Assembly (NCBI GenBank): GCA_019636495.1 | Contig: JAHBXL010000006.1 | Span: 124,001 to 188,000, forward strand | DNA length: 64,000 bases | Direction: 5' to 3' | From: Phycisphaeraceae bacterium | GTDB taxonomy: Bacteria > Planctomycetota > Phycisphaerae > Phycisphaerales > UBA1924 | Program-made: the position numbers and the translations under genes | The notes under the pieces: model-generated | What the model was told of the DNA's origin: nothing | What the model saw: the letters and a program-made list of their open reading frames with translations, nothing else | The model's database searches: none | Part shown: piece after piece, positions 1 to 64,000 of the stretch | Position numbering within the stretch: position 1 is the first letter of the stretch | Layout: each line of letters starts with the position of its first letter

Positions 1-30
1 GGCCGACAGCAAGGTGGAGTGCCGCGCCGC

Positions 31-1686
31 ATGAGCACGCAACCGACCACGCCCGCCTCCCCCATCGCGATCAGGGACGCACACGCGCCCTCGATCCACG
101 CGCTGCGCGAGCGGTGCATGGGCCTTGGGCTGGCGACGTGGCGCTGCGACAACCTGGGCGCGATCCTGGCCGAGCCGCTGGACACCGGCCCCGTGGGGCT
201 GCTGCTCGGCTCCTCGACGATCACGAAACTGGTGCGCGATGCCGCCCGCAAATGGGGCGAGGGCTCGCGGGACCGCGCGCCGGGAGTCGAGGAACTCTTC
301 CCGGGGTGCTGGGCCATCCCGCTCACCGAACAGCGACGGCGCGAGCGCGTCGGGTTCATCGTTGCGCTGGCCTTCGGCGAACGCGCCCTGGGCGAGGAGT
401 TCTTCCTCGCCGCGTGCCGCGCAGCGCACCTCGATGCCCAGGCCACGCGCAGGAGCCTGCTGCCGCGAGCGCGGTACGACGCCGCCTCCGCCGCGGCTCT
501 GCGCGACGCCCTGCTCTGGATGGGCGGCGACCTGAACCGCATCGAGGAGCACACCAAGACGGTGTCGGGATTCACGCGGCAGTTGACCGACTGCTTCGAG
601 ACCATCGATCTGCTCTACACGCTGGGCCGTTCGATGAACGACCTGACCCAGCCGTCGCAGTTCATCCACCGGATGTGCGAGCGGCTGCGCTCCACGCTGC
701 CGTTCACCTGGATCGCGGCGACCTTCAACCACCGGGCCGACGTGTCCGGGCCGGTTGCCGGACGGTTCTTCGCCAGCGGCGACGTTGATCTGGACAGCGA
801 CGCGCTGGCCTTGGCCAGTTCGAACGTGCCCGAGGATCATGACCCCCACGTGCCCCTGATCCTGACCGAGATCGGCGGGAAGCCCATCCCGGGGTCGGGG
901 CAAGTGCTGGTGCAGCCTATCTGGCGCGGCAGCCAGCAGGCCGGCGCGCTGCTCGCCGGCGACAAGCACGGCGACGACCCGCAGGTCAGCAGTTACGACA
1001 TCCAGTTGCTGGAGGCCGCCAGCGGCTACGTCGGCGCGTACCTCGACAACGCCGTGCTCTATGCCGACCAGCAGGCGCTCTTCCTGGGCACGCTCGAAGC
1101 GCTCACCGCCTCGATCGACGCAAAGGACCGCTATACCTGCGGCCACTCCCGGCGCGTCGCGCACCTCTCGCACCGATTGGCGCTGGCCATCGGCATGAGC
1201 GACGAGGACGCCGACCGCGTCCGGATCGCCGGCCTGGTACACGACGTCGGCAAGATCGGCGTGCCCGAGGCGGTCCTGACCAAGACCGGCCGACTGACCG
1301 ACGAGGAGTTCGAGGCCATCAAGCAGCACCCGGAGATCGGCCACCGCATCCTGAAAGACATCCCGCTGCTGGCCGACGTGCTGCCGGGCGTGCTGCACCA
1401 CCACGAGCGCTTCGACGGCAAGGGGTACCCGCACGGCCTTGCCGGAGACTCCATCCCCGTCATGGCCCGAATCATCGCACTGGCCGACACCTTCGACGCG
1501 ATGAGTTCCAGCCGTTCGTATCGGGCGGCCATGCCGCGGGCGCAGGTGCTCGCCGAGGTCGCCCGCTGTGCCGGGGTGCAGTTCGATGCCGATCTTGCCC
1601 GGCGGTTTGTCGAACTGGATTTCTCCGAGTACGACCACATGGTCCTCGAGGATGTCTCGGCGGGCGTCCGTCGGGCCGCGGCCTGA
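31..1686 (+). CDS. HD-GYP domain phosphodiesterase with GAF-like sensor region
   Basis: Probable cytoplasmic cyclic-di-GMP phosphodiesterase of 551 residues. The C-terminal 190 residues form an HD-GYP domain: the HD pair is at about residues 404-405 (LVHDVGKIG) and the GYP-loop equivalent HHERFDGKGYP is at about 456-467. Conserved histidines and Asp/Glu of the metal site are all visible, so it should be active. Residues 195-345 resemble a GAF domain and end in a helix leading to the HD-GYP part. Residues 1-190 are not recognised. The ATG at 31 follows AAGGTGGAG at 11-19; a GTG at 19 in the same frame lies on top of that ribosome site and is less likely. No transmembrane segment is seen. The ligand sensed by the GAF part cannot be told from sequence. 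Confidence 0.9.
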   Translation: MSTQPTTPASPIAIRDAHAPSIHALRERCMGLGLATWRCDNLGAILAEPLDTGPVGLLLGSSTITKLVRDAARKWGEGSRDRAPGVEELFPGCWAIPLTEQRRRERVGFIVALAFGERALGEEFFLAACRAAHLDAQATRRSLLPRARYDAASAAALRDALLWMGGDLNRIEEHTKTVSGFTRQLTDCFETIDLLYTLGRSMNDLTQPSQFIHRMCERLRSTLPFTWIAATFNHRADVSGPVAGRFFASGDVDLDSDALALASSNVPEDHDPHVPLILTEIGGKPIPGSGQVLVQPIWRGSQQAGALLAGDKHGDDPQVSSYDIQLLEAASGYVGAYLDNAVLYADQQALFLGTLEALTASIDAKDRYTCGHSRRVAHLSHRLALAIGMSDEDADRVRIAGLVHDVGKIGVPEAVLTKTGRLTDEEFEAIKQHPEIGHRILKDIPLLADVLPGVLHHHERFDGKGYPHGLAGDSIPVMARIIALADTFDAMSSSRSYRAAMPRAQVLAEVARCAGVQFDADLARRFVELDFSEYDHMVLEDVSAGVRRAAA

Positions 1687-1757
1687 AGCGTCGTCACTTT
1701 CGGCAGAATCTGCGCACAACCGAACGCGGACCGTCTATCGGGCCAAACCCGAGAAGT

Positions 1758-1812
1758 GTGCCATTCCGGGCCCTGCCGACCCCGGAAGGATCGAACCGGG
1801 GGGTGGTGGCAC
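1758..1812. other. Two-tier hairpin in the gap before the cyclophilin gene
   Basis: GTGCCA (1758-1763) pairs perfectly with TGGCAC (1807-1812). Inside it CCCCGG (1780-1785) pairs with CCGGGG (1796-1801) around a 10-base loop. It lies 71 bases after the HD-GYP stop, has no T-run, and sits upstream of a TAGACT box at 1830-1835 that could be the -10 of the next gene. It could be a processed transcript end or a small structured RNA. The function is unknown. Confidence 0.4.
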
Positions 1813-1940
1813 GCGAATGGGCTCTCCGGTAGACTCCCGACACGCCCGGGGGAGGGGTGGCGGCCGGCGCGCCCGCAGCGCGGCCGCGGGGGAGCGGTGT
1901 CGGGCCCGTGTTCAAGGACGGTCGAACAGGAGTCGTGTCG

Positions 1941-4076
1941 ATGGGCAAGCCCAAGCCTGGTCTCGGAACGGACGCTGTGTGCGCGCTGGAGAGTCTGGAA
2001 GCACGGATGCTGCTGGATTCAGCGCCGCTTCCCTCGGTCGGCGAACTGCTGAACGTGAACAACACGGTGGTGAGGTTCGAGACATCGATGGGCGACATCG
2101 ATATCGAACTGTTCGACAACGCCGCGCCCGTGACGGTCAACAACTTCCTCGGCTATGTCCGGCGCGGCGACTACGACCGCACGTTCTTCCACCGCCTCGA
2201 CGACGACTTTGTCGTGCAGGGCGGTCTGGCGCGGATCGCGCCATCGGGGACGGGCTTCGCGGAGATCCCGCGCCACCCGCCGATCGTCAACGAGTTCAAC
2301 CAGTCGAACCTGCAGGGCACGATCGCGATGGCCCGCGTGGGCGGGCAGGTGAACTCGGCCACCAGCCAGTTCTTCTTCAATCTTGCGAACAACACGTTCC
2401 TTGACACCGTGGACCAGGGCTTCACGGTGTTCGGGCGCATCGTGGGCGGGACCACCGGCCGCTCGTGGATGGTGTTGCAGGACATCAACAACATGATGAC
2501 CAGCAACCAGGGCTCGCCGTACAACGAACTTCCGGTGAACACCGGGTTCAACGCCGCCGACGGCGTGCAGGAGGACGAACTGCTGGTGATCTACGACGTG
2601 GAGATCATCAAGCCGCGAAACGTCGCGGCGTTCTACACGCACCGCTACTACTACCCCGAGGGCTTCGCCAGCGGCACGATCACCGAGTTCGTGCCGATCG
2701 GCAACCCGGGCGATACGACCGTGCACTTCCAGGCGATCGCGCGGGCCGAGACCCGCCAGATGCAAACCGCGCCAACGCCGGACCAGAGCGACACCGACCC
2801 GCAGTTCTGGTTCCGCGACCAGGTCATCCGCACCGGCACGGTGGCACCCAACACGCGCGGCGGGTTCACCGTCTCGCGTTCGGCCAATCCGGCCAACGAC
2901 CTGCTGCAGCGCGACGTGCCGTACGCGCTGGAGGTCTGGTCGACCGGGCCGCTGTCGGTCAACCTCAGCCACTACGACTTCGGCACGGCAACCGGCGAGG
3001 CCTTCGCCACGCAGACCGCGACGCGCTGGGTGCTGCCCGATGTGCGCAAGGGCGCGGACATCTTCGACTTTGTCATCTGGCAGAACACCAGCGACACCGA
3101 TGTCACCGTGACCGTGCAGTTCTTCTTCGAGAACAGCGCGCCGGTGATGATCTCGCGGACGACCGAGGCCTTCCGCCGCGGCGGGCTGGCCATCGCCGAC
3201 ATCCCCTCATTGCCCAACGGCCGCATGTCCGCCGTCGTCACCTCGGACCAGCCGCTGGTCGCCGCGCTCACGCACTTTGACAACTCCGGCAGCAAGGCCG
3301 GCTCGACGGCGCTGGGCATCCGCGGCGACGGCTCGACGCTGGGCGTGCTGGCGATGGGCAACACGGCCACGGGGGTGATCGACAGCGTGAGTTTTGTGAA
3401 CACCAACACCACGGGCGCGATCATCACGCTCACCTTCATCTTCGACGACGGCTCGCCCGAGTTCTCCATCACGCCGCCGGCGCTGTTCCTCTCGGCGCGG
3501 GACCGCGCGACTTTCAACCTCTCGACCATCCCGCAACTCGACGGCAAGACCTATTCGATGCGATACAGTTCGGGCTCGACGCCCATTTACGCCGCGAGTT
3601 CGCACGAGGAGTTCGGCGACGGCCTGGCGACGCCCGTGGCAACCCACGCGGCGACGAACCACGACTTTGCCGAAGGGTTCATGAACGCGACGCGAGCCGG
3701 CGTGGATCTGTTCGAGCGCATCAGCGTCTTCAACCCCAACTACGCCCCATTCGGCGTGACCGCGACCCCGGCCGAGGTCTCGTTCCGGCTGTACTACACC
3801 GACGGGTTCGTGCTTGAGATCAACCAGGTGATCGCGGGCGGCGAGCGCTTTGACCTGAACCTGCACGCCAACGCGCAGGTGCTGGCGCAGGCCACGGGCG
3901 GTCGCCAGTTCTTCTCCATCGAGGTCGTGTCGGATGTGCCGGTGGTCGCGATGATGCGGCACATCGACAACGGTCTGGGATTCGGGAATGCCGATCCATC
4001 CGGCGGTTTCCACACTCTGGGCGCCCAGCGCGGCACGGTTGTCGCGCTCACCGAACTCGGCGGCACGATGGGCTGA
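1941..4076 (+). CDS. Secreted cyclophilin-type peptidyl-prolyl isomerase with LEPR-like N-terminus and four repeats
   Basis: 711 residues from the ATG at 1941, which has CAGGAG eight bases upstream. Residues 16-25 read LESLEARMLL, the LEPR-XLL-type motif found near the N-terminus of large planctomycete exoproteins, so export is likely although no classical signal peptide is seen. Residues 35-210 are a cyclophilin domain with the active-site FFHR and VQGG, the SATSQFFF stretch and FTVFGRIVGG, so prolyl isomerase activity is plausible. The remaining 480 residues form four similar beta-rich repeats of about 110-130 residues. Each ends in a pattern like V-S-x-x-P-x-V-A-x-x-x-H-x-D (DQPLVAALTHFDN, DVPVVAMMRHIDN). 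These resemble surface beta-sandwich repeats of the DUF5719 kind, but I am unsure of the family. The stop codon abuts the convergent glycosyltransferase stop with no gap. Confidence 0.85.
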   Translation: MGKPKPGLGTDAVCALESLEARMLLDSAPLPSVGELLNVNNTVVRFETSMGDIDIELFDNAAPVTVNNFLGYVRRGDYDRTFFHRLDDDFVVQGGLARIAPSGTGFAEIPRHPPIVNEFNQSNLQGTIAMARVGGQVNSATSQFFFNLANNTFLDTVDQGFTVFGRIVGGTTGRSWMVLQDINNMMTSNQGSPYNELPVNTGFNAADGVQEDELLVIYDVEIIKPRNVAAFYTHRYYYPEGFASGTITEFVPIGNPGDTTVHFQAIARAETRQMQTAPTPDQSDTDPQFWFRDQVIRTGTVAPNTRGGFTVSRSANPANDLLQRDVPYALEVWSTGPLSVNLSHYDFGTATGEAFATQTATRWVLPDVRKGADIFDFVIWQNTSDTDVTVTVQFFFENSAPVMISRTTEAFRRGGLAIADIPSLPNGRMSAVVTSDQPLVAALTHFDNSGSKAGSTALGIRGDGSTLGVLAMGNTATGVIDSVSFVNTNTTGAIITLTFIFDDGSPEFSITPPALFLSARDRATFNLSTIPQLDGKTYSMRYSSGSTPIYAASSHEEFGDGLATPVATHAATNHDFAEGFMNATRAGVDLFERISVFNPNYAPFGVTATPAEVSFRLYYTDGFVLEINQVIAGGERFDLNLHANAQVLAQATGGRQFFSIEVVSDVPVVAMMRHIDNGLGFGNADPSGGFHTLGAQRGTVVALTELGGTMG

Positions 4077-5168
4077 TCATCCCGCGAGCCGTCGCGCGGC
4101 GCGGAGCAGGGATCGCAGGGGCGCGGCCAGCGGCCGCGGGAGAGCGTCGACCGCGCCGTGCAGTTTGCGTGACAGCCGCAGCGCGGGCTTGCATTCATAC
4201 CCGGCCCGGACGCGCGCCGTGTTCGCGATCTCGTCGGCGAGCGCCCGCTCGGCCGCCTCGCGCGATTCGCGGTCCCGCGACGACTGCTCCCGCAGCGCAT
4301 AGCACTCGTGGTACACGTCCTGCACGTGGGCCCGCAGTTGCGTGAGCAGGATGGACCGGCGGTCTTCGTCGACCCAGTGCGCATCGCCCGATCGGAGCAG
4401 GCCGTTGGCCAGGCGGATGACCTCGACGGCGTGCGCATCGAACAGGGCGCGGTGCCGCGCCACCAGCGCGCCGTACAACTCGTCGTGGCGCGACACCGCA
4501 TCGGCGATCATGGTCTCGGCGCTGTGCCGCCGCCAGGTGAACAGCGGCTCGGGAACGCGCACCCCGCGCCACCCGCGCTCGGCGAAACGGAGCCACAGGT
4601 CCCAGTCCTCATACCCGCGGCGCATGGTCTCGTCGAAGCCGCCGACTTCGTCGAAGCACTTCCGACGCACGATGCACGTGACCGGGTGCAGGTTCGTGAC
4701 CAGCAGCAGCAGCGGGTCCCACTCCGGCACGCGCCAGACCCCGCTCCCCAGCCCGACGAGTGTCTCCTGGCAATAGGCATGGCTGGTGTGCGACGGATCG
4801 GCCGCGCGCAGCGGCGCGCACAACTTCCGCGAAAAAGCAGGTTCGACCCAGTCGTCGGCATCAAGAAAACTCACGAACTCGAAGCCCGCCGCGAACTCTG
4901 CCGCGGCTCGTGCGCCGGCATTCCGCGCCGCGGGCAGACCCGCGTTGGCCTGGTGCAGCACGAGCACGCGCGCCGGGTCGATCTCGCGGCAACGATCGCA
5001 CGCGGCGGGTGTCGAGCCGTCGTCGGACCCGTCGTCGACGACGACCACGCGCGTTTCCACGCCGTCCTGCGCCAGGCACGACCGCACCGCCTCTTCCACG
5101 AACCGGCCGTGGTTGAAACACGGGATGATGAACGCCACCCGAGGGGTGGCCGGATCGGACTGTGGCAC
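4077..5168 (-). CDS. Family 2 glycosyltransferase
   Basis: Inverting GT-A glycosyltransferase, 363 residues from a GTG at 5168. The GTG is chosen because the fold starts right after it with PRVAFIIPCFNHGRF. The nucleotide-binding VVVVDDGSDDGS and the metal-binding FLDADDW (DxD equivalent) are both present, followed by a C-terminal half with the RRGYEDWDLWLR acceptor-side motif (the ED-W motif of GT2 enzymes). A C-terminal helical tail of about 90 residues is not recognised. It is divergent from the ABC exporter gene, with 89 bases between the starts. That fits a role in building a surface glycan or glycolipid which the exporter moves, though the substrate is unknown. Confidence 0.88.
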   Translation of the reverse strand: MPQSDPATPRVAFIIPCFNHGRFVEEAVRSCLAQDGVETRVVVVDDGSDDGSTPAACDRCREIDPARVLVLHQANAGLPAARNAGARAAAEFAAGFEFVSFLDADDWVEPAFSRKLCAPLRAADPSHTSHAYCQETLVGLGSGVWRVPEWDPLLLLVTNLHPVTCIVRRKCFDEVGGFDETMRRGYEDWDLWLRFAERGWRGVRVPEPLFTWRRHSAETMIADAVSRHDELYGALVARHRALFDAHAVEVIRLANGLLRSGDAHWVDEDRRSILLTQLRAHVQDVYHECYALREQSSRDRESREAAERALADEIANTARVRAGYECKPALRLSRKLHGAVDALPRPLAAPLRSLLRAARRLAG

Positions 5169-5257
5169 GGGGCGACGATAGCCCCTTGCCCTGCGCGGCG
5201 TCCGGGCCAGTCGGCCGATACCCTGTGCCGGTCGGAACCCGCCCGGAGCGCAGGACG

Positions 5258-7150
5258 ATGACGCACTTCTGGACATTCGCACGCCGCATGCTGCGCTACC
5301 GATGGCTCGTCGCCGCGGCGATGGTGTTCGCAGCGCTTTCGGCCGGCGGGCTGGGAGCCGGGCTGCTGGGCATCAAGCCGGTGCTGGACAACATTCTCGG
5401 CACGACCGAGGGCACCGCTCGCACGCTGCCGGCGATGGCCGCGGACCTCAACGCGACCCTGCCGGCATTGTCGCCGCGCGTGCCGCAGCGGGTGATCGAT
5501 GCGCTGCCGACCAAGCCCTTTGACGCGGTGCTGTGGATCATGATCGGGCTGGGCGTGCTGACGATGATCGGCGCGGCGTGCAACTTCCTGCACGCGTATC
5601 TCTCCTTGACGGTGATCTCGCGCACAATCGCGAACATCCGGCGCGAGGCTTTCCACCGCGTGGTGCACCTGCCGCTGCGGACGGTTCTGCGCTCCGGCCC
5701 GAGCGACATGGTGAGCCGCATCGTGTACGACTCTGCCGCGCTGGGCGCGGGCTTCAACGCGCTGCTCTCCCGCGCCGTGGCGCAGGTGACCAAGGGCCTT
5801 GCGGCGATGTGCGCCGCGTTCTGGTTTGACTGGCGGCTGGCCTCGGTCGCGCTGATCGTCGCGCCCGCGCTGGCGACGGTGATCCGCAAACTCGGCAAGC
5901 GCATCCGGCGGGCATCCCGATCCGCGCTCGAAGGGCAGGCCGGGCTCTACCACGCCGCGGGCGAGGCCCTCGGCGGCCTCCGCGTTGTGAAGGTGCACGC
6001 GGGCGAGCGGCTGGAGGCGGGGCGTTTCCACCGCATGAACAAACTCGTCGTCGCGCAGGAGTTCAAGGTCCGCACGGCCCGCGCGCTGGCCAGCCCGCTC
6101 ATCGAGACGCTGGCGATGTTCATCCTCGGCGCGCTGGCGCTGGTCGCCATCAAGGCCATTCTCGACGGACACCTCGAGCCCAACCGCTTCATCCTCGTCC
6201 TGGGCGCGCTCGGCCTCGCCGCCGCGAGCCTCAAACCGCTCACCGGCCTGCTCAACGACATCCAGCAGGCCTCCGCCGCGGCGGGAAGACTGCACGAACT
6301 GGTCTCGCAACCGACCGAGCCGGGGCATGATCGGAAGTTGCCCAAGTTGCCGCCCGTGCGGGATCGGATCGAGTTTGTCGATGTCACCCTCACCTATGCC
6401 GGCGCCGGATCTCCCGCGCTCGACGGGATCAGCCTTGAGATTCCACACGGCTCGACATTCGCGTTCGTCGGACCCAACGGGTGCGGCAAAACCACGCTGC
6501 TCTCGTTGATCCCCCGGCTCTTCGACCCCGACACCGGTTGCGTCACCATCGACGGGCGCGATGTGCGCGGGTTCAACATCCGATCGCTGCGGCGCCGCAT
6601 CGGCGTGGTCACGCAGGACACCGTGCTGTTCCGCGGCACAATCCGCGAGAACATCGCTTACGCCGCATCGGGCCTGGGCGACGCCGCGACGGCCGAGCAG
6701 AAGATCCGTGCCGCGGCGAGAATGGCCCGGGCCGAGGAGTTCATCCTGGCCAAGCCCGGCGGGTACGATTTTCAGATCGGCGAGCAGGGCGCGGGCCTGT
6801 CGGGAGGGCAGCGGCAACGCCTCGCCATCGCCCGCGCCATTCTGCGGGACCCGGCGATCCTCATCCTCGACGAGGCCACGAGCATGGTCGATGCCGAGTC
6901 GGAGGCGCGGATCGCCGAGGCGGTCGCCGAGTTCGTATCGGCGCGGTCGCGCGGCGAACCGGGCGGTCATTCGCGCACTTGCCTGATCGTCGCGCACCGG
7001 CTCTCAACCGTGCTCGCGGCGGACCAGATCGTGGTGATGGACGCGGGCCGGATCATCGACCGCGGGAGGCACGCGGAACTGCTGGCGCGGTGCGACCTGT
7101 ACCGCTCGCTGGTAAGCAACCAGTTGATGAAGGGAGAGGGGGCGGCGTGA
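5258..7150 (+). CDS. ABC exporter, fused membrane and ATPase domains (MsbA-like)
   Basis: 630-residue half-transporter expected to work as a homodimer. The first 330 residues carry about six membrane helices (first one near residues 15-40). A large periplasmic loop lies between helices 1 and 2, as in type I exporters of lipids or peptides. The nucleotide-binding domain has Walker A GPNGCGKTT at 405-413, Q-loop VVTQD, signature LSGGQRQR at about 514, Walker B ILILDEAT near 536 and the switch histidine in IVAHRLST. The ATG at 5258 has GGAG upstream; translation upstream of it is not protein-like. TACCCT at 5219-5224 may be the -10 box. The neighbouring glycosyltransferase suggests a lipid-linked sugar substrate, by inference only. 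Confidence 0.9.
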   Translation: MTHFWTFARRMLRYRWLVAAAMVFAALSAGGLGAGLLGIKPVLDNILGTTEGTARTLPAMAADLNATLPALSPRVPQRVIDALPTKPFDAVLWIMIGLGVLTMIGAACNFLHAYLSLTVISRTIANIRREAFHRVVHLPLRTVLRSGPSDMVSRIVYDSAALGAGFNALLSRAVAQVTKGLAAMCAAFWFDWRLASVALIVAPALATVIRKLGKRIRRASRSALEGQAGLYHAAGEALGGLRVVKVHAGERLEAGRFHRMNKLVVAQEFKVRTARALASPLIETLAMFILGALALVAIKAILDGHLEPNRFILVLGALGLAAASLKPLTGLLNDIQQASAAAGRLHELVSQPTEPGHDRKLPKLPPVRDRIEFVDVTLTYAGAGSPALDGISLEIPHGSTFAFVGPNGCGKTTLLSLIPRLFDPDTGCVTIDGRDVRGFNIRSLRRRIGVVTQDTVLFRGTIRENIAYAASGLGDAATAEQKIRAAARMARAEEFILAKPGGYDFQIGEQGAGLSGGQRQRLAIARAILRDPAILILDEATSMVDAESEARIAEAVAEFVSARSRGEPGGHSRTCLIVAHRLSTVLAADQIVVMDAGRIIDRGRHAELLARCDLYRSLVSNQLMKGEGAA

Positions 7151-7175
7151 TGAGGGGATGATGTGCTGGGCAACT

Positions 7176-7259
7176 GTCCGGAGTCAGGCCCGGATTCCGA
7201 GACCCGGACGCCGACCTCTCAACGCAGGACTCAGGACCAAGGACTCAGGACGTCAGGAA
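7176..7259. repeat. Heptamer tandem array (CAGGACT-like)
   Basis: About twelve degenerate 7-base units run in phase between the ABC exporter and the DinB gene. Clear units are CAGGACT at 7225, CAGGACC at 7232, AAGGACT at 7239 and CAGGACG at 7246; units of CCGGANN type precede them. The same heptamer family recurs at 22476, 47121 and 52485. Confidence 0.7.
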
Positions 7260-7271
7260 CAGAGCAACCGC

Positions 7272-7775
7272 ATGAACTCCCTCCCGCTTCTGGCTCGTCT
7301 GTTCGAGTATTCCGACTGGGCCAACGCCCAGGTGCTCTCCGCCGCGGCGGGGTTGAGCGACGAACAACTCGACCGGCCGCTGGAAATCGGCCCGGGGCCG
7401 GGCACGCTGCGGCGCGTGCTGATGCACACGTGGGCGGGCGAGGACACGTGGCTGCGGCGCTGGCGCGGCGAGATGGAAGCGAAGTGGCCCGCGGAGAGCG
7501 AGCGGCTGAGCATCGCGCAGTTGCGCGAGCGGTTCGAGACGACCTGCGCGCAGCGTGCGGAGTTTGTCGGCACGCTCAGCGACGCCGCGCTGGACCGCGA
7601 GCAGATGTACCGCGATTCGCGCGGCGGTGTGTTCAGTGCATCGCTGGGCGACATGCTGCTGCAGGGCATCGTGCACTCGGTGCATCACCGCGCGCAGGCG
7701 ACCAACGCCATCCGCCGGCTCGGCGGCGCAGCGCCCGAGATGGACTACATGATGCGGATCAGGCGACCGGGTTGA
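7272..7775 (+). CDS. DinB-family metal-dependent protein
   Basis: 167 residues forming one four-helix DinB/YfiT-like domain, a superfamily of thiol-dependent or metal-dependent small enzymes. The three metal-ligand histidines are visible: the first in MHTWAGEDTWL near residue 50, and the HSVHHRAQ pair near residue 137. The start is the ATG at 7272 because the domain begins at once with LLARLFEYSDWAN; the reading frame upstream runs through the heptamer repeats and is not protein-like. The gene ends 17 bases before the convergent PhoH stop. Whether it is a thiol S-transferase or a damage-inducible protein cannot be said. Confidence 0.82.
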   Translation: MNSLPLLARLFEYSDWANAQVLSAAAGLSDEQLDRPLEIGPGPGTLRRVLMHTWAGEDTWLRRWRGEMEAKWPAESERLSIAQLRERFETTCAQRAEFVGTLSDAALDREQMYRDSRGGVFSASLGDMLLQGIVHSVHHRAQATNAIRRLGGAAPEMDYMMRIRRPG

Positions 7776-7792
7776 GCGGAACCAGGTGATCG

Positions 7793-9328
7793 CTACAGCA
7801 TGCTCGCCGCGAGGCTGGCCAGTTCGCTCCGTTCGCTCCTGGTGAGCATGACGTGGCCGACGATTGGGATGCCCTTCATTTTCTCCACGATGTAACTCAG
7901 GCCGTTGGAGGACTGGTCGAGGTAGGGGTTGTCGATCTGCTGGATGTCGCCGGTGAGCACGACCTTGGTCCCCTCGCCGACGCGCGAGACGATGGTCTTG
8001 ATCTCGTGCGGCGTGAGGTTCTGCGCTTCATCGACGATCATGAACTGGTGCGGGATGGACCGGCCGCGGATGTAGGTGAGCGGCTCGAGCACGAGTTTGC
8101 CATCGGCCATGAGTTTGCGGATGCGCTGCTCGGTGGTGTGGCTCTCGGCCGACTGGTGCATGGGGTTGCCGCGGGTCGAGAGCAGGTACGTCAGGTTGTC
8201 GAAGATGGGCTGCATCCACGCGGTGAGTTTCTCGTCCTTGTCGCCGGGGAGATAGCCGATGTCGCGTCCCATGGGCATGATGGGGCGCGCGACGAGCAGT
8301 TTCTCGTAGCGTTCCTCGTTGAAGACCTTGGCCATTCCCGCGGCGACGGCGAGGAGCGTTTTGCCGGTGCCGGCGGAGCCGAGGAGGGTGACGAGCCGGA
8401 CCTCGTCGTCGAGGAGGAGGTCCATGGCCATGGTCTGCTGGACGTTGCGGGCCATGATGCCGAACGTGGGCTTGCGCGGGTTGTTGACGGGGATGAGGTG
8501 GCCGGTGTCGGCGAGCCTGCGGGCCAGGCCGGTGTGGCTCTCGTCGCGGGTGTCCTTGAGAATCAGGAACTGGTTGGCGATCAGTTCGCGGGTGTAGGTC
8601 GCGCCCTCCTCGTCGGTGTCGACCAGCGCCTCGGCGACACGCTCCAGCGCGAGCATGCGCTCGGCGTACAACTCGTCGATGAGTTCGCCGGCCAGGTCGA
8701 TTTCAAGGAACCCGCGATAGAGGCGGTCGGCGTCGACCTTCTGGTTCTCGAAGTCCTCGGTGCGAACGCCGAGCGCATCGGACTTGATCCGCGCGTTGAG
8801 ATCCTTGGAAACAAACACCGCGCGCTTGCCCGCGGCGTGCAGGCTCCACGCCACCGCGATGATCCGGTTGTCGGGCGAGTCCTCGCGCAGCACGTTGGGC
8901 CGCGTGTGCTCGGCCACGTCGATGCGCACGTCCCAGCCCTCGGCCGCGCCGGTGTCGTCGCCGCCGCTGGAGGCCTGCCCCACGGTGGGGCTCGCGGCGG
9001 GCCAGCGGACGCCGTCGATGAGTTTGCCGCGGGAGCGGAGGCGGTCGAGGTGGCGGATGCACTCGCGCGCGTTGCGTCCGATGTCGTCGTTCTGCCGCTT
9101 GAGTTTGTCGAGTTCCTCGATCACCGCGAACGGGATGACGACGTGGTTCTCTTTGAAGACGAACAGCGCGTTGGGGTTGTGCAGCAACACATTGGTATCG
9201 AGCACGAAGTGCTTGATGCCCGTGTCGCCCGCCGCGAGAGGATCGCCCTTGTCCTCGCGCGCAAGATGAAGTTCGGACCGCTTGTCTGGGCGCGGGGTCG
9301 CCGAGTCGGTTCGTGCCAGGGTGGACAT
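7793..9328 (-). CDS. PhoH-family ATPase with N-terminal PIN domain
   Basis: 511-residue cytoplasmic fusion of a PIN-type RNase domain (residues 37-195, beginning HFVLDTNVLLHNP with catalytic Asp44) and a PhoH NTPase domain (about 270-505). The PhoH part has Walker A GSAGTGKT at about 315-325, the PhoH-specific ARPIMPMGRDIGYLPGD stretch and Walker B FMIVDEAQN near 428. Known relatives couple helicase-like ATPase activity to RNA cleavage. The ATG at 9328 is used; GGAGGAGA lies rather far upstream, so a slightly different start is possible. It lies 199 bases downstream of the DUF456-like gene on the same strand and could be co-transcribed with it. Confidence 0.88.
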   Translation of the reverse strand: MSTLARTDSATPRPDKRSELHLAREDKGDPLAAGDTGIKHFVLDTNVLLHNPNALFVFKENHVVIPFAVIEELDKLKRQNDDIGRNARECIRHLDRLRSRGKLIDGVRWPAASPTVGQASSGGDDTGAAEGWDVRIDVAEHTRPNVLREDSPDNRIIAVAWSLHAAGKRAVFVSKDLNARIKSDALGVRTEDFENQKVDADRLYRGFLEIDLAGELIDELYAERMLALERVAEALVDTDEEGATYTRELIANQFLILKDTRDESHTGLARRLADTGHLIPVNNPRKPTFGIMARNVQQTMAMDLLLDDEVRLVTLLGSAGTGKTLLAVAAGMAKVFNEERYEKLLVARPIMPMGRDIGYLPGDKDEKLTAWMQPIFDNLTYLLSTRGNPMHQSAESHTTEQRIRKLMADGKLVLEPLTYIRGRSIPHQFMIVDEAQNLTPHEIKTIVSRVGEGTKVVLTGDIQQIDNPYLDQSSNGLSYIVEKMKGIPIVGHVMLTRSERSELASLAASML

Positions 9329-9527
9329 TGCTTGCTGGGGTCTCCTCCCCCGCCCCTCGCCTTCCATGGCCCCCGGCCGCCCCGCTATCCTTCCGGCCCG
9401 GCCTGATCGCGCCGCGGGCCCGCCCATGGTACAGGACGGATCGGCTCCGGGTCGCCGGAAGTTCAACCCTACCCGCCCCCGGACACCCCGGCGCGGCCCT
9501 TGACCCGTTCTTCACGGACCTTGAACG

Positions 9528-10058
9528 TCATACGAACGCGCCGAGGCACAGGATCGCGGCGACCGCGACCGCGAAGCCGACCTTGGCGATGGTTGCGGCA
9601 AGCCGTCCGACGGCAGCGCCGGCACCGATGGTCGAGGCCTGACGCCAGGTCTTGGCCCCGTTGTGGCGTTCGGCGATGAGCGCGCCGGCACCCGCACCCA
9701 GCGCGGCCCCGAGGATGGTGCCCAAGACCGGAAGGAAGGCCAGAAGCACCGTTCCGAGAATCGCGCCGAGGATGCCGCCCATGACCGACCCGATGGCGCC
9801 GCGCCGCGTGCCGCCGGCCTTCTTCGCGCCCACTGCCGATGCGAACACCTCGACGACTTCGGCGATGATCCCCAGCAGCACGCAGGCGCCAAGCGTCCAC
9901 CACTCATACATGAGCATCGGGGGCTCTCGGAGCGCGAACCACGCTTGAAAGCCGATCGCGACCAAGAGCATGAACCAGATGCCGGGCAACGTGAGCGCGA
10001 CCAGCAGCACGCCCAGAAGGCACCCGAGCACGACGCTGACAGCCGCCACGATCTCCAC
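9528..10058 (-). CDS. DUF456-family membrane protein
   Basis: 176 residues, almost entirely hydrophobic, with about five membrane helices. Glycine-rich helices dominate (GGILGAILGT, GAALGAGAGAL). The first helix pair with LPGIWFMLLVA and the central AKKAGGTRRGAIGSVMGGILGA block are typical of DUF456 proteins, whose function is unknown. It lies 66 bases after the stop of the next upstream gene on the same strand, so the two may form an operon. No enzymatic motif is seen. Confidence 0.8.
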   Translation of the reverse strand: MEIVAAVSVVLGCLLGVLLVALTLPGIWFMLLVAIGFQAWFALREPPMLMYEWWTLGACVLLGIIAEVVEVFASAVGAKKAGGTRRGAIGSVMGGILGAILGTVLLAFLPVLGTILGAALGAGAGALIAERHNGAKTWRQASTIGAGAAVGRLAATIAKVGFAVAVAAILCLGAFV

Positions 10059-10124
10059 GCGCGATCTCCGGTGTCCGAGCGAGTTGTTGGGATCGGCACG
10101 CCCACGGTTGCGGGCCGCGTCCGG

Positions 10125-11129
10125 TCAGTCGCCGCCGTCGCCCCCGCCCGGGTCGCCGGCATCGCCGCCCGCCGCGGGCGCAGGCTGGGCCGGTTCCGGA
10201 AAGGCTGTTCGCTCCATCGCCAGCACCCATTCTTCGAGCGGGACATAGCGGAGCAGATCGAGCGTGTGCGCCGCGCCATTGCGGAGGTGCAGCGTGACGA
10301 AGAACTTGTGCCAGCGACGCTTGTCGACTTCCTTGAGATCCGCGGGCGTGAACGACGCGCCGCCGGGCAGGCTCAGCGTCTGCGTAGTGGGGTTCCAGCG
10401 GTAGGTGCGCGATGCGGCGCGCAGCAAAACGGTCGCCAGCCACCCGCCCCCGCCGAACCCCGCGACCACGAAGAACCACTGGAAGAACATGTCGTAACTC
10501 GACAGCGGCTTGGGGGCGTTGCGCGTGCTCCACACCTGCGCCAGTTCGGCGAGCAACCGCTGCGGCGGGATTTCCTGGGGCTGCGCGCCCTTGGCCGAGA
10601 CCACAAGGCCCACGCCGCGAACGTGGTCGAACAGCACGCTGCGCGTCGCGGCGTCAGGCAGTTCCGCCGCGGATTGGCCGGGCCAGACCACCACCTGCGG
10701 CTCCGGGCCCAGCCGCCAGGCCCGCGCGAGCGACTCCAGCCACTCGCGCCGAGTATTGAGAAACCGCGCATCGATGGTCGCGCGGTCCGCTGCGGACCCC
10801 AGCGACGCGCTCTGCAGTTCCTCGGCTCGCGGTCGCAGGACCGCGAGCGCGCTGCTCGGCTCGTCGATCTTCAGATCGGCGGGCGTGAGTTTGCCCGCCG
10901 CGGCGGCCGCCTGCAGGTGATCACGCAGCCGTGCCGAGGCCTCTTCGAGCCCGCGACGCGGGTAGAAGTGCAGCGCGTCGGCGAGACCCCACACACCAAA
11001 GACGAGCAGGACAATCAGAAAAGCGCCCTGCTTCAAGAGCCAGTTTCGGCTCAGCCGCGTGGCCGTCTGATTGAGGGCCGACGGCATCGCATCGACCTTC
11101 TGGGCGGAGTTCTCGGTGATCTCGGGCAT
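10125..11129 (-). CDS. Membrane protein of unknown function, two helices
   Basis: 334 residues from the ATG at 11129 with GGAG just upstream. A membrane helix at about residues 30-50 (AFLIVLLVFGVWGLADAL) follows a polar N-terminus, and a second hydrophobic stretch is near 205-225 (FFQWFFVVAGFGGGGWLA). Between them is a soluble region of about 155 residues, predicted extracytoplasmic. The C-terminal part (RTYRWNPTTQTLSLPG and onward) looks like a small PH-like beta domain that reads out in the cytoplasm, and the protein ends in an Ala/Pro/Gly/Asp tail. I do not recognise the family. It is probably co-transcribed with the DUF456-like gene. Confidence 0.75.
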   Translation of the reverse strand: MPEITENSAQKVDAMPSALNQTATRLSRNWLLKQGAFLIVLLVFGVWGLADALHFYPRRGLEEASARLRDHLQAAAAAGKLTPADLKIDEPSSALAVLRPRAEELQSASLGSAADRATIDARFLNTRREWLESLARAWRLGPEPQVVVWPGQSAAELPDAATRSVLFDHVRGVGLVVSAKGAQPQEIPPQRLLAELAQVWSTRNAPKPLSSYDMFFQWFFVVAGFGGGGWLATVLLRAASRTYRWNPTTQTLSLPGGASFTPADLKEVDKRRWHKFFVTLHLRNGAAHTLDLLRYVPLEEWVLAMERTAFPEPAQPAPAAGGDAGDPGGGDGGD

Positions 11130-11305
11130 ATCGCACTCCGAACGGAAGGGGACGCGCCGATCGCGGCCACGCCTGGCCGGGGCGGCCCGGCGGGCAGGGC
11201 CAAACTCTACACCGTCGCGAGTGCATCGCGCGGCACACCCGCCCGGCACACGTTATCGGCTTGCGCTCTTGCCTTCCGCAGGCGCACCCGCAGTTCGGAT
11301 GCGGC

Positions 11306-11539
11306 TCACCCGTCCACGGAGTCGAGCGCATCGGCCCACCAGCGGTCGGCCCAGGCCCGCCCCTCGGGTGTCGCGACAATCGAGGAATAGCCGCCGGACC
11401 AGTCCTCGGCGACCTGTCGCGTGGGGATTTGCGGCAGTCGCGTGCCGGCCCGCAGCGCGCGGGTCAGCCAGGCCGAGGTCAGGCGGCGCGCGTACTCGGC
11501 GCGGATCTGAAAGTCGTCGAAGAACAGTCGTCGGAACAT
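11306..11539 (-). CDS. Small hypothetical protein (77 aa)
   Basis: Short reading frame with an ATG at 11539 and good third-position GC. It has a Trp-rich C-terminus (GRAWADRWWADALDS) and a helical N-terminus. No domain is recognised and no strong ribosome site is present. It sits alone between the membrane protein gene and tRNA-Arg on the opposite strand to the tRNA. It may be a real small gene or chance; the codon pattern favours real. Confidence 0.45.
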   Translation of the reverse strand: MFRRLFFDDFQIRAEYARRLTSAWLTRALRAGTRLPQIPTRQVAEDWSGGYSSIVATPEGRAWADRWWADALDSVDG

Positions 11540-11609
11540 GGAATGAGCAAAGTGTACAGCAGGTCTCGGGCGGGGCGAGCAAACCGGCCGGCCCGCGGAC
11601 GCCGCGGCC

Positions 11610-11615
11610 TACGAT
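11610..11615 (+). promoter_or_regulatory. Possible -10 box of the tRNA gene
   Basis: TACGAT ends eight bases before the mature tRNA 5' end, the distance expected for a -10 element. No good -35 is seen 16-18 bases upstream. Confidence 0.35.
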
Positions 11616-11623
11616 CGGGTATC

Positions 11624-11696
11624 GCGCCCGTAGCTCAGTGGATAGAGCGTCGGTCTTCGGAACCGAAAGTCGGGGGTTCGAATCCCTCCGGGCGTA
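11624..11696 (+). tRNA. tRNA-Arg (anticodon UCG)
   Basis: Full cloverleaf of 73 bases. The acceptor stem GCGCCCG/CGGGCGT has a terminal G-U; the D-stem is GCTC/GAGC. The anticodon stem TCGGT/ACCGA closes the loop CTTCGGA, giving anticodon UCG for the CGA codon. The T-arm has TTCGAAT with a GGGGG/CCCTC stem. The discriminator base is A and no CCA is encoded, so the end must be added after transcription. Confidence 0.95.
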
Positions 11697-11788
11697 CGTT
11701 GACTTCCTGCGACCCTGCAAAAAGGGCAAGGCCCGAGGCGGATGAGCGCCCCGGGCCTCGCGGACGATGCGCGCCGTGTACGGCGTGG

Positions 11789-14122
11789 TTACGGGCAGCC
11801 CGCGAACCAGCACGCCAGGAAGGCGAAGATGTCCGACACGCCGACCGAGTCGTCGAGATTGAAGTCCGCCGTGTGCGAGCCGGCGAACCAGTCGACCAGG
11901 AACGCGAAGATGTCCGGCACATCGGTTGAGCCGTTGGCATTCCAGTCGCACCGGCACTCGGCGGTGCACGAGACGTTCAGCACGCCGTCGCCGTGCTCGT
12001 AATCGGTCCACACCGACGGGTCAAAGTCGTACGCGCCGACACGGATGTAGAACTGCTGCCCCGGGGCGACGGCGAACGCGAGACGGGAGAGGCCCGCCGC
12101 CGGCCCGCAGTACGGCCCCGAGTCATCGTTGCAGGCGATGGCCGCGTTGTTGAACACCGGGCAGATGCTCCCGTCGAACACCTGAACAACGGTATCGAAA
12201 CTGCTGCCGCAGGTGTTGATGTGTACCGTGCCCTGGCAGTCGGCGGTGTAGCGGTACCAGACGTCGTGAACGGGGTTGAGGCCGCCGTTGGTCGTCGTGC
12301 ACGATGGCCCGAGCAGCGTTTGCGTGTCGGCCCGGCAGTTGCTGAACGTGAACGTGCCGTTGCCGATGCTCTGGGCGGTCTGGCAGCGGTCGTTGGCGGG
12401 CACGGCCCAATCTACGACACGGAGCGCGAACTGACCCGCTGCCCCGGCGTACCCGGTGACGCGGATGAGGTAGGTCTGGCCGCGAACGTAGTTGAACGTC
12501 ACCAGCGACTGCAGGCCGAGTCCCGTCGCATCGTCATTGCACACGATGGTGTTGGCCTGTCCGGTGGTCGGGCAGGCGCTGTGCACGCTCAGCACGGTGT
12601 CGAAGTTCGAGCCGACGGTGTCGATGATGATGTTCCCGGTGCACAGGGGCGTCCACGAGAACCACACGTCCGGGCCCTGAGGAATGGAGGTGTTTCCGCA
12701 GGTCGTGACGGGCGAGAACTGCGAGGGCGTGGCGTTGAGCGTGCACCCCGTGTACGTGCCGTGCCCGGGGATGATGGTCGGCGCAGTGCACGAGTCGGAG
12801 CCGGTCAGGTCGGTCGCGAGGTCGAAGGCGTAGACCGCGCCCTGGTTGATGCTCGCATCGTGGTCGTCGTGGGCGTCGCCGATGGCCATGTGCCCGGCCC
12901 GAACGCCCACCGCGCTGGCAAACGAGCCCCAGGCGGTGTTGTCAGGATCGGCAACCGAGTGGACGGGCACCCAGTTGTGCGAGGCCAGCCGCTTGAAGAC
13001 ATAGGCCTTCTTCGCGCCCGCGGCACCGACGACCAGCGTGTCGCCGTCGATCGAGACACTGGAGCCGAAGTTGGCGTTGTCGCTGGCATCGGGCGCGAAG
13101 ACCTGCCCGTCGAGGTACCAGTCGCCGTCGTGCCAACGCTGGATGTAGACACAGCCGGAGTTGATCTTGGCGCCGAGCATGGGAAGTTGGGCCGCGGTCG
13201 CATCGTCGTCGGGCGCGCCGATGGCGATGGAAACGCCGTCGGTCGCGACTGCCGCGCCGTAGCGGTCGCCGCTGGCGGCGTTGTTGGAGACGAGGCGACC
13301 CTGGCTCAGCCACGAGTTGTTCGCCTGTCGGCGGTAGACCTGGACGTAGCCGTGGCTGTCGGGCCAGTTGATGTTCTGCCCGAACGGCGCGCCGCACACA
13401 GCGACGTTTCCGCGGATGGCCACCGCCGAGCCGAACTGCTCGCCCGAGGCCAGCCCGGCGTTCACCGAGAAACGCGTGGGCCATGTGTCAATGACCGTCC
13501 ACGTGAACGGCGAGGTGCGGCGCACGAGGTATACCACGCCGGCATCAGGGTCGGAATCGCCGAAGTTCGGGCTGAGGTCCACATCGCGCATCGGCGCGCC
13601 GATGAGCGCCCACCCGCCGTTGTCGGCCGTGATGGCGACCGACCGCCCGACATCGTCGCCCGCTGTGCTGCCCGCGGGGATGAACTTCGCGGCGAAAAGG
13701 AAGGGCGAGCCGATGCGTTCGTAGATGTACGCCGCGCCCGTCGCGCCGACGCCCGTCGCGCCGATGATGGCGTACGGGTCGTCGCAGGAGACGGCCTGCC
13801 CAAAGCGGTCGTCGGCCTGTGCATCGTTGGCGAAGAACTGCGACGCCTGCTGCCACACGCCCCCGGACCGACGGAACACGTAGACCGAACCGGCGTTGCT
13901 CCCCGCGGCGGTGTCGTCCATCGGCGCGCCGGACATGACGTGGGGAGCACCGTCGCCGATGTTGGCGTAGACCGACACGGCCGTGCCGAGCCAGTCCCCC
14001 GTCTGGCGGTCGGTCGCCAGAAGTTTGTCGCCGGGGCATTGGGCCCGCGCCGCGCCCGCGGCGGAAACGGCGGCACACGCCGCCGCGAGGAGTACGCGTG
14101 TTGAAGATCGATGCTCGAACAT
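11789..14122 (-). CDS. Exported FG-GAP repeat protein with two Cys-rich beta domains and dockerin-like C-terminus
   Basis: 777 residues. The ATG at 14122 has AAGGA seven bases upstream and opens a clear signal peptide ending at ARAQ near residue 28. About residues 30-440 hold FG-GAP/integrin-type repeats (patterns such as DDRFGQAVSC and GDRYGAAVATDG, each followed by IGAP or VGAA), which fold as a beta-propeller. Two related domains of about 130 residues follow, each with Cys pairs and an xxVWFSWT or DVWYRYT core. The last 55 residues are a tandem dockerin-like module, DVPDIFAFLVDWFAG then GVSDIFAFLACWFAGCP, opened by CRC and closed by Cys. Likely a cell-surface protein; ligand unknown. Confidence 0.85.
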   Translation of the reverse strand: MFEHRSSTRVLLAAACAAVSAAGAARAQCPGDKLLATDRQTGDWLGTAVSVYANIGDGAPHVMSGAPMDDTAAGSNAGSVYVFRRSGGVWQQASQFFANDAQADDRFGQAVSCDDPYAIIGATGVGATGAAYIYERIGSPFLFAAKFIPAGSTAGDDVGRSVAITADNGGWALIGAPMRDVDLSPNFGDSDPDAGVVYLVRRTSPFTWTVIDTWPTRFSVNAGLASGEQFGSAVAIRGNVAVCGAPFGQNINWPDSHGYVQVYRRQANNSWLSQGRLVSNNAASGDRYGAAVATDGVSIAIGAPDDDATAAQLPMLGAKINSGCVYIQRWHDGDWYLDGQVFAPDASDNANFGSSVSIDGDTLVVGAAGAKKAYVFKRLASHNWVPVHSVADPDNTAWGSFASAVGVRAGHMAIGDAHDDHDASINQGAVYAFDLATDLTGSDSCTAPTIIPGHGTYTGCTLNATPSQFSPVTTCGNTSIPQGPDVWFSWTPLCTGNIIIDTVGSNFDTVLSVHSACPTTGQANTIVCNDDATGLGLQSLVTFNYVRGQTYLIRVTGYAGAAGQFALRVVDWAVPANDRCQTAQSIGNGTFTFSNCRADTQTLLGPSCTTTNGGLNPVHDVWYRYTADCQGTVHINTCGSSFDTVVQVFDGSICPVFNNAAIACNDDSGPYCGPAAGLSRLAFAVAPGQQFYIRVGAYDFDPSVWTDYEHGDGVLNVSCTAECRCDWNANGSTDVPDIFAFLVDWFAGSHTADFNLDDSVGVSDIFAFLACWFAGCP

Positions 14123-14291
14123 GCTGATTCCTTTCCGGGCGCGAAGGCCCAGTGTTGGTGCCCGCCGGCGATGGCCGGGAGCGCGTGGTGGATCGAGAGC
14201 GGTCGATGTCCGCGGGCCCGTCTCGGGGTCCGATGGCCGGGGTCGTGGTCGGTTCGGCAGGACTTGCCCGCCCGAACCTCGGGCACGGCTG

Positions 14292-14320
14292 TTGCGTGCC
14301 ACGCCAACTCATGCGACAAT
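14292..14320 (+). promoter_or_regulatory. Candidate promoter for the ECF sigma/kinase pair
   Basis: TTGCGT (14292-14297), a 17-base spacer, and GACAAT (14315-14320), about 65 bases before the sigma factor start. It is also divergent from the FG-GAP gene. The -10 match is partial. Confidence 0.35.
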
Positions 14321-14385
14321 GCGGGCGCGATCGGCCAACGCGGTGTGCCGATTTTTTCGGAACTCCCGGGCCGGCCCGCCATCGC

Positions 14386-15000
14386 ATGAACGACCAACCC
14401 GCCAACCCGCCCGCGGACATCACCGTGCTCTTGCGCCTGGCCGGCGATGGGGATTCGCGCGCTGCCAGTGAACTGCTTCCGCTTGTATACGACGAACTGC
14501 GGCAACTGGCGCGGGCGAAGATGCGCGGCGAGCGGGCCGGCGGCTCGGGGCAGACGCTCCAGCCCACCGCGCTGGTGCACGAGGCCTACATCCGGCTGCT
14601 CGGCCCGGGCGGCGCGGAACTGCGCTGGGAGGGACGGGCGCACTTCTTCGGCGCCGCGGCACGGGCGATGCGACGAATACTGGTCGAGCGTGCGCGGGCC
14701 CGCGGCCGCATCAAGCGGGGCGGCGGGCAGGCACGCGTCGAACTGGGCGAGGGGGCCCTGGCCGTCGAACCGGCGGGGGACGAACTGCTCGGGCTCGACG
14801 AGGCGCTGGATCGGCTCGAGGCCCGCGACCGGCGCAAGGCCGAGGTCGTGATGCTCAAGTTCTTCGCGGGGCTCTCGATCGACGAGATCGCCGCGGCGCT
14901 GTGCGTGTCGCCCGCGACCGTGAAGAACGACTGGACGTTCGCGCGCGCGTGGCTGCACCGCGAACTCTCGGCCGATGGCCCGGCCGCGCGGGAGGCGTAG
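14386..15000 (+). CDS. ECF-type RNA polymerase sigma factor
   Basis: 204 residues. Region 2 spans residues 15-85 (LPLVYDELRQLARAKM, then ALVHEAYIRLLG), and the FFGAAARAMRRILVERARAR stretch is typical of the planctomycete/acidobacterial ECF group often annotated TIGR02999. Region 4 is at 130-190 with the helix-turn-helix LSIDEIAAALCVSPATVKNDW. The ATG at 14386 is the first in frame after the promoter-like sequence. The stop TAG overlaps the GTG start of the kinase-WD40 gene by one base, so the two are translationally coupled. In this sigma group the neighbouring kinase usually replaces an anti-sigma factor, which is the likely relation here. Confidence 0.92.
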   Translation: MNDQPANPPADITVLLRLAGDGDSRAASELLPLVYDELRQLARAKMRGERAGGSGQTLQPTALVHEAYIRLLGPGGAELRWEGRAHFFGAAARAMRRILVERARARGRIKRGGGQARVELGEGALAVEPAGDELLGLDEALDRLEARDRRKAEVVMLKFFAGLSIDEIAAALCVSPATVKNDWTFARAWLHRELSADGPAAREA

Positions 15001-18000
15001 TGGAGCAGCGCCGCCAGCAAATCGTCGAAGAGGTCTTTCTTGCCGCGGCGGACCTGCGCGAGCGCGGCGGCGACGCGGCCGCGATCGCCGGGATGATCGC
15101 CGAACGCTGCCGCGGCGACGATGCGCTCCGCGCCGAGGTCGAGTCGCTTCTGGGCGCGCACGAAGCGGCCGAGGGCGTGCTCGACCGTGCCGACGTGGTG
15201 CTCGCGGCGACGGGCGCGGGCACGGTGGGCGGCGGCGGGCGGACGGGGCGCCCGCCCTGGGAGGAGCCCGCCCTGCCGCCCGGCACCGTGGTCGGCGGTT
15301 ACACGCTCGAGCGTGTGCTGGGCGAGGGCGGCATGGGCGTGGTCTATGTTGCACGGCAGGACCGGCCGCGCCGCACCGTCGCGCTCAAGGTCATCCGCCC
15401 CGCGTTGACCACGCCGGCCATGCTGCGGCGGTTCGAGATGGAGGCGGAGATCCTGGGTCGCCTCCAGCACCCGGGAATCGCACAGATCTACGAGGCCGGG
15501 ATCGCCGACGGGCGGCCGTTTCTGGCCATGGAACTCGTGAACGGACGCACGCTGGTCGAACACGCCGAGCACGCCGGCCTGGGCACGCGCGAGCGGCTGG
15601 AACTTGTCGCGCGGGTGTGCGACGCGGTGCAGCACGCGCACCAGAAGGGCGTGATCCATCGCGACCTGAAGCCCAGCAACATCCTGGTGGACCCGAGCAC
15701 GCCCGAGCCGCCCGATGGCCGTCGCGCGGGTCTCGGCGTGGTCGGCGCGCCGAAGGTGCTCGACTTTGGCGTTGCCCGCGCGACCGACTCGGACCTTCAG
15801 GTTTCGACGCTCCGCACCAGCCTGGGCCAACTCATCGGCACGCTGCCGTACATGAGCCCCGAGCAGGTCGCGGGTGATCAGAACGAGGTCGACACGCGAT
15901 CGGACGTGTACGCGCTGGGCGTGATCCTCTACCAGTTGCTCGCCGGGCGGCTCCCCTACGACGTGGCCAGCCGATCCATCGCCGATGCCGCACGGGTCAT
16001 CCGCGACGAGCATCCGTCGCGGCTGTCGGCGATCAGCCGCGTGTTCCGCGGCGAGATCGACACCATCGTCGCCAAGGCGATGGACAAGGACCGCACACGA
16101 CGATACCAGTCCGCCGCGGACCTGCGCGACGACCTGCGCCGGCACATCGCCGGGGAGCCGATCGCGGCGAAGCGCGATTCGGCGCTCTACGTGCTGCGTA
16201 CCCAGTTGCGGCGCTACCGCGGGACGGTGTCAGCCGCGACGGTCTTTGTCGCGGCCCTGATGGCGCTGACCGTGCTGGCCGCGCATCAGGCGATGACCAA
16301 CGCGCGGCTGGCCCGCTCGCTGGGGGCCGAACTCTCGGCCAGCAACATCGAGCGCGGGCGGACGCTCTCGCTGGCGGGAAGCGCGACCGTCGGCGAGAAC
16401 ATCCTGTGGCGCGAACTGCTGGCGCGCCCGGATTCGCCGCAGGCCCGCTGGGGGCTGTGGGAGCACTATCTGCACAGACCGATTGTCCGCTCGATCCGCG
16501 AGGACTCGATCTTGACATCCGGTGTCACCTTCAGCCGGGATCGCTCTGTGGCCGCGATGGGCTCGCAGAGCCGGCGCGTGCAGATCTGGTCGGGGGACCT
16601 CGCCACGCTGCACCGGACGATCGACACGGGCCATGCGCAGCAGGACTGCATCGCGATGTCGCCCGACGGGTCGATGGTCGCGGTCGCCTCGGCCACGGGC
16701 GCGGTCTCGGCTTGGGACCCGCGGACCGGCGCGCCGATCGGCGAGTTCGCCGGCACGGATCGCGCGCGGGTCATGCACTTTTCGCCGGATGGGGCGCGAC
16801 TGATTCTGGGATGCGCGGATGGCGCAGTGCAGGTGTGGGACGCCGCGAGCCGAAGCAGGGTCGCGCACTGGACGGCGCACCCGGGATCACTGAATGACCT
16901 GGCGGTTTCGCCGGACGGGCGCACCCTGGCGACCTGCGGGCGCGGACCGGCCATCCGCACATGGACGATTGACCGGCCCGGCGAGGCCGGCCCGGTGATC
17001 TCCACGCTCGGACGCGAAGTTCGGACGGTCGCGTACTCGGGCGATGGCCGCCGGATCGTGGCGCTGAGCGACGGCGGCGCCATTGGCGTGTACCCGGCAA
17101 CCGCCGATGATGGTCCGCCCACGTTGCTCGATCGCACCGGTCCCGCGTTGCACCGCTTCACGATCTCCGACGATGGGAAGTTGCTTGCGGCGGGCGGGTC
17201 GGGCACGGTCGAACTGTGGGACATGGCGCAAGGGGTTCTGCTCCGCACGCTGACCCGCAACGACGGCGCCGAGTACCGGGCACACGCGATCACGCGTGAC
17301 GGGATGATCATCACCAGCGCGTCCAACGGGCGCGTGCAGGTATGGGAGCACCGTGACGCGCTCGCGGCACACGACCTGCTCCCCGAACACGCCGGATGGA
17401 TCAGCGCGATCGCCGTCAGCGCCGATGGCTCGCGCTGGGTCTCCGCGGACCTGGCCCGCGAAGTCCGCCTCTGGGATGCCGCGAGCGGGCGCGAACTGGC
17501 CCGCCCCGAGCCGCGGGCGCCAACGGTCTGCCGCGCCATGCAGTTCTCGCTCGACGGTCGGCTGCTGGCTCTGGGATACGTTGATGGATCGGTCGAGATC
17601 CGCTCGAGCGCGGACCTGTCCATCGTCCGCCGGCTCTCGATGACCGGCTCGGCGGGCATCGAGTCGCTGGACTGGAGCCCGGATGGGGCGCGACTCCTCG
17701 CGGGCAACGGCGCCGGGGGCGCGACCGTGCTCGATCCGCACTCCGGCGCGCAGGTCGCGAGCATCCCTGCGCCCGAGCGGCCGCGGGCGCCCGGCGCGGC
17801 CCCGGTGCGCACCCGCCGCGTCGCCGCGGCGTGGAGCGCCGATGGCCGGCTCATCGCGCTTGCCTCGGCCGATCCGACGTTGCGTGTGCTCGATGCGGCA
17901 TCGCTGGCGACGGTGTTCGAGATCGAAGGCGAGCACCTGAGTTGGGCGTGCGCCTTCTGCGACAATGGCGGCGCGCTGGCGGTCGCGATGCCGAGCAACG

Positions 18001-18473
18001 AGATCCACCTCTTCGACACGCGTACCTGGAAGCGGTTCGCGACGCTCGAAGGACACTCGAAGGTCATCCTCTCGGTCGCGTTCGCGCCCGATGGCCAACT
18101 GCTCGCCTCGTGCGGGCTCGATGGCTCGGTCCGCTTGTGGGATTCGACGCGACGTCGCAACGAGCGCGCCGACGGTTCATCGATCAGCGGACGAAACCTC
18201 GCCACGATCTGGTCGGGCCCGATGGAGGTCTCGCGGGTCGTGTTCTCGGCCGACGGCCGGACGCTGCTCACCGGCGGGGCCGACCGACGGCTGATCGCGT
18301 GGGACCTGCGTCACTACGACCGGCACATCGCGGGGAACCTCGATGTGCACCTCCGCCGCGCGGTGGACCGCGGCGAGGTCTCTGCCGGCCGTGCCGCGGC
18401 CACACGTTCTCGCGTGCTCCGGCACCTGCAGCACGACCCTCAAAGTCTGCCCGGTTTAGCCCCGGACCCCTGA
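15000..18473 (+). CDS. Transmembrane serine/threonine kinase with WD40-repeat domain
   Basis: 1157 residues from GTG at 15000, which shares its first base with the sigma factor stop (TAGTG). The kinase domain is at 101-385: glycine loop GEGGMGVVY, Lys130 in VALK, HRDLKPSN at 220-227, DFG at 255-257 and PYMSPEQ at 283-289, so all catalytic residues are present. One membrane helix is at about 409-429. Residues 440-1120 are WD40-type repeats, probably 12-14 blades, recognisable by SPDG or SADG followed by xxWD or xRLWD. The fold would form two propellers outside the membrane. A helical N-terminal part (1-75) may contact the sigma factor. Likely senses a surface signal and controls the sigma factor; the signal is unknown. 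Confidence 0.92.
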   Translation: MEQRRQQIVEEVFLAAADLRERGGDAAAIAGMIAERCRGDDALRAEVESLLGAHEAAEGVLDRADVVLAATGAGTVGGGGRTGRPPWEEPALPPGTVVGGYTLERVLGEGGMGVVYVARQDRPRRTVALKVIRPALTTPAMLRRFEMEAEILGRLQHPGIAQIYEAGIADGRPFLAMELVNGRTLVEHAEHAGLGTRERLELVARVCDAVQHAHQKGVIHRDLKPSNILVDPSTPEPPDGRRAGLGVVGAPKVLDFGVARATDSDLQVSTLRTSLGQLIGTLPYMSPEQVAGDQNEVDTRSDVYALGVILYQLLAGRLPYDVASRSIADAARVIRDEHPSRLSAISRVFRGEIDTIVAKAMDKDRTRRYQSAADLRDDLRRHIAGEPIAAKRDSALYVLRTQLRRYRGTVSAATVFVAALMALTVLAAHQAMTNARLARSLGAELSASNIERGRTLSLAGSATVGENILWRELLARPDSPQARWGLWEHYLHRPIVRSIREDSILTSGVTFSRDRSVAAMGSQSRRVQIWSGDLATLHRTIDTGHAQQDCIAMSPDGSMVAVASATGAVSAWDPRTGAPIGEFAGTDRARVMHFSPDGARLILGCADGAVQVWDAASRSRVAHWTAHPGSLNDLAVSPDGRTLATCGRGPAIRTWTIDRPGEAGPVISTLGREVRTVAYSGDGRRIVALSDGGAIGVYPATADDGPPTLLDRTGPALHRFTISDDGKLLAAGGSGTVELWDMAQGVLLRTLTRNDGAEYRAHAITRDGMIITSASNGRVQVWEHRDALAAHDLLPEHAGWISAIAVSADGSRWVSADLAREVRLWDAASGRELARPEPRAPTVCRAMQFSLDGRLLALGYVDGSVEIRSSADLSIVRRLSMTGSAGIESLDWSPDGARLLAGNGAGGATVLDPHSGAQVASIPAPERPRAPGAAPVRTRRVAAAWSADGRLIALASADPTLRVLDAASLATVFEIEGEHLSWACAFCDNGGALAVAMPSNEIHLFDTRTWKRFATLEGHSKVILSVAFAPDGQLLASCGLDGSVRLWDSTRRRNERADGSSISGRNLATIWSGPMEVSRVVFSADGRTLLTGGADRRLIAWDLRHYDRHIAGNLDVHLRRAVDRGEVSAGRAAATRSRVLRHLQHDPQSLPGLAPDP

Positions 18474-18532
18474 TTGCAACCGAACTCGGCTCGGCCATCT
18501 GGAGGCCGCATCAGAATCGGGGGAGATCCCGT

Positions 18533-18560
18533 TTGGTTTCGCCGCGCCGTGAGGTAGTCT
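18533..18560 (+). promoter_or_regulatory. Candidate promoter for the DNRLRE protein
   Basis: TTGGTT (18533-18538), 16 bases, TAGTCT (18555-18560). It lies about 100 bases before the start of the next gene, in the gap after the kinase gene. Confidence 0.35.
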
Positions 18561-18664
18561 CTCTCGGTATCCCGGCTGGCTCTCTCGCCGGGTCCGGACT
18601 GGAATCGCTCTCCCCGCTGCTTGTTGGTCGCTGGGTCCAGCAGCCGGGGTCAGGAGTTGTGTTC

Positions 18665-19396
18665 ATGCGCGCGGGTGGAATCATCGGTGTGTTGGCCTGC
18701 GTGATGGTTCCGTGCGCCTCGAGCATCGCCGACACGCAGACGTTTGTCGCCACCCGCGACAACACGATGTACAGCGAGGGGACCTTCGCCAACGGCGCGG
18801 GCATTTACATGTTCGCCGGGATGACGGCGCAGAACAACCGTCGCCGCGCGCTGCTGACCTTCGACCTGAGCACGATCCCCGCGGGCTCGACCATCACTGC
18901 CGCGACGCTGCGTCTGCAGATGTCCCGCAGCGTCGGCGGCGAGTATGCCGTCGGCGTGCACCGCGTGCTGGCGGACTGGGGCTCGGCGGGCTCGGACGCA
19001 ACGGCCAACGAGGGCATGGGCGCGCCCGCGCAGACGGGCGATGCGACCTGGACGCACCGCTTCCACAACACCACACCCTGGGCCACGGTCGGGGGCGACT
19101 TTGTCGGCGCGGCCAGTGCGACCAAACTCGTCGACGACGTGGGCGCGTACTTCTGGTCCGGCGCGGGCGTGGAGGCCGACGTGCAGGCGTGGGTCGACGG
19201 CGCGGCATCCAACTTCGGCTGGATCCTCGTCGGCGAGGAGGCGTTCGGCGGCACGGCCAAGCGCTTCAACACGCGCGAGAACGGCGCGGCATCGACCCGC
19301 CCGCAACTGACCGTCGAGTGGATTCCCATCCCCGCGCCCGGCGCGGCCGCGCTGGGCATCGTGGCCGCGGCATGTGCCGCGCGACGCCGGCGCTGA
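18665..19396 (+). CDS. Exported DNRLRE-domain protein with PEP-CTERM-like tail
   Basis: 243 residues; the ATG at 18665 has CAGGAG eight bases upstream. A signal peptide ends near residue 22 (SSIADTQ). The body is a DNRLRE/CBM96-like beta-sandwich with RRALLTFDLSTIPAGSTI and AATLRLQM, then the AVGVHRVLADW segment and a final STRPQLTVEW strand. These domains are found in polysaccharide-degrading and surface proteins. The C-terminus (PAPGAAALGIVAAACAARRRR) has the proline-rich turn, short helix and Arg run of PEP-CTERM-like sorting signals. The usual PEP is replaced by PAPG. The gene stops three bases from the convergent membrane-protein stop. Confidence 0.85.
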   Translation: MRAGGIIGVLACVMVPCASSIADTQTFVATRDNTMYSEGTFANGAGIYMFAGMTAQNNRRRALLTFDLSTIPAGSTITAATLRLQMSRSVGGEYAVGVHRVLADWGSAGSDATANEGMGAPAQTGDATWTHRFHNTTPWATVGGDFVGAASATKLVDDVGAYFWSGAGVEADVQAWVDGAASNFGWILVGEEAFGGTAKRFNTRENGAASTRPQLTVEWIPIPAPGAAALGIVAAACAARRRR

Positions 19397-19399
19397 ACG

Positions 19400-20284
19400 T
19401 CACAGGTAGTTCTTGAAGTTCGCGGAGATCAGCACCGCGACCGCGGCGGGGATCGCCGCGGCGAGCACGCACGCGACCGCCGCCATCCGCGGCTTGAGCA
19501 TGGGCGTGAGCACGGCATCGGCGATGAGCGCGCACAACGGGCACAGGGCGAAGATCGCCGCGCTGAGCCACCTGAGATCGCTGTACACAAAGCCCGCGAC
19601 CAGCGCTGCGCCCAGCACGCACGCCGCGCACGCGTGGGCCGCGCTGCCCAGCGCCGCGCCCGTGCGAAGCGAGCACACGACAACCGCGATCGCCGCGCCG
19701 GGAACGACCGACCACGACATGAACCCGAACTTGGAACTGCCCGACAGGAGCAACGCCGCCCCCGCGGCCAGCGCAAGGCCCGCGACGATGAACGACGAAC
19801 CGATGCGCCGGCCCCGCCACTCCAGCACGCCCAGCGCGCCCGCGGCGACGAGCATGCCCAGCGCGCTCAGGCCCACCATCATCATCCGGCCAGAGATTGA
19901 ACCGAGGCCAGCGCTGGGGGAATACAGCGTGAACGCTGCGGCGAACAACGCCGCGAACACGGCCAGCCCGGCCCGCACCGCCAACGACCGTTGCAGCAGA
20001 CCGGCGAACACGCTGATGAGCAGGACGCCGACGAACACCCAACCCAGCCGGTCGTCGCTGGCGACCGGCGGCCATCGCGGCGCTGTGCGCATCAGTCCGG
20101 CCCACCCCGCGATAGCGCACACGCCGATCATCATCGCGCCGGGCCAGAGACTGCCGACGCGGATCGAGAACGAACGGTTGTCGGCGCTGGGCTTGGCTTT
20201 GAGGAACAGCCCGGCGATGACCGCGGCGATGACCGCGCCCACGCCGGCTCCGAACACCCACGGCTGGTAGATGGCTGGGTCCAT
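19400..20284 (-). CDS. Polytopic membrane protein, unknown function
   Basis: 294 residues with about nine membrane helices in regular succession, almost without loops, and no charged catalytic motif. The ATG at 20284 has AGGACAGGA just upstream. The first loop contains a short hydrophilic stretch (KAKPSADNRSF) and the rest is Ala/Gly/Leu/Val-rich. I do not recognise the family. It follows the YceI gene on the same strand, but a hairpin in the 97-base gap may separate the transcripts. Confidence 0.7.
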   Translation of the reverse strand: MDPAIYQPWVFGAGVGAVIAAVIAGLFLKAKPSADNRSFSIRVGSLWPGAMMIGVCAIAGWAGLMRTAPRWPPVASDDRLGWVFVGVLLISVFAGLLQRSLAVRAGLAVFAALFAAAFTLYSPSAGLGSISGRMMMVGLSALGMLVAAGALGVLEWRGRRIGSSFIVAGLALAAGAALLLSGSSKFGFMSWSVVPGAAIAVVVCSLRTGAALGSAAHACAACVLGAALVAGFVYSDLRWLSAAIFALCPLCALIADAVLTPMLKPRMAAVACVLAAAIPAAVAVLISANFKNYL

Positions 20285-20324
20285 GTCCTGTCCTTTCGGC
20301 GATCCCGCCGCGCGGGAAACAGAA

Positions 20325-20348
20325 CGGGCGGGCCCGAGGACCCGCCCG
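20325..20348 (-). terminator. Terminator-like hairpin after the YceI gene
   Basis: CGGGCGGG (20325-20332) pairs perfectly with CCCGCCCG (20341-20348) around an 8-base loop. On the minus strand it is followed by TTCTGTTTCC, a weak T-rich tract, 33 bases after the yceI-like stop. Confidence 0.5.
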
Positions 20349-20381
20349 CTCCTGTGTGCCTGTCGGCGGCGCTGCGAGGCC

Positions 20382-21005
20382 TCAGCCCGCGATGCCTTCG
20401 AGCGAGACGACGAGTTCGACCTCGTCGGACAGGGCGCCGCCCTCGACGCCGAATCGGCTGCCGAAGTCGCTGCGCTTGATGGAGAACCTGGTCTCCATCC
20501 CGGAGATCTTCTTGCCCCGGGCTTCGCCGGTGCCGGTGGACTTCACCATGACCGTCAGCGGTTTGGTCACGCCGCGGAAGGTGAGGTTGCCCGAGACTTC
20601 AAACGTGTCGGTACCCTGAGCCTTGACCGACGAACTCTTGAAGGTCATGGTCGGGAACTCCTTGGCGGAGAAGAAGTCGGGGTTACGGAGGTGGTCGTCG
20701 CGGCCGGGATGGCCGGAGTGCACCGAATCGGCCTTGATGGCGATGTCGAACGAGCCGCCATCGGCCAGCGCAAACGTGCCCGAGACGTGATCGAAACGGC
20801 CGTAGAAGTTCGCGACGTTGTTGTGCTTGGCCTTGAAGATCACCGAGGAGTGCACCGTGTCAACGGTGTAGGACATGGCCGCCTCGGTCGCGGCCGCAGC
20901 CGATGCCGCGGGAGCGACCGCGCGGGCCGAGGGGACCGAGAGCGCAATGGCCGACGCGCCCGCGACGGCAAGAACGGCGGCGACACACGTGATGCAGATC
21001 TTCAT
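20382..21005 (-). CDS. YceI-family periplasmic lipid-binding protein
   Basis: 207 residues; the ATG at 21005 has AAAGGAA upstream. The signal peptide runs to about residue 29 (SARAVAP). The mature part is a complete YceI lipocalin-like barrel: YTVDTVHSSVIFKAKH at the N-terminus, YGRFDHVSGTF, HPGRDDHLRNPDFFSAKEFPTMTF, the VSGNLTFRGVTKPL strand and a C-terminal V-E-L-V-V-S-L-E strand. Relatives bind polyisoprenoid lipids in the periplasm and respond to pH or stress. A monocistronic unit is likely because a hairpin follows it. Confidence 0.92.
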   Translation of the reverse strand: MKICITCVAAVLAVAGASAIALSVPSARAVAPAASAAAATEAAMSYTVDTVHSSVIFKAKHNNVANFYGRFDHVSGTFALADGGSFDIAIKADSVHSGHPGRDDHLRNPDFFSAKEFPTMTFKSSSVKAQGTDTFEVSGNLTFRGVTKPLTVMVKSTGTGEARGKKISGMETRFSIKRSDFGSRFGVEGGALSDEVELVVSLEGIAG

Positions 21006-21174
21006 CAGGGGGTTCCTTTCAATGGGTTGTGGTCGATCGCGACCCGTCGCCAACGTGCGGATTCAGCCACGTTGGACGGCCACGCCCGAGTCGATCGGGT
21101 CGAACGGTATACCCTCCTGCCGACCCCGCGGATGCAGCAGCCCAATGTGTCCGGAATTCACAGGAGCGCGTCCC

Positions 21175-22440
21175 ATGCCCTCGCTGTTCGATGCCCGCGC
21201 CGACTCGATCCTGACCTCCCTGCGCGACTCGGGGCAGTTCAAGTTCCTGCAGATGATCGAAGGCCCGATGGATGCGACGGTGCGTCTCCGCGGCTCTGGC
21301 GAGTGCCTGTGCTTCTGCTCCAACAACTACCTCGGCCTCGCCAATCACCCCGAGGTGGTCGAGGCCGGCATCAAGGGACTGCGCGACTATGGCGCGGGGA
21401 CGGCGAGCGTGCGGTTCATCTGCGGCACCTTCACACCGCACGAGGTGCTCGAGCGCACCATCGCGCGGATGATGGGAACCGAGGCCTCGTACACGTTCGT
21501 CAGCGCGTGGACCGCGGCCGAGGCGCTCTTCCCCACGCTGTGCGAGCCCGGCGACACCATCATCTCCGATGAACTGAACCACGCGTGCCTGATCGACTCG
21601 ATCCGCCTGGCGACGACCATCAAGAAGGGCGTGCACAAAGCGGTGTACCGCAACAACGTGCTGGAGGGCGAGAAGTCCCTCCGCGCTGCGCTGGAGGCCG
21701 CGAGGGCCAGCAAGGAGGCGACCGGGCAGATCTGGGTCGTCACCGACGGCGTGTTCAGCATGGAAGGCTCGATCGCCGACCTGCCGGCGATGCGGAGGAT
21801 GTGCGATGAGTACGGCGCGCTGCTGGTCGTCGATGACTCGCACGGGCACGGCGTGATGGGGAAACTCGGCCGCGGCACGCACGAGCACTTTGGCATGGTG
21901 GATGACCTGGGTGCCCCGCCGCTCCGCGGCGAGAACGCGGCACGGAGTGCCGCGCCACCCGGCAACCGCATCGACCTCTTCACCGGCACGCTGGGCAAGG
22001 CTCTGGGCGGCGGCGCGGGCGGATTCGTCGCCGCGAGCCGGCGCGCCATCGACCTGATCATCCAGCGCGGCCGGCCCACGCTCTTCTCCAATGCCCTGCC
22101 GTGCACGGTGGCGTGCAGCGCGAACACCGCGATCGAGATCATGCTGCGCGAGCCCGAGCGCGTGCAGCGGCTCAAGGACAACGTCGCGTATGCGCGCCGC
22201 AGGATCGGCGAGGCCGGCTTCGATGTGCTCAAGTCCCCCACCGCCATCTGCCCCATCATCGTGCACGACACCGCCAAGGCGATCGCGATGAGCAAGCGCC
22301 TGCTGGAACTGGGCGTGTTCGTGATCGGCTTCGGCTACCCGGTGGTGCCCGAGGGCCACGCGCGACTGCGCGTGCAGATTTCCGCCGCGCACACGCAGCA
22401 GCACATCGACCGGCTGGTTGATGCTCTCAAGAAGTTGTAA
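21175..22440 (+). CDS. kbl: Glycine C-acetyltransferase-like PLP enzyme (2-amino-3-ketobutyrate CoA ligase family)
   Basis: 421 residues from ATG 21175 with CAGGAG upstream. Alpha-oxoamine synthase fold: SNNYLGLANHPEV, RFICGTFTPHEVLE, DELNHACLIDS, TDGVFSMEGSIADLP, VDDSHGHGVMG and the PLP lysine at residue 275 in GTLGKALGGGAGGF. The spacing matches Kbl, which condenses glycine with acetyl-CoA in threonine breakdown. Related AONS (BioF) and serine palmitoyltransferase cannot be excluded. Odd feature: between HFGMVDD and IDLFTGTLG there are about 20 extra residues rich in Ala, Pro and Arg, encoded by 21909-21969. That stretch contains a dispersed palindromic repeat and looks inserted in frame. 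No threonine dehydrogenase gene is adjacent. Confidence 0.82.
   Translation: MPSLFDARADSILTSLRDSGQFKFLQMIEGPMDATVRLRGSGECLCFCSNNYLGLANHPEVVEAGIKGLRDYGAGTASVRFICGTFTPHEVLERTIARMMGTEASYTFVSAWTAAEALFPTLCEPGDTIISDELNHACLIDSIRLATTIKKGVHKAVYRNNVLEGEKSLRAALEAARASKEATGQIWVVTDGVFSMEGSIADLPAMRRMCDEYGALLVVDDSHGHGVMGKLGRGTHEHFGMVDDLGAPPLRGENAARSAAPPGNRIDLFTGTLGKALGGGAGGFVAASRRAIDLIIQRGRPTLFSNALPCTVACSANTAIEIMLREPERVQRLKDNVAYARRRIGEAGFDVLKSPTAICPIIVHDTAKAIAMSKRLLELGVFVIGFGYPVVPEGHARLRVQISAAHTQQHIDRLVDALKKL
21936..21954. repeat. Dispersed palindrome copy inside the kbl-like gene
   Basis: CGCGGCAC-GGA-GTGCCGCG, an 8-bp perfect inverted repeat with a 3-base centre, lies in coding sequence. Its 15-base core (reverse strand CGGCAC-TCC-GTGCCG) recurs at 29016-29030 and 36438-36454. 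Confidence 0.75.
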
Positions 22441-22475
22441 GCGGCGGTCCTGCGTCCTGTCGCGCGGCACCTCAC

Positions 22476-22518
22476 ACTCAGGACTCAGGACTTCCGACTC
22501 CGGACTTCCGCACTCAAG
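22476..22518. repeat. Heptamer tandem array (ACTCAGG-like)
   Basis: In-phase units ACTCAGG, ACTCAGG, ACTTCCG, ACTCCGG and ACTTCCG (22476-22510), then ACTCAAG at 22512, between the kbl-like gene and the signal peptidase gene. It ends about 24 bases before the candidate -10 box of the latter. Confidence 0.7.
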
Positions 22519-22541
22519 ACCACCTCCCCCGGATTCGCCGA

Positions 22542-22547
22542 TAGACT
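22542..22547 (+). promoter_or_regulatory. -10-like box immediately before the signal peptidase start
   Basis: TAGACT in the context GCCGATAGACT, ending nine bases before the ATG at 22557. If used, the mRNA would begin within about three bases of the start codon. No convincing -35 is visible. Confidence 0.4.
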
Positions 22548-22556
22548 TTGCACCCC

Positions 22557-24206
22557 ATGACCAGCACCGAATCGACTCCGCATGCCCAGCCCGAGACGAT
22601 CAAGGACACGATGATCTCGATCATCATCGCGTTCGCGCTGGCGTTCGTGTTCCGCGGGTTCGTTGTCGAGGCGTTCGTGATCCCGACCGGGTCGATGGCG
22701 CCGACGCTCATGGGCGCGCACATGAAGTTCCGCGACACCGCATCGGGCAACGTGTGGCCGGTCGGCCCGTGGTTCGCAAACGATGGCCCATCGGGCTCGT
22801 ACCCGAATCCCCAGACCGCGCCGCCGGGCCGCTTCATCACCGTGCACGACCCGATGACCGGCCGCGCCACCCAGCGAGCCCAGGTGCCGCTCAGTTCCGG
22901 CGACCGCATCCTGGTGCTCAAGTACCTCTACTCGATCATGGACCCCGCGCGGTTCGACGTGATCGTCTTCAAGAACCCCGAGATCCCCACCGAGAACTAC
23001 ATCAAGCGGCTCCTGGGCCTCCCCGGCGAGGAGATCGCGCTGGTTGACGGCGATGTGTTTGTCCGCCGCGGCGGCGTGCCCGCGGGTGAAGAGGACAAGA
23101 ACTCCTGGTCGCAAGGGGGCTGGCAGATCGCGCGCAAGCCCCGCGCCGTGCAGAACGCCGTCTGGCAGACCGTGTTCGACTCGAGTTTCACGCCCCCGCC
23201 GCCGGAGTCGTTCCGCCCGCCGTGGACGAGCGAAACGCCCGGCTGGACGCTCAACGACACCGCGATATACGCGTACGCGGGAACATCGCGCACCGAACTG
23301 GTCTTCAACCAGGCGCGGCCTCGCATCGTCACCCCCGGCGCGGGAGAGACCTGGGCCATCAACGACCGCTACGCCTACAACGAGATGCCGGCCCAGACGC
23401 AGCGCTTCCCGGTTTCGGACCTGCGCCTCCGCGCGGGCATCGAGCCGGAGGCGGCCGGGCTCGCCGTCGAGGCTTCGATCATCGCCCGCGGGTTCGAGGT
23501 CCAGGCGCGGATCGAGGGCCAGACAGCAACGCTGCGTCAACGGCAACTGATCGGCGCGGCGGGCGCCTACGGCAAGTGGGAGGACCTGCGCACCGGTACG
23601 GTGCGGCCGCTCTCGACCGGACGCGTGACCGACATCGCGTTCTACATGGTTGACCAGTCGCTGCATCTCGAGATCGACCGACGTCCCGCGTTCGAACCCT
23701 GGGAGTATGACTGGGGACCCGGCGAGCGCATCCTTCGCGCGACCGGTCAGGCGATCGAGCACTATGCACAACTGCAACTCCCCGACGGCCCCAACGTGCT
23801 CGCCGACCCGCGCATCTACACCGCGCCGCAGGTGCGGTGGGCGTTCGCCGGCGCGCCGCTCAAGATGCACCGCGTCGGCCTTGACCGCGACATCCACTAC
23901 CAGCCCGATTCCTTCAAGCACCACAGCCGCCTGAAGGGCCCGGCGCGATCGACCAGCCCCGCGGCCCCGGTTCGCCTGGGCCCCGACCAGTTCTTTGCCT
24001 GCGGCGACAACTCACCGGCAAGCCTCGACATGCGCCTTCTGGATTCCGTGAAGCCCTGGGTCGCCCAGCAGTTCGACGACACGATCGGCGTGATCCCCCG
24101 CGAACTGCTTCTCGGCCGCGCGTTCTTTGTCTACTGGCCCTCGCTGCACAAGGAGTCCGGCCCGATGCCCATGGCCGACTTCGGGCGGATGCGCTTCATC
24201 TGGTAG
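22557..24206 (+). CDS. lepB: Signal peptidase I with large internal insertion
   Basis: 549 residues, roughly twice the usual length. One membrane helix is at about 20-38, followed by the box B serine Ser46 in IPTGSMAPTL. The general-base lysine is Lys150 in YIKRLLGLPGEE, and box E FFACGDNSPASLDMR is near residue 480. The Ser/Lys dyad of the S26 family is therefore intact. Extra sequence sits between Ser46 and Lys150 (about 50 residues) and between about 190 and 470. The latter holds a beta-rich region around residues 250-400 not seen in classical LepB. It would cleave signal peptides of the many exported proteins here. An ATG start is used; no ribosome site is visible, consistent with a very short leader. 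Confidence 0.88.
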   Translation: MTSTESTPHAQPETIKDTMISIIIAFALAFVFRGFVVEAFVIPTGSMAPTLMGAHMKFRDTASGNVWPVGPWFANDGPSGSYPNPQTAPPGRFITVHDPMTGRATQRAQVPLSSGDRILVLKYLYSIMDPARFDVIVFKNPEIPTENYIKRLLGLPGEEIALVDGDVFVRRGGVPAGEEDKNSWSQGGWQIARKPRAVQNAVWQTVFDSSFTPPPPESFRPPWTSETPGWTLNDTAIYAYAGTSRTELVFNQARPRIVTPGAGETWAINDRYAYNEMPAQTQRFPVSDLRLRAGIEPEAAGLAVEASIIARGFEVQARIEGQTATLRQRQLIGAAGAYGKWEDLRTGTVRPLSTGRVTDIAFYMVDQSLHLEIDRRPAFEPWEYDWGPGERILRATGQAIEHYAQLQLPDGPNVLADPRIYTAPQVRWAFAGAPLKMHRVGLDRDIHYQPDSFKHHSRLKGPARSTSPAAPVRLGPDQFFACGDNSPASLDMRLLDSVKPWVAQQFDDTIGVIPRELLLGRAFFVYWPSLHKESGPMPMADFGRMRFIW

Positions 24207-24252
24207 GGCCGCGACCGTCCGAGCGCGAACAGTCGCGTCCTGTCATCGCCGA

Positions 24253-24258
24253 TACGCT
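24253..24258 (+). promoter_or_regulatory. -10-like box before the glycosyltransferase pair
   Basis: TACGCT in CGCCGATACGCT, 64 bases before the start at 24323. It shares the CGATAnnnT pattern seen upstream of several other genes here. No clear -35. Confidence 0.35.
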
Positions 24259-24322
24259 TGGGCCGACAATCGCAGCGCCGGGGTTCTCGGACCCGTGCCG
24301 CGAAGCCGATCGCTCCGTGCCC

Positions 24323-25354
24323 ATGCCAGATCATGCCGCGCACAACACCGCCCCGATCGACACCTCGCCCCCCGCGGCTGCGGGGGCGACTTCGGACCGT
24401 TCCCACCCGCCAATCGCGACAATCGTGATCTCGACGCGGAACCGCAGAGACGAACTGGCGAGGACGCTCGAGTCGTGCTGCGCGCAGACCGGCGGCGCGG
24501 AGGGGTGGGTCGAAGTTCTGGTGGTGGACGACGCCTCGACCGACGGGACGCGCGAGATGATCGCGCAGCGATTCCCTTCGGTCCGCGTGATCCACAAGAC
24601 GGCGCGTCCCGGCTACATCGTCTCGCGGAACCTCGGCGCGCGGGAGGCTCGCGGGCCGATCATCTTCTCGATCGACGACGACGCCGTGTATACGTCCGAC
24701 GACACGGTGCTGCGCACGCTCGGCGCGTTCGACGATCCCCGTGTCGGCGCCGTCGCCATGCCGCACATCCACGTGACGGACGGGCCGGCCGAGTACGACC
24801 GCGCGCCCGACGACGGCCGCATGTACGTGGCCGCGGCGTATACCGGCACGGCCCACGCCCTGCGGCGCGACGTGTTCCTCGCGCTGGGCGGCTACCAGGA
24901 GGCTCTCGAGCACCAGGCCGAGGAGTCCGAGTTCTGCATGCGTCTGTGGAACGCCGGGTACATCGTTCGAATCGGCGTGACACCGCCGATCCACCACTAC
25001 CCCTCCGCCGTCCGCAACTACCCGCGCCAGTTGTTCCTCGGGGCGCGCAACGCCGTGCTCACCTCGTGGTTCAACGTTCCCACGCTCTACCTGCCCGGCC
25101 GGCTGCTGGCCAACTTCGCGGGCGGCTGCATCAATGCGCTGCGCAAGCGGCACCCGGGCAGTTTCCTGTCCGGCGTGATCGCGGGTCTGTGCTCGATCCC
25201 GCGTTTACGCCCGCTCCGCAGGCCGGTCGGCGCGCGGCCCTACCGGGTGTTCCGCCGTCTGCTTGCCAACACGTGCCGACCGATTGAGGAGGTCCTGCCG
25301 CTGCTGCCGCCGCGCGCGCCGATCGCTGCCGAGGCGCAGGGAGCGGGTGCATGA
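24323..25354 (+). CDS. Family 2 glycosyltransferase
   Basis: 343 residues. GT-A fold with IVISTRNRRDELARTL at the start, VLVVDDASTDGTRE in the nucleotide-binding half, the DxD-type FSIDDDAV near residue 115, and an EESEFCMRLWNAGY acceptor motif with the catalytic-base position near 210. The C-terminal 90 residues have hydrophobic and basic stretches that could lie against the membrane. The ATG at 24323 is preferred over the GTG at 24317. Its stop overlaps the start of the next gene by four bases (ATGA), so the two glycosyltransferases are made together and probably act on the same glycan. Confidence 0.87.
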   Translation: MPDHAAHNTAPIDTSPPAAAGATSDRSHPPIATIVISTRNRRDELARTLESCCAQTGGAEGWVEVLVVDDASTDGTREMIAQRFPSVRVIHKTARPGYIVSRNLGAREARGPIIFSIDDDAVYTSDDTVLRTLGAFDDPRVGAVAMPHIHVTDGPAEYDRAPDDGRMYVAAAYTGTAHALRRDVFLALGGYQEALEHQAEESEFCMRLWNAGYIVRIGVTPPIHHYPSAVRNYPRQLFLGARNAVLTSWFNVPTLYLPGRLLANFAGGCINALRKRHPGSFLSGVIAGLCSIPRLRPLRRPVGARPYRVFRRLLANTCRPIEEVLPLLPPRAPIAAEAQGAGA

Positions 25355-26559
25355 TCGTCGCCACGGTCCGCGACATCCGCGCGTTCTCGCCATCGGTGCT
25401 GCCGCCGCCGCGCCACGACGGCCGCCTGCGGATCCTGAACATCGGACTGCCGATCCTCGGCCTGTCGTCGTTCACGAAGTCGCTGGCCGAGCACGCCGCG
25501 ACGCGCGACGACGTGATGATGACGCACTTTGAACTCGTGAACGCGACGTGGATGAAAGTGCTGTTCCGCGTCAGCCCGGTTCCCTGGTCGATGGACCTTC
25601 AGTGCGCCAACATGGTGAACCTCTGGCGCTGGCGCATCCGCCGCGCCATCGACTCGGGCGCGCTGAACCTCGACTGCTTCGACGCGGTCGTCACCTGCCC
25701 GCAGCACCACACAATGGCGTTCATCGACCGCCGTCCCGACCGGCCGTTCGTCATCAGCGCGCACACCGATGCGACCGCGGCCAACACCGTGCGCGACTTC
25801 GGCGACTCCTCCATCACCACGCGCCCGCTGGACCGCTGCGATCGCTACCTCCTCCCCCGGTGCGATCTGGTCACGTGCATGGGCTGGTTCGCCGGCAACT
25901 CGGCTCGCGATGATTACGGTGTCGACCCCGATCGGCTGATGCTCGTCCCCCCCACCACGACCGAGATCACACCGGGCGACCCGCCGGGCAAGACCCCTGC
26001 CCGCGGGCGGCTCGCACGCATCGCCATCGCCGGGAACGACTGGGTCCGCAAGGGCGGGCCCGAACTGCTGCGTTGGCACCAGTCGCGCTGGACCGAGCGG
26101 GCGGAGTTGCACGTCATCGGCCAAGGCGCGCCGGAGGACCCCGCCGCAAGGAACGTCGTCTGGCATGGACGCGTCCCACGGGAGAAACTCCTCAATGAAC
26201 TCTTCCCTTCGATGGACCTCTTCGTGCTTCCCACCAAGCGCGACATGTCGCCGTGGGTGCTCGTCGAGGCGGCCGGCGCTGGCATCGCGGCGGTGTCCTC
26301 TCGACTCGGCGGCATCCCCGACGAAGTCATCGACGGCCAGACCGGCCTGCTCTGCACGCCGGGCGCAGAGAACGAGTTCATCCGCGCGATCGAATCGCTT
26401 CTCGATGACCCCGACCGCTGCTTCCGCATGGGCCTTGCCGCTCGCGAGTATGCCCGTCGGCACTTCACGCCGCGCGTCGTTTACGGCGGACTGCTCGATC
26501 GACTGTGGACCGAGTTCAGGCGGCAGGCCCCTCGCGGCATCCGAGCAGAAGCCGAATAA
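25351..26559 (+). CDS. Family 4-type glycosyltransferase
   Basis: 402 residues, GT-B fold. The N-terminal half starts with RLRILNIGLPILGLSSFTKSL. The C-terminal half has RIAIAGNDWVRKGGPELL, VIGQGAP, VWHGRVPREKL, then PSMDLFVLPTKRDMSPWVLVEA and GGIPDEVIDGQTGLLC. The E-x7-E region is modified to WVLVEAAGAGIAAVSS, with one glutamate clearly present. This fits GT4 retaining sugar transfer from a nucleotide-sugar. ATGA overlap with the preceding GT2 gene implies translational coupling. The specific sugar is unknown. Confidence 0.85.
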   Translation: MIVATVRDIRAFSPSVLPPPRHDGRLRILNIGLPILGLSSFTKSLAEHAATRDDVMMTHFELVNATWMKVLFRVSPVPWSMDLQCANMVNLWRWRIRRAIDSGALNLDCFDAVVTCPQHHTMAFIDRRPDRPFVISAHTDATAANTVRDFGDSSITTRPLDRCDRYLLPRCDLVTCMGWFAGNSARDDYGVDPDRLMLVPPTTTEITPGDPPGKTPARGRLARIAIAGNDWVRKGGPELLRWHQSRWTERAELHVIGQGAPEDPAARNVVWHGRVPREKLLNELFPSMDLFVLPTKRDMSPWVLVEAAGAGIAAVSSRLGGIPDEVIDGQTGLLCTPGAENEFIRAIESLLDDPDRCFRMGLAAREYARRHFTPRVVYGGLLDRLWTEFRRQAPRGIRAEAE

Positions 26560-26636
26560 CCCGCTGTTTCCGCTGGCGCGCGGCGCAGTTTCCGCAACTG
26601 CGTGCCCGGGACTCAATCCGTCGGGCAATTGGCCCG

Positions 26637-26642
26637 TATAAG
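26637..26642 (+). promoter_or_regulatory. -10-like box before the SGNH hydrolase gene
   Basis: TATAAG ends eight bases before the GTG at 26650. If real it supports the GTG at 26650 as the start, with a leaderless or near-leaderless message. No -35 match. Confidence 0.3.
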
Positions 26643-26649
26643 TACAACC

Positions 26650-28311
26650 GTGCAGCACCCCGTCACGCATCTTGCCGCCGCGTGCTCGCTCGCGCTCGCC
26701 GCGGGATCGGCGTGCGCCGGGGGTGCCGACGGCCCCAGCGCGCAGGATCCGAACCCGTACGCGGTGCATCGGGCCGAGTCGGTCGCGCCGTTTTTCGCGG
26801 CGGCCAGATCGCGCCGCGTGGACATGGCCATCATCGGCGACAGCAACACGCGCTCGGCGAGCGTCAGCGGCCACGAAGACGGCATGGCCCGCGGGTTTGC
26901 AGCGCGCCTGGAGTGCTACGGCACTCGCGTCGAGCCGATGGGCGGCTGGGGATCGTGGGGAACGATCATCTTCCACTCGGCCTCGTACCCCGCGCAGTAC
27001 CTGAACCAGTATGCCCCGGCACACATCACCGCCGCGCTGGGAGACCTGCCGCTCGCGGGGGGCTTCCCCTCCGGCTACTCGTACCTCTCGCCGGGAATGA
27101 CCGTGCCGTGGACGAACAACTCGGGCCAGTACCTGTACGCCTCCCACCCGATGGACATCTCGGGCCCGTTGCGCTGGCACTTCACCTACTACCACTGGCC
27201 CGCCGCGGCGGGGGCGGACCTTGGTTTCGTCTCGCCGACAGTACGGGACCAGTGGCCCGGCAGCGCGTACGTGCTGTACGCCTCGGCGAGTTTGACCACC
27301 AGCGGGCCGGGTGTGCCGGGCCCACGCGAGTTTGCACTCAACGTTCCGTCGGGCGAGCGCGGCGAGCACGGACTCGTGTTCTGCCTGACGGACTTTCCCG
27401 GGCAGCGCGGCGCGCGAGGACCGTTCATCTCGCGATGGACGCGCAGCGAAAACATCGCGAAGACCCGCGGCTTCGCATACTCGCCGCTGCTCTACCAGGG
27501 CGGTCGCACCGCGCGCGACGCGGCGATCTCGCTGCTCGACCTCGCAAGACAGACCGACATGACCGAGTGGTTCCGCCAGGCGACGCGTCTTCAGAACGGG
27601 CCGCCGATGCTGCTGGTGCAGATCATCCATGGCGGCAACGATGCCAACTGGCCGACGCCCGCGGTGGTCTATGAGCGCGGCATGGGCCGGCCCGCGCCAG
27701 GCGGCGGGTGGCCCGCCGGTGAGCCGACGAACACCGCCGCGGGAATGCGGCAGAACTTCCAGTCGATCATCAACATCATGCGCGATGACTGGGTCGGCGC
27801 GGGGCATGACGAAAGCAACCTGTTCTTCGTTCTTGGCGGGTACCACCCGCAGCCGCCGTACTGGAACGAGACCGCGCCGGGCGCGGGAGACGGGTGGCAG
27901 TGGCGGCTCGTGCAGCACGACGCGGCACAGGCCTGGCGCGAGATCTGCGAGGCCAACGCCAACGTCGCGATGATCGATGGGTACAAACTCTCGACGCACG
28001 AGGAGTTCACGCTCAACGCGTGGTACACCGATCCCTCCTATCCCGGCGGAGACCAGGCGCACCTGTCGGTCGAGGGCTATCGCGCATGGGGCGGTGCGTG
28101 CGCCGAGGCGCTGCTGCGTGCCTGCGACTGCGGCCCGAGTGTCGACTTCGACGCCGATGGTCGGAGAACCGTCGCGGACATCTTCGATTTCCTTGCCGCG
28201 TGGTTCTCCGGAGAAGCGCGGGCCGACTTTGACCGAAGCGGCGGTGCGCCCACCCCTTCGGACATCTTCGCGTTTCTCAACGCGTGGTTCTCGGGTTGCG
28301 CCGGACACTGA
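26650..28311 (+). CDS. Exported SGNH/GDSL-like hydrolase with dockerin-like C-terminus
   Basis: 553 residues if the GTG at 26650 is the start; a GTG at 26602 is an in-frame alternative. A signal peptide ends near residue 24 (GSACAGG). Block I of the SGNH fold is AIIGDSNTRSAS near residue 61 (Asp-Ser-Asn). The last block, DQAHLSVEGYRAWG near residue 470, supplies the Asp-x-x-His pair. HGGNDANWP near 325 fits the Asn-containing block III. The last 60 residues are the dockerin-like module (TVADIFDFLAAWFSG, then TPSDIFAFLNAWFSGC) opened by a CDC motif. Probable secreted or surface esterase acting on an acetylated polysaccharide; substrate unknown. Confidence 0.8.
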   Translation: MQHPVTHLAAACSLALAAGSACAGGADGPSAQDPNPYAVHRAESVAPFFAAARSRRVDMAIIGDSNTRSASVSGHEDGMARGFAARLECYGTRVEPMGGWGSWGTIIFHSASYPAQYLNQYAPAHITAALGDLPLAGGFPSGYSYLSPGMTVPWTNNSGQYLYASHPMDISGPLRWHFTYYHWPAAAGADLGFVSPTVRDQWPGSAYVLYASASLTTSGPGVPGPREFALNVPSGERGEHGLVFCLTDFPGQRGARGPFISRWTRSENIAKTRGFAYSPLLYQGGRTARDAAISLLDLARQTDMTEWFRQATRLQNGPPMLLVQIIHGGNDANWPTPAVVYERGMGRPAPGGGWPAGEPTNTAAGMRQNFQSIINIMRDDWVGAGHDESNLFFVLGGYHPQPPYWNETAPGAGDGWQWRLVQHDAAQAWREICEANANVAMIDGYKLSTHEEFTLNAWYTDPSYPGGDQAHLSVEGYRAWGGACAEALLRACDCGPSVDFDADGRRTVADIFDFLAAWFSGEARADFDRSGGAPTPSDIFAFLNAWFSGCAGH

Positions 28312-28362
28312 GCCATCGCGACCGATCCAGGATCGGCGGCCCCGCGCGGACCGAACCGGCGA

Positions 28363-28992
28363 CTACTTCTTCCCATCCGGCGTCCACACCAACTCGAACA
28401 TGCCCCCGCCCACCGGGCGGATCTTGTTCTGCGCGAACAACTCGTCCCACACCGCGCGCGGGAACTCCCGCGGCGGGGTGATCGCGGTGACGCGCGACTT
28501 TCCGCTGGAGAGCGGCGACCGGCCCAGTTTTGAGTCCTGCTCCAGTTGCGTGAGTTTCAGCCGCTTCTTGAACGCCGCGAGCGCTCGCGCGAGGACCTCG
28601 GGCGTGATCTCCATCGGCGCGGCGGGCGCGGGCTGCGGCGACGGTCCGGCCGGAGCGGCCGCGGGCGACGAGACGTGCGCCGCCGGGGGCGGCGCGGAGC
28701 GCGGCGGCGGTGCGCCGGTCGGCTTCATGCTCGAAAGGTCACCAACCAGTTTCGCCAGCGCCTCGGTGTTGCGCTCGGCGACGATGCGCGAGGCCTTGAG
28801 TTGATCTGCGGGAGTCTTCTGCAGCGCCTTGTGGACGCGCTGCCACAGATCGCCGACCTTTTTCGCATCGGTGCACACCGCGATGTCCGACACCAGTTCG
28901 CTCAGTTTCTGCAGGCTGATCGAATCGAGGTTGTTGTAGTACCGCTTGACGATCCCCTGCTGGTACGAACTGAGATTCTGGCCCTTGGACAT
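28363..28992 (-). CDS. Conserved-looking hypothetical protein with Pro/Ala-rich linker
   Basis: 209 residues; the ATG at 28992 has GGGAAGAGAG upstream. Residues 1-85 are helical (SSYQQGIVKRYYNNLDSISLQ is the start of it). A Pro/Ala linker spans 90-125. Residues 127-209 form a second helical part ending in GGGMFELVWTPDGKK. No signal peptide or membrane helix, so cytoplasmic. I do not recognise a named family. It is on the same strand as argB, 60 bases downstream of the argB stop, with a copy of the dispersed palindrome at 29016-29030 in the gap. Confidence 0.72.
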   Translation of the reverse strand: MSKGQNLSSYQQGIVKRYYNNLDSISLQKLSELVSDIAVCTDAKKVGDLWQRVHKALQKTPADQLKASRIVAERNTEALAKLVGDLSSMKPTGAPPPRSAPPPAAHVSSPAAAPAGPSPQPAPAAPMEITPEVLARALAAFKKRLKLTQLEQDSKLGRSPLSSGKSRVTAITPPREFPRAVWDELFAQNKIRPVGGGMFELVWTPDGKK

Positions 28993-29015
28993 CGCGGACT
29001 CTCTTCCCTCTGGGC

Positions 29016-29030
29016 CGGCACTCCGTGCCG
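29016..29030. repeat. Dispersed palindrome copy between argB and the hypothetical gene
   Basis: CGGCAC-TCC-GTGCCG, perfect 6-bp arms. Same 15-base core as the copies at 21936 (opposite orientation) and 36437. Confidence 0.75.
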
Positions 29031-29052
29031 ACGGTTGCCATGGTGCTGCGGA

Positions 29053-29946
29053 TCACTCCAGCGTGATCTGGGTTCCGATGCCCGCGTCGGTGTAGATCTC
29101 AAGCAGGATCGAGTGCTGCATCCGCCCATCGACGATGTGCGCCTTGGGCACGCCCGAGCGTACCGCCATCAGGCACGCTTCCACTTTCGGCAACATCCCC
29201 TCGCCGATCACGCCGCTCTCGACCATCCGCTCGATCTGCCGCTGCGTCAGGCTCGAAGCGTACGAGTCCGCGTTTGAAGGGTCCGTGCGGATGCCGTGCG
29301 TATCCGAGCAGACGACCAGTTTCTCGGCCCGCAACGCCGCGGCGACGTGGCCCGCGGCGGTGTCGGCGTTCACGTTGAGTTTCCACACTCCGTGCTCGTC
29401 GGCCTGCCGGGCCACGGCGACGGGCGCGAGCACGGGGATGTACCCGTCGTCGCACAGCGCGCGGAGCAGCACTGTGTTCACGTCGACAATCGTGCCCACG
29501 TAGCCGAGATCGACGGGCGCGCCGTCGGGCCCCGTCAGCCCCAGCCGCTCGGCGAACAGCACGCACGAGCCCATCGAGTGCAGGCCCACCGCGCGCGATC
29601 CGGAGGCGTTGAGTTGCTCGACCAGGCCTGCGTTGACCTCTCGCACCAGCACGCGCTCCGCGATCTCCAGCGTCTGGCGGTCGGTGTAGCGACGGCCCTG
29701 GATGAACCGGGCCCTGAGCCCCGCATCGTCCATCGCCCGGTTGATCGACTTGCCCCCGCCGTGCACGATCACCGGGCGCATGCCCACCGCCGACATGAAC
29801 GAGACATCCGTCAGCAGCGCGCGCATCTTCTCGTCGTCGTCCTGGATCGACCCGCCGACCTTCACGACCACGATGCGGTCGCGGAACGAGAGAATGTACC
29901 GGTGCGCCTCGATCAGCGCCTTGGCTTTGTCGATCGCGATGTGCAT
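29053..29946 (-). CDS. argB: Acetylglutamate kinase
   Basis: 297 residues, the usual length for ArgB. Catalyses ATP-dependent phosphorylation of N-acetylglutamate, the second step of arginine synthesis. Motifs: VVKVGGSIQDD near residue 28 (phosphate-binding lysine), VIVHGGGKSINRAMDDAGL near 60-77 (acetylglutamate contact), and NVNADTAAGHVAAALRAEKL near 190 (nucleotide binding). The C-terminal MLPKVEACLMAVRSGVPKAHIVDGR is also typical. The substitution ADTAAGHVA matches the family. The N-terminal extension common in arginine-inhibited forms is short. No other arg gene lies within the window. Confidence 0.95.
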   Translation of the reverse strand: MHIAIDKAKALIEAHRYILSFRDRIVVVKVGGSIQDDDEKMRALLTDVSFMSAVGMRPVIVHGGGKSINRAMDDAGLRARFIQGRRYTDRQTLEIAERVLVREVNAGLVEQLNASGSRAVGLHSMGSCVLFAERLGLTGPDGAPVDLGYVGTIVDVNTVLLRALCDDGYIPVLAPVAVARQADEHGVWKLNVNADTAAGHVAAALRAEKLVVCSDTHGIRTDPSNADSYASSLTQRQIERMVESGVIGEGMLPKVEACLMAVRSGVPKAHIVDGRMQHSILLEIYTDAGIGTQITLE

Positions 29947-30002
29947 GAGGCTCGCCGTGGGTCGGTGTGCGTGGGAATGACAGACGCGGGGCCCGCGTGC
30001 GT

Positions 30003-30599
30003 TCAGTTCTTCCGTGTGTAGGTCGTCTCAAGCGTCGCCACGGCGGAGTTGTCGCTCGCCAGCGCGGCCATCGTCAGCACGAACGTCCCTTCCCCGGTGC
30101 GCTTGAAGGTAATGCGGTACAGGCTGCGCCCGTCGGCCTCGTCGTACCCGCCTTCGAGCGTGAACGACCGCGCGTCCTCGTCTCCCGTGCCGACCAGCGT
30201 CATCATCGCCGTCGAGCGCGTGTACGTCCACACCGACTCGTACTTCTTCGATTCGCTGTTGAAGCCGAAGAGTTTGAAACTCCTCGTCGGCAGGCCCATG
30301 GTCTCGCCGACCTCCTCGAGTGCCACGAACCGGCCGTCGAGCATGGCCGACACCTTGGCCGTGCCCGCCGACTCCAGCGGGTCCATGTCGCCGACCGCGA
30401 GTTTCGAGAGCGTGGTGTACTCCCCCACCAGTTTCTGCAACTCGGCGTGCTGCCTCACCGGCCTGCTCTGGTCGCGCACATTCGCCTGCCCCCCGCCACC
30501 ACCGGACCCGGGCTGGGCTGGCCGGGCGCCCATCACCGCCGCCGCGGCAAAGCCCGCCGCACACGCCGCGACCGTCAACACCATTCGCCGAGCGTTCAT
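30003..30599 (-). CDS. Exported DUF1579-family protein
   Basis: 198 residues with AGGAGG eight bases before the ATG at 30599. A signal peptide of about 26 residues ends at VMGARPA. A Gly-rich linker follows, then a beta-barrel-like domain with HAELQKLVGEYTTLS, SAMLDGRFVALEEVGETMG, FKLFGFNSESKKYESVWTYT and the terminal RITFKR strands, the pattern of DUF1579. The function of that family is unknown; a lipocalin-like role is sometimes suggested. It is divergent from holA with 70 bases between the starts. Confidence 0.8.
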   Translation of the reverse strand: MNARRMVLTVAACAAGFAAAAVMGARPAQPGSGGGGGQANVRDQSRPVRQHAELQKLVGEYTTLSKLAVGDMDPLESAGTAKVSAMLDGRFVALEEVGETMGLPTRSFKLFGFNSESKKYESVWTYTRSTAMMTLVGTGDEDARSFTLEGGYDEADGRSLYRITFKRTGEGTFVLTMAALASDNSAVATLETTYTRKN

Positions 30600-30633
30600 G
30601 TTCGCGCCTCCTGTCCACCCGCCGGTCCAATCG

Positions 30634-30663
30634 TTGGCGCGCCGAGCGTTCGGGGCCTAACCT
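30634..30663 (+). promoter_or_regulatory. Candidate promoter of holA, leaderless arrangement
   Basis: TTGGCG (30634-30639), 18 bases, TAACCT (30658-30663). The ATG of holA starts at 30670, seven bases after the -10 box ends, where transcription itself would be expected to begin. No ribosome site precedes the ATG. Confidence 0.45.
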
Positions 30664-30669
30664 CCGGCC

Positions 30670-31788
30670 ATGGCCCGCAAAGCAGCCGATTCCGCCAAGC
30701 CCGCCGCGGTCAAGTTCGCCGCTCCGGAGCGGTTCTCCGCAAGGACCCGGGTCGGCATTCTGTTCGGCGAGGACCGCTACATGCAGGACGAGCACCTGCG
30801 CCTGCTGCGCGAGGCGCTCGCCAAGGAACTCGGCGGGCCGGAGGCGTTCGACATCGTCCGGTTCGACGGGGGTCAGCCCAGCGCGACGATGGTCGCCGAG
30901 ATTTTCGACGAGTGCCGGTCCTTCGGCCTCATGCAGCAGCACAAGGTCGTGATCGTCGACAATGCCGACCTGTTGCTGAAGAAGTCCGACGACGAGGACG
31001 CTGCGCCCGCGAAGGGCCGCCGCGCCGTCGCGACGGCCGACGCCCGCAAACTCATGGAGTCCTACGCCGCGGACCCGAGCGACTCGGCCACACTGGTGCT
31101 GCGCGCCTCGACGTGGCGGCCCGGCAACCTCGACAAGGCCGTCGCCGCCCTGGGCGAACGCGGCGCGATCATCAAGTGCGAAACGCTCGACCCCGCCCGC
31201 GCCGCGGGATGGGCCGTGAAGCGTGCCGCACTCCGGCACAACACCACGCTCGATCCCGAGGCCGCGCGGCTGCTCGTCGCCGCGGTGGGAGCCGACCTGG
31301 GACGCATCGACAACGAGATCGAGAAACTCGCGCTCGCGGCGGGCGGGCAGGGCGCACCTGTCACCGCCGACCTTGTCCGTGCGATGACCGGGCAGTCGCG
31401 CGAGGAGGAGTTCTGGCGCCTGCAGAGCACCATCGCCTCGGGCGACGCCCGCGCCACGCTCGCGCACATGCGAGAGATGGTCGAAGTCTCGCGCCACGAC
31501 GAGGTCATGCTCACCTGGTGCTTTGTCGAACTGGCCAAGAAGGTGCACGCGGTGCGCAGGCTGGCCGACGCGGGCGAGAATCTCTCGGCCTACACCAACA
31601 AACTCCGCCTCTGGGGCGATAGTGCGGGTGTCTTCAACGCCGCGCGGCGCCTGCACGGCCGGCAGGCGGCGAGGCTGCTCGACAGAACGGTGAGCACCGA
31701 TCTGGCCAACAAGTCCGGCCGCGGCGAGCCCTACCGCAACCTCGAAACCCTCGCCATCGAGTTTTCCCAGGCGTTTGCGCCGCGCTGA
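30670..31788 (+). CDS. holA: DNA polymerase III subunit delta
   Basis: 372 residues. Clamp-loader wrench subunit that opens the beta sliding clamp. It has the AAA+-like but Walker-less layout: VGILFGEDRYMQDEHLRLL at the start (degenerate P-loop position), FDIVRFDGG, SFGLMQQHKVVIVDNADLLL, then the lid region with WAVKRAALRHNTTLDPEAARLLVAA. The C-terminal helical collar begins near 230 with EEEFWRLQSTIASGDARATL. A loop of about 25 residues after residue 110 (KSDDEDAAPAKGRR) is longer than usual. The ATG at 30670 is the first codon after the promoter. Confidence 0.87.
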   Translation: MARKAADSAKPAAVKFAAPERFSARTRVGILFGEDRYMQDEHLRLLREALAKELGGPEAFDIVRFDGGQPSATMVAEIFDECRSFGLMQQHKVVIVDNADLLLKKSDDEDAAPAKGRRAVATADARKLMESYAADPSDSATLVLRASTWRPGNLDKAVAALGERGAIIKCETLDPARAAGWAVKRAALRHNTTLDPEAARLLVAAVGADLGRIDNEIEKLALAAGGQGAPVTADLVRAMTGQSREEEFWRLQSTIASGDARATLAHMREMVEVSRHDEVMLTWCFVELAKKVHAVRRLADAGENLSAYTNKLRLWGDSAGVFNAARRLHGRQAARLLDRTVSTDLANKSGRGEPYRNLETLAIEFSQAFAPR

Positions 31789-31911
31789 TCCGGGTCCACC
31801 CGCCGCGCGGCACGCTTTTCCAAGGCCTGCCGCCCAGGGGGCCGATGAAACGGATTGGCGCAACGCGGCATACCGCCCGTTCTGCGCCCGCGAGCAGGAG
31901 GCTCACTCATC

Positions 31912-33171
31912 ATGACGCCGCGGCGTTTCTGCCAAGTATTCTTCGGTACCGCGGCGCTGCTCGCCGCCGCGGCGGTCTGTTCCTGCGGCCAGAGAGCCTC
32001 CCCCCATGCCGGCGCCCCCCGCGGCGAGAGCCGTCCCACGACCGGCTCGGTTGGTTCGACGCAGACCGAATCGCCACGAAGCGTGTACGAGTCCGCCGCG
32101 CTCGACTTGCAGGCGATGTTCGCGCGCCTGGCCGAAGCGCCGTCCGCCCAGGCCGCGGAGGCACCCGGGCCTGTGCCCGTGCCCGTGCCGACACGCCCCG
32201 CGGTCCCAGCGGCGCTCGAACCGCCCATCGCGGCGGCCAGCACGGCCGAGCCCGAGCAACCCTCCGAGCGCGAGCGCCGCATCGAGTACGCCAAGCGTCT
32301 GGCGGAGATTCTGAACTCCGAGGGCGCGGCGGCCGACAGCCCGCTCAAGGCCGTGCTGCCGCTGATTGCGCTGGAGGCCATCCAGCCCGGCGTTGCCGCG
32401 GCGGAGTTGCAGGCGCTTCTGCCGCGCCTGTCGCCGCGCGAGCGGCAGACGGTCGAATCGGTACGCGCGTTGATGTCTCAACTCGATGAACAGGCCGACA
32501 GCGGCGCCGACCCGCGCGCGCTGGCCGAAGTCGTGCGCACGACGGTCGACCGCGCCGCGCCCCCACCACCACCGCCACCCGCCCCGGAAACGCTGACGCT
32601 CGGCAACGTCGCGCTCTGCCGGCGCGTCGATTCGTTCGGGCGCTACACGCCGTACGCCTCGAGCACGTTTGTCGCGCGCCAGCGCATCCCGATGATCGTG
32701 TACACCGAGGTCGAGAACTACGCGCAGGCTCGCGAGGCCGAACTGCCGCCGACCGATGGACGGCCCACCTCGTTGTCACGCCCCGGTTCGCCCGATCGCT
32801 GGGCGCTGGAACTCAGTCAGGAGATTCACCTCTACGCGGCGGACGGTTCGCTGCAGTGGTTCGTGAAGGAACAGACGCACCGCGATGTGTCGCAGAGCAA
32901 ACGAAGGGATTTCTTCCTCGTGCAGCGCATCGACCTGCCGGCCGAACTTTCCGTCGGCCGGTACACGTTGAAGGTCATCGTCCGCGACAAGGGGGCCGCG
33001 CGGCTCGCCGGCCTTCCGCCCGATGCCGAGCCCGCGACCGAGGTGAACATCCCGATCCAGATCGTCGCCGATGCTGCCGTCGCCGCGCGCGACACCACGC
33101 GACCGGTCGTCTCCGGCAGACCAACCCCCCCGGCAACGGTCAACGCCCCGACCGATGTCCGGCCACGCTGA
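31912..33171 (+). CDS. Putative lipoprotein, unknown function
   Basis: 419 residues from ATG 31912. The signal sequence ends in AAAVCSCGQ, a plausible lipobox with Cys23 or Cys25 as lipidated residue. Residues 30-110 are low-complexity Pro/Ala. A helical part (ERERRIEYAKRLAEILN and onward) spans about 120-215, then a PPPPPPPAP linker. The C-terminal 200 residues form a beta-rich domain starting with LGNVALCRRVDSFGRY and containing YTEVENYAQ and WALELSQEIHLYAADGS. That last domain resembles envelope-stress-type beta domains, but I cannot name it. Probably anchored in a membrane facing the periplasm. It follows holA by 123 bases. Confidence 0.72.
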   Translation: MTPRRFCQVFFGTAALLAAAAVCSCGQRASPHAGAPRGESRPTTGSVGSTQTESPRSVYESAALDLQAMFARLAEAPSAQAAEAPGPVPVPVPTRPAVPAALEPPIAAASTAEPEQPSERERRIEYAKRLAEILNSEGAAADSPLKAVLPLIALEAIQPGVAAAELQALLPRLSPRERQTVESVRALMSQLDEQADSGADPRALAEVVRTTVDRAAPPPPPPPAPETLTLGNVALCRRVDSFGRYTPYASSTFVARQRIPMIVYTEVENYAQAREAELPPTDGRPTSLSRPGSPDRWALELSQEIHLYAADGSLQWFVKEQTHRDVSQSKRRDFFLVQRIDLPAELSVGRYTLKVIVRDKGAARLAGLPPDAEPATEVNIPIQIVADAAVAARDTTRPVVSGRPTPPATVNAPTDVRPR

Positions 33172-33735
33172 GCGCGTTCAGAGTGCAAACTGGCCGCAGT
33201 GGCACCTGGCTAGGTTTGGCCAGCGGCCGCCGCAACTGCCAGTCTGTCAGCGAGAGCGCGGGAATCCGACACGGAACATCCCCATATCAGGGTATTTGTA
33301 CGCCGACATTCCTGCTCAGTACCCAGAATTCCAGTATGGAGGTAACGGGGTTATTGAGGACAGCGGCACGCCGTATGCAGTCGATAGACCGGCTTCGTGT
33401 CGGGATAAGGGGCGGATTCGCGCAAGTTTGGCGAGTTCCGCAGGTCTTTGCGTCACCCTCAGCCTTGGAATCGAATCGGATGGTGCAACGATTCGGAACA
33501 AGATGACGGGGGCGCGGGGCGGATTGAAGGGGGCGGGGGTCCGAGTTTCCCTGCGGGCTTGAGGCCGGCAGGGGGTTTGTCGATGGAACCGGGCCCTTTG
33601 CCGCGGAGTCGTTCCGCGGCGGGGCAGGTTTCGAACGCACGCGGCCGCGGCGGTGTACAACCGGTGCGGGAGCGTGCCACGTGTCGGGCCCGCCGGCCGC
33701 ACATGGGCCGGAGCGCCCGAAGGAAGAGGTGTGCG
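33172..33735. other. Non-coding gap upstream of clpC
   Basis: 564 bases with no convincing gene and visibly lower GC around 33280-33360. It contains a perfect 7-bp inverted repeat CGAATCG (33472-33478) and CGATTCG (33489-33495) with a 10-base spacer, a possible operator. No CIRCE (TTAGCACTC-N9-GAGTGCTAA) and no obvious CtsR-type heptad repeat was found. The promoter of clpC must lie here. Confidence 0.5.
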
Positions 33736-36360
<2,625 letters not shown>

Positions 36361-36395
36361 GGCCCCGCGTTCACGGAGTTTTATCATCAACACAC

Positions 36396-36426
36396 AAAGG
36401 CCCCGGGCACACGTCCGGGGCCTTTT
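36396..36426 (+). terminator. Rho-independent terminator of clpC
   Basis: AAAGGCCCCGG (36396-36406) pairs with CCGGGGCCTTT (36415-36425) around an 8-base loop and ends in TTTT. It lies 35 bases after the clpC stop. Confidence 0.93.
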
Positions 36427-36436
36427 CCGTTGGTGG

Positions 36437-36455
36437 CCCGGCACTCCGTGCCGGG
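36437..36455. repeat. Dispersed palindrome copy after clpC
   Basis: CCCGGCAC-TCC-GTGCCGGG, perfect 8-bp arms, 10 bases after the clpC terminator. It shares its core and the flanking GGTGGC with the copy inside the kbl-like gene (reverse orientation). Confidence 0.75.
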
Positions 36456-36514
36456 CACGCATCAGGTGCGAAGGAGGGAACCCGGCGCCGAGCGTCGGCC
36501 CATCATGAGCACCG

Positions 36515-36549
36515 AAAAACAACCGCCCGGCGACATGGCCGGGCGGTTG
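36515..36549 (-). terminator. Rho-independent terminator of the first PEP-CTERM gene
   Basis: CAACCGCCCGGC (36520-36531) pairs with GCCGGGCGGTTG (36538-36549), loop of six. On the minus strand the hairpin is followed by TTTTT (36519-36515). The hairpin, including its loop, is identical to the one at 37876-37905. Confidence 0.9.
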
Positions 36550-36580
36550 CGGATGAACAGGTTTTTCGAGGCCGGCACGA

Positions 36581-37600
36581 TCAGGCGCGACGGCGACGGG
36601 CAGCGACCAGGCCGCCCAGGCCCAGCAGCGCCAGCGTGCTCGGAGCGGGGACAACCGTGAACTGCGCCCAAACGATGTCGAACGCGCCGACCTTGGTCGC
36701 CGCGGTCTGGATCGAGGTGCCGAACGCGTCGGAGATCGTGAACGTGACGTTCGCGTTCGTCGTCGTGCTGCTGTTCAGGACCGCCCCGGCGAAATCGAGC
36801 ATCGTGCCGGTGCGGAAACTGTCGTCCGACGGCGAGCCCTGATTGTTCGCGAGGTTGAAGTTCGTGATAGCGAGGTAGTAGGTGCCGGCGGCGAAGTTGC
36901 GGACCATGAACGCTTGCGCGCCGCTCGTCACGCTGCCGCCGCTGTTGGCGCTGGGATCATCGTTGCCGTAGCCGACGATCGCGTTGAAGTTGCTGTCGTA
37001 CACCCACATGTCGGTGTCGGTTGTGTGCCCTTGCCCGTTCGAGTTGATGGTGATCGCGCCGGGCTGGAAGGTGCCGGCGCTGATCGGCGTCACCACGGTG
37101 CGCTCGAACGCCACCGAGTAATCGGCGGTCGTCGAGGCCGTCCCCGACACGCGGTAGTTGAGCGAGTATGCGTGGCCGAAGGAATACCACGCGTTCTCGC
37201 GGGAGGCGGTGCCCGCGGGGATGCGGCTCGATTGCGGTGCGGCATCGCTGCCCGAGCCGGTGCCGACCGTCATGCCGGGCATCCAGGGCGCGGCCGCGGC
37301 AGCGGTCTGACCCTGGCCACGAATGGTCGCAGCGTGGCCCGCGGTACCGTTCGTTGTGAGAGTCGACGTCCAGCGATAGATCGACAGCGGCTCCGCGGCG
37401 AAGTCCAGACGGAAATAGTCAAGACCGACTCCGCTGCCGCTTGTGCTGTTGCCCGTCAGCGTGCTGCCATGGACAACCGGCCCGATGATGTTGGGCGTCG
37501 CCTTGGTGTCGTTCGGCTCTGATTCACTGAACTGGCCGAACGCCGCGGTCGAAATGGCCGCGCCGCAGACCGCGCCGAGCATGGGGACGATGCGATTCAT
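36581..37600 (-). CDS. Exported PEP-CTERM-like protein with SEPNDT (PPC-like) start
   Basis: 339 residues; the ATG at 37600 has GGAGAGAGG just upstream. A signal peptide ends near AAFGQ (residue 23). The mature protein begins with SESEPNDTKATPN, the hallmark of bacterial pre-peptidase C-terminal type beta domains. Residues 30-310 are beta-rich, with VWVYDSNFNAIVGYGNDD-like Asp/Asn turns and an AGTYYLAITNFN strand. The C-terminus VPAPSTLALLGLGGLVAARRRRA is a PEP-CTERM-like sorting tail. It is probably anchored or released at the surface. The DNA encoding the tail is identical to that of the next gene upstream. Confidence 0.82.
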   Translation of the reverse strand: MNRIVPMLGAVCGAAISTAAFGQFSESEPNDTKATPNIIGPVVHGSTLTGNSTSGSGVGLDYFRLDFAAEPLSIYRWTSTLTTNGTAGHAATIRGQGQTAAAAAPWMPGMTVGTGSGSDAAPQSSRIPAGTASRENAWYSFGHAYSLNYRVSGTASTTADYSVAFERTVVTPISAGTFQPGAITINSNGQGHTTDTDMWVYDSNFNAIVGYGNDDPSANSGGSVTSGAQAFMVRNFAAGTYYLAITNFNLANNQGSPSDDSFRTGTMLDFAGAVLNSSTTTNANVTFTISDAFGTSIQTAATKVGAFDIVWAQFTVVPAPSTLALLGLGGLVAARRRRA

Positions 37601-37938
37601 GACCTCTCTCCAGAAGTTGCCGCTCCGCAGTTCCCTCGTGTGCCCCCGAATGCGACGCGCATTCGAACCCGGGCGACCCGATCTGCCGCTCGGCATCTCT
37701 GCCGTGCGACGGTGAACACCGGAACTCCGAGCACCCGCGATTGCACACGCCGGGTACCCATTCTCTCGAAAAAGATTCTACCTCCGGAGAAATCCAGCAC
37801 AAGAAAAAACATCGATTCTCAACCAATTCAGTTGACGCTGCGGGGTTATCTTCACTCGAGCAACGGAATGAAAGACAACCGCCCGGCGACATGGCCGGGC
37901 GGTTGCAGAAGAAGCAGGATGTCCGAGGCCGGTCGCGA
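37601..37938. other. Gap between two PEP-CTERM genes
   Basis: 338 bases without a gene. It holds the terminator of the upstream gene (37876-37905) and an AT-rich stretch at about 37765-37860 with poly-A/T runs, the likely promoter zone for the gene that starts at 37600 on the minus strand. No exact promoter is assigned. Confidence 0.5.
37876..37905 (-). terminator. Rho-independent-like terminator of the second PEP-CTERM gene
   Basis: CAACCGCCCGGC (37876-37887) pairs with GCCGGGCGGTTG (37894-37905). On the minus strand it is followed by TCTTTC. The 32 bases 37875-37906 are identical to 36519-36550. Confidence 0.8.
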
Positions 37939-38550
37939 TCAGGCGCGACGGCGACGGGCAGCGACCAGGCCGCCCAGGCCCAGCAGCGCGGCAGCGCCGG
38001 GGGTCGGGACATTGGTCACACCGAAGCCCCACGCGCGGAGCACACCGGTGTCACCGCCGGCGTGGTCGATGATGCGCAGGGTCCACTCGCCCTCCTTGGG
38101 CTTGCCGTGGAAGGCTTCGAAGGAGTCGAAGGGCCCGTACTCACCCGGCGGAACGACGGCGGGGCTCGAGGTCGTCTGGAACGCCGCGCCACCCGGCACG
38201 AACGTGTACACGCCCGCGAGGTCGGACGACGAGCCGAAACCCGTGCCCGTGAAGCCCGGCCGGTTGATCAGGCGCACGACGTTGTTGCCGTGCTCGAGTT
38301 GGACGATCAGGTCGCCAACCCAGGTGTGGCTGATGTCGATGAACACATAGTCGAACGTGTCGATCAGGCCGACATCGGTGACGACGATCGTCGAGGTCGT
38401 CACGCCGTTCACGCCGCCGACGTTATCCGCCAGAGGCAGCGGCGGAACGTGCTCGCGAGAGTAGTCCTTCTCCAGGTTCCCACCCTGAGCCATCGCCGCG
38501 CCGGCGATCGCCAGGCCGGCAACCGAAGCCAACACAGAAGCCGTCTTCAT
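37939..38550 (-). CDS. Exported P-domain (proprotein convertase-type) protein with PEP-CTERM-like tail
   Basis: 203 residues from ATG 38550 (MKTASVLASVAG). A signal peptide ends near AMAQG. The body is one P/Homo-B jelly-roll domain without a protease: DTFDYVFIDISHTWVGDLIVQL, VVRLINRPG, and the closing GEWTLRIIDHAGGDTGVLRAWGF. The tail PTPGAAALLGLGGLVAARRRRA is a PEP-CTERM-like signal. Free-standing P-domain surface proteins are common in planctomycetes. It lies upstream of the PPC-like gene on the same strand but has its own terminator. Confidence 0.85.
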   Translation of the reverse strand: MKTASVLASVAGLAIAGAAMAQGGNLEKDYSREHVPPLPLADNVGGVNGVTTSTIVVTDVGLIDTFDYVFIDISHTWVGDLIVQLEHGNNVVRLINRPGFTGTGFGSSSDLAGVYTFVPGGAAFQTTSSPAVVPPGEYGPFDSFEAFHGKPKEGEWTLRIIDHAGGDTGVLRAWGFGVTNVPTPGAAALLGLGGLVAARRRRA

Positions 38551-39034
38551 TTTCGATTCTCCCAAGTGCTCCACCGCATTTCACACCTCGGGCCCGGTTG
38601 CACACGCACCGATGACCTCGTGCTGTGGGCTTCGCGGCGGAGCGCACGAAACCACAGCCAACAAACAAATCACGATTGACGAGGTGCCCCAAGTCTCCCG
38701 GGAGTACCTCTCTCCATCCAGTGTTGAAGATACCCCGGGCTTCAAGGGCATGCAAGAGAAAACTGACCGAATCTGTACGAACTTGGCTGCCCCTTGCCGA
38801 TCGAGGCGTGCACTTCGGCCGATAGCATAAATCACGCTCTGATAAAAACTTGCGGTGCGCGGGCAACGCACGAAATACCGATCACAAAGCGAACACAATG
38901 CGCCCACTGCCACTGGCTCGATCCCGCGGCGTAGGTCTTGCCCCTGCCCGCTCATGACGATAATAGAGGCGAGTCCGCGCACCTTGATCCCGCTGAACGG
39001 ATGGTGCGAATCCCCTCGTGAGGAGAACCGCCCG
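38551..39034. other. Divergent intergenic region
   Basis: 484 bases between the P-domain gene (minus) and the halogenase-like gene (plus). Lower GC at about 38640-38900. No gene, hairpin with T-run or clear promoter pair could be assigned. GAGGAGA just before 39035 is the ribosome site of the next gene. Confidence 0.5.
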
Positions 39035-40786
39035 ATGCCCGCGCAGACCCGGCAGGACATGTACGACGTCGTCATCATCGGCGGCGGTCCGGGCGGCGCT
39101 ACCACCGGGACACTGCTGAAGAAATACTCGCCGGAGATGCGTGTCGCCATCCTTGAGAAAGAGCGGTTCCCCCGTGACCACGTGGGGGAGAGCCAACTGC
39201 CGCCGATTTCTCGCGTGCTCGATGAGATGGGGGTGTGGGACAAGATCGAGGCCGCGGGGTTCCCGATCAAGATCGGCGCGACCTACACCTGGGGCAAGAC
39301 GGTGGACCCGTGGGTCTTCGGGTTCATCCCATTGTCCGAAGTGAAGGTGGAGCCGAGGCCGGGCAGGTATGACGGATGGCGGCAGCGGACGGCCTTTCAG
39401 GTGGATCGCGCGCGCTACGACGAGATCCTGCTTCGGCATGCCGCGGCGTGCGGTTGCGATGTGCGCGAAGGAACGCAGGTTCGTGAGGTGTTGCACGAGG
39501 GGGACCGGATCACCGGGGTCAGGCTCGACGATGGGACGACGATCGAGGGCCGGTACTACATCGACAGCAGCGGGAACGCGGCGGTGATCCGGCGTCAACT
39601 CGGCGTGCGGGTCGATGCGCCGACGCTGCTCCGCAATGTCGCGTTCTGGGACTACTGGTCGGCGCCGGGTTTGAACAACCCGATCTACGAGAACGGCACC
39701 GCCCGAGTGCTGATCCGGAGCCTGCCCTACGGCTGGCTTTGGTACATCGCCCTCTCTGCGGACCGTACGAGCGTGGGACTCGTGACCCCCGCGGACTACT
39801 ACAAGGCGAGCGGCAAGCGGCCGGAGGAACTGTACCTTGCCGCGCTCTCGCAGGAGCAATCCGTCGCCCGCCTGCTCGCACACGCGGCCTCGCGCGGGCG
39901 CGTGGAGTCGACCAATGACTGGTCCTATGTGGCAGAGCGCACGCATGGTCCGAACTGGTTCCTTGTCGGGGAGAGCCTGGGCTTTGCCGATCCCATCCTC
40001 GCGGCGGGATTGACGCTGACACACACGTGCGCGCGGCACTGCGCGTACACGATTCTGGAAATCGAGCGTGGGAACCACGACCGCGACTGGCTGCTCCGGC
40101 AGTACGACGACCTCCAGCGCAGGCGCGTGATGCAGCACATGAAGTTCGCCGAGTACTGGTACTCGGCGAACGGGTGCTTTGCAGACATCCAGGAGAACTG
40201 CACGCGGATCGCGCAGGAAGCCGGACTCACCCTCGACCCGCAGGAGGCGTTCCGCTGGCTCTCCAACGGCGGGATCGACGACGACATCGGCCAGGTCGCC
40301 ATTGGCGGACTGGACCTTGCAGGGATCAAGGGCGTTCAGCAGCGCCTGAGCCACGCGACCGACAGCGGCGTGAAGTACAAGATCGACGGGAAGAACACGC
40401 TCAAACTCAACCTGATCGGCGCGGAGAAGACCTTCGTCGCGGCGCTGCGGGCCGGACGCATAGAACGGGTCGAGGCGTATCGGCGGGGACCAAAGACGCT
40501 GATCGCGACGGGCGTCTATGGCGCGGTCATCGAGGCCCTGAAGAAGACATCCGACGTGAGCCGGTTCAACGATCTCCTGCGGGACCTTCTCGGCCGCCGC
40601 CTGGGACCCGCGGATGCCCCGCTGGCGTACAGGCAGGCGATCCAGTGCCTCGAGGTCATGGTCAACGACTACTGGGTGCTTGCGACCTTCAAGCCGGGCC
40701 GGCCCGCGTTGAGTGTCAGCACGCCTTCCGAGGGCGAGTTGATCTACTCCGAGCACCTGGGGCCGCCCTCGTCGCGAGATAGATAG
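39035..40786 (+). CDS. Flavin-dependent halogenase-like enzyme
   Basis: 583 residues from ATG 39035 with GAGGAGA upstream. N-terminal FAD-binding Rossmann motif VVIIGGGPGGATTG at 12-25. RDHVGESQLPPI at 47-58 matches the VGExxxP motif of flavin halogenases. Lys79 in FPIKIGATYTWG occupies the place of the catalytic halogenase lysine, and WLWYIA (234-239) matches the W-x-W-x-I halogenase motif except for its final Pro. FLVGESLGFADPILAAGLTL near 310-330 is the second FAD contact. Length and the KIGATxxWG pattern fit the CmlS/PltA-like branch better than tryptophan halogenases. A related oxidoreductase without halogenation cannot be excluded. The TauE/SafE permease follows after 12 bases. Confidence 0.78.
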   Translation: MPAQTRQDMYDVVIIGGGPGGATTGTLLKKYSPEMRVAILEKERFPRDHVGESQLPPISRVLDEMGVWDKIEAAGFPIKIGATYTWGKTVDPWVFGFIPLSEVKVEPRPGRYDGWRQRTAFQVDRARYDEILLRHAAACGCDVREGTQVREVLHEGDRITGVRLDDGTTIEGRYYIDSSGNAAVIRRQLGVRVDAPTLLRNVAFWDYWSAPGLNNPIYENGTARVLIRSLPYGWLWYIALSADRTSVGLVTPADYYKASGKRPEELYLAALSQEQSVARLLAHAASRGRVESTNDWSYVAERTHGPNWFLVGESLGFADPILAAGLTLTHTCARHCAYTILEIERGNHDRDWLLRQYDDLQRRRVMQHMKFAEYWYSANGCFADIQENCTRIAQEAGLTLDPQEAFRWLSNGGIDDDIGQVAIGGLDLAGIKGVQQRLSHATDSGVKYKIDGKNTLKLNLIGAEKTFVAALRAGRIERVEAYRRGPKTLIATGVYGAVIEALKKTSDVSRFNDLLRDLLGRRLGPADAPLAYRQAIQCLEVMVNDYWVLATFKPGRPALSVSTPSEGELIYSEHLGPPSSRDR

Positions 40787-40798
40787 CCCTGCCAACTC

Positions 40799-41887
40799 AT
40801 GTCTTCCACCGCGCCCGCCATCCGCCGCCGACTCCACCGCGCCCTGCGCCGGCTCATGCCCTTCTGGTGGTGGTTGTTCTGGTTCTACTGCGCGTGGGCG
40901 ACCATCATCATCGTGGGCGGTCTGTGGGAGCAGGTGCTGGCCCACTGGCCCATCGCCGCGGCGATGGCTGCGGGCTCGTACGTCGCGGGATCGACGCCGA
41001 TGGGCGGCGGCACGGTCGGGTTTCCCATCCTCGTGCTGCTGTTCGATCAACCGGCGTCGCTGGGGCGCAACTTCAGTTACTGCGTGCAGTCGATCGGCAT
41101 GTCCAGCGCGACGGTGTTCCTGCTGGCCAACCGGTCAAGGATCGCCTGGCGGTTTCTCGCATGGTGCGCGCTGGGTTCGCTGGTGACGCTGCCGCTGACG
41201 GCGGTGTACGTGGTGCCCGCGGTGAGCGATACGTCGGTGAAACTCCTGTTCGCGTGCATCTGGGCGGGGTTCGGGGTGATGACGCTGTACAAACTGCGGG
41301 ACTTCGTGCGTTCGCACAACGTGCCGCGCTGCCGCACCCCGCTCGATGCGGCCCTGGGATTGGCTGCCGGGCTGATCGGCGGGGTGGCCTCCGGCCTCAC
41401 GGGGGTGGGCATCGACATGATCCTGTACACCCTGCTGGTGCTGGTGTATCGGAGTGACCTGCGCGTGGCGATCGGCACGAGCGTGATGATCATGGCGATC
41501 AACTCGCTCTTGGGCGTGCTGATCAGCGGGTCGATGGGCCGGCTCGGGCCCGAGGTCTTCCACAACTGGATCGCCGCGGCCCCGATCGTCGCGCTGGGCG
41601 CGCCGTTGGGGGCGCTCATGATGACGGTCATCTCGCGCGCCAAGACGCTGTTCTTCGTCTCCATCCTCTGCGTGCTGCAGTTCGTGTGGACGTGCTGGAA
41701 CGAGCGGCACTCCCTGGGTTGGAGCGGCGCGGCACTGGCTCTGGCGGCGGTGCTCGCGCTCAACTTGGCGTTCCACTTCATGTACCAACTGGGCGAACGA
41801 ATGGTCCCGCGGGTCCCCGTTCCGCCGGACGGGCCCCTGGATACCGCAAGCGGCGCGGGGGCCGCGGCGGGCTCGGCCCGCGATTGA
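40799..41887 (+). CDS. TauE/SafE-family membrane permease
   Basis: 362 residues with eight or nine membrane helices. The two TauE/SafE half-repeats are visible: AAAMAAGSYVAGSTPMGGGTVGFPIL near residues 57-80 and the second-half LGLAAGLIGGVASGLTGVGIDM near 185-205, with paired glycines. The family moves small anions such as sulfite, sulfonates or organic acids. It starts 12 bases after the halogenase-like stop, so it is in the same transcript. That suggests the permease handles a substrate or product of the enzyme, or halide-related anions; this is inference only. Confidence 0.85.
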   Translation: MSSTAPAIRRRLHRALRRLMPFWWWLFWFYCAWATIIIVGGLWEQVLAHWPIAAAMAAGSYVAGSTPMGGGTVGFPILVLLFDQPASLGRNFSYCVQSIGMSSATVFLLANRSRIAWRFLAWCALGSLVTLPLTAVYVVPAVSDTSVKLLFACIWAGFGVMTLYKLRDFVRSHNVPRCRTPLDAALGLAAGLIGGVASGLTGVGIDMILYTLLVLVYRSDLRVAIGTSVMIMAINSLLGVLISGSMGRLGPEVFHNWIAAAPIVALGAPLGALMMTVISRAKTLFFVSILCVLQFVWTCWNERHSLGWSGAALALAAVLALNLAFHFMYQLGERMVPRVPVPPDGPLDTASGAGAAAGSARD

Positions 41888-41900
41888 TGCCCGGGGCCGA

Positions 41901-41906
41901 TACCAT
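41901..41906 (+). promoter_or_regulatory. -10-like box just before the ABC-2 permease start
   Basis: TACCAT in GGCCGATACCAT, ending eight bases before the ATG at 41915. Near-leaderless layout as for lepB and holA. No good -35. Confidence 0.35.
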
Positions 41907-41914
41907 CCCCCGTC

Positions 41915-43780
41915 ATGCCGATCTTCCTCCGCTGGTTTCTGCGTCTGGGCCCGATCAACCCAATCGCCGTGCGCCTGGTGCAGGGCGGCTCGCGCCGGAC
42001 CCGCCACCTCTACATCCGCACCATCTATCTCGGCGCGCTCATCGTCACCCTGCTCTACCTGCTGCTGGTCATGCCCGCCGGGGGCGACCTGACGCAACTC
42101 AAACTCGCCGCGGCGGCGTCGAGCGCGTTCGCCGTCGTCGCCTACCTGCAGATCGCGCTGATCTGCGTGCTCGCGCCCGTCTTCATGGCCGGGGCGATCG
42201 CGCAGGAAGCCAACCCGCGGACGTGGGACATCCTGCTGACCACGCCCATGTCCGCCGCGGAGATCGTGCTGGGCAATCTCTTCGGCCGACTGTTCTTCAT
42301 CCTCGCACTGCTGGTGTCGAGCCTGCCCCTGTTCGCGCTCACCCAGTACTTCGGGGGCGTTCCGGGCCGGTCGATCTTCGCCAGTTACGCGGTCGCGGCG
42401 TGCGCCGCGCTGCTGGTGGGCTCCATGGCCATCGCGCTCTCCGTCAGCCGCCTGGTCGGCAAGCGCGCTGTGTTTGCCTTCTACGTCTCGGTCGTCAGTT
42501 ACCTCGCCGTCACCTACGGAGTCGACAACCTCCTCGGCGTCGGAGGGCTGGTCACCTGGATGACGTCGATCAACCCATTCCTCGCGCTCCGCGCGTTGCT
42601 GAACCCCACCGGCTACGCGGCCTATCCGGAAGGCTCGCAGACCGGCCTCGCGGCGTGGTTCCTCGAGAAGCCCGTCATGACCTGGTGCCTGCTCTCGGGA
42701 GGGCTGAGCGCCGCGCTCATGATCGCCTCGACAATCACGGTGCGCATGGGCGGCCTGGCGGGGCTGGGCGGCCTCGGCGGGCGCGGCGGCGTGCCGTGGT
42801 ACCGTCGCATGTTCGGCCTTGGTGCCAAGGGCGCCCAGTCGCGCCCGGCCCGGCACGTCTGGCACAACCCGATCGCCTGGCGCGAGGCCGCGGCGAGAAA
42901 CGCGACCTTCGGCCGGATGCTGGCGCGGTGGTCGTTCATCCTGTGCGGCGCGCTGTGGGCGCTGGGGATCGTGCTGTACTTCCACGGCGGGGGCATCGTG
43001 GCGCCCGAGACTTTCCGCGACGTGGTGTACTTCACGGTCATCGGTGAACTGGCCGTGATCACGCTGGTGGCGGTGAACATGGCCGCGACAAGCGTGGCCC
43101 GGGAGCGCGAGGACGGCACGCTGGACCTCCTTCTGACGACGCCGATCACACCGGCCTCGTACCTGGGCGGGAAGATGCGCGGCATGGTGGCGTACCTGCT
43201 CCCGCTGATCGCGGTGCCGGTGGGGACGCTGGCGATGGCCGGGCTGTACGTGCTGGCGCACCAGGCGGGAGTTGCTTCGCGCACGGGCGGGGTGATGGTG
43301 ACCTACGCGCTGTTCAATGCGCCGCCGGGCGTGACGCAATCGGCCCCGGCGATCCTGCCCGAGGGCGCGGTGTCGGTCGCGCTGGTCACGGTGCCGTTCA
43401 TGGCGTTTGTCGTGATGGTCGGGATGCAGTGGTCGCTCAAGAGCAAGGGCTCACTGTCGGCCGTCGTCGCGACCGTCGGGCTGGTCGGCCTGGTCGCGGG
43501 AATCGTCGGCCTGTGCGGGCACAAGGCCGGTGTGGACATCCCGTTTGTCGGCGCGGCGCTGGCGGCGATGTCGCCTGCGACGGCGGTGAATGCGGCGATC
43601 GCCCCCGAGTCGGCCCTGCAGCAGACGGTGCAGTCGCACGCGCTGGCCTCGGCCCGGGTCTCGCTGCTGATGGGCGCGGCGGTCGCCGCGCTGGCCTACA
43701 TCGCCGTCGTCTACGGGCTGCGGGCCAACATGGTGCACAACTTCGACATGACGGTGCGGCGGCTTGCTGGCGTGGCCTGA
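41915..43780 (+). CDS. ABC-2-type transporter permease
   Basis: 621 residues with about 12 membrane helices in two sets. Each half has the ABC-2 signature region: EANPRTWDILLTTPMSAAEIVLGNLFGR in the first (about residues 95-125) and EREDGTLDLLLTTPITPASYLGGKMRG in the second (about 395-425). A cytosolic stretch with a Gly/Leu-rich GLAGLGGLGGRGG segment links them. It resembles gliding- or exoprotein-related ABC-2 permeases of planctomycetes. No ATPase gene is adjacent, so its partner must be elsewhere. The start lies 27 bases after the TauE stop. Confidence 0.82.
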   Translation: MPIFLRWFLRLGPINPIAVRLVQGGSRRTRHLYIRTIYLGALIVTLLYLLLVMPAGGDLTQLKLAAAASSAFAVVAYLQIALICVLAPVFMAGAIAQEANPRTWDILLTTPMSAAEIVLGNLFGRLFFILALLVSSLPLFALTQYFGGVPGRSIFASYAVAACAALLVGSMAIALSVSRLVGKRAVFAFYVSVVSYLAVTYGVDNLLGVGGLVTWMTSINPFLALRALLNPTGYAAYPEGSQTGLAAWFLEKPVMTWCLLSGGLSAALMIASTITVRMGGLAGLGGLGGRGGVPWYRRMFGLGAKGAQSRPARHVWHNPIAWREAAARNATFGRMLARWSFILCGALWALGIVLYFHGGGIVAPETFRDVVYFTVIGELAVITLVAVNMAATSVAREREDGTLDLLLTTPITPASYLGGKMRGMVAYLLPLIAVPVGTLAMAGLYVLAHQAGVASRTGGVMVTYALFNAPPGVTQSAPAILPEGAVSVALVTVPFMAFVVMVGMQWSLKSKGSLSAVVATVGLVGLVAGIVGLCGHKAGVDIPFVGAALAAMSPATAVNAAIAPESALQQTVQSHALASARVSLLMGAAVAALAYIAVVYGLRANMVHNFDMTVRRLAGVA

Positions 43781-43793
43781 GGCGCGATATGCT
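43764..43793 (+). promoter_or_regulatory. Candidate promoter of the MarR/GH20 pair
   Basis: TTGCTG (43764-43769, inside the end of the permease gene), 18 bases, TATGCT (43788-43793). The operator-like palindrome begins at the last base of the -10 box. Confidence 0.5.
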
Positions 43794-43824
43794 TGTTGCC
43801 ACAGGCATGTGCCCGTGGCAACAA
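43793..43824 (+). promoter_or_regulatory. Palindromic operator upstream of the MarR gene
   Basis: TTGTTGCCAC (43793-43802) and GTGGCAACAA (43815-43824) are perfect 10-bp arms; the centre adds GGC-ATGT-GCC. It covers the expected transcription start, 35 bases before the MarR ATG, so autorepression is likely. A related TTGCAACAA sits at the same place in the pirin promoter. Confidence 0.75.
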
Positions 43825-43858
43825 CTACTCGGCCCCACCCCACCCCACCGGAACTCGC

Positions 43859-44386
43859 ATGCCCGCGGACCTTCGCGCACAGATCGGCAAGAAGCGGCCC
43901 TTTGACAGCCCGGAGGAAGAGGCGTACCTCAACATTCTGCGCACCGGCAGCGAGATGGACGCGGCGTTCGCCCGCCTGTTCCGCCGGCACGGCCTGACAC
44001 ACTCGACGTACAACGCGTTGCGCATCCTGCGGGGGCACCAGCCGGAGGGCGCCGCGTCCAGCATCATCGGGGGCCAACTGGTCTCGCGCGTGCCCGATGT
44101 CACCCGACTGGTGGACCGCCTGGTGGAAGCAGGCCTGGCCGAGCGCGGGCGCGCCGGCGACGACCGGCGCGTGGTGAAGGTCCGGATCACGCGCGAGGGC
44201 CTGGCCCTGCTTGCGCGGCTGGACCGGCCCGTGCGCGAACTGCACGTGCGCCAACTCGGCCACCTGACGCGCGCCGACCTGGCGATGCTCAGCGCTCTGC
44301 TCGCCAGGGCCCGTGAGCGTTGCGGCCCCGAAACCGGCAGCGCCGCGCGCAGCGCGCACCGAAGACGAAGTTCCACTACCCTCTGA
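43859..44386 (+). CDS. MarR-family transcriptional regulator
   Basis: 175 residues. Winged helix-turn-helix: YNALRILRGH, then the recognition region SSIIGGQLVSRVPDVTRLVDRLVEAGLAERGR and the wing RAGDDRRVVKVRITREGLALL. The N-terminal helix EEEAYLNILRTGSEMDAAFARLFRRHGLTHSTYN and the C-terminal helices form the dimer part. The ATG at 43859 is chosen because the upstream sequence is the operator. The stop is one base before the GH20 ATG, so the two are co-translated. A longer Arg/Ser-rich tail (about 20 residues) is unusual. Probably represses its own operon and the pirin gene in response to a small phenolic or redox signal. Confidence 0.88.
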   Translation: MPADLRAQIGKKRPFDSPEEEAYLNILRTGSEMDAAFARLFRRHGLTHSTYNALRILRGHQPEGAASSIIGGQLVSRVPDVTRLVDRLVEAGLAERGRAGDDRRVVKVRITREGLALLARLDRPVRELHVRQLGHLTRADLAMLSALLARARERCGPETGSAARSAHRRRSSTTL

Positions 44387-44387
44387 C

Positions 44388-46256
44388 ATGCGATCGGACG
44401 GCCCGAACCTGCTGCCCGCGCCGCGCCGGCTGACCATCACGGCCGGCCTGGCACAGGTGCCGCCGGACACGGCCCGGAGCGTGCACGATTGGTCGCTGCG
44501 GACTGACAGACTGCGCGATGCCGATGGAGCCCGCGGTTGGCTCGCTGTTGACGCCTCGGACCAACGCGTCCGACACCCCGAGGGCTACCGGCTCACCGTT
44601 CGCCCGTGGACCATCGGCGCCTCGCGCTGGCCCGCCGTGACCGTGCGCGCCGCCACCGCCCGGGGCGCGACGAACGCGCTCCGCACGCTGGCCCAACTCC
44701 TGGACCAGTACCCACGCGCACTGCCGGCGATGGAGATCGACGACGAGCCATCGTTTGCCGTCCGCGGCGTGATGCTCGACGTCTCGCGCACGCGCGTCCC
44801 GACCATGGAATCGCTGCGCGAGGCGGTCGACCTCTTCGCCTCGCTCAAGGTCAACCACCTCCAGTTGTACACCGAGCACGCCTTCGCCTACGACGGGCAC
44901 GAAGAGGTCTGGCGCGATGCCTCGCCCGTCACGCCCGACGAGGCCCGCGCCCTCGATGCCTACTGCCGCGAGCGGGGAGTCGAACTGGCCGCGAACCAGA
45001 ACTGCTTCGGCCACCTGGCCCGCTGGCTGCGCCTGCCGCGCTACAACACGCTCGCGGAGATCGAGGGAGACAACGAGTGGCGGTTCCTCGAGTACCCGCG
45101 GCGGGGGCCGTTCTCGCTCTGCCCGGTGCTTCCGGGGAGCGCCGACCTGGTGCGCGACCTGCTGGGGCAACTGTGCCCGTGCATTGCCTCGCCGCTGGTC
45201 AACATCGGCTGCGATGAGACGTTCGACGTGGGGTTCGGCCGCAGCGCGCTCGAGGTCGCGCGGCGCGGCGGGGGCGAGGAGGGGCGCGTGTCGCTCTACG
45301 TCGAGTTCGTCAACCGCGTGTGCGGCATCGCGCACACACTGGGCAGGCGGCCGATGTTCTGGGCCGACATCGCGCTCACACGCCCGGAGTGCCTTCGCGA
45401 CCTGCCGCGAGACCTGATCGGCCTGGCCTGGGGCTACGAGCCCGATGCAGCCTTCGACCGCTGGTGCGCAGCACTGCGCGAAGCGGGCATGCAGGCGTGG
45501 GTCTGCCCCGGCACGTCGAGTTGGCGATCAATCACGGGGCGCACCAGCGAGCGCCGCGAGAACATCGCCCGCGCCGCCGAGCAGGGCGCTGCCGCGCACG
45601 CCGCGGGCTTCCTGGTCACCGACTGGGGCGACGCGGGACATCATCAGCAATGGCCTGTCGCGCTGGCGGGCATCGCCCACGGCGCGGCCGCGGCGTGGAA
45701 CGCGGGCGCTGCGCGACAATACGACGCGCGTGCGACATCGCTGCACGTGTTCGGCGACCGCACGCTGGGCATCGGTCCGTGGCTCGATGAACTCGGCGAT
45801 GCGGACCTGGACCTTCGGCGCTCGTGTCGCGTGCCGCGAAGGAGCGAGCCGGGCGTGCGCAACGCGACGGCGATCTTCACCGACCTGCACCCGCCGGTGG
45901 AAGCGCCCGAGGGCTGGAACGCCGGGCAGCACGGCCGATACGTCCTCGCGGACGCCGGGGCTTTCGAGCGCGTTGCGGCACGTATCCACGAACTGGCCGC
46001 GCGGGTGCCGCGGCCCGATGACCCGCTCCTGCGCGACGAGATCTCGCACACCCTGGCGTACGCACACTTCGCGGCCGAGCACGGCGCGGCGTGGCGACGG
46101 GCCGGGCCGCCGGGCCGCCCCGAGCGCGCGGGCCTTGCCGACCGCGCGCGCTCGATCCTGGCCGAACACCGGCGGCTGTGGCTGCTGCGCAGCCGTCCGG
46201 GCGGGCTGGATGAATCCTGCTCGCCGCTGCGGCGCGTGATCGACGACCTGAAGTAG
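44388..46256 (+). CDS. Family 20 glycoside hydrolase (beta-N-acetylhexosaminidase type)
   Basis: 622 residues, no signal peptide, so cytoplasmic as predicted. Residues 20-115 form the GH20b alpha/beta domain. The catalytic TIM barrel starts at about 120 (FAVRGVMLDVSRTRVPTMESL) and has the substrate-assisted pair Asp276-Glu277 in NIGCDETFDVGFG, PMFWADIAL and LAWGYEPDAAF. The aromatic pocket continues with WVCPGTSSWRS. It removes terminal GlcNAc or GalNAc from glycans. Translation is coupled to the MarR gene (one-base gap), which is an unusual pairing for this enzyme. A C-rich tract directly follows. Confidence 0.88.
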   Translation: MRSDGPNLLPAPRRLTITAGLAQVPPDTARSVHDWSLRTDRLRDADGARGWLAVDASDQRVRHPEGYRLTVRPWTIGASRWPAVTVRAATARGATNALRTLAQLLDQYPRALPAMEIDDEPSFAVRGVMLDVSRTRVPTMESLREAVDLFASLKVNHLQLYTEHAFAYDGHEEVWRDASPVTPDEARALDAYCRERGVELAANQNCFGHLARWLRLPRYNTLAEIEGDNEWRFLEYPRRGPFSLCPVLPGSADLVRDLLGQLCPCIASPLVNIGCDETFDVGFGRSALEVARRGGGEEGRVSLYVEFVNRVCGIAHTLGRRPMFWADIALTRPECLRDLPRDLIGLAWGYEPDAAFDRWCAALREAGMQAWVCPGTSSWRSITGRTSERRENIARAAEQGAAAHAAGFLVTDWGDAGHHQQWPVALAGIAHGAAAAWNAGAARQYDARATSLHVFGDRTLGIGPWLDELGDADLDLRRSCRVPRRSEPGVRNATAIFTDLHPPVEAPEGWNAGQHGRYVLADAGAFERVAARIHELAARVPRPDDPLLRDEISHTLAYAHFAAEHGAAWRRAGPPGRPERAGLADRARSILAEHRRLWLLRSRPGGLDESCSPLRRVIDDLK

Positions 46257-46320
46257 CCCCCCTGCCCCCACCCACCCCACCCACCCCACCCACCCCCCCC
46301 ACCCCACCCACCCCTTCCCG
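46257..46320. repeat. C-rich (CCCAC)-type low-complexity tract
   Basis: About 60 bases of nearly pure CCCAC/CCCCAC units between the GH20 stop and the pirin promoter. On the minus strand it has more than ten G-runs of three or more, so G-quadruplex formation is possible. Shorter relatives lie at 43833-43848 (before MarR) and 51213-51234. Confidence 0.85.
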
Positions 46321-46335
46321 CCTGCGCCCCGAGGG

Positions 46336-46364
46336 TTGACCCGCCGCGGCCGTGGCGATATAGT
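46336..46364 (+). promoter_or_regulatory. Sigma-70-type promoter of the pirin gene
   Basis: TTGACC (46336-46341), exactly 17 bases, TATAGT (46359-46364). The best promoter match in the window, 50 bases before the pirin start. Confidence 0.8.
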
Positions 46365-46365
46365 C

Positions 46366-46399
46366 GTTGCAACAAGTATCGTGATCACAGGTATCACGA
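46366..46399 (+). promoter_or_regulatory. Operator sites in the pirin promoter
   Basis: GTTGCAAC (46366-46373), a perfect palindrome over the transcription start, extends to GTTGCAACAA and resembles the MarR operator arm. Directly after it, TCGTGAT (46379-46385) and ATCACGA (46393-46399) form a second perfect 7-bp inverted repeat with a 7-base spacer. Confidence 0.7.
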
Positions 46400-46413
46400 C
46401 CGGGAGACCAATC

Positions 46414-47118
46414 ATGATCCGCATCCGAAAGTCCGAAGACCGCGGCCGCGGCGAGCACGGCTGGCTGAGCGCGCGCCACACCTTCTCATTCGCCGATTAC
46501 CGCGACCCCGCGCACATGCACTTCCGCGCCATGCGCGTGATGAACGAGGACCGCGTCGCCGGCGGGTTCGGCTTTGATGCTCACCCGCACAACGACATGG
46601 AGATCATCACCTACATGGTCTCGGGCGCGCTCCGGCACGGCGACCGCATCGGCTCCGGCCACACCGCGATCCTGCGGCCCGGCGAGGTGCAGCGCATCTC
46701 GGCCGGCACCGGCATCGTGCACAGCGAGCACAACGCCTCGGAAACCGAGCCGGCGCACCTGCTGCAGATCTGGATCTTCCCCGATCGGAAGGGGCACACG
46801 CCGCGCTACGACCAAAAGCCCTTCGCCGAGAGCGAGCGCCGCGATGCGCTGCGGCTGGTCGCCTCGCCCGATGGGGCCGATGGCTCGCTGGCCATCCATC
46901 AGGATGCTCGCATCTATGCCTCGCTGCCCTCGGCGGGCTCAACAATCTCGCACGCGCTCGCGCCCGGGCGCGGCGCGTGGGTGCAGGTTGTCCGCGGCGA
47001 GATCGCCGTCAACGGCCACACGCTGCGCCCCGGCGACGGCGCCGCGGTCGAAGGCGAACCCGCGGTGACGATCAACGCCGTCGAGGACAGCGAACTCCTG
47101 CTGTTCGACCTGGCCTGA
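46414..47118 (+). CDS. Pirin-family bicupin protein
   Basis: 234 residues from ATG 46414 with CGGGAGA upstream. The N-terminal cupin has the metal ligands of pirins: GFDAHPHNDMEIITYMVSG (two His) and IVHSEHNASE (His and Glu), so an iron-bound site is expected. The C-terminal cupin (AWVQVVRGEIAVNGHTLRPGDG) is degenerate. The sequence is of the YhhW type, some of which have quercetin 2,3-dioxygenase activity; others are redox sensors. It is controlled by a strong promoter with two operators, one of which matches the MarR operator. Confidence 0.88.
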   Translation: MIRIRKSEDRGRGEHGWLSARHTFSFADYRDPAHMHFRAMRVMNEDRVAGGFGFDAHPHNDMEIITYMVSGALRHGDRIGSGHTAILRPGEVQRISAGTGIVHSEHNASETEPAHLLQIWIFPDRKGHTPRYDQKPFAESERRDALRLVASPDGADGSLAIHQDARIYASLPSAGSTISHALAPGRGAWVQVVRGEIAVNGHTLRPGDGAAVEGEPAVTINAVEDSELLLFDLA

Positions 47119-47120
47119 AG

Positions 47121-47148
47121 ACTCCGCACGCGGGACTCCGGACCCGAG
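47121..47148. repeat. Short heptamer array (ACTCCGG-like)
   Basis: Four in-phase units ACTCCGC, ACGCGGG, ACTCCGG and ACCCGAG fill the 32-base gap between the convergent pirin and methyltransferase stops. Same family as the arrays at 7176, 22476 and 52485. Confidence 0.55.
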
Positions 47149-47150
47149 GC

Positions 47151-47828
47151 TCATTTCACGCAGCGGTACACGAACGCCGGGGGCATGTTGGCCCACACCA
47201 CGCGGCCGACGTGCACCTCGCTGAACGTGTCGCGCAGCAGGCGGCGGAAGATCCACGCGCTGCGCACCAGCATCGATGCCTGGTAGGTGAACGTGCGGAA
47301 CTCGCCGCCGGGCTTGAGAACGCGGTGCGTGGCTTCCAGGATCCGCCGGCGCGGCTGCTCGGGAATGCTGGTCCACGCCAGGCCGCTGATGATCGCATCG
47401 ACCGTGCCGGGCTCGATGCCCTCGCGCCGGCAGATGCCCTCGACATTCGCGGCGTCGTCGTTGACGACCAGCGCCTCGGGATACTGGCTCCGCACCGCCG
47501 CGGCCATCTTGGTGTTGAACTCGATGGCGATGAACCGGCCGCGACCGTTGCCTACGCGTCCGCTCTGGCGCGGGTCGAGCCAGTCGTGCGGCATGGCGTC
47601 GAGCACGGCACGAGTGAAGACGCCGGTGCCCGGCCCGAACTCGACCACCGCGCGAACGGAGCGGAAATCGATGCCGCGGACCATTGCCGCGGCGAGGGCG
47701 CGGCCGCTGGGTGCGATCGCGCCGATGCGGCCGGGGTGGCGGATGAACTCGCGGAGAAAGGCGATCGAGTCGCGGGTCCGCGGCCCGCGACGGCTTGCCG
47801 ATGGCCGTGGTGCTGTGCCTGTACTCAT
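47151..47828 (-). CDS. SAM-dependent methyltransferase (PmtA-like)
   Basis: 225 residues. The N-terminal IAFLREFIRHPGRIGAIAPSGRALAAAMV is the pattern of bacterial phospholipid N-methyltransferases (PmtA) and related rRNA-dimethylase-like enzymes. SAM motif I is VVEFGPGTGVFTRAVL near residue 62, followed by an acidic FIAIEFN strand and the VDAIISGLAWTSIP motif IV. A Lys/Arg-rich N-terminus precedes it. It could methylate phosphatidylethanolamine at the membrane, as the family suggests. The gene is alone in its transcript. Confidence 0.75.
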   Translation of the reverse strand: MSTGTAPRPSASRRGPRTRDSIAFLREFIRHPGRIGAIAPSGRALAAAMVRGIDFRSVRAVVEFGPGTGVFTRAVLDAMPHDWLDPRQSGRVGNGRGRFIAIEFNTKMAAAVRSQYPEALVVNDDAANVEGICRREGIEPGTVDAIISGLAWTSIPEQPRRRILEATHRVLKPGGEFRTFTYQASMLVRSAWIFRRLLRDTFSEVHVGRVVWANMPPAFVYRCVK

Positions 47829-47909
47829 GGCGACCGGGGACTCCTTTGGACCGCAAAGATTAGCGTTTCAGTCGCGGCCGCGCCGCCGCACTCGTTCCGT
47901 ACGCCGTCC

Positions 47910-49631
47910 TTACAGGTCCGGGTCCGCGGAGTTGCCCGACCGAGACGCGGCGGTCGCGGAGGGATCGGCCCGCGCGCCATCGGCCGGCATGATGATGGTG
48001 AACGTCGCGCCGCGGCCTTCGGAAGACTCGAGCCGCACGCGTCCGCCGTGTTCTTCGATGATCCGCTTGGTCACGGCCAGGCCAAGGCCCGTGCCGCGGA
48101 GACCCTTGGAGGTCTGGAATGGCTGGAAGATCGAGTCGTGCCGTTCAGCGGCGATGCCCGGCCCGTTGTCGATGACGTCGATGCGGAACATGGCGCGTGC
48201 CTGGCCCTGCGCCGGGAGGTACGCCGCGCGTACCGTGACGGCGCCGGTCTGCGGCTCGACGGCTTCGACGGCGTTGCCCATCAGGTTGATGAGCGCCTGG
48301 TGCATGAGACTGGGATCGAGCAGGACCGGGGGCATCTCGGGGTCGGCATCGATGATGAGCGCGACACCGCGGGCCGTGCAGAGATCGTGCAGCAGTTGGG
48401 CGCAGTCCTCGATGAGCGCGCCGACCTTGACGAGTTCGTACTCCAGCGTGCGGCGGGCCGAGTAGGCCAGCATGTTCATCGTCAGGCCCATGATGCGGTC
48501 GATGTTCCGCTTGAGGATCGCCCACCCGCCGCGGGCGATCTTGAGGTCTTCCTTCTTCAGTCCCATCTCGACCACGTCCGCCCCGCCGCGAAGGCCCTGC
48601 AGGATGTTCTTGATCGAGTGCGACAGGCTGGCGACGGTCTCGCCGATCGCGGCGAGTCGCTCGGTCTGGAGGCGCTTGGCAAAGCCCTCGGCGTTGGCGA
48701 GGGCCAGGCCCGTGTGCCGCGCGATGGCGTTGAGCAGCGCGAGTTGCTCGGGCGTGAAGGTGTAGTTGGCGATGGAGGAATCGACGTAGATCGCGCCGAA
48801 CTTGCGGTCGCCGAACTCGATGGGCGAGCAGAGCGCGGAACGGATGTGGAACTGCTGCACGCTGTCGCCCTTGGCGAAGCGCGGATCGGTCATGGCGTTG
48901 CTGCTGAGCACGCCCTCGCTGCCCGTCATCGCGTGCTGCAGGATGGTGCGCGACACGTGGATGCGCGCATCCTTCTTGTCCTTGGGCGGCGTGCGGTACT
49001 TGACCACGACCGGCCGCGGCGTGGCGGGCGGGCCCTTGGGCCGCGCCGGCGCGGCGACCTGCCCCGGCGCGGGCTCATCGTGCAGCAGGATGAACCCGCG
49101 CTCGGGCTTGAACTCGTTGAACACCAGTTCCATCACGCCGGCGAGCAGTTCCTCCCGCGCCGTCGTCTGCGCCGTGAGCGCGGTCAGGCGGTAGATGACC
49201 TGCAGGTGGTGCACCGCGGCGGTGCGCGGCTCGGGCTCGGCCATGATCACCGAGTCGTCGTTCGAGGGAATCGCACGCTCGATCTGCGTGTCCATCTGGT
49301 CGGGCCGCACCACGCGGATGACATCGCGCGAATCATCGCCCTCGCGCCGGCCGAACATCCAGAGCGTGGAGCCGGTGCGGATCTGGTCACCCAGGCGCAG
49401 CCGCGTGCGCTCGGGGATGCGGACGCCGTTGACGTAGGTGCCGTTCTGCGATTCGAGGTCGCGGATGTACCACTCGCCATCATCGGGAGTCAGTTCGGCG
49501 TGCCGCCGCGAGACGGTGGTGTCGGTCGTGGGCAGGGCCTCGGACGAGCGGCCGATGAGTTGTGGCTCGTTGAGCGGGAGGGCGAAGGTCTTGCCCTTGT
49601 CGGGTCCCTGGATGACGGTGAGCGTCAGCAC
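47910..49631 (-). CDS. FHA-GAF sensor histidine kinase
   Basis: 573 residues from a GTG at 49631 (VLTLTVIQGPDKG). The N-terminal FHA domain (about 5-95) binds phospho-threonine: LIGRSS, SRRHAEL and NGTYVNG are all present. A GAF domain spans about 160-310. The dimerisation/phosphoacceptor helix has SLSHSIKNILQG with His near 337. HATPase_c spans about 430-565 with the N-box HQALINLMGNAVEA, G1 DNGPGIA and G2 GTGLGLAVTKRIIEEHGG. No membrane helix or receiver domain. The FHA domain suggests input from a Ser/Thr kinase, perhaps such as the kinase at 15000-18473. No response regulator is adjacent. Confidence 0.88.
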   Translation of the reverse strand: MLTLTVIQGPDKGKTFALPLNEPQLIGRSSEALPTTDTTVSRRHAELTPDDGEWYIRDLESQNGTYVNGVRIPERTRLRLGDQIRTGSTLWMFGRREGDDSRDVIRVVRPDQMDTQIERAIPSNDDSVIMAEPEPRTAAVHHLQVIYRLTALTAQTTAREELLAGVMELVFNEFKPERGFILLHDEPAPGQVAAPARPKGPPATPRPVVVKYRTPPKDKKDARIHVSRTILQHAMTGSEGVLSSNAMTDPRFAKGDSVQQFHIRSALCSPIEFGDRKFGAIYVDSSIANYTFTPEQLALLNAIARHTGLALANAEGFAKRLQTERLAAIGETVASLSHSIKNILQGLRGGADVVEMGLKKEDLKIARGGWAILKRNIDRIMGLTMNMLAYSARRTLEYELVKVGALIEDCAQLLHDLCTARGVALIIDADPEMPPVLLDPSLMHQALINLMGNAVEAVEPQTGAVTVRAAYLPAQGQARAMFRIDVIDNGPGIAAERHDSIFQPFQTSKGLRGTGLGLAVTKRIIEEHGGRVRLESSEGRGATFTIIMPADGARADPSATAASRSGNSADPDL

Positions 49632-49666
49632 GGGTGACGGTACGCGGCGGAGCCGAAGCGGGCTCC

Positions 49667-49705
49667 GCAAAGCAGCAAAGCGGCAAATGGCAAAGCAGCA
49701 AATCA
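49667..49705. repeat. Octamer tandem repeat (GCAAAGCA)
   Basis: Five units GCAAAGCA, GCAAAGCG, GCAAATG, GCAAAGCA and GCAAATCA lie 36-74 bases before the histidine kinase start. A CGGAGCC/GGGCTCCG hairpin lies between them and the start. No known binding site. Confidence 0.65.
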
Positions 49706-49743
49706 GGAGACAGGAAGAACCGCAGGGCCCGAGACTGCCCCAC

Positions 49744-50061
49744 CTACAGCTCCAGATCGCCGCCTTCGAGAACAGCCCTGGCCACATGCCGGATGTGCAG
49801 GATGTGCACCTGTCTGGCGCAGATCGTGAAGATCACTCGGTGAGACTTGAAGATGACCTGCCGGAGCTCGCAGCCTGCCACAGCCCCATTCTCTCGGGCA
49901 AGCGAGAACCGAGCGGGCATTGTCGACAGAGCACCAACGGTGTCCTCGAAGCCCTCATACCAGCGAAGGGCCGCTTCGAGTGACGCGTGCTCGGCGATGT
50001 ACCTGGCCGCTTCAACAGCCTCATCGCGGGCCTTCGCGCGAAGGATGACGTCGTACCGCAT
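49744..50061 (-). CDS. ParE/RelE-superfamily toxin
   Basis: 105 residues. Compact ParE-type fold: YDVILRAKARDEAVEAARYIAEHASLEAALRWYEGFEDTVGALS, then the conserved PARFSLARE and the C-terminal RQVIFKSHRVIFTICARQVHILHIRH strands. The family poisons DNA gyrase (ParE) or cleaves mRNA on the ribosome (RelE). The lack of the usual RelE catalytic Lys/Arg triad favours ParE. It starts five bases after the antitoxin stop and is expressed from the same promoter. Confidence 0.85.
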   Translation of the reverse strand: MRYDVILRAKARDEAVEAARYIAEHASLEAALRWYEGFEDTVGALSTMPARFSLARENGAVAGCELRQVIFKSHRVIFTICARQVHILHIRHVARAVLEGGDLEL

Positions 50062-50066
50062 GGCGC

Positions 50067-50369
50067 CTACCGCTTACGAGAACGCTTGACCCCCAGCGCC
50101 TTGCGCACGTCCGCCAGAGCTTCCGCGGCGGGAACACCGGGCTCGCCACGATCGAGCGACGCGATCCGTTCTTTGAGGATGCGCTCGGCCTGCACCGAGT
50201 CGATCACGTCGAGCATGCGCTGGTAGGCCTCGGCATCCTGAACCACCACGCGAGCCCGGCCGTTGATGGTGAGCACCTCCGGCCTTCCCGTCTCGGACAG
50301 TCGCTCGATGTGGGCCTTGTGGTCGCGCAGGAACGCGGTCAGGGGATGGATGTCGTTCATCTGAACCAT
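50067..50369 (-). CDS. Phd/YefM-type antitoxin
   Basis: 100 residues from ATG 50369 with GAGAGG spaced seven bases; a second ATG at 50360 is the alternative. DIHPLTAFLRDHKAHIERLSETGRPEVLTINGRARVVVQDAEAYQRML is a clear Phd/YefM fold that binds DNA at its N-terminus. The C-terminal part (ILKERIASLDRGEPGVPAAEALADVRKALG) is the toxin-wrapping tail. With the toxin it forms a type II module that autoregulates at the AT-rich sites just upstream. Confidence 0.88.
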   Translation of the reverse strand: MVQMNDIHPLTAFLRDHKAHIERLSETGRPEVLTINGRARVVVQDAEAYQRMLDVIDSVQAERILKERIASLDRGEPGVPAAEALADVRKALGVKRSRKR

Positions 50370-50387
50370 TCGGCATCCTCTCAGAGA

Positions 50388-50408
50388 ATGATCATGATAT
50401 TCTATGAT
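50388..50408 (-). promoter_or_regulatory. AT-rich operator/promoter of the toxin-antitoxin module
   Basis: Three ATGAT half-sites at 50388, 50394 and 50404; the first two form the palindrome ATGATCAT. On the minus strand they read TATCATAG and ATATCATG. This is the only AT-rich island in this stretch, just before the antitoxin ribosome site. Confidence 0.55.
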
Positions 50409-50504
50409 ACCACTCGCAGTCCGACATGGCCACCATTCGGGGGCCCCTTTATCCGTTGGCGCTTCAAGGCAAAGCACGTACCCGGGGCACCCGCCGGGCC
50501 CTCG

Positions 50505-50939
50505 TCACTCGAACTGCGGCGTTGCGCCGGGGCGGGTGTAGCCCCAGATTCGGATGTAGCGGCCCTCGGTGGTGAAGCGGATGCTGAGGGAGCGGAGGAG
50601 GGCTTTGAGTTCGACGATGCGCTTGGCGCGGGAGCCTTTGGGTTCATCGAGATCGCTGACATCGAGATCGAGCCATTCGACGCATGCGAGGATCGGCATG
50701 AACTCGTCCCATGGAGCCCAGAGTTCGACGTCCTTCGGATCGCCATCGAGGCACGCACAGCGATACCGCCGTATGAGTTGCCACGCGGGAGAATCGCGAA
50801 GTTCTCGCCAACGCGTGCTGTTCATCCACGAGACCAGCTGATCACACTGGATGATTTCGGGGAGGCGGGGGTGAACATCGTCGCATCGCGCCCAGCGTGC
50901 GTTCAGACGAGGCTGCCAGTTGTGTGCGAAGCCGGACAT
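50505..50939 (-). CDS. Small cytoplasmic protein resembling DUF6678
   Basis: 144 residues from ATG 50939. Trp-rich: NSTRWRELRDSPAWQLIRRYRCACLDG, then ACVEWLDLDVSD, and the C-terminal SLSIRFTTEGRYIRIWGYTRPG. This order (W-x-E-L near the start, E-W-L-x-L in the middle, R-x-W-G-Y at the end) resembles DUF6678, a family of unknown function, but the match is from memory and uncertain. It sits upstream of the toxin-antitoxin pair on the same strand, between that pair and the hairpin-rich island. A defence or immunity role is possible but not shown. Confidence 0.65.
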   Translation of the reverse strand: MSGFAHNWQPRLNARWARCDDVHPRLPEIIQCDQLVSWMNSTRWRELRDSPAWQLIRRYRCACLDGDPKDVELWAPWDEFMPILACVEWLDLDVSDLDEPKGSRAKRIVELKALLRSLSIRFTTEGRYIRIWGYTRPGATPQFE

Positions 50940-51084
50940 GGGCGGAGTGTACTGCTCGTGGCGCTGGATGCTCCAGCGGGCAAAGTTGCAATCGGCGCTT
51001 GTGCAGGGGGAGGCGTGCCGCCTCCCCTGCAACCCCACCTGCGGGAGGCAGGGAGTTTGCGCGCGACCCTCGCCGAAAGATGTA

Positions 51085-51108
51085 GAAGAAGAACTGCAGT
51101 GGCCTCAA
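51085..51108. repeat. Direct repeat, copy 1
   Basis: GAAGAAGA, two variable bases, then TGCAGTGGCCTCAA. Identical to copy 2 at 51187-51210 except for the two variable bases; start-to-start distance 102 bases. Confidence 0.8.
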
Positions 51109-51186
51109 CCGGAGGCTGGCACAGCTGGCTCCATTGCGTTGAAGCGCCACGGGTCCGGCGGTTTTGGGCCGGGCCCGTGCGCTGGC

Positions 51187-51210
51187 GAAGAAGATTTGCA
51201 GTGGCCTCAA
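51187..51210. repeat. Direct repeat, copy 2
   Basis: Second copy of the 24-base repeat; the conserved 14-mer TGCAGTGGCCTCAA is at 51197-51210. Confidence 0.8.
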
Positions 51211-51565
51211 ACTCCCCCCCACCCCAACCACCCGGCCCGGCTTGAGGGCCAAGGCCAAGAGGACGAGGGGTATGAGTACCGCGGTCCACGGGGCAAGCCC
51301 CGTGGCGAACGACCTGAGCCCGCTCCGCGGGCGGAGAGGCGAGGGCCGGATGCATGGGCATTCGGCGCAACTGCACTTGCCCCCCTTGCGCTCGGGGCTC
51401 GGAGACAACAACTGGGTATCGATGGCACTTGGGAACACCATGCGAACGGCGCGCCCCCGCGTCACCGCGGGGGTTCCGCCAAGGCAGGAACATGCACTCG
51501 TGCGCAGCGCGCTTGGCCGCTGCGTTCGGCGGCACCCCAAGGGCACCTGTGCCATCTCGGTTCGA

Positions 51566-52369
51566 TCACCCCACCTCAGCCGGCTTGCGATACAGCCTCG
51601 CCACCCGTGCGGCGTTGGCCACTTCGTTGCCCCAATCGTGGCGGAACTCCACGATCGGGTCGAGGTTCGCGTTCGCCTCATCGCGCATGAACAGCGAGAA
51701 ACAGTCCAGCCACAGGCCCGCGCCCGTCCACGGCACGATCTCCTGGCTCAGACAACGCAGGCCGAACTCCTTGCAGTCATTGCGGAACTTCTCGGCGGTC
51801 ATGCTCGGGCGGCGGCCGCCAAGGATGTGCGGGCCCTCATCGCCCTTGAGTTCCGCCGCGTGCACGCCGAGGTTGGAGTGGTGGATGAACCCGATGCCCC
51901 CGGGGCGCAGTTTGGTCTTCAGTTGCCGCACGTACTCGCGCACGGTGTCGTGCTCGACGTGCACCAGCGAATCCCACGACACGCACAGATCGACCGAGTT
52001 GTCCGCCACCGCCTCCAGCGACCTTCCATCATTCACAACGTAGGCGATGTGCGTGTCCTCCTTGAAGCGCTCGCGGCAGGCGCTCACGCATTTCTCGACC
52101 AGGTCAACGATCGTCAACTTGCGGCAGTGCCTGCGCAGGTGGTTCGTCACGCGGCCGAAGCCGGGCGCGATCTCCAGGATGTGCCCGGCAGGAAGGAACG
52201 CGTGCAGGCGCGGCAGGATTCCCGAGTACCACAACGCGTCCGATCCGCCCCAGGGCTTGCTCCACTCATCGCCGGCCTCGGGCCAGTCGTAGCGCGACCA
52301 GTAGTTGCGGTTCCCGAGGATGTTGGGGTCTTTGACGTTGGCCAGACTCGGACCGCCGGCGGTGCTCAT
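51566..52369 (-). CDS. Class I SAM-dependent methyltransferase
   Basis: 267 residues; the ATG at 52369 has GAGG six bases upstream. Motif I is ILEIAPGFGRVTNHL near residue 64; the acidic strand after it (LTIVDLVEKCV) holds the ribose-binding Asp. Motif IV is DLCVSWDSLVHVE and the post-motif LRPGGIGFIHHSN. The N-terminal NRNYWSRYDWPEAGDEWSKPWGGSDALWYSG pattern is seen in methyltransferases found in glycan and surface-polysaccharide clusters. The acceptor is unknown. It is downstream of the two-domain permease, separated from it by the heptamer array. Confidence 0.82.
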   Translation of the reverse strand: MSTAGGPSLANVKDPNILGNRNYWSRYDWPEAGDEWSKPWGGSDALWYSGILPRLHAFLPAGHILEIAPGFGRVTNHLRRHCRKLTIVDLVEKCVSACRERFKEDTHIAYVVNDGRSLEAVADNSVDLCVSWDSLVHVEHDTVREYVRQLKTKLRPGGIGFIHHSNLGVHAAELKGDEGPHILGGRRPSMTAEKFRNDCKEFGLRCLSQEIVPWTGAGLWLDCFSLFMRDEANANLDPIVEFRHDWGNEVANAARVARLYRKPAEVG

Positions 52370-52484
52370 GGGGGGCCTCTATTCGAGGTGGCTGTTTTTG
52401 GCCCATTGTAGGTGGTCGGCTGGGGCAGGAGCGACATGTCGGGAGTGGGAAGTGGGATGTCGAAGTGCAGAGTGCCAGACCTTT

Positions 52485-52568
52485 AACCCGGAACCCGGAA
52501 CCCGGAACCCGGAACCCGAGACCCGGAAACTGAGACCCGGAACCCGACTCAGGACTAAGGACTCAGGA
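52485..52568. repeat. Heptamer tandem array (AACCCGG to CTCAGGA)
   Basis: Twelve consecutive 7-base units in perfect phase. AACCCGG occurs four times (52485-52512), followed by AACCCGA, GACCCGG, AAACTGA, GACCCGG, AACCCGA, CTCAGGA, CTAAGGA and CTCAGGA. It fills most of the gap between the permease stop and the methyltransferase start. The best-preserved member of the heptamer family found at four intergenic places. Confidence 0.9.
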
Positions 52569-52583
52569 CTGCCCTTCCAATCT

Positions 52584-54329
52584 CTACACCCGGAAGATCG
52601 ACCCCAGTTTCTTGCCCATGAGCGCTGCCGCGCCGACGAGGGTGACGGTGAGCAGGGCCATGCCCCACACGCCCATGGCGCTGGCGATGTAGGGCCCATC
52701 GCCCAAGCGATTGAGGAACATGAAGATCGCCTTGGTGATGGGGAAGTCCTTCTGCTGCTGCGCGAGGATGAGCGAGTCGGAGACTTCGAGCATGCAGAAA
52801 CTGAACGCCAGCAGCGCGCCGGCCGTCAGGTTCGCGGCGATGAGCGGCAGGATCACCTTGCGCACGGCGTACGGCCGCGATGCGCCGAGGTTCATTGCCG
52901 CTTCCTCGAGTTCGCCGCTGGTCTGCTGCAGGCCCGCGACGGTGGCGCGGACGATGTAGGGCAATCGCCGCACGGCGTAGGCGATGATGAGCAGCGGGAT
53001 CGGGTTGGGTGTCACGCCCGTCACCGACACCAGCCCCTCGAGCGGCTGGCCCTTGCCAAAGGGCCACCCCAGCGACACGGCCACGAACCCGAAGGCCATG
53101 ACCAGACCGGGCACAGCCAGCGGCAGCATGCACAGCGCATCCAGCACGCCGCGGCCGCGGATATTGGTGCGCACCAAGACCCAGCCGATGAGGATGCCGA
53201 GCAGCAGGTCGATGGCGACGGCGGCCGTTGCGAGTTTGAGCGAGTTGACGATGGAGCGGAAACTCTCGGGGTGACCGAGTGCGATGCCGAAGTGCTCGAG
53301 CGTGAAACTGGTCGGCAGGACGGTCTGGTACCACTGTCCCGGCGCGGTGAGCGCGAGCAGGATCACGCCCACGTGGGGGAGCAGCGCGCACGTGGTGACG
53401 AGTGTGAACAACCCGGTGACGGCCCAGGCACCGATGCCCGTCAGCCGGCGCTCGCCCCCGGCGCGCGAGGCCTTGGAGTACATCGCGTAGGCGCGCCCCC
53501 CGAAGAACACGCGCCCCAGCGTGTAGATCGTGATCGCCGAGAACAGCATCACCACCGTCAGCGCGTACGGCTCCGCGCTGGTTTCGACCTCTTTCAGGCC
53601 GGTGAAGATCTGCACCGGCGTGACCTCCGCGTAGTCGAACACCAGCGGCGTGCCCAGTTCGGTGAAACTCCAGATGAAAACGATCGTCGCGCCGGCGAAC
53701 AGGCCCGGCCTGATCAGCGGCAGGGTGATGGTGAAGAACCGGCGCAACGGCCCGCAGCCCAGGTTCTCGGCCGCCTCTTCGAGCGCGGGATCGAGGTTCG
53801 CCAGCGCGGCGGTCGCGTTCAGATAGATGATCGGGTACAGTGCCAACGCCTGCAGCCCAACCACGCCCCAGAACTTGGCGTTGCCGAGGAAGTCCATCTG
53901 CGCGCCCAGCAGCGAGTTGATCGCCCCCTCGCGGCCGAGCAGCGCCTGCATGCCCAGCGCACCCACGAACGGCGGCAGGATCAGCGGCACGAGAATCAAC
54001 GACCCAAAGACCGCCTTGAAAGGAAAGCGGTACTTCGCCGCGCACACCGCAAGCGGCAGCGCGATCAGGATCGTGAGGACCGTGGTAGTGGCGGCGATGC
54101 GGAAGGAGTTGAAAAGGCCGCGCAGCAGGCGCGGGTCCTGAAACACCAGTGAGAGGTGGTCCAGCGTGAACCGCCGCGAACCCGCGGCATCGACCTTCAC
54201 GAACGCGCCGCCGACCGTCAGCGCAATCGGATACAGAAGCGTCACGCACAGCAGCGCGATCAGGAACGCCAGCAGCACGTAGTGCGGCGCGGACCTGTGC
54301 AAACGAAAACCGGACGACTGCGCGAGCAT
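52584..54329 (-). CDS. Fused two-domain ABC transporter permease (FbpB/ThiP-like)
   Basis: 581 residues with about 12 membrane helices, two binding-protein-dependent permease domains in one chain. Each has an EAA loop: EEAAENLGCGPLRRFFTITLPLIRPG in the first half (about residues 190-215) and EEAAMNLGASRPYAVRKVILPLI in the second (about 475-500). This fusion is typical of Fe(III), thiamine and 2-aminoethylphosphonate importers; Fe(III) is the commonest. The ATG at 54329 starts just before the first helix. No periplasmic binding protein or ATPase gene is next to it, so the full importer is split or the partners lie outside. Confidence 0.87.
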   Translation of the reverse strand: MLAQSSGFRLHRSAPHYVLLAFLIALLCVTLLYPIALTVGGAFVKVDAAGSRRFTLDHLSLVFQDPRLLRGLFNSFRIAATTTVLTILIALPLAVCAAKYRFPFKAVFGSLILVPLILPPFVGALGMQALLGREGAINSLLGAQMDFLGNAKFWGVVGLQALALYPIIYLNATAALANLDPALEEAAENLGCGPLRRFFTITLPLIRPGLFAGATIVFIWSFTELGTPLVFDYAEVTPVQIFTGLKEVETSAEPYALTVVMLFSAITIYTLGRVFFGGRAYAMYSKASRAGGERRLTGIGAWAVTGLFTLVTTCALLPHVGVILLALTAPGQWYQTVLPTSFTLEHFGIALGHPESFRSIVNSLKLATAAVAIDLLLGILIGWVLVRTNIRGRGVLDALCMLPLAVPGLVMAFGFVAVSLGWPFGKGQPLEGLVSVTGVTPNPIPLLIIAYAVRRLPYIVRATVAGLQQTSGELEEAAMNLGASRPYAVRKVILPLIAANLTAGALLAFSFCMLEVSDSLILAQQQKDFPITKAIFMFLNRLGDGPYIASAMGVWGMALLTVTLVGAAALMGKKLGSIFRV

Positions 54330-54512
54330 GGGCCGGGAGTGTACTGGAAGCGGCCGCTGCAAACCCGGCGGGGCCATGAACATGCCGACAAGCCCGATAA
54401 ACCTGTGAAAACGAGCGATTTCAGACAAGAACCGCCGAGATTTCGCTGCGTATAGCACCGGCCTCGCAAGGACGGCGATTCCCCGGATTGGGTCTCTTTC
54501 TGGTTCGGATCG

Positions 54513-54540
54513 TTGCTCTGAGTGCGGCCTGCGTTAGACT
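54513..54540 (+). promoter_or_regulatory. Candidate promoter of the S8 protease gene
   Basis: TTGCTC (54513-54518), 16 bases, TAGACT (54535-54540), 69 bases before the start. TAGACT is the same -10-like word seen before lepB and the cyclophilin gene. Confidence 0.45.
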
Positions 54541-54609
54541 GGCATTGTCGGGTTGGGGCGTTCGCCCCGCACTCGGTCCGTGACCCGGCAGGTTTGATCG
54601 GAGGCGTGG

Positions 54610-57081
54610 ATGCGAAATCGATGTGCGTCGTTGTCGGCCCCGACGGCCGGCCGGTGTGTGCAACTCGGTGTGATTGCCGCGCTTCTGAGCGTGTGCGGTC
54701 TGGCCGCGGCGAGTGTTGATGTTCCCGCGCACGCGCCGGGAAAGAGCCTTCTGCAACTGCGGACCGGCGACTTTGAGACGACGCCCGACAAGAACTTCCT
54801 CCTGACCAACACCGGGTTCGCGGCCGGCTGGCACGTGGTGCAACTCGACGGCCCGATGACCGCCGCGCGGCACGAGGCGCTGACCCTGGCGGGCCTGCGC
54901 CTGACCAGTTACCTGCCCGCGAATGCATGGATCGAGCCGCTGGATGCCGATCGCCTCGATGCGCTGCGGGCGCTCCCGTTTGTGGAGTGGATCGGCGCGT
55001 ACAGCGTCGAGTGGAAGATCGACCCGGAGTTGGCCGCGCGGCCGTACAAGACGGTCTATCGCCAGGACTTGCACGATCGAGGCATGTGCAAGGTCGTGGT
55101 CGTGCTCTTTGAGGGCGAAAAGACCGGCGAGATCGCCGCGGCGCTCGCGGCGGCCAAGGCCGATGTCCTCGACTCGAACTTCGTCGGCGGCCAGTGGTTG
55201 ATCGACGCGGAGATGACTCCCGCGGCGGCGCGGGATCTGGCGTCGCTGGCATCGGTGCAGTTCATCGAAGATGCACCGGAGGGCTCGTTCCGCAACGATT
55301 CGACGCGCTGGATCATCCAGAGCAACGTGAGCGGGCAGTTGCCGCTGTGGAACGCGGGGCTGACCGGGCTCGGCCAGGTGGCCGGAGTGATCGACGGCAC
55401 GCCGCGGATCACACACTGCATGTTCTCGGACACGGTCGCGCCGGGCCCGACGCACCGCAAGTTCATCGGCTGGCGGAACGCCGGCAGCAACGATACCCAC
55501 GGAACACACGTTTCGGGAACGATCGCCGGCGACCAGACGCCCTTCAACGCGTACACCACGCACGACGGGATTGCGTACCGCGCGAAGATGTCGTTCTCGA
55601 ACGCGAGCACCATCTGGTCGAGCACGGGCACGCTGGAGCCGCGGCTCAACGACGCGTTCAACGACGGCGCCCGGGTGCACAGCAACTCGTGGGGCGACGA
55701 CGGCACGACCGCGTACACGACCTGGTGCCGACAGATCGACGTGCACACCTGGAACAACCAGGACAGCGTGGTGGCGTTCGCCGTCAGCAACCAATCGACG
55801 CTCAAGACGCCCGAGAACTCGATCAACGTGCTGGCCGTCGGAGCGACCAGCGACACGCCCAACCAGGCCAACCGCTGCTACGGCGGCGTCGGCCCAACCG
55901 CCGATGGACGGCGCAAGCCCGAGATCTACGCGCCGGGCTGCGACACCGTCTCCGCCAGCAACAGTGCGTGCGGCACGACAAGCCTCTCGGGAACGTCGAT
56001 GGCCTGCCCCGCGGTGTCCGCCGGCGGACTGCTGGTGCGGCAATATTACACCGAGGGCTTCCACCCCAGCGGCGCGGCGAACGCGGCCGACGCTTTCACG
56101 CCCACCGGCGCGCTCATCCGCGCCACGCTGCTCAACGGCACCGTCGACATGACTGGTGTGACCGGCTACCCCTCCAACGCCGAGGGCTGGGGCCGCCTGC
56201 TGCTCGACAACGCGCTGTACTTCCCCGCGGACACCACCCGCAAACTCTGGCTGCGCGATGTGCGACACGCCTCCGGCGGGTTGACGACCGGACAGGTGGC
56301 CGAATACCAGTTCCAGTGCAACGGGTCGCAGTCGCCGCTCAAGGTGACAATGGTCTTCACCGCGCCGCCCGCGGCGGTCAACGCCTCCAACCCCGTCATC
56401 AACAACCTCGACCTTGAAGTCGTCGCCCCCTCGGGCACAACCTATTTCGGCAACGTGTTCACATCGGGCCAGTCGTCAGCGGGTGGCACGGCCGACCTCC
56501 GAAACAGTGTCGAGCAGGTTCTCATCAACACGCCGACAAGCGGCACGTGGACGGTGCGTGTGCGCGGCACGGCCGTGAACCAGGGACCGCAGGGCTTCGC
56601 GATCGTCGCCTCCGGCAACATCGGCGATGCGTGCACGGGCGCACCGATCATCTCGCACCCACAGGACATGACGGTAGACGAGGGGCAGAGCGTGACGCTC
56701 TCGGTGGTCGCGTCCGGTGTCGGCCTGCAGTACCAGTGGCGTCGCAACGGCATGTCGCTGAGCAACAACTCGCGGACCAGCGGCGTGCAATCGTCGACGC
56801 TCTTCATCGACCCCGTGCTGGCGGGCGATGCGGGCAACTACGACGTGCTGGTCATCAACGCCTGCACGAGCGTGCCGAGCAATATTGCCGTGTTGACCGT
56901 CAACATCCCCAATCCCTGCCCGCCGGACATCGACGGCACGCCGGGCCTGAGCGTCAGCGACATCTTCACGTTCCTGAGCCTGTGGTTCGCCAACGACCCG
57001 CAGGCCGACTGGGACGGCGCAAACGGCGTCGATGTCTCCGACATCTTCGCATACCTGTCTGATTGGTTTGCCGGCTGCTGA
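54610..57081 (+). CDS. Secreted subtilisin-like (S8) protease with Ig-like and dockerin-like domains
   Basis: 823 residues. A signal peptide ends near ALA/AASVDVP (about residue 36). A pro-region runs to about 235. The S8 catalytic domain spans about 245-510 with Asp262 in GVIDGTP, His297 in NDTHGTHVSG and Ser463 in SGTSMACP, so the triad is complete. A P-domain-like jelly-roll is at 555-670 (VTMVFTAPPA, LEVVAPSGTTYFGN, SGTWTVRVRG). One Ig-like I-set domain is at 680-765 (VDEGQSVTLSVVASG, YQWRRNGMSL, AGNYDVLVINAC). The last 54 residues are the dockerin-like module ending WFAGC. First of three consecutive secreted proteases. Likely extracellular and surface-bound. Confidence 0.9.
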   Translation: MRNRCASLSAPTAGRCVQLGVIAALLSVCGLAAASVDVPAHAPGKSLLQLRTGDFETTPDKNFLLTNTGFAAGWHVVQLDGPMTAARHEALTLAGLRLTSYLPANAWIEPLDADRLDALRALPFVEWIGAYSVEWKIDPELAARPYKTVYRQDLHDRGMCKVVVVLFEGEKTGEIAAALAAAKADVLDSNFVGGQWLIDAEMTPAAARDLASLASVQFIEDAPEGSFRNDSTRWIIQSNVSGQLPLWNAGLTGLGQVAGVIDGTPRITHCMFSDTVAPGPTHRKFIGWRNAGSNDTHGTHVSGTIAGDQTPFNAYTTHDGIAYRAKMSFSNASTIWSSTGTLEPRLNDAFNDGARVHSNSWGDDGTTAYTTWCRQIDVHTWNNQDSVVAFAVSNQSTLKTPENSINVLAVGATSDTPNQANRCYGGVGPTADGRRKPEIYAPGCDTVSASNSACGTTSLSGTSMACPAVSAGGLLVRQYYTEGFHPSGAANAADAFTPTGALIRATLLNGTVDMTGVTGYPSNAEGWGRLLLDNALYFPADTTRKLWLRDVRHASGGLTTGQVAEYQFQCNGSQSPLKVTMVFTAPPAAVNASNPVINNLDLEVVAPSGTTYFGNVFTSGQSSAGGTADLRNSVEQVLINTPTSGTWTVRVRGTAVNQGPQGFAIVASGNIGDACTGAPIISHPQDMTVDEGQSVTLSVVASGVGLQYQWRRNGMSLSNNSRTSGVQSSTLFIDPVLAGDAGNYDVLVINACTSVPSNIAVLTVNIPNPCPPDIDGTPGLSVSDIFTFLSLWFANDPQADWDGANGVDVSDIFAYLSDWFAGC

Positions 57082-57118
57082 GTCGGCGCAAGTCACTCGT
57101 GGGACGGGCCTTGAAACT

Positions 57119-57144
57119 CCGCCGCGGCCAGATCGCCGCGGCGG
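57119..57144 (+). terminator. Hairpin after the S8 protease gene
   Basis: CCGCCGCGG (57119-57127) pairs with CCGCGGCGG (57136-57144), 8-base loop, 37 bases after the stop. The T-tract (CTTTTC) comes about 10 bases later, so terminator function is uncertain. Confidence 0.4.
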
Positions 57145-57204
57145 CCGGGTGAGCGCTTTTCAATAGATGGCCGATGCGCGGCCGCGAACGACGAGGACAC
57201 GATC

Positions 57205-60012
57205 ATGAAGCATGGCACGAACCGGATCCTGATGGCGGCGACGGCGGTACTCCTCTCGACGGGCATGGCGCTGGGCGCCGATGCCGCGGCGTGGGGGAGC
57301 GGCGTTCAGCAGGCGCACGCCGCGCTTCTGGCGCGTCAGCCGGGCGCAGAAGTGCTGACCACCGCCGGCCGCGTGACGTGCGTGTACGGTCCGGCGTTCT
57401 CGCACGGGCCGACGCCGCAGGCCAGCGCCATCCGGTTCTTGCGCGACTCGGCCGGGCTCCTTGGCGCGGAGTTTGCGGACCTGATTCCCGGCGGCCTGAA
57501 CGCCGACGGCGCGCACCTGCTGCCGGTGTATTGGGACGCTAAGAAGAATGACTTCCGCTTCACGCTCGTGTCGTTCCTGCAGACACGCGACGGACTGCCG
57601 GTGTGGAAGTCCGATGTCCGGCTGCTGGTCCGCAACGATGAGAACTCACCGCTGGTGCTGGTGACCAGCGGGCTCAAGTCGCTGGGCAACTTCCGCGTTG
57701 CGCCCGGTGCGCAGGCCGCGGCGATCGACCAGGCCGCCGCGAACGAATCGGCCCGCGGCATCTTCCCGAAACTCGACCGGTTCGATGCCGGACGGCTTGT
57801 GATCTTCGCGGGGACGCCCGACCTTCCCGCCCCGCCCGCGCTGGCATGGGAGTTGGTCGCGCACGGGCCCGCCGGCGCCGACGGCGTGCCGCAGCAGTGG
57901 CTGTTTATCGTCGATGCGCTGAACGGCGTGGTGCTGCACCGCGAAAGCCAGATCCACCACGTGGACATCGTCGGCACGGTCAGCGGCATGGCCACCAACA
58001 GTTATTCGGCGGATGCCTGCTCGCCTGAGGCTCTGGCGCCGATGCCCTACGCCCGTGTGCAGGTGTCCGGCGGCAACGTCGCGTTCGCCGATGCGAACGG
58101 CAACTTCACGATTCCGCACGGCGGGTCGTCGTCGGTGACGGTGACCAGTTCGCCCCGCGGCCAGTGGTTCCGCGTGTTCAACCAGGCGCAGACCACGACG
58201 ACGCTCTCGCAGTCGGTAACCCCCCCGGGGCCGGTGAACTTCGTCCACAACCCGCTCAACGACTCTGAGATGGTCCGCGCCGAAGTGAACGCGTATGTGC
58301 AGTCCAACATCGTGCGCGACATGGTGCTGGCATATCACCCGTCGTACCCGGGCGTGGCAAACGTCACCGAGTTCGCGGTGAACGTGAACATCGCCAACAC
58401 GTGCAACGCGTTCTACAACGGCACGTCGATCAACTTCTACACCGCGGGCGGCGGGTGCAACAACACGGCGTTCGGATCGGTCGTGCACCACGAGTACGGC
58501 CACCACCTGGTGCAGTCGGCCGGCTCGGGGCAGGGCGCCTACGGCGAAGGCTTCAGCGACGTGACGGCCCTTCTGATCACCGACGATTCGCGCCTGGGCA
58601 TCGGCTTCCAGACCTGCGCCAACGGCATCCGCAACGCGAACAACACCTGCCAGTACCTCGCATCGGGCTGCTCGACCTGCGGCAGCGCGGCGCACTCGTG
58701 CGGCATGCTGCTCTCGGGCTGCGTGTGGAGCGTGCGGAACAACTTGTTGGCCACGAACCCCGCCGACTACCGCGAGATTCTCAGCGCGCTGGCGATCAAC
58801 TCGCCGCTGATGCACGTGGGATCCACGATCGCACACGACATCACGATCACCTTCCTGACGCTGGACGACAACGACTCCAACATCATGAACGGCACGCCCC
58901 ACTACCACCAGATCAACAACGGCTTCTCCGATCACAGCCTGCCCGGCCCGACACTGCCAAGCATCGGCTTTGAGTTCCCCGACGGCCTGCCGCAGGTGAT
59001 CTCGCCGACCGCGGGCGCCACGATCCGCGTACGGGTCATGCCGATCTCCGGCGCGCCGCAGCCGGGCGTGGCATCGTTTGCGTACAACATCGGCGCGGGC
59101 TGGGTGGCTGGCGCGTTGACGCCCGTCGGCGAGAACCTGTACGACGCACACGTGCCGGCATCGCCCTGCGGCACCCAAGTGCGGTACTACTTCGCCGCGC
59201 GGGACACCGAGAACCTGCTGGTCTACCACCCCTCCGGCGCGCCATCGTCGTGGATGACCTCGATCAGCGCTTCGGGCCAGGAGACCGTCTTTACCGACGA
59301 CTTTGAGATTCACCGCGGCTGGACCGTCGGCGCGCCGACCGACACCGCCACGCTCGGCATCTGGGTGCGGGTCGATCCCAACGGCACGGCGGCCCAACCC
59401 GAAGACGACCACACGCCCGACCCCGGCACGCAGTGCTTCGTGACCGGCAATGCGCCCCCGGGCGCCGCGCTGGGCGCCGAGGACGTGGACAACGGTGCCA
59501 CGACGCTCACGAGCCCGACGCTGGATCTCTCGGGCGTTGTTGCGCCGAAGATCGGCTACTGGCGCTGGTACTCGAACAACACCGGCGCCGCGCCCGGAGC
59601 CGATGTCTTCGTCGTCGATATCTCCAACGACGGCGGCGCAACGTGGGTCAACGTCGAGACCGTCGGCCCGACGGGTCCCGAGACGGTCGGCGGCTGGCGC
59701 TACTACGAGTTCAACGTGGAAGACCGGATCGCGCCGACGTCCAACATGAAGTTGCGGTTCGTCGCCTCCGACTTCGGGGCGGGCTCACTTGTCGAGGCCG
59801 CGTTGGACGATTTCTTCGTCACCGCGTTCACGTGCCCGTCCGCATGCCCCGCCGACTTCGACGGCAATGGGACCGTGGAGGTTGCCGACATCTTCCAGTT
59901 CCTGTCGGCCTGGTTCGCAAGCGACCCCGCCGCGGACATCGACGGCACCCCCGGCTTGCAGGTTTCGGACATCTTTGTCTTCCTCTCTCACTACTTCACC
60001 CCGTGCCCGTGA
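57205..60012 (+). CDS. Secreted M36/fungalysin-like metalloprotease with dockerin-like C-terminus
   Basis: 935 residues. A signal peptide ends near MALGADA (residue 25). A propeptide with an FTP/PepSY-like part spans 40-200 (LRDSAGLLGAEFADL, FTLVSFLQTRDGLPVWKSDV). A carboxypeptidase-regulatory-like beta insert with the pattern PYARVQVSGGNVAFADANGNFTI is at 275-305. The catalytic core contains His429 and His433 in HEYGHH and the third ligand Glu448 in GEGFSD, the M36/M4-clan arrangement. Later beta domains (about 570-860) have EDVDNGATTLTSPTLDLSG. The module at 880-935 is dockerin-like, ending FTPCP. Second of three secreted proteases; probably activated outside the cell. Confidence 0.87.
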   Translation: MKHGTNRILMAATAVLLSTGMALGADAAAWGSGVQQAHAALLARQPGAEVLTTAGRVTCVYGPAFSHGPTPQASAIRFLRDSAGLLGAEFADLIPGGLNADGAHLLPVYWDAKKNDFRFTLVSFLQTRDGLPVWKSDVRLLVRNDENSPLVLVTSGLKSLGNFRVAPGAQAAAIDQAAANESARGIFPKLDRFDAGRLVIFAGTPDLPAPPALAWELVAHGPAGADGVPQQWLFIVDALNGVVLHRESQIHHVDIVGTVSGMATNSYSADACSPEALAPMPYARVQVSGGNVAFADANGNFTIPHGGSSSVTVTSSPRGQWFRVFNQAQTTTTLSQSVTPPGPVNFVHNPLNDSEMVRAEVNAYVQSNIVRDMVLAYHPSYPGVANVTEFAVNVNIANTCNAFYNGTSINFYTAGGGCNNTAFGSVVHHEYGHHLVQSAGSGQGAYGEGFSDVTALLITDDSRLGIGFQTCANGIRNANNTCQYLASGCSTCGSAAHSCGMLLSGCVWSVRNNLLATNPADYREILSALAINSPLMHVGSTIAHDITITFLTLDDNDSNIMNGTPHYHQINNGFSDHSLPGPTLPSIGFEFPDGLPQVISPTAGATIRVRVMPISGAPQPGVASFAYNIGAGWVAGALTPVGENLYDAHVPASPCGTQVRYYFAARDTENLLVYHPSGAPSSWMTSISASGQETVFTDDFEIHRGWTVGAPTDTATLGIWVRVDPNGTAAQPEDDHTPDPGTQCFVTGNAPPGAALGAEDVDNGATTLTSPTLDLSGVVAPKIGYWRWYSNNTGAAPGADVFVVDISNDGGATWVNVETVGPTGPETVGGWRYYEFNVEDRIAPTSNMKLRFVASDFGAGSLVEAALDDFFVTAFTCPSACPADFDGNGTVEVADIFQFLSAWFASDPAADIDGTPGLQVSDIFVFLSHYFTPCP

Positions 60013-60029
60013 GTGTTCGATAACCGTTG

Positions 60030-60077
60030 GGCTACCCGCAGAGCCCCGCTCAATCCGGGTAATTTTCGCGGGTAGCC
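60030..60077 (+). other. Long-loop hairpin between two protease genes
   Basis: GGCTACCCGC (60030-60039) pairs perfectly with GCGGGTAGCC (60068-60077) across 28 bases. It starts 18 bases after the M36-like stop and lies about 90 bases before the next start. No T-run follows. It could be an mRNA processing or regulatory element. Confidence 0.5.
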
Positions 60078-60168
60078 TCTGGGCACGGGTGCATGCATCG
60101 TGTACGTTGTGATGGGCCGGACGCAACCGGGTTGCGCCCGGCTTTCATTCCACGTCCGTTGTTCAGCC

Positions 60169-62466
60169 ATGTGGAAGACCATGACCTTGAACCGTGCTGC
60201 CATCGCCGTCTGCGTTCTCGCCGCGGCCGGAGGAACGCTGCCGACTTCGCTTCACGCCGCGCCGGGAGTGCGTCCGGCGACGATGTCGCCCAACGACCCG
60301 ATCACCCCGTTGCAGTCGGCGATCGAACGGGCCGTCGCGGAGAGTGAGTCGCCCGCTCGCACTCGCGGCACACTCATGCTGCGGATGGGCGCGTGGCCGA
60401 CGTGCTACCGCGACGACCTGACCGAGAAGGAGTGGCTCGAGATCTTCGAGCGCACGGGGCTGCTGGCCCCGGCCGATGGCTCGGGCGGACTGAACCCGCG
60501 GTACTACCTCGAACCCAACGCGTGGCTGGGGCAGGCGAGCATCCAGGCTTCCGGCAACGCCGCACGGGCGATGCTGACCTACTCCTTCCCGGACGATGGA
60601 ACGATCTGGGGTCTCTCGCAGTCGGGCTTTGCAACAGGCCCGAACTCGCTGAACTCGTCGCTGGTGTCGGTGTTCGGCGATCTCGACCGCGGCCGCGAGA
60701 TCGTCCGGCAGGCGATCGCGTCGTGGCGCGCGTGGGTGGGCGTCGAGTACACCGAGGTCGCGGACAACAACTCCGCAATGGACCAGTTGACCACGCGCCA
60801 GGCAGCGCGCGGCGACATCCGGATCGGCGGCGTCGCGCTGACCACCGGCGCCGGCATCCTCGCGTACAACGCCTACCCGCTGGGCTCGGGCACGGGGTCG
60901 CTCTCGGGCGGGGACATGGTCATCAACACGTCGTACTTTCTTCCCGCGTATCTGGCGAGCGTGGGCAACGACTATCGATACCTCCGCAACACGGTTGCGC
61001 ACGAGCACGGGCACGGCCTGGGTCTGCGCCACGTCGTCCCCTGCGACCTGACCAAACTGATGGAGCCGCAGGTCGGCGGCGCGATCGGCGGGCTTCAGCA
61101 CGACGACATCCGGGGCGGCCAGCGAAACTACGGCGACTTCTATTCCGGCAATCAGAGTTCGGCGACCCCCGCCGTGCTGGGCGAACTCTCGCTGCCGGGC
61201 CCGCGTTCGCTGCTGCTGCGCAATCTTTCAACGAACGGATCGGGCGGACCGAACGGCACCGCCGAGGACTGGTTCGTGTTCACGCTCGGCTCGGCACGGT
61301 CGGTCACGATCACAGTCACCCCGATCGGCTCCACCTACACGACCGCCCCGCAGACCTCGGGGTGCTCGGGCGGCTCAACCGCCGAGATCAACTCGCTGGA
61401 GGCGGGGAACCTGCTGCTGCAACTCCGCGGGCCAGTTCAGACGCTCATCGCCGAGTCCACGGCAGCGCCCGCGGGCCAAGCGGAGACGATCAACCTCGGT
61501 TCGCTCGCCGCGGGCACCTATTTCATCCGAGTGCGCGATCACGGCAACAACCAGCAGACCAATCAGATCGTGCAGATGTACGACCTGCTGGTGCGGATCG
61601 CCGGGGCGCCGACCGCGCCCAGGGCCATTGCCGGACTGAACAAGCGCGTGCAGGCCGATTCGACAGCCTGGTTCATGGGCCACATCAACTCGCGCGCGAC
61701 CGAGCCGGGGGCGACCCTGAACGCGGGGAGTTATGAGTGGGACTTCGACAACGATGGCCTGTTCGACAAGTCCGGCTCCCCCACGACGTACACCTACGTC
61801 TCCAACGGCTCGTACACGGCAAGGCTGCGCGTCACCGACTCCAACGGCGTCTCGAGCACCGACTCGATCGGCGTCACGGTCTGGGGGGCCACCACCACGG
61901 TTGAGAGTGTGTCGCCTTCGATCGCCGCGCCCGGAACAACCGTGCCCGTCGTGATCACCGGGACGAACCTCAAGGGCGTCACCAGCGCGAGCCAGGTGAC
62001 GGTCTCGGGCACCGGCGTGACCGTCACGGGTACACCAACCCCGAACTACCTCGGCACACAGATCACCGGGCTCTCGTTCGTCGTGGCGCCCGGCGCGCAA
62101 CTGACGACTCGAAATGTGTCGGTGACCAACTCCGATGGCCAAGGGTCGGTCGGTTCGGGCATCGGCGTCTTTATCGTTGGCACACCCACCGGGGCCTGCT
62201 GCGTTGGCACGTCGTGCGCCGTCACCACCCAGGCGCAATGCGGCGGGACATGGTTGTCCGGCGTCGCATGCGGGCAGCACGGCAACCCGACCACGTGCTG
62301 CCCGGCCAACTTCGATGGCGCAAACGGCGTGGACGTGCCGGACATCTTCGCCTTCCTGTCGGCGTGGTTTGCCGGGTTGCCATCGGCGAACTTCGACGGG
62401 GTGGGCGGCATCGCTGTTGCCGATATTTTCGCATTCCTTTCGGCATGGTTCGCCGGGTGTCCGTAA
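60169..62466 (+). CDS. Secreted metzincin protease with PKD, IPT/TIG and dockerin-like domains
   Basis: 765 residues from ATG 60169; ATG 60181 (MTLNRAAIAVC) is an equally good start. A signal peptide ends near SLHAAP. The protease domain has HEHGHGLGLRH with His278, Glu279, His282 and His288, the matrixin-like metzincin zinc site, preceded by DIRIGG and the GGDMVIN strand. A PPC-like domain lies near 345-480. A PKD domain (SYEWDFDNDGLFDKSG) is at about 515-565 and an IPT/TIG domain (VESVSPSIAAPGTTVPVVITG) at about 570-660. A Cys-rich knot (GACCVGTSCAVTTQAQCGGTW) precedes the final dockerin-like module ending WFAGCP. Last of the protease trio. Confidence 0.87.
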   Translation: MWKTMTLNRAAIAVCVLAAAGGTLPTSLHAAPGVRPATMSPNDPITPLQSAIERAVAESESPARTRGTLMLRMGAWPTCYRDDLTEKEWLEIFERTGLLAPADGSGGLNPRYYLEPNAWLGQASIQASGNAARAMLTYSFPDDGTIWGLSQSGFATGPNSLNSSLVSVFGDLDRGREIVRQAIASWRAWVGVEYTEVADNNSAMDQLTTRQAARGDIRIGGVALTTGAGILAYNAYPLGSGTGSLSGGDMVINTSYFLPAYLASVGNDYRYLRNTVAHEHGHGLGLRHVVPCDLTKLMEPQVGGAIGGLQHDDIRGGQRNYGDFYSGNQSSATPAVLGELSLPGPRSLLLRNLSTNGSGGPNGTAEDWFVFTLGSARSVTITVTPIGSTYTTAPQTSGCSGGSTAEINSLEAGNLLLQLRGPVQTLIAESTAAPAGQAETINLGSLAAGTYFIRVRDHGNNQQTNQIVQMYDLLVRIAGAPTAPRAIAGLNKRVQADSTAWFMGHINSRATEPGATLNAGSYEWDFDNDGLFDKSGSPTTYTYVSNGSYTARLRVTDSNGVSSTDSIGVTVWGATTTVESVSPSIAAPGTTVPVVITGTNLKGVTSASQVTVSGTGVTVTGTPTPNYLGTQITGLSFVVAPGAQLTTRNVSVTNSDGQGSVGSGIGVFIVGTPTGACCVGTSCAVTTQAQCGGTWLSGVACGQHGNPTTCCPANFDGANGVDVPDIFAFLSAWFAGLPSANFDGVGGIAVADIFAFLSAWFAGCP

Positions 62467-62536
62467 GGGCGTTCGCAGTACGGTCGGACCGCCGGACCGA
62501 GAACCCCACCCATTCTTGAGCGATTCGCAGAAACCC

Positions 62537-62566
62537 TTGACACCGCCGGCAATCGCGTGGCATACT
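62537..62566 (+). promoter_or_regulatory. Promoter of the last PEP-CTERM gene
   Basis: Perfect -35 TTGACA (62537-62542), 18 bases, CATACT (62561-62566). It leaves a leader of about 165 bases before the start at 62738. Confidence 0.7.
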
Positions 62567-62737
62567 GAGTGTCGGCCCTCGGAGGATTGAGAGAGACCTT
62601 CCTTCCGCAGGCCGTTTTCGTCGGCAGCCCGGAGTGTGCCGGGTTGTCGATCGGCGCGCTGGTCCGTTCGGATCGGGCGCCGGAGAGAGGCGTGCGCGCG
62701 TCCGCTCAGCCCGGGCTCGCGGAGGAGGAAGAGACAT

Positions 62738-63382
62738 ATGAAGGCGTCGCTGTTGTTTGCGATGGTTGTCGCCGCCGCGGCGGGCACGGCCCACGCGCGG
62801 GTCGCGACCGTGGTGAGTTGGGAGCCGATCCCCGAGGCCGATGGCGGCGGGTTCGTGCCGCGGAGCAACATCTCCACGGTGTTCTCGGCGATAGCGGGTC
62901 CGTACGCGGCATTCCCCGCGGCGACGGGCAACGCGGGGTTCGATGACTACGTCTCGACGTACACCGATTCGCCGTACATGCTGCTGAACTCGTTCCGCTT
63001 CGTGGGCGGTGTGACGACCGTCAATGGCGGCGTGACGTTCAACTTCTACAACGCCGACGCGACGTTCCACGACGCGTTCTCGGTGAGCCTGCCCAGCGCG
63101 GGCGATTTCATCTGGTCGATCTCGCTCGAGTCGGTCGCGGGCGCGAAGGACTCGGACTTCGGCATCCCCGCCGCGGGCTATGTCGAGATGATCGTCGACG
63201 CCGGCGTCACCGGCCGCTGGTTCCTCTCGACCTCGCTCCCGACGATCGGCACCGAGAGCCGCGCGCCGGGTCAGGGCACGCTCGAGACCCACTCGCACCG
63301 CTTTGAACTGAACATTCCCGCGCCCGGCTCCGCCGCGCTGCTCGGCCTCGGTGGCCTTGTCGCGCTGCGCCGCCGCCGCTGA
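62738..63382 (+). CDS. Exported PEP-CTERM-like protein, unknown domain
   Basis: 214 residues; GGAGGAGGAAG precedes the ATG at 62738. A signal peptide ends at TAHARVA (residue 21). The middle is a beta-rich single domain, with FNFYNADATFHDAFSVSLPSAGDFIWSI and GRWFLSTSLPTIGTESRAPG, of a kind common in planctomycete PEP-CTERM proteins and without enzymatic motif. The tail PAPGSAALLGLGGLVALRRRR is PEP-CTERM-like. It has its own strong promoter and a terminator, so it is a single-gene unit. Its tail DNA differs from that shared by the genes at 36581 and 37939. Confidence 0.8.
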   Translation: MKASLLFAMVVAAAAGTAHARVATVVSWEPIPEADGGGFVPRSNISTVFSAIAGPYAAFPAATGNAGFDDYVSTYTDSPYMLLNSFRFVGGVTTVNGGVTFNFYNADATFHDAFSVSLPSAGDFIWSISLESVAGAKDSDFGIPAAGYVEMIVDAGVTGRWFLSTSLPTIGTESRAPGQGTLETHSHRFELNIPAPGSAALLGLGGLVALRRRR

Positions 63383-63414
63383 ATCCGTCCTGACCGATCA
63401 CACCACGACAAACA

Positions 63415-63474
63415 CGCGGCCGCGCTTGTTGCCCGCCCTTTCAGGCAGGCTTCGAGCGCGGCCGCGGCGTTTTT
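63415..63474 (+). terminator. Rho-independent terminator after the last PEP-CTERM gene
   Basis: CGCGGCCGCGCT (63415-63426) pairs with AGCGCGGCCGCG (63455-63466), 28-base loop, followed by GCGTTTTT (to 63474). It lies 33 bases after the stop. Confidence 0.85.
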
Positions 63475-63489
63475 CAGGTCCCGCGCGAT

Positions 63490-63523
63490 GACGGCCGGCG
63501 CGCATCGGGGAGCGCCGGCCGTC
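63490..63523 (-). terminator. Hairpin after the fasciclin gene
   Basis: GACGGCCGGCGC (63490-63501) pairs with GCGCCGGCCGTC (63512-63523), 10-base loop, 25 bases after the stop of the minus-strand gene. The T-rich part is weak. Confidence 0.5.
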
Positions 63524-63547
63524 GGAAGCAGGAGAAGTTGTCGCGGA

Positions 63548-63991
63548 TCAGCGCGTCGGCTTGCCGCCCGGCTCGGCGGGCATGAGCACCGCGTCGATCA
63601 CATGGATCACGCCGTTCGCGGCGTCGATGTCGGTCTTGACGATCGTCGCCTTGTCCGCCATGGCCTTGCCGTCCTTGACGGTGATGGCGATCTCGCCGCC
63701 CTGCACGGTCTTGAGCGTCCCGCTCGCGACCACCTTGTCGCTGAACACGCGACCCGGCACGACGTGGTAGGTCAGCAGCGACACCAGTCTGCCCTTGTTC
63801 TCAGGCTTCAGCAGGTTCTCGACCGTGCCCGCGGGCAGTTTGGCGAACGCATCATCGGTCGGAGCGAACACTGTGAACGGACCCTCGCCCCGCAGCGTCG
63901 ACGCCAACCCAGCGGCCTCGACCGCCGCGCACAGCGTCTTGAACTTGCCCGCCTGCATCGCGGTCGCGACGATGTCGATCGTGCTGGGCAT
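63548..63991 (-). CDS. Fasciclin (FAS1) domain protein, possibly continuing past the window edge
   Basis: 147 residues from ATG 63991, one FAS1 domain: [41 protein letters not shown], the [16 protein letters not shown] box and the [13 protein letters not shown] end. Such domains mediate adhesion in secreted proteins. No signal peptide is seen in this version. The reading frame is open to the window edge (three more codons), so a start further upstream with a signal sequence cannot be ruled out. Short cytosolic-looking FAS1 proteins starting MxxDIV are also common. It converges on the PEP-CTERM gene. Confidence 0.85.
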
Positions 63992-64000
63992 GATGACCGT

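Follow-up and report, generated by a model that had tools for sequence, protein, structure and literature searches.

The kbl-like gene at positions 21175..22440 (+ strand) of the window, that is, of the whole 64,000-nt stretch analysed (G000:C32:124001-188000), codes for a PLP-dependent acyltransferase of the BioF/Kbl family, 421 residues long, and carries an in-frame insert. We propose, with a probability of about 85%, that this insert is an inverted pair of REP elements of a Phycisphaerales class characterized by a GT[AG]G foot, an 8-bp stem and a TCC loop, most likely placed there by a RAYT-type transposase before the split from the sister genome G001, and that it codes for a probably neutral peptide. 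As such, the insert is a further case of the in-frame REPs already known. The unexpected part is that in many related genera RAYTs are nested in frame in tRNA synthetases and other essential genes, an arrangement for which no description was found in the open-access papers searched.

The host gene is single-copy in G000 (one strong match, E 1e-80) and its frame is open. The best NCBIfam match of its product is PRK06939, glycine C-acetyltransferase, at 407 bits, under the equivalog cut-off; PDB relatives are 7v58, 7bxp and 1fc4. The whole insert, 21910..21959, is an inverted REP dimer (no strand assigned) with the feet outward and a 2-nt spacer, and codes for residues 246-262. The right REP, at 21936..21959 (- strand), reads GGTGG CGCGGCAC TCC GTGCCGCG and holds the 15-mer CGGCACTCCGTGCCG; its R1 score of 34.1 bits (E 1.2e-5) comes from a covariance model whose training set included this sequence. 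Its outer stem, CGC/GCG, is unusual, there is no CT upstream, and its exact core recurs at 53 other places. The left REP, at 21910..21933 (+ strand), GGTGC CCCGCCGC TCC GCGGCGAG with one stem mismatch, was found by R1 (22.7 bits, E 0.0058) though it lay outside the training set, and it resembles the REPs that flank the leuS-nested RAYT of G030, GGTGG CCTGCCGC TCC GCGGCGGG. The first-pass annotation had recognized the 15-mer hairpin, which stands, and missed this second one; the approximately 20 extra residues that it described in the protein are indeed extra with respect to most orthologues. In the AlphaFold model of the protein (mean pLDDT 84), the only segment below 50 comprises residues 242-263, and the insert is thus predicted to sit in a loop that AlphaFold leaves disordered.

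The three copies of the core listed in the earlier annotation were recovered by exact search of the window, at 21938-21952 (-), 29016-29030 (+) and 36439-36453 (+), and the latter two do lie outside predicted genes. The copy at 36432..36455 (+ strand), between predicted convergent genes, is a complete REP, GGTGG CCCGGCAC TCC GTGCCGGG, with an R1 score of 35.7 bits (E 5.1e-6). The flank that it had been said to share with the kbl copy holds as far as the CCACC foot; the full GGCCACC does not, the kbl copy having CGCCACC. The copy at 29011..29032 (+ strand), between predicted codirectional genes, keeps the 15-mer, but it is to be regarded as decayed because the GGTGG foot and the outer pair are missing (R1 17.8 bits, E 0.08).

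Genome-wide, the 4.08 Mb of G000 (35 contigs) contain 54 exact copies of the 15-mer, 27 per strand. The 68% GC of this DNA favours such words, and a palindrome arisen by chance could be imagined on that ground; the reversed control, however, gave 0 copies, far from the observed number, and we give this reading practically no weight. Palindromes of the form GGCACNNNGTGCC number 72 versus 10 in the control, most with a TCC loop. Copies are clustered, 24 of 56 cores being less than 200 bp from another core, in both inverted and tandem clusters. The distribution among relatives is patchy: the 15-mer is present in 11 of 61 genomes, G000 counted, and most others have none. Copies number 19 in G003, 14 in the sister G001, 14 in G019, 10 in G018 and 7 in G040. 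The G019 assembly has no PF01797 match, which points to either an orphan REP population or a gap in the assembly.

The full unit spans 24 nt, with the GGTGG foot followed by the 8-bp stem and the TCC loop. Among the core-aligned copies, 51 have GGTGG, the stem [C/G/A]CCGGCAC, the TCC loop and the matching strand, with an outer stem pair that varies on both sides (C-G, G-C or A-T). The same foot and loop occur with other stems, as in GGTGG-GTCGCCAC-TCC-GTGGCGAC, and there is a variant with a four-base loop, GGTGG-CACCGCTC-TCCA-GAGCGGTG. Conservation is higher in the foot and the loop than in the stem. In 31 related units from several genomes, covariation extends to all 8 pairs (score 0.96 vs 0.20 shuffled), which is supportive rather than proof, since these rows were chosen for near-perfect pairing. 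No stop is present in the element in any of the six frames. Of the 49 distinct copies, 35 have a CT among the 5 nt that precede the foot, compared with 20% at other GGTGG sites; the associated p of ~1e-14 assumes independent copies, which clustered copies are not. The cleavage site of E. coli TnpA-REP is a CT beside the REP (PMC8266576), and the upstream CT of the G000 copies matches it. The units are thus foldable palindromes within the 20-50 nt range, with a 5′ GT[AG]G foot and dispersed copies clustered as in BIMEs. Together with the high copy number and the flanking of a RAYT in G003 described below, this bears out the REP-like reading of the earlier annotation.

Truncated half elements, in which GGTGGTCCGGCACTC is joined to the next TGGTGG..., occur in tandem upstream of complete copies at C25:56, C34:16496 and C7:36234 of G000.

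The likely agent is a Y1 (HUH) tyrosine transposase of the RAYT/TnpA-REP type. RAYTs were searched with a Y1 transposase from G013 as query; H58 and H60 of the HUH motif are present in every one of 17 aligned RAYTs, Y118 is nearly invariant, and the proteins match PF01797. The RAYT of G003 at C5:16947-17354 is flanked on both sides, in inverted orientation, by GGTAG-CCCGGCAC-TCC-GTGCCGGG, in which a GTAG foot precedes the exact core. This is the flanking arrangement of a REPtron. Most C-type relatives are flanked likewise by hairpins with their own stems. The only C-type RAYT of G000, on C23, is flanked by a different stem, CACGGGCA, the core of which recurs exactly 18 times in G000 and 9 times in G001; therefore G000 holds at least two REP families. 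The second of these, with the core CGGGCATCCTGCCCG, has its own RAYT at G000:C23:239844-240137 and occupies 18 places. Around the PF01797 genes of G000, no GGTGG hairpin with the exact stem of the kbl copy was found at the gene ends, nor does the G000 assembly contain a RAYT flanked by the exact kbl-type hairpin.

We propose that such a transposase most likely recognizes the units as single-stranded hairpins and would put copies of them into new sites, and that one REP pair would have entered the kbl-like gene, at a surface loop of its product, before G000 and G001 separated. The insert would have survived as a probably neutral peptide of ~17 residues because a pair of this length leaves the frame intact and the element is free of stops in six frames. 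We infer transposition by a RAYT, single-strand chemistry and neutrality for the enzyme, and, because G000 is without a RAYT flanked by the exact hairpin, mobility in living cells as well. Against the proposal stand this missing RAYT, the variable length of the kbl loop in many relatives, the unusual outer stem and missing upstream CT of the kbl copy, and the 15-mers of G019, whose assembly is without a PF01797 match.

The kbl loop of the relatives provides information on the age of the insert. Orthologues such as those of G019, G031 and G006 have no insert, and distant relatives lack the kbl residues. The earlier annotation had named, as a finding that would speak against insertion, the same residues without the palindrome; distant relatives offer no such case, and the nearest to an exception is G001 (same genus, 92% identical), where the same loop residues, PLRGENAARSAAP, are encoded by an imperfect hairpin. 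The other such finding that it had named, a 15-mer at chance frequency, is contradicted by the genome count, which is far above chance. In the right hairpin and foot, the two sisters differ at three positions, all synonymous, that spoil the hairpin or foot. We read this as one kbl insertion, which would be older than the sister split given that the residues are the same and the hairpin has decayed in G001. Elsewhere the loop has from 0 to ~35 extra residues, mostly not REPs; therefore the loop grows by other routes too. In G018, it contains GGCCGGCT-TCC-AGCCGGCC (R1 24.5 bits), whose core CCGGCTTCCAGCCGG has 23 copies in G018 and 0 in the control; the G018 loop thus independently holds a different REP. 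A hairpin in the kbl loop of G014, CCTCCCCCGCCCCGGCGGGGGAGG, was considered as a member of the class and rejected, as model R1 misses it. The loops of G026 (L079) and G011 (L071) have inserts resembling simple repeats, ggcacggaggcacggagg... and ggaaagcggaaagcgg..., respectively. Across genera, small repeats of several kinds thus seem to end up in the kbl loop.

An alternative explanation is that a low-complexity Ala/Pro/Arg stretch of old origin forms the kbl loop, and that the hairpin arose in it through point mutation, or was copied in from elsewhere in the genome by gene conversion, with no insertion of an element. The G001 loop, with its identical residues and its three synonymous differences, can be read in that way; loop length and composition vary throughout the family, and a similar AARSAP stretch is found in G036. 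However, the G000 copy has the foot, the stem pairing and the loop of the 24-nt element all together, uses the A/T-ending codons AGT and CCA in a window of 68% GC, and is adjoined by a second REP in the usual inverted, feet-outward layout. A clear-cut insertion of the same kind is present, in addition, in an aldehyde dehydrogenase gene (see below). An old stretch remodelled into a hairpin is therefore improbable in our judgment, and an inserted REP pair is preferred. Also considered was a regulator site, a terminator or an RNA element under selection, with its presence in genes incidental. Many copies are indeed intergenic, 18 between codirectional and 7 between convergent genes, and the stronger conservation of foot and loop is as in protein-bound hairpins. 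Nevertheless, half of the cores are in predicted genes, no T-run follows the hairpin, and the stem changes between genomes in step with the local RAYT. We have rejected the terminator and regulator-site readings on these grounds, and selection for such a role is very unlikely to account for the family.

The kbl insert is not the only one in coding sequence. A home-made codon-usage gene caller, applied to the stretches around 56 flanked copies, places 28 cores in predicted genes and 28 outside; with 83-89% of the sequence coding, the cores are depleted in genes, and half of them are nonetheless genic. The genic copies are found in both orientations and in five of six frames, and all 22 host genes are open through the element. 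The hosts, which apart from kbl were named from recognizable motifs with no family search, include ileS, valS, gatB, ffh, an mqnE-like gene, asparagine synthetase and aldehyde dehydrogenase. Some placements near the N-terminus, as in the mutS-like and dnaE-like genes, may lie outside the gene should translation begin at a later codon. The aldehyde dehydrogenase copy is an 11-codon insertion in G000, absent from G001, G019 and G013. Ten further genes were examined for a clean empty site, and none was found. We do not claim that the target site contributes the GGTGG foot; the G001 aldehyde dehydrogenase junction has GGTGG, and the alignment there is ambiguous. Copies in the mqnE-like gene, valS and one E2-like gene are common to G000 and G001, that in gatB is common but decayed, and variable loops often have different REP families in the two sisters. 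With kbl single and open, ~20 other genes holding the element in frame and element-free orthologues at several sites, the earlier suggestion that it can settle in a gene without breaking it is well founded.

The transposase genes themselves are found within other genes. The RAYT query gave 21 strong matches in relatives, 18 of them inside open frames of 399-1689 aa, and in the loci that were read out leuS, valS, rdgB or miaA is parted into two halves with the RAYT between them, all in one frame. A class-wide sample has RAYT matches in 90 of 298 genomes and adds ileS and purH to the hosts. The nested arrangement, supported by Pfam on ten loci, occurs in G013, G003, G030, G026 and G008 as well as in the class-wide sample (L108, L192, L144, L142, L193, L230-L251), and the nested RAYTs usually have inverted flanking REPs that are read through. 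On a tree built from 47 RAYTs, those with the same host gene group strongly together (12 host changes vs 31.5 shuffled), so that the lineages are tied to a host gene, with a few jumps. At G003:C2:110295 (L104), a different Y1 type (TYGTWLHGD..GSVD) lies in frame at the valS position that RAYTs occupy in other genera.

It is tempting to propose, at somewhat less than even odds, that the REP/RAYT system of the Phycisphaerae lives by in-frame residence. RAYTs would be internal domains of LeuRS, ValRS, IleRS, PurH, RdgB and MiaA, kept intact because frame-breaking changes would kill the host gene, with host-gene-specific lineages and occasional jumps. REPs would spread in frame through other genes, and the whole would be intein-like without splicing.

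Several known systems resemble the elements described here. In REPtron Sm of S. maltophilia (group 3 TnpA-REP; PMC8266576), the REP likewise consists of a conserved tetranucleotide foot followed immediately by a perfect 16-nt palindrome that a 3-nt loop interrupts, and the RAYT is flanked by the repeats; the present elements differ in their foot (GTGG in G000, GTAG in G003), TCC loop, stems and phylum. REPs of the GTAG superfamily (Di Nocera et al. 2013, PMC3733652) are similar in their GTAG/GTGG-tagged stem-loops, dimers and in-frame insertions. The same study reports in-frame REPs from Opitutus, Rickettsia and others, over half of the intragenic REPs being dimers or groups that code for 20-30 residues. 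The superfamily is presented there as mostly intergenic, whereas here about half of the core copies are in predicted genes, and the parts of the study consulted give no description of RAYTs nested in frame in host genes. Rickettsia palindromic elements (RPE), set beside the kbl REPs by description, are also palindromic repeats in frame in conserved genes, with other sequences. REPs situated in flexible loops have been described, as have feet of the GT[AG]G form (PMC6006769). In TnpA-Y1 subclass 2.4 (PMC6006769), a single open frame runs through both REP and RAYT; there, however, it is the REP that lies within the transposase gene, while in the present case a housekeeping gene encloses the transposase.

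REPs owe their name to an extragenic position, and the family described here is nevertheless well settled in coding sequence. The genic copies amount to natural, datable tests of protein loops that tolerate inserted peptides. If the nested RAYTs are expressed within aminoacyl-tRNA synthetases and purine enzymes, transposases would have a novel means of escaping loss, and a hidden DNA-processing domain would be present in housekeeping enzymes annotated in this class.
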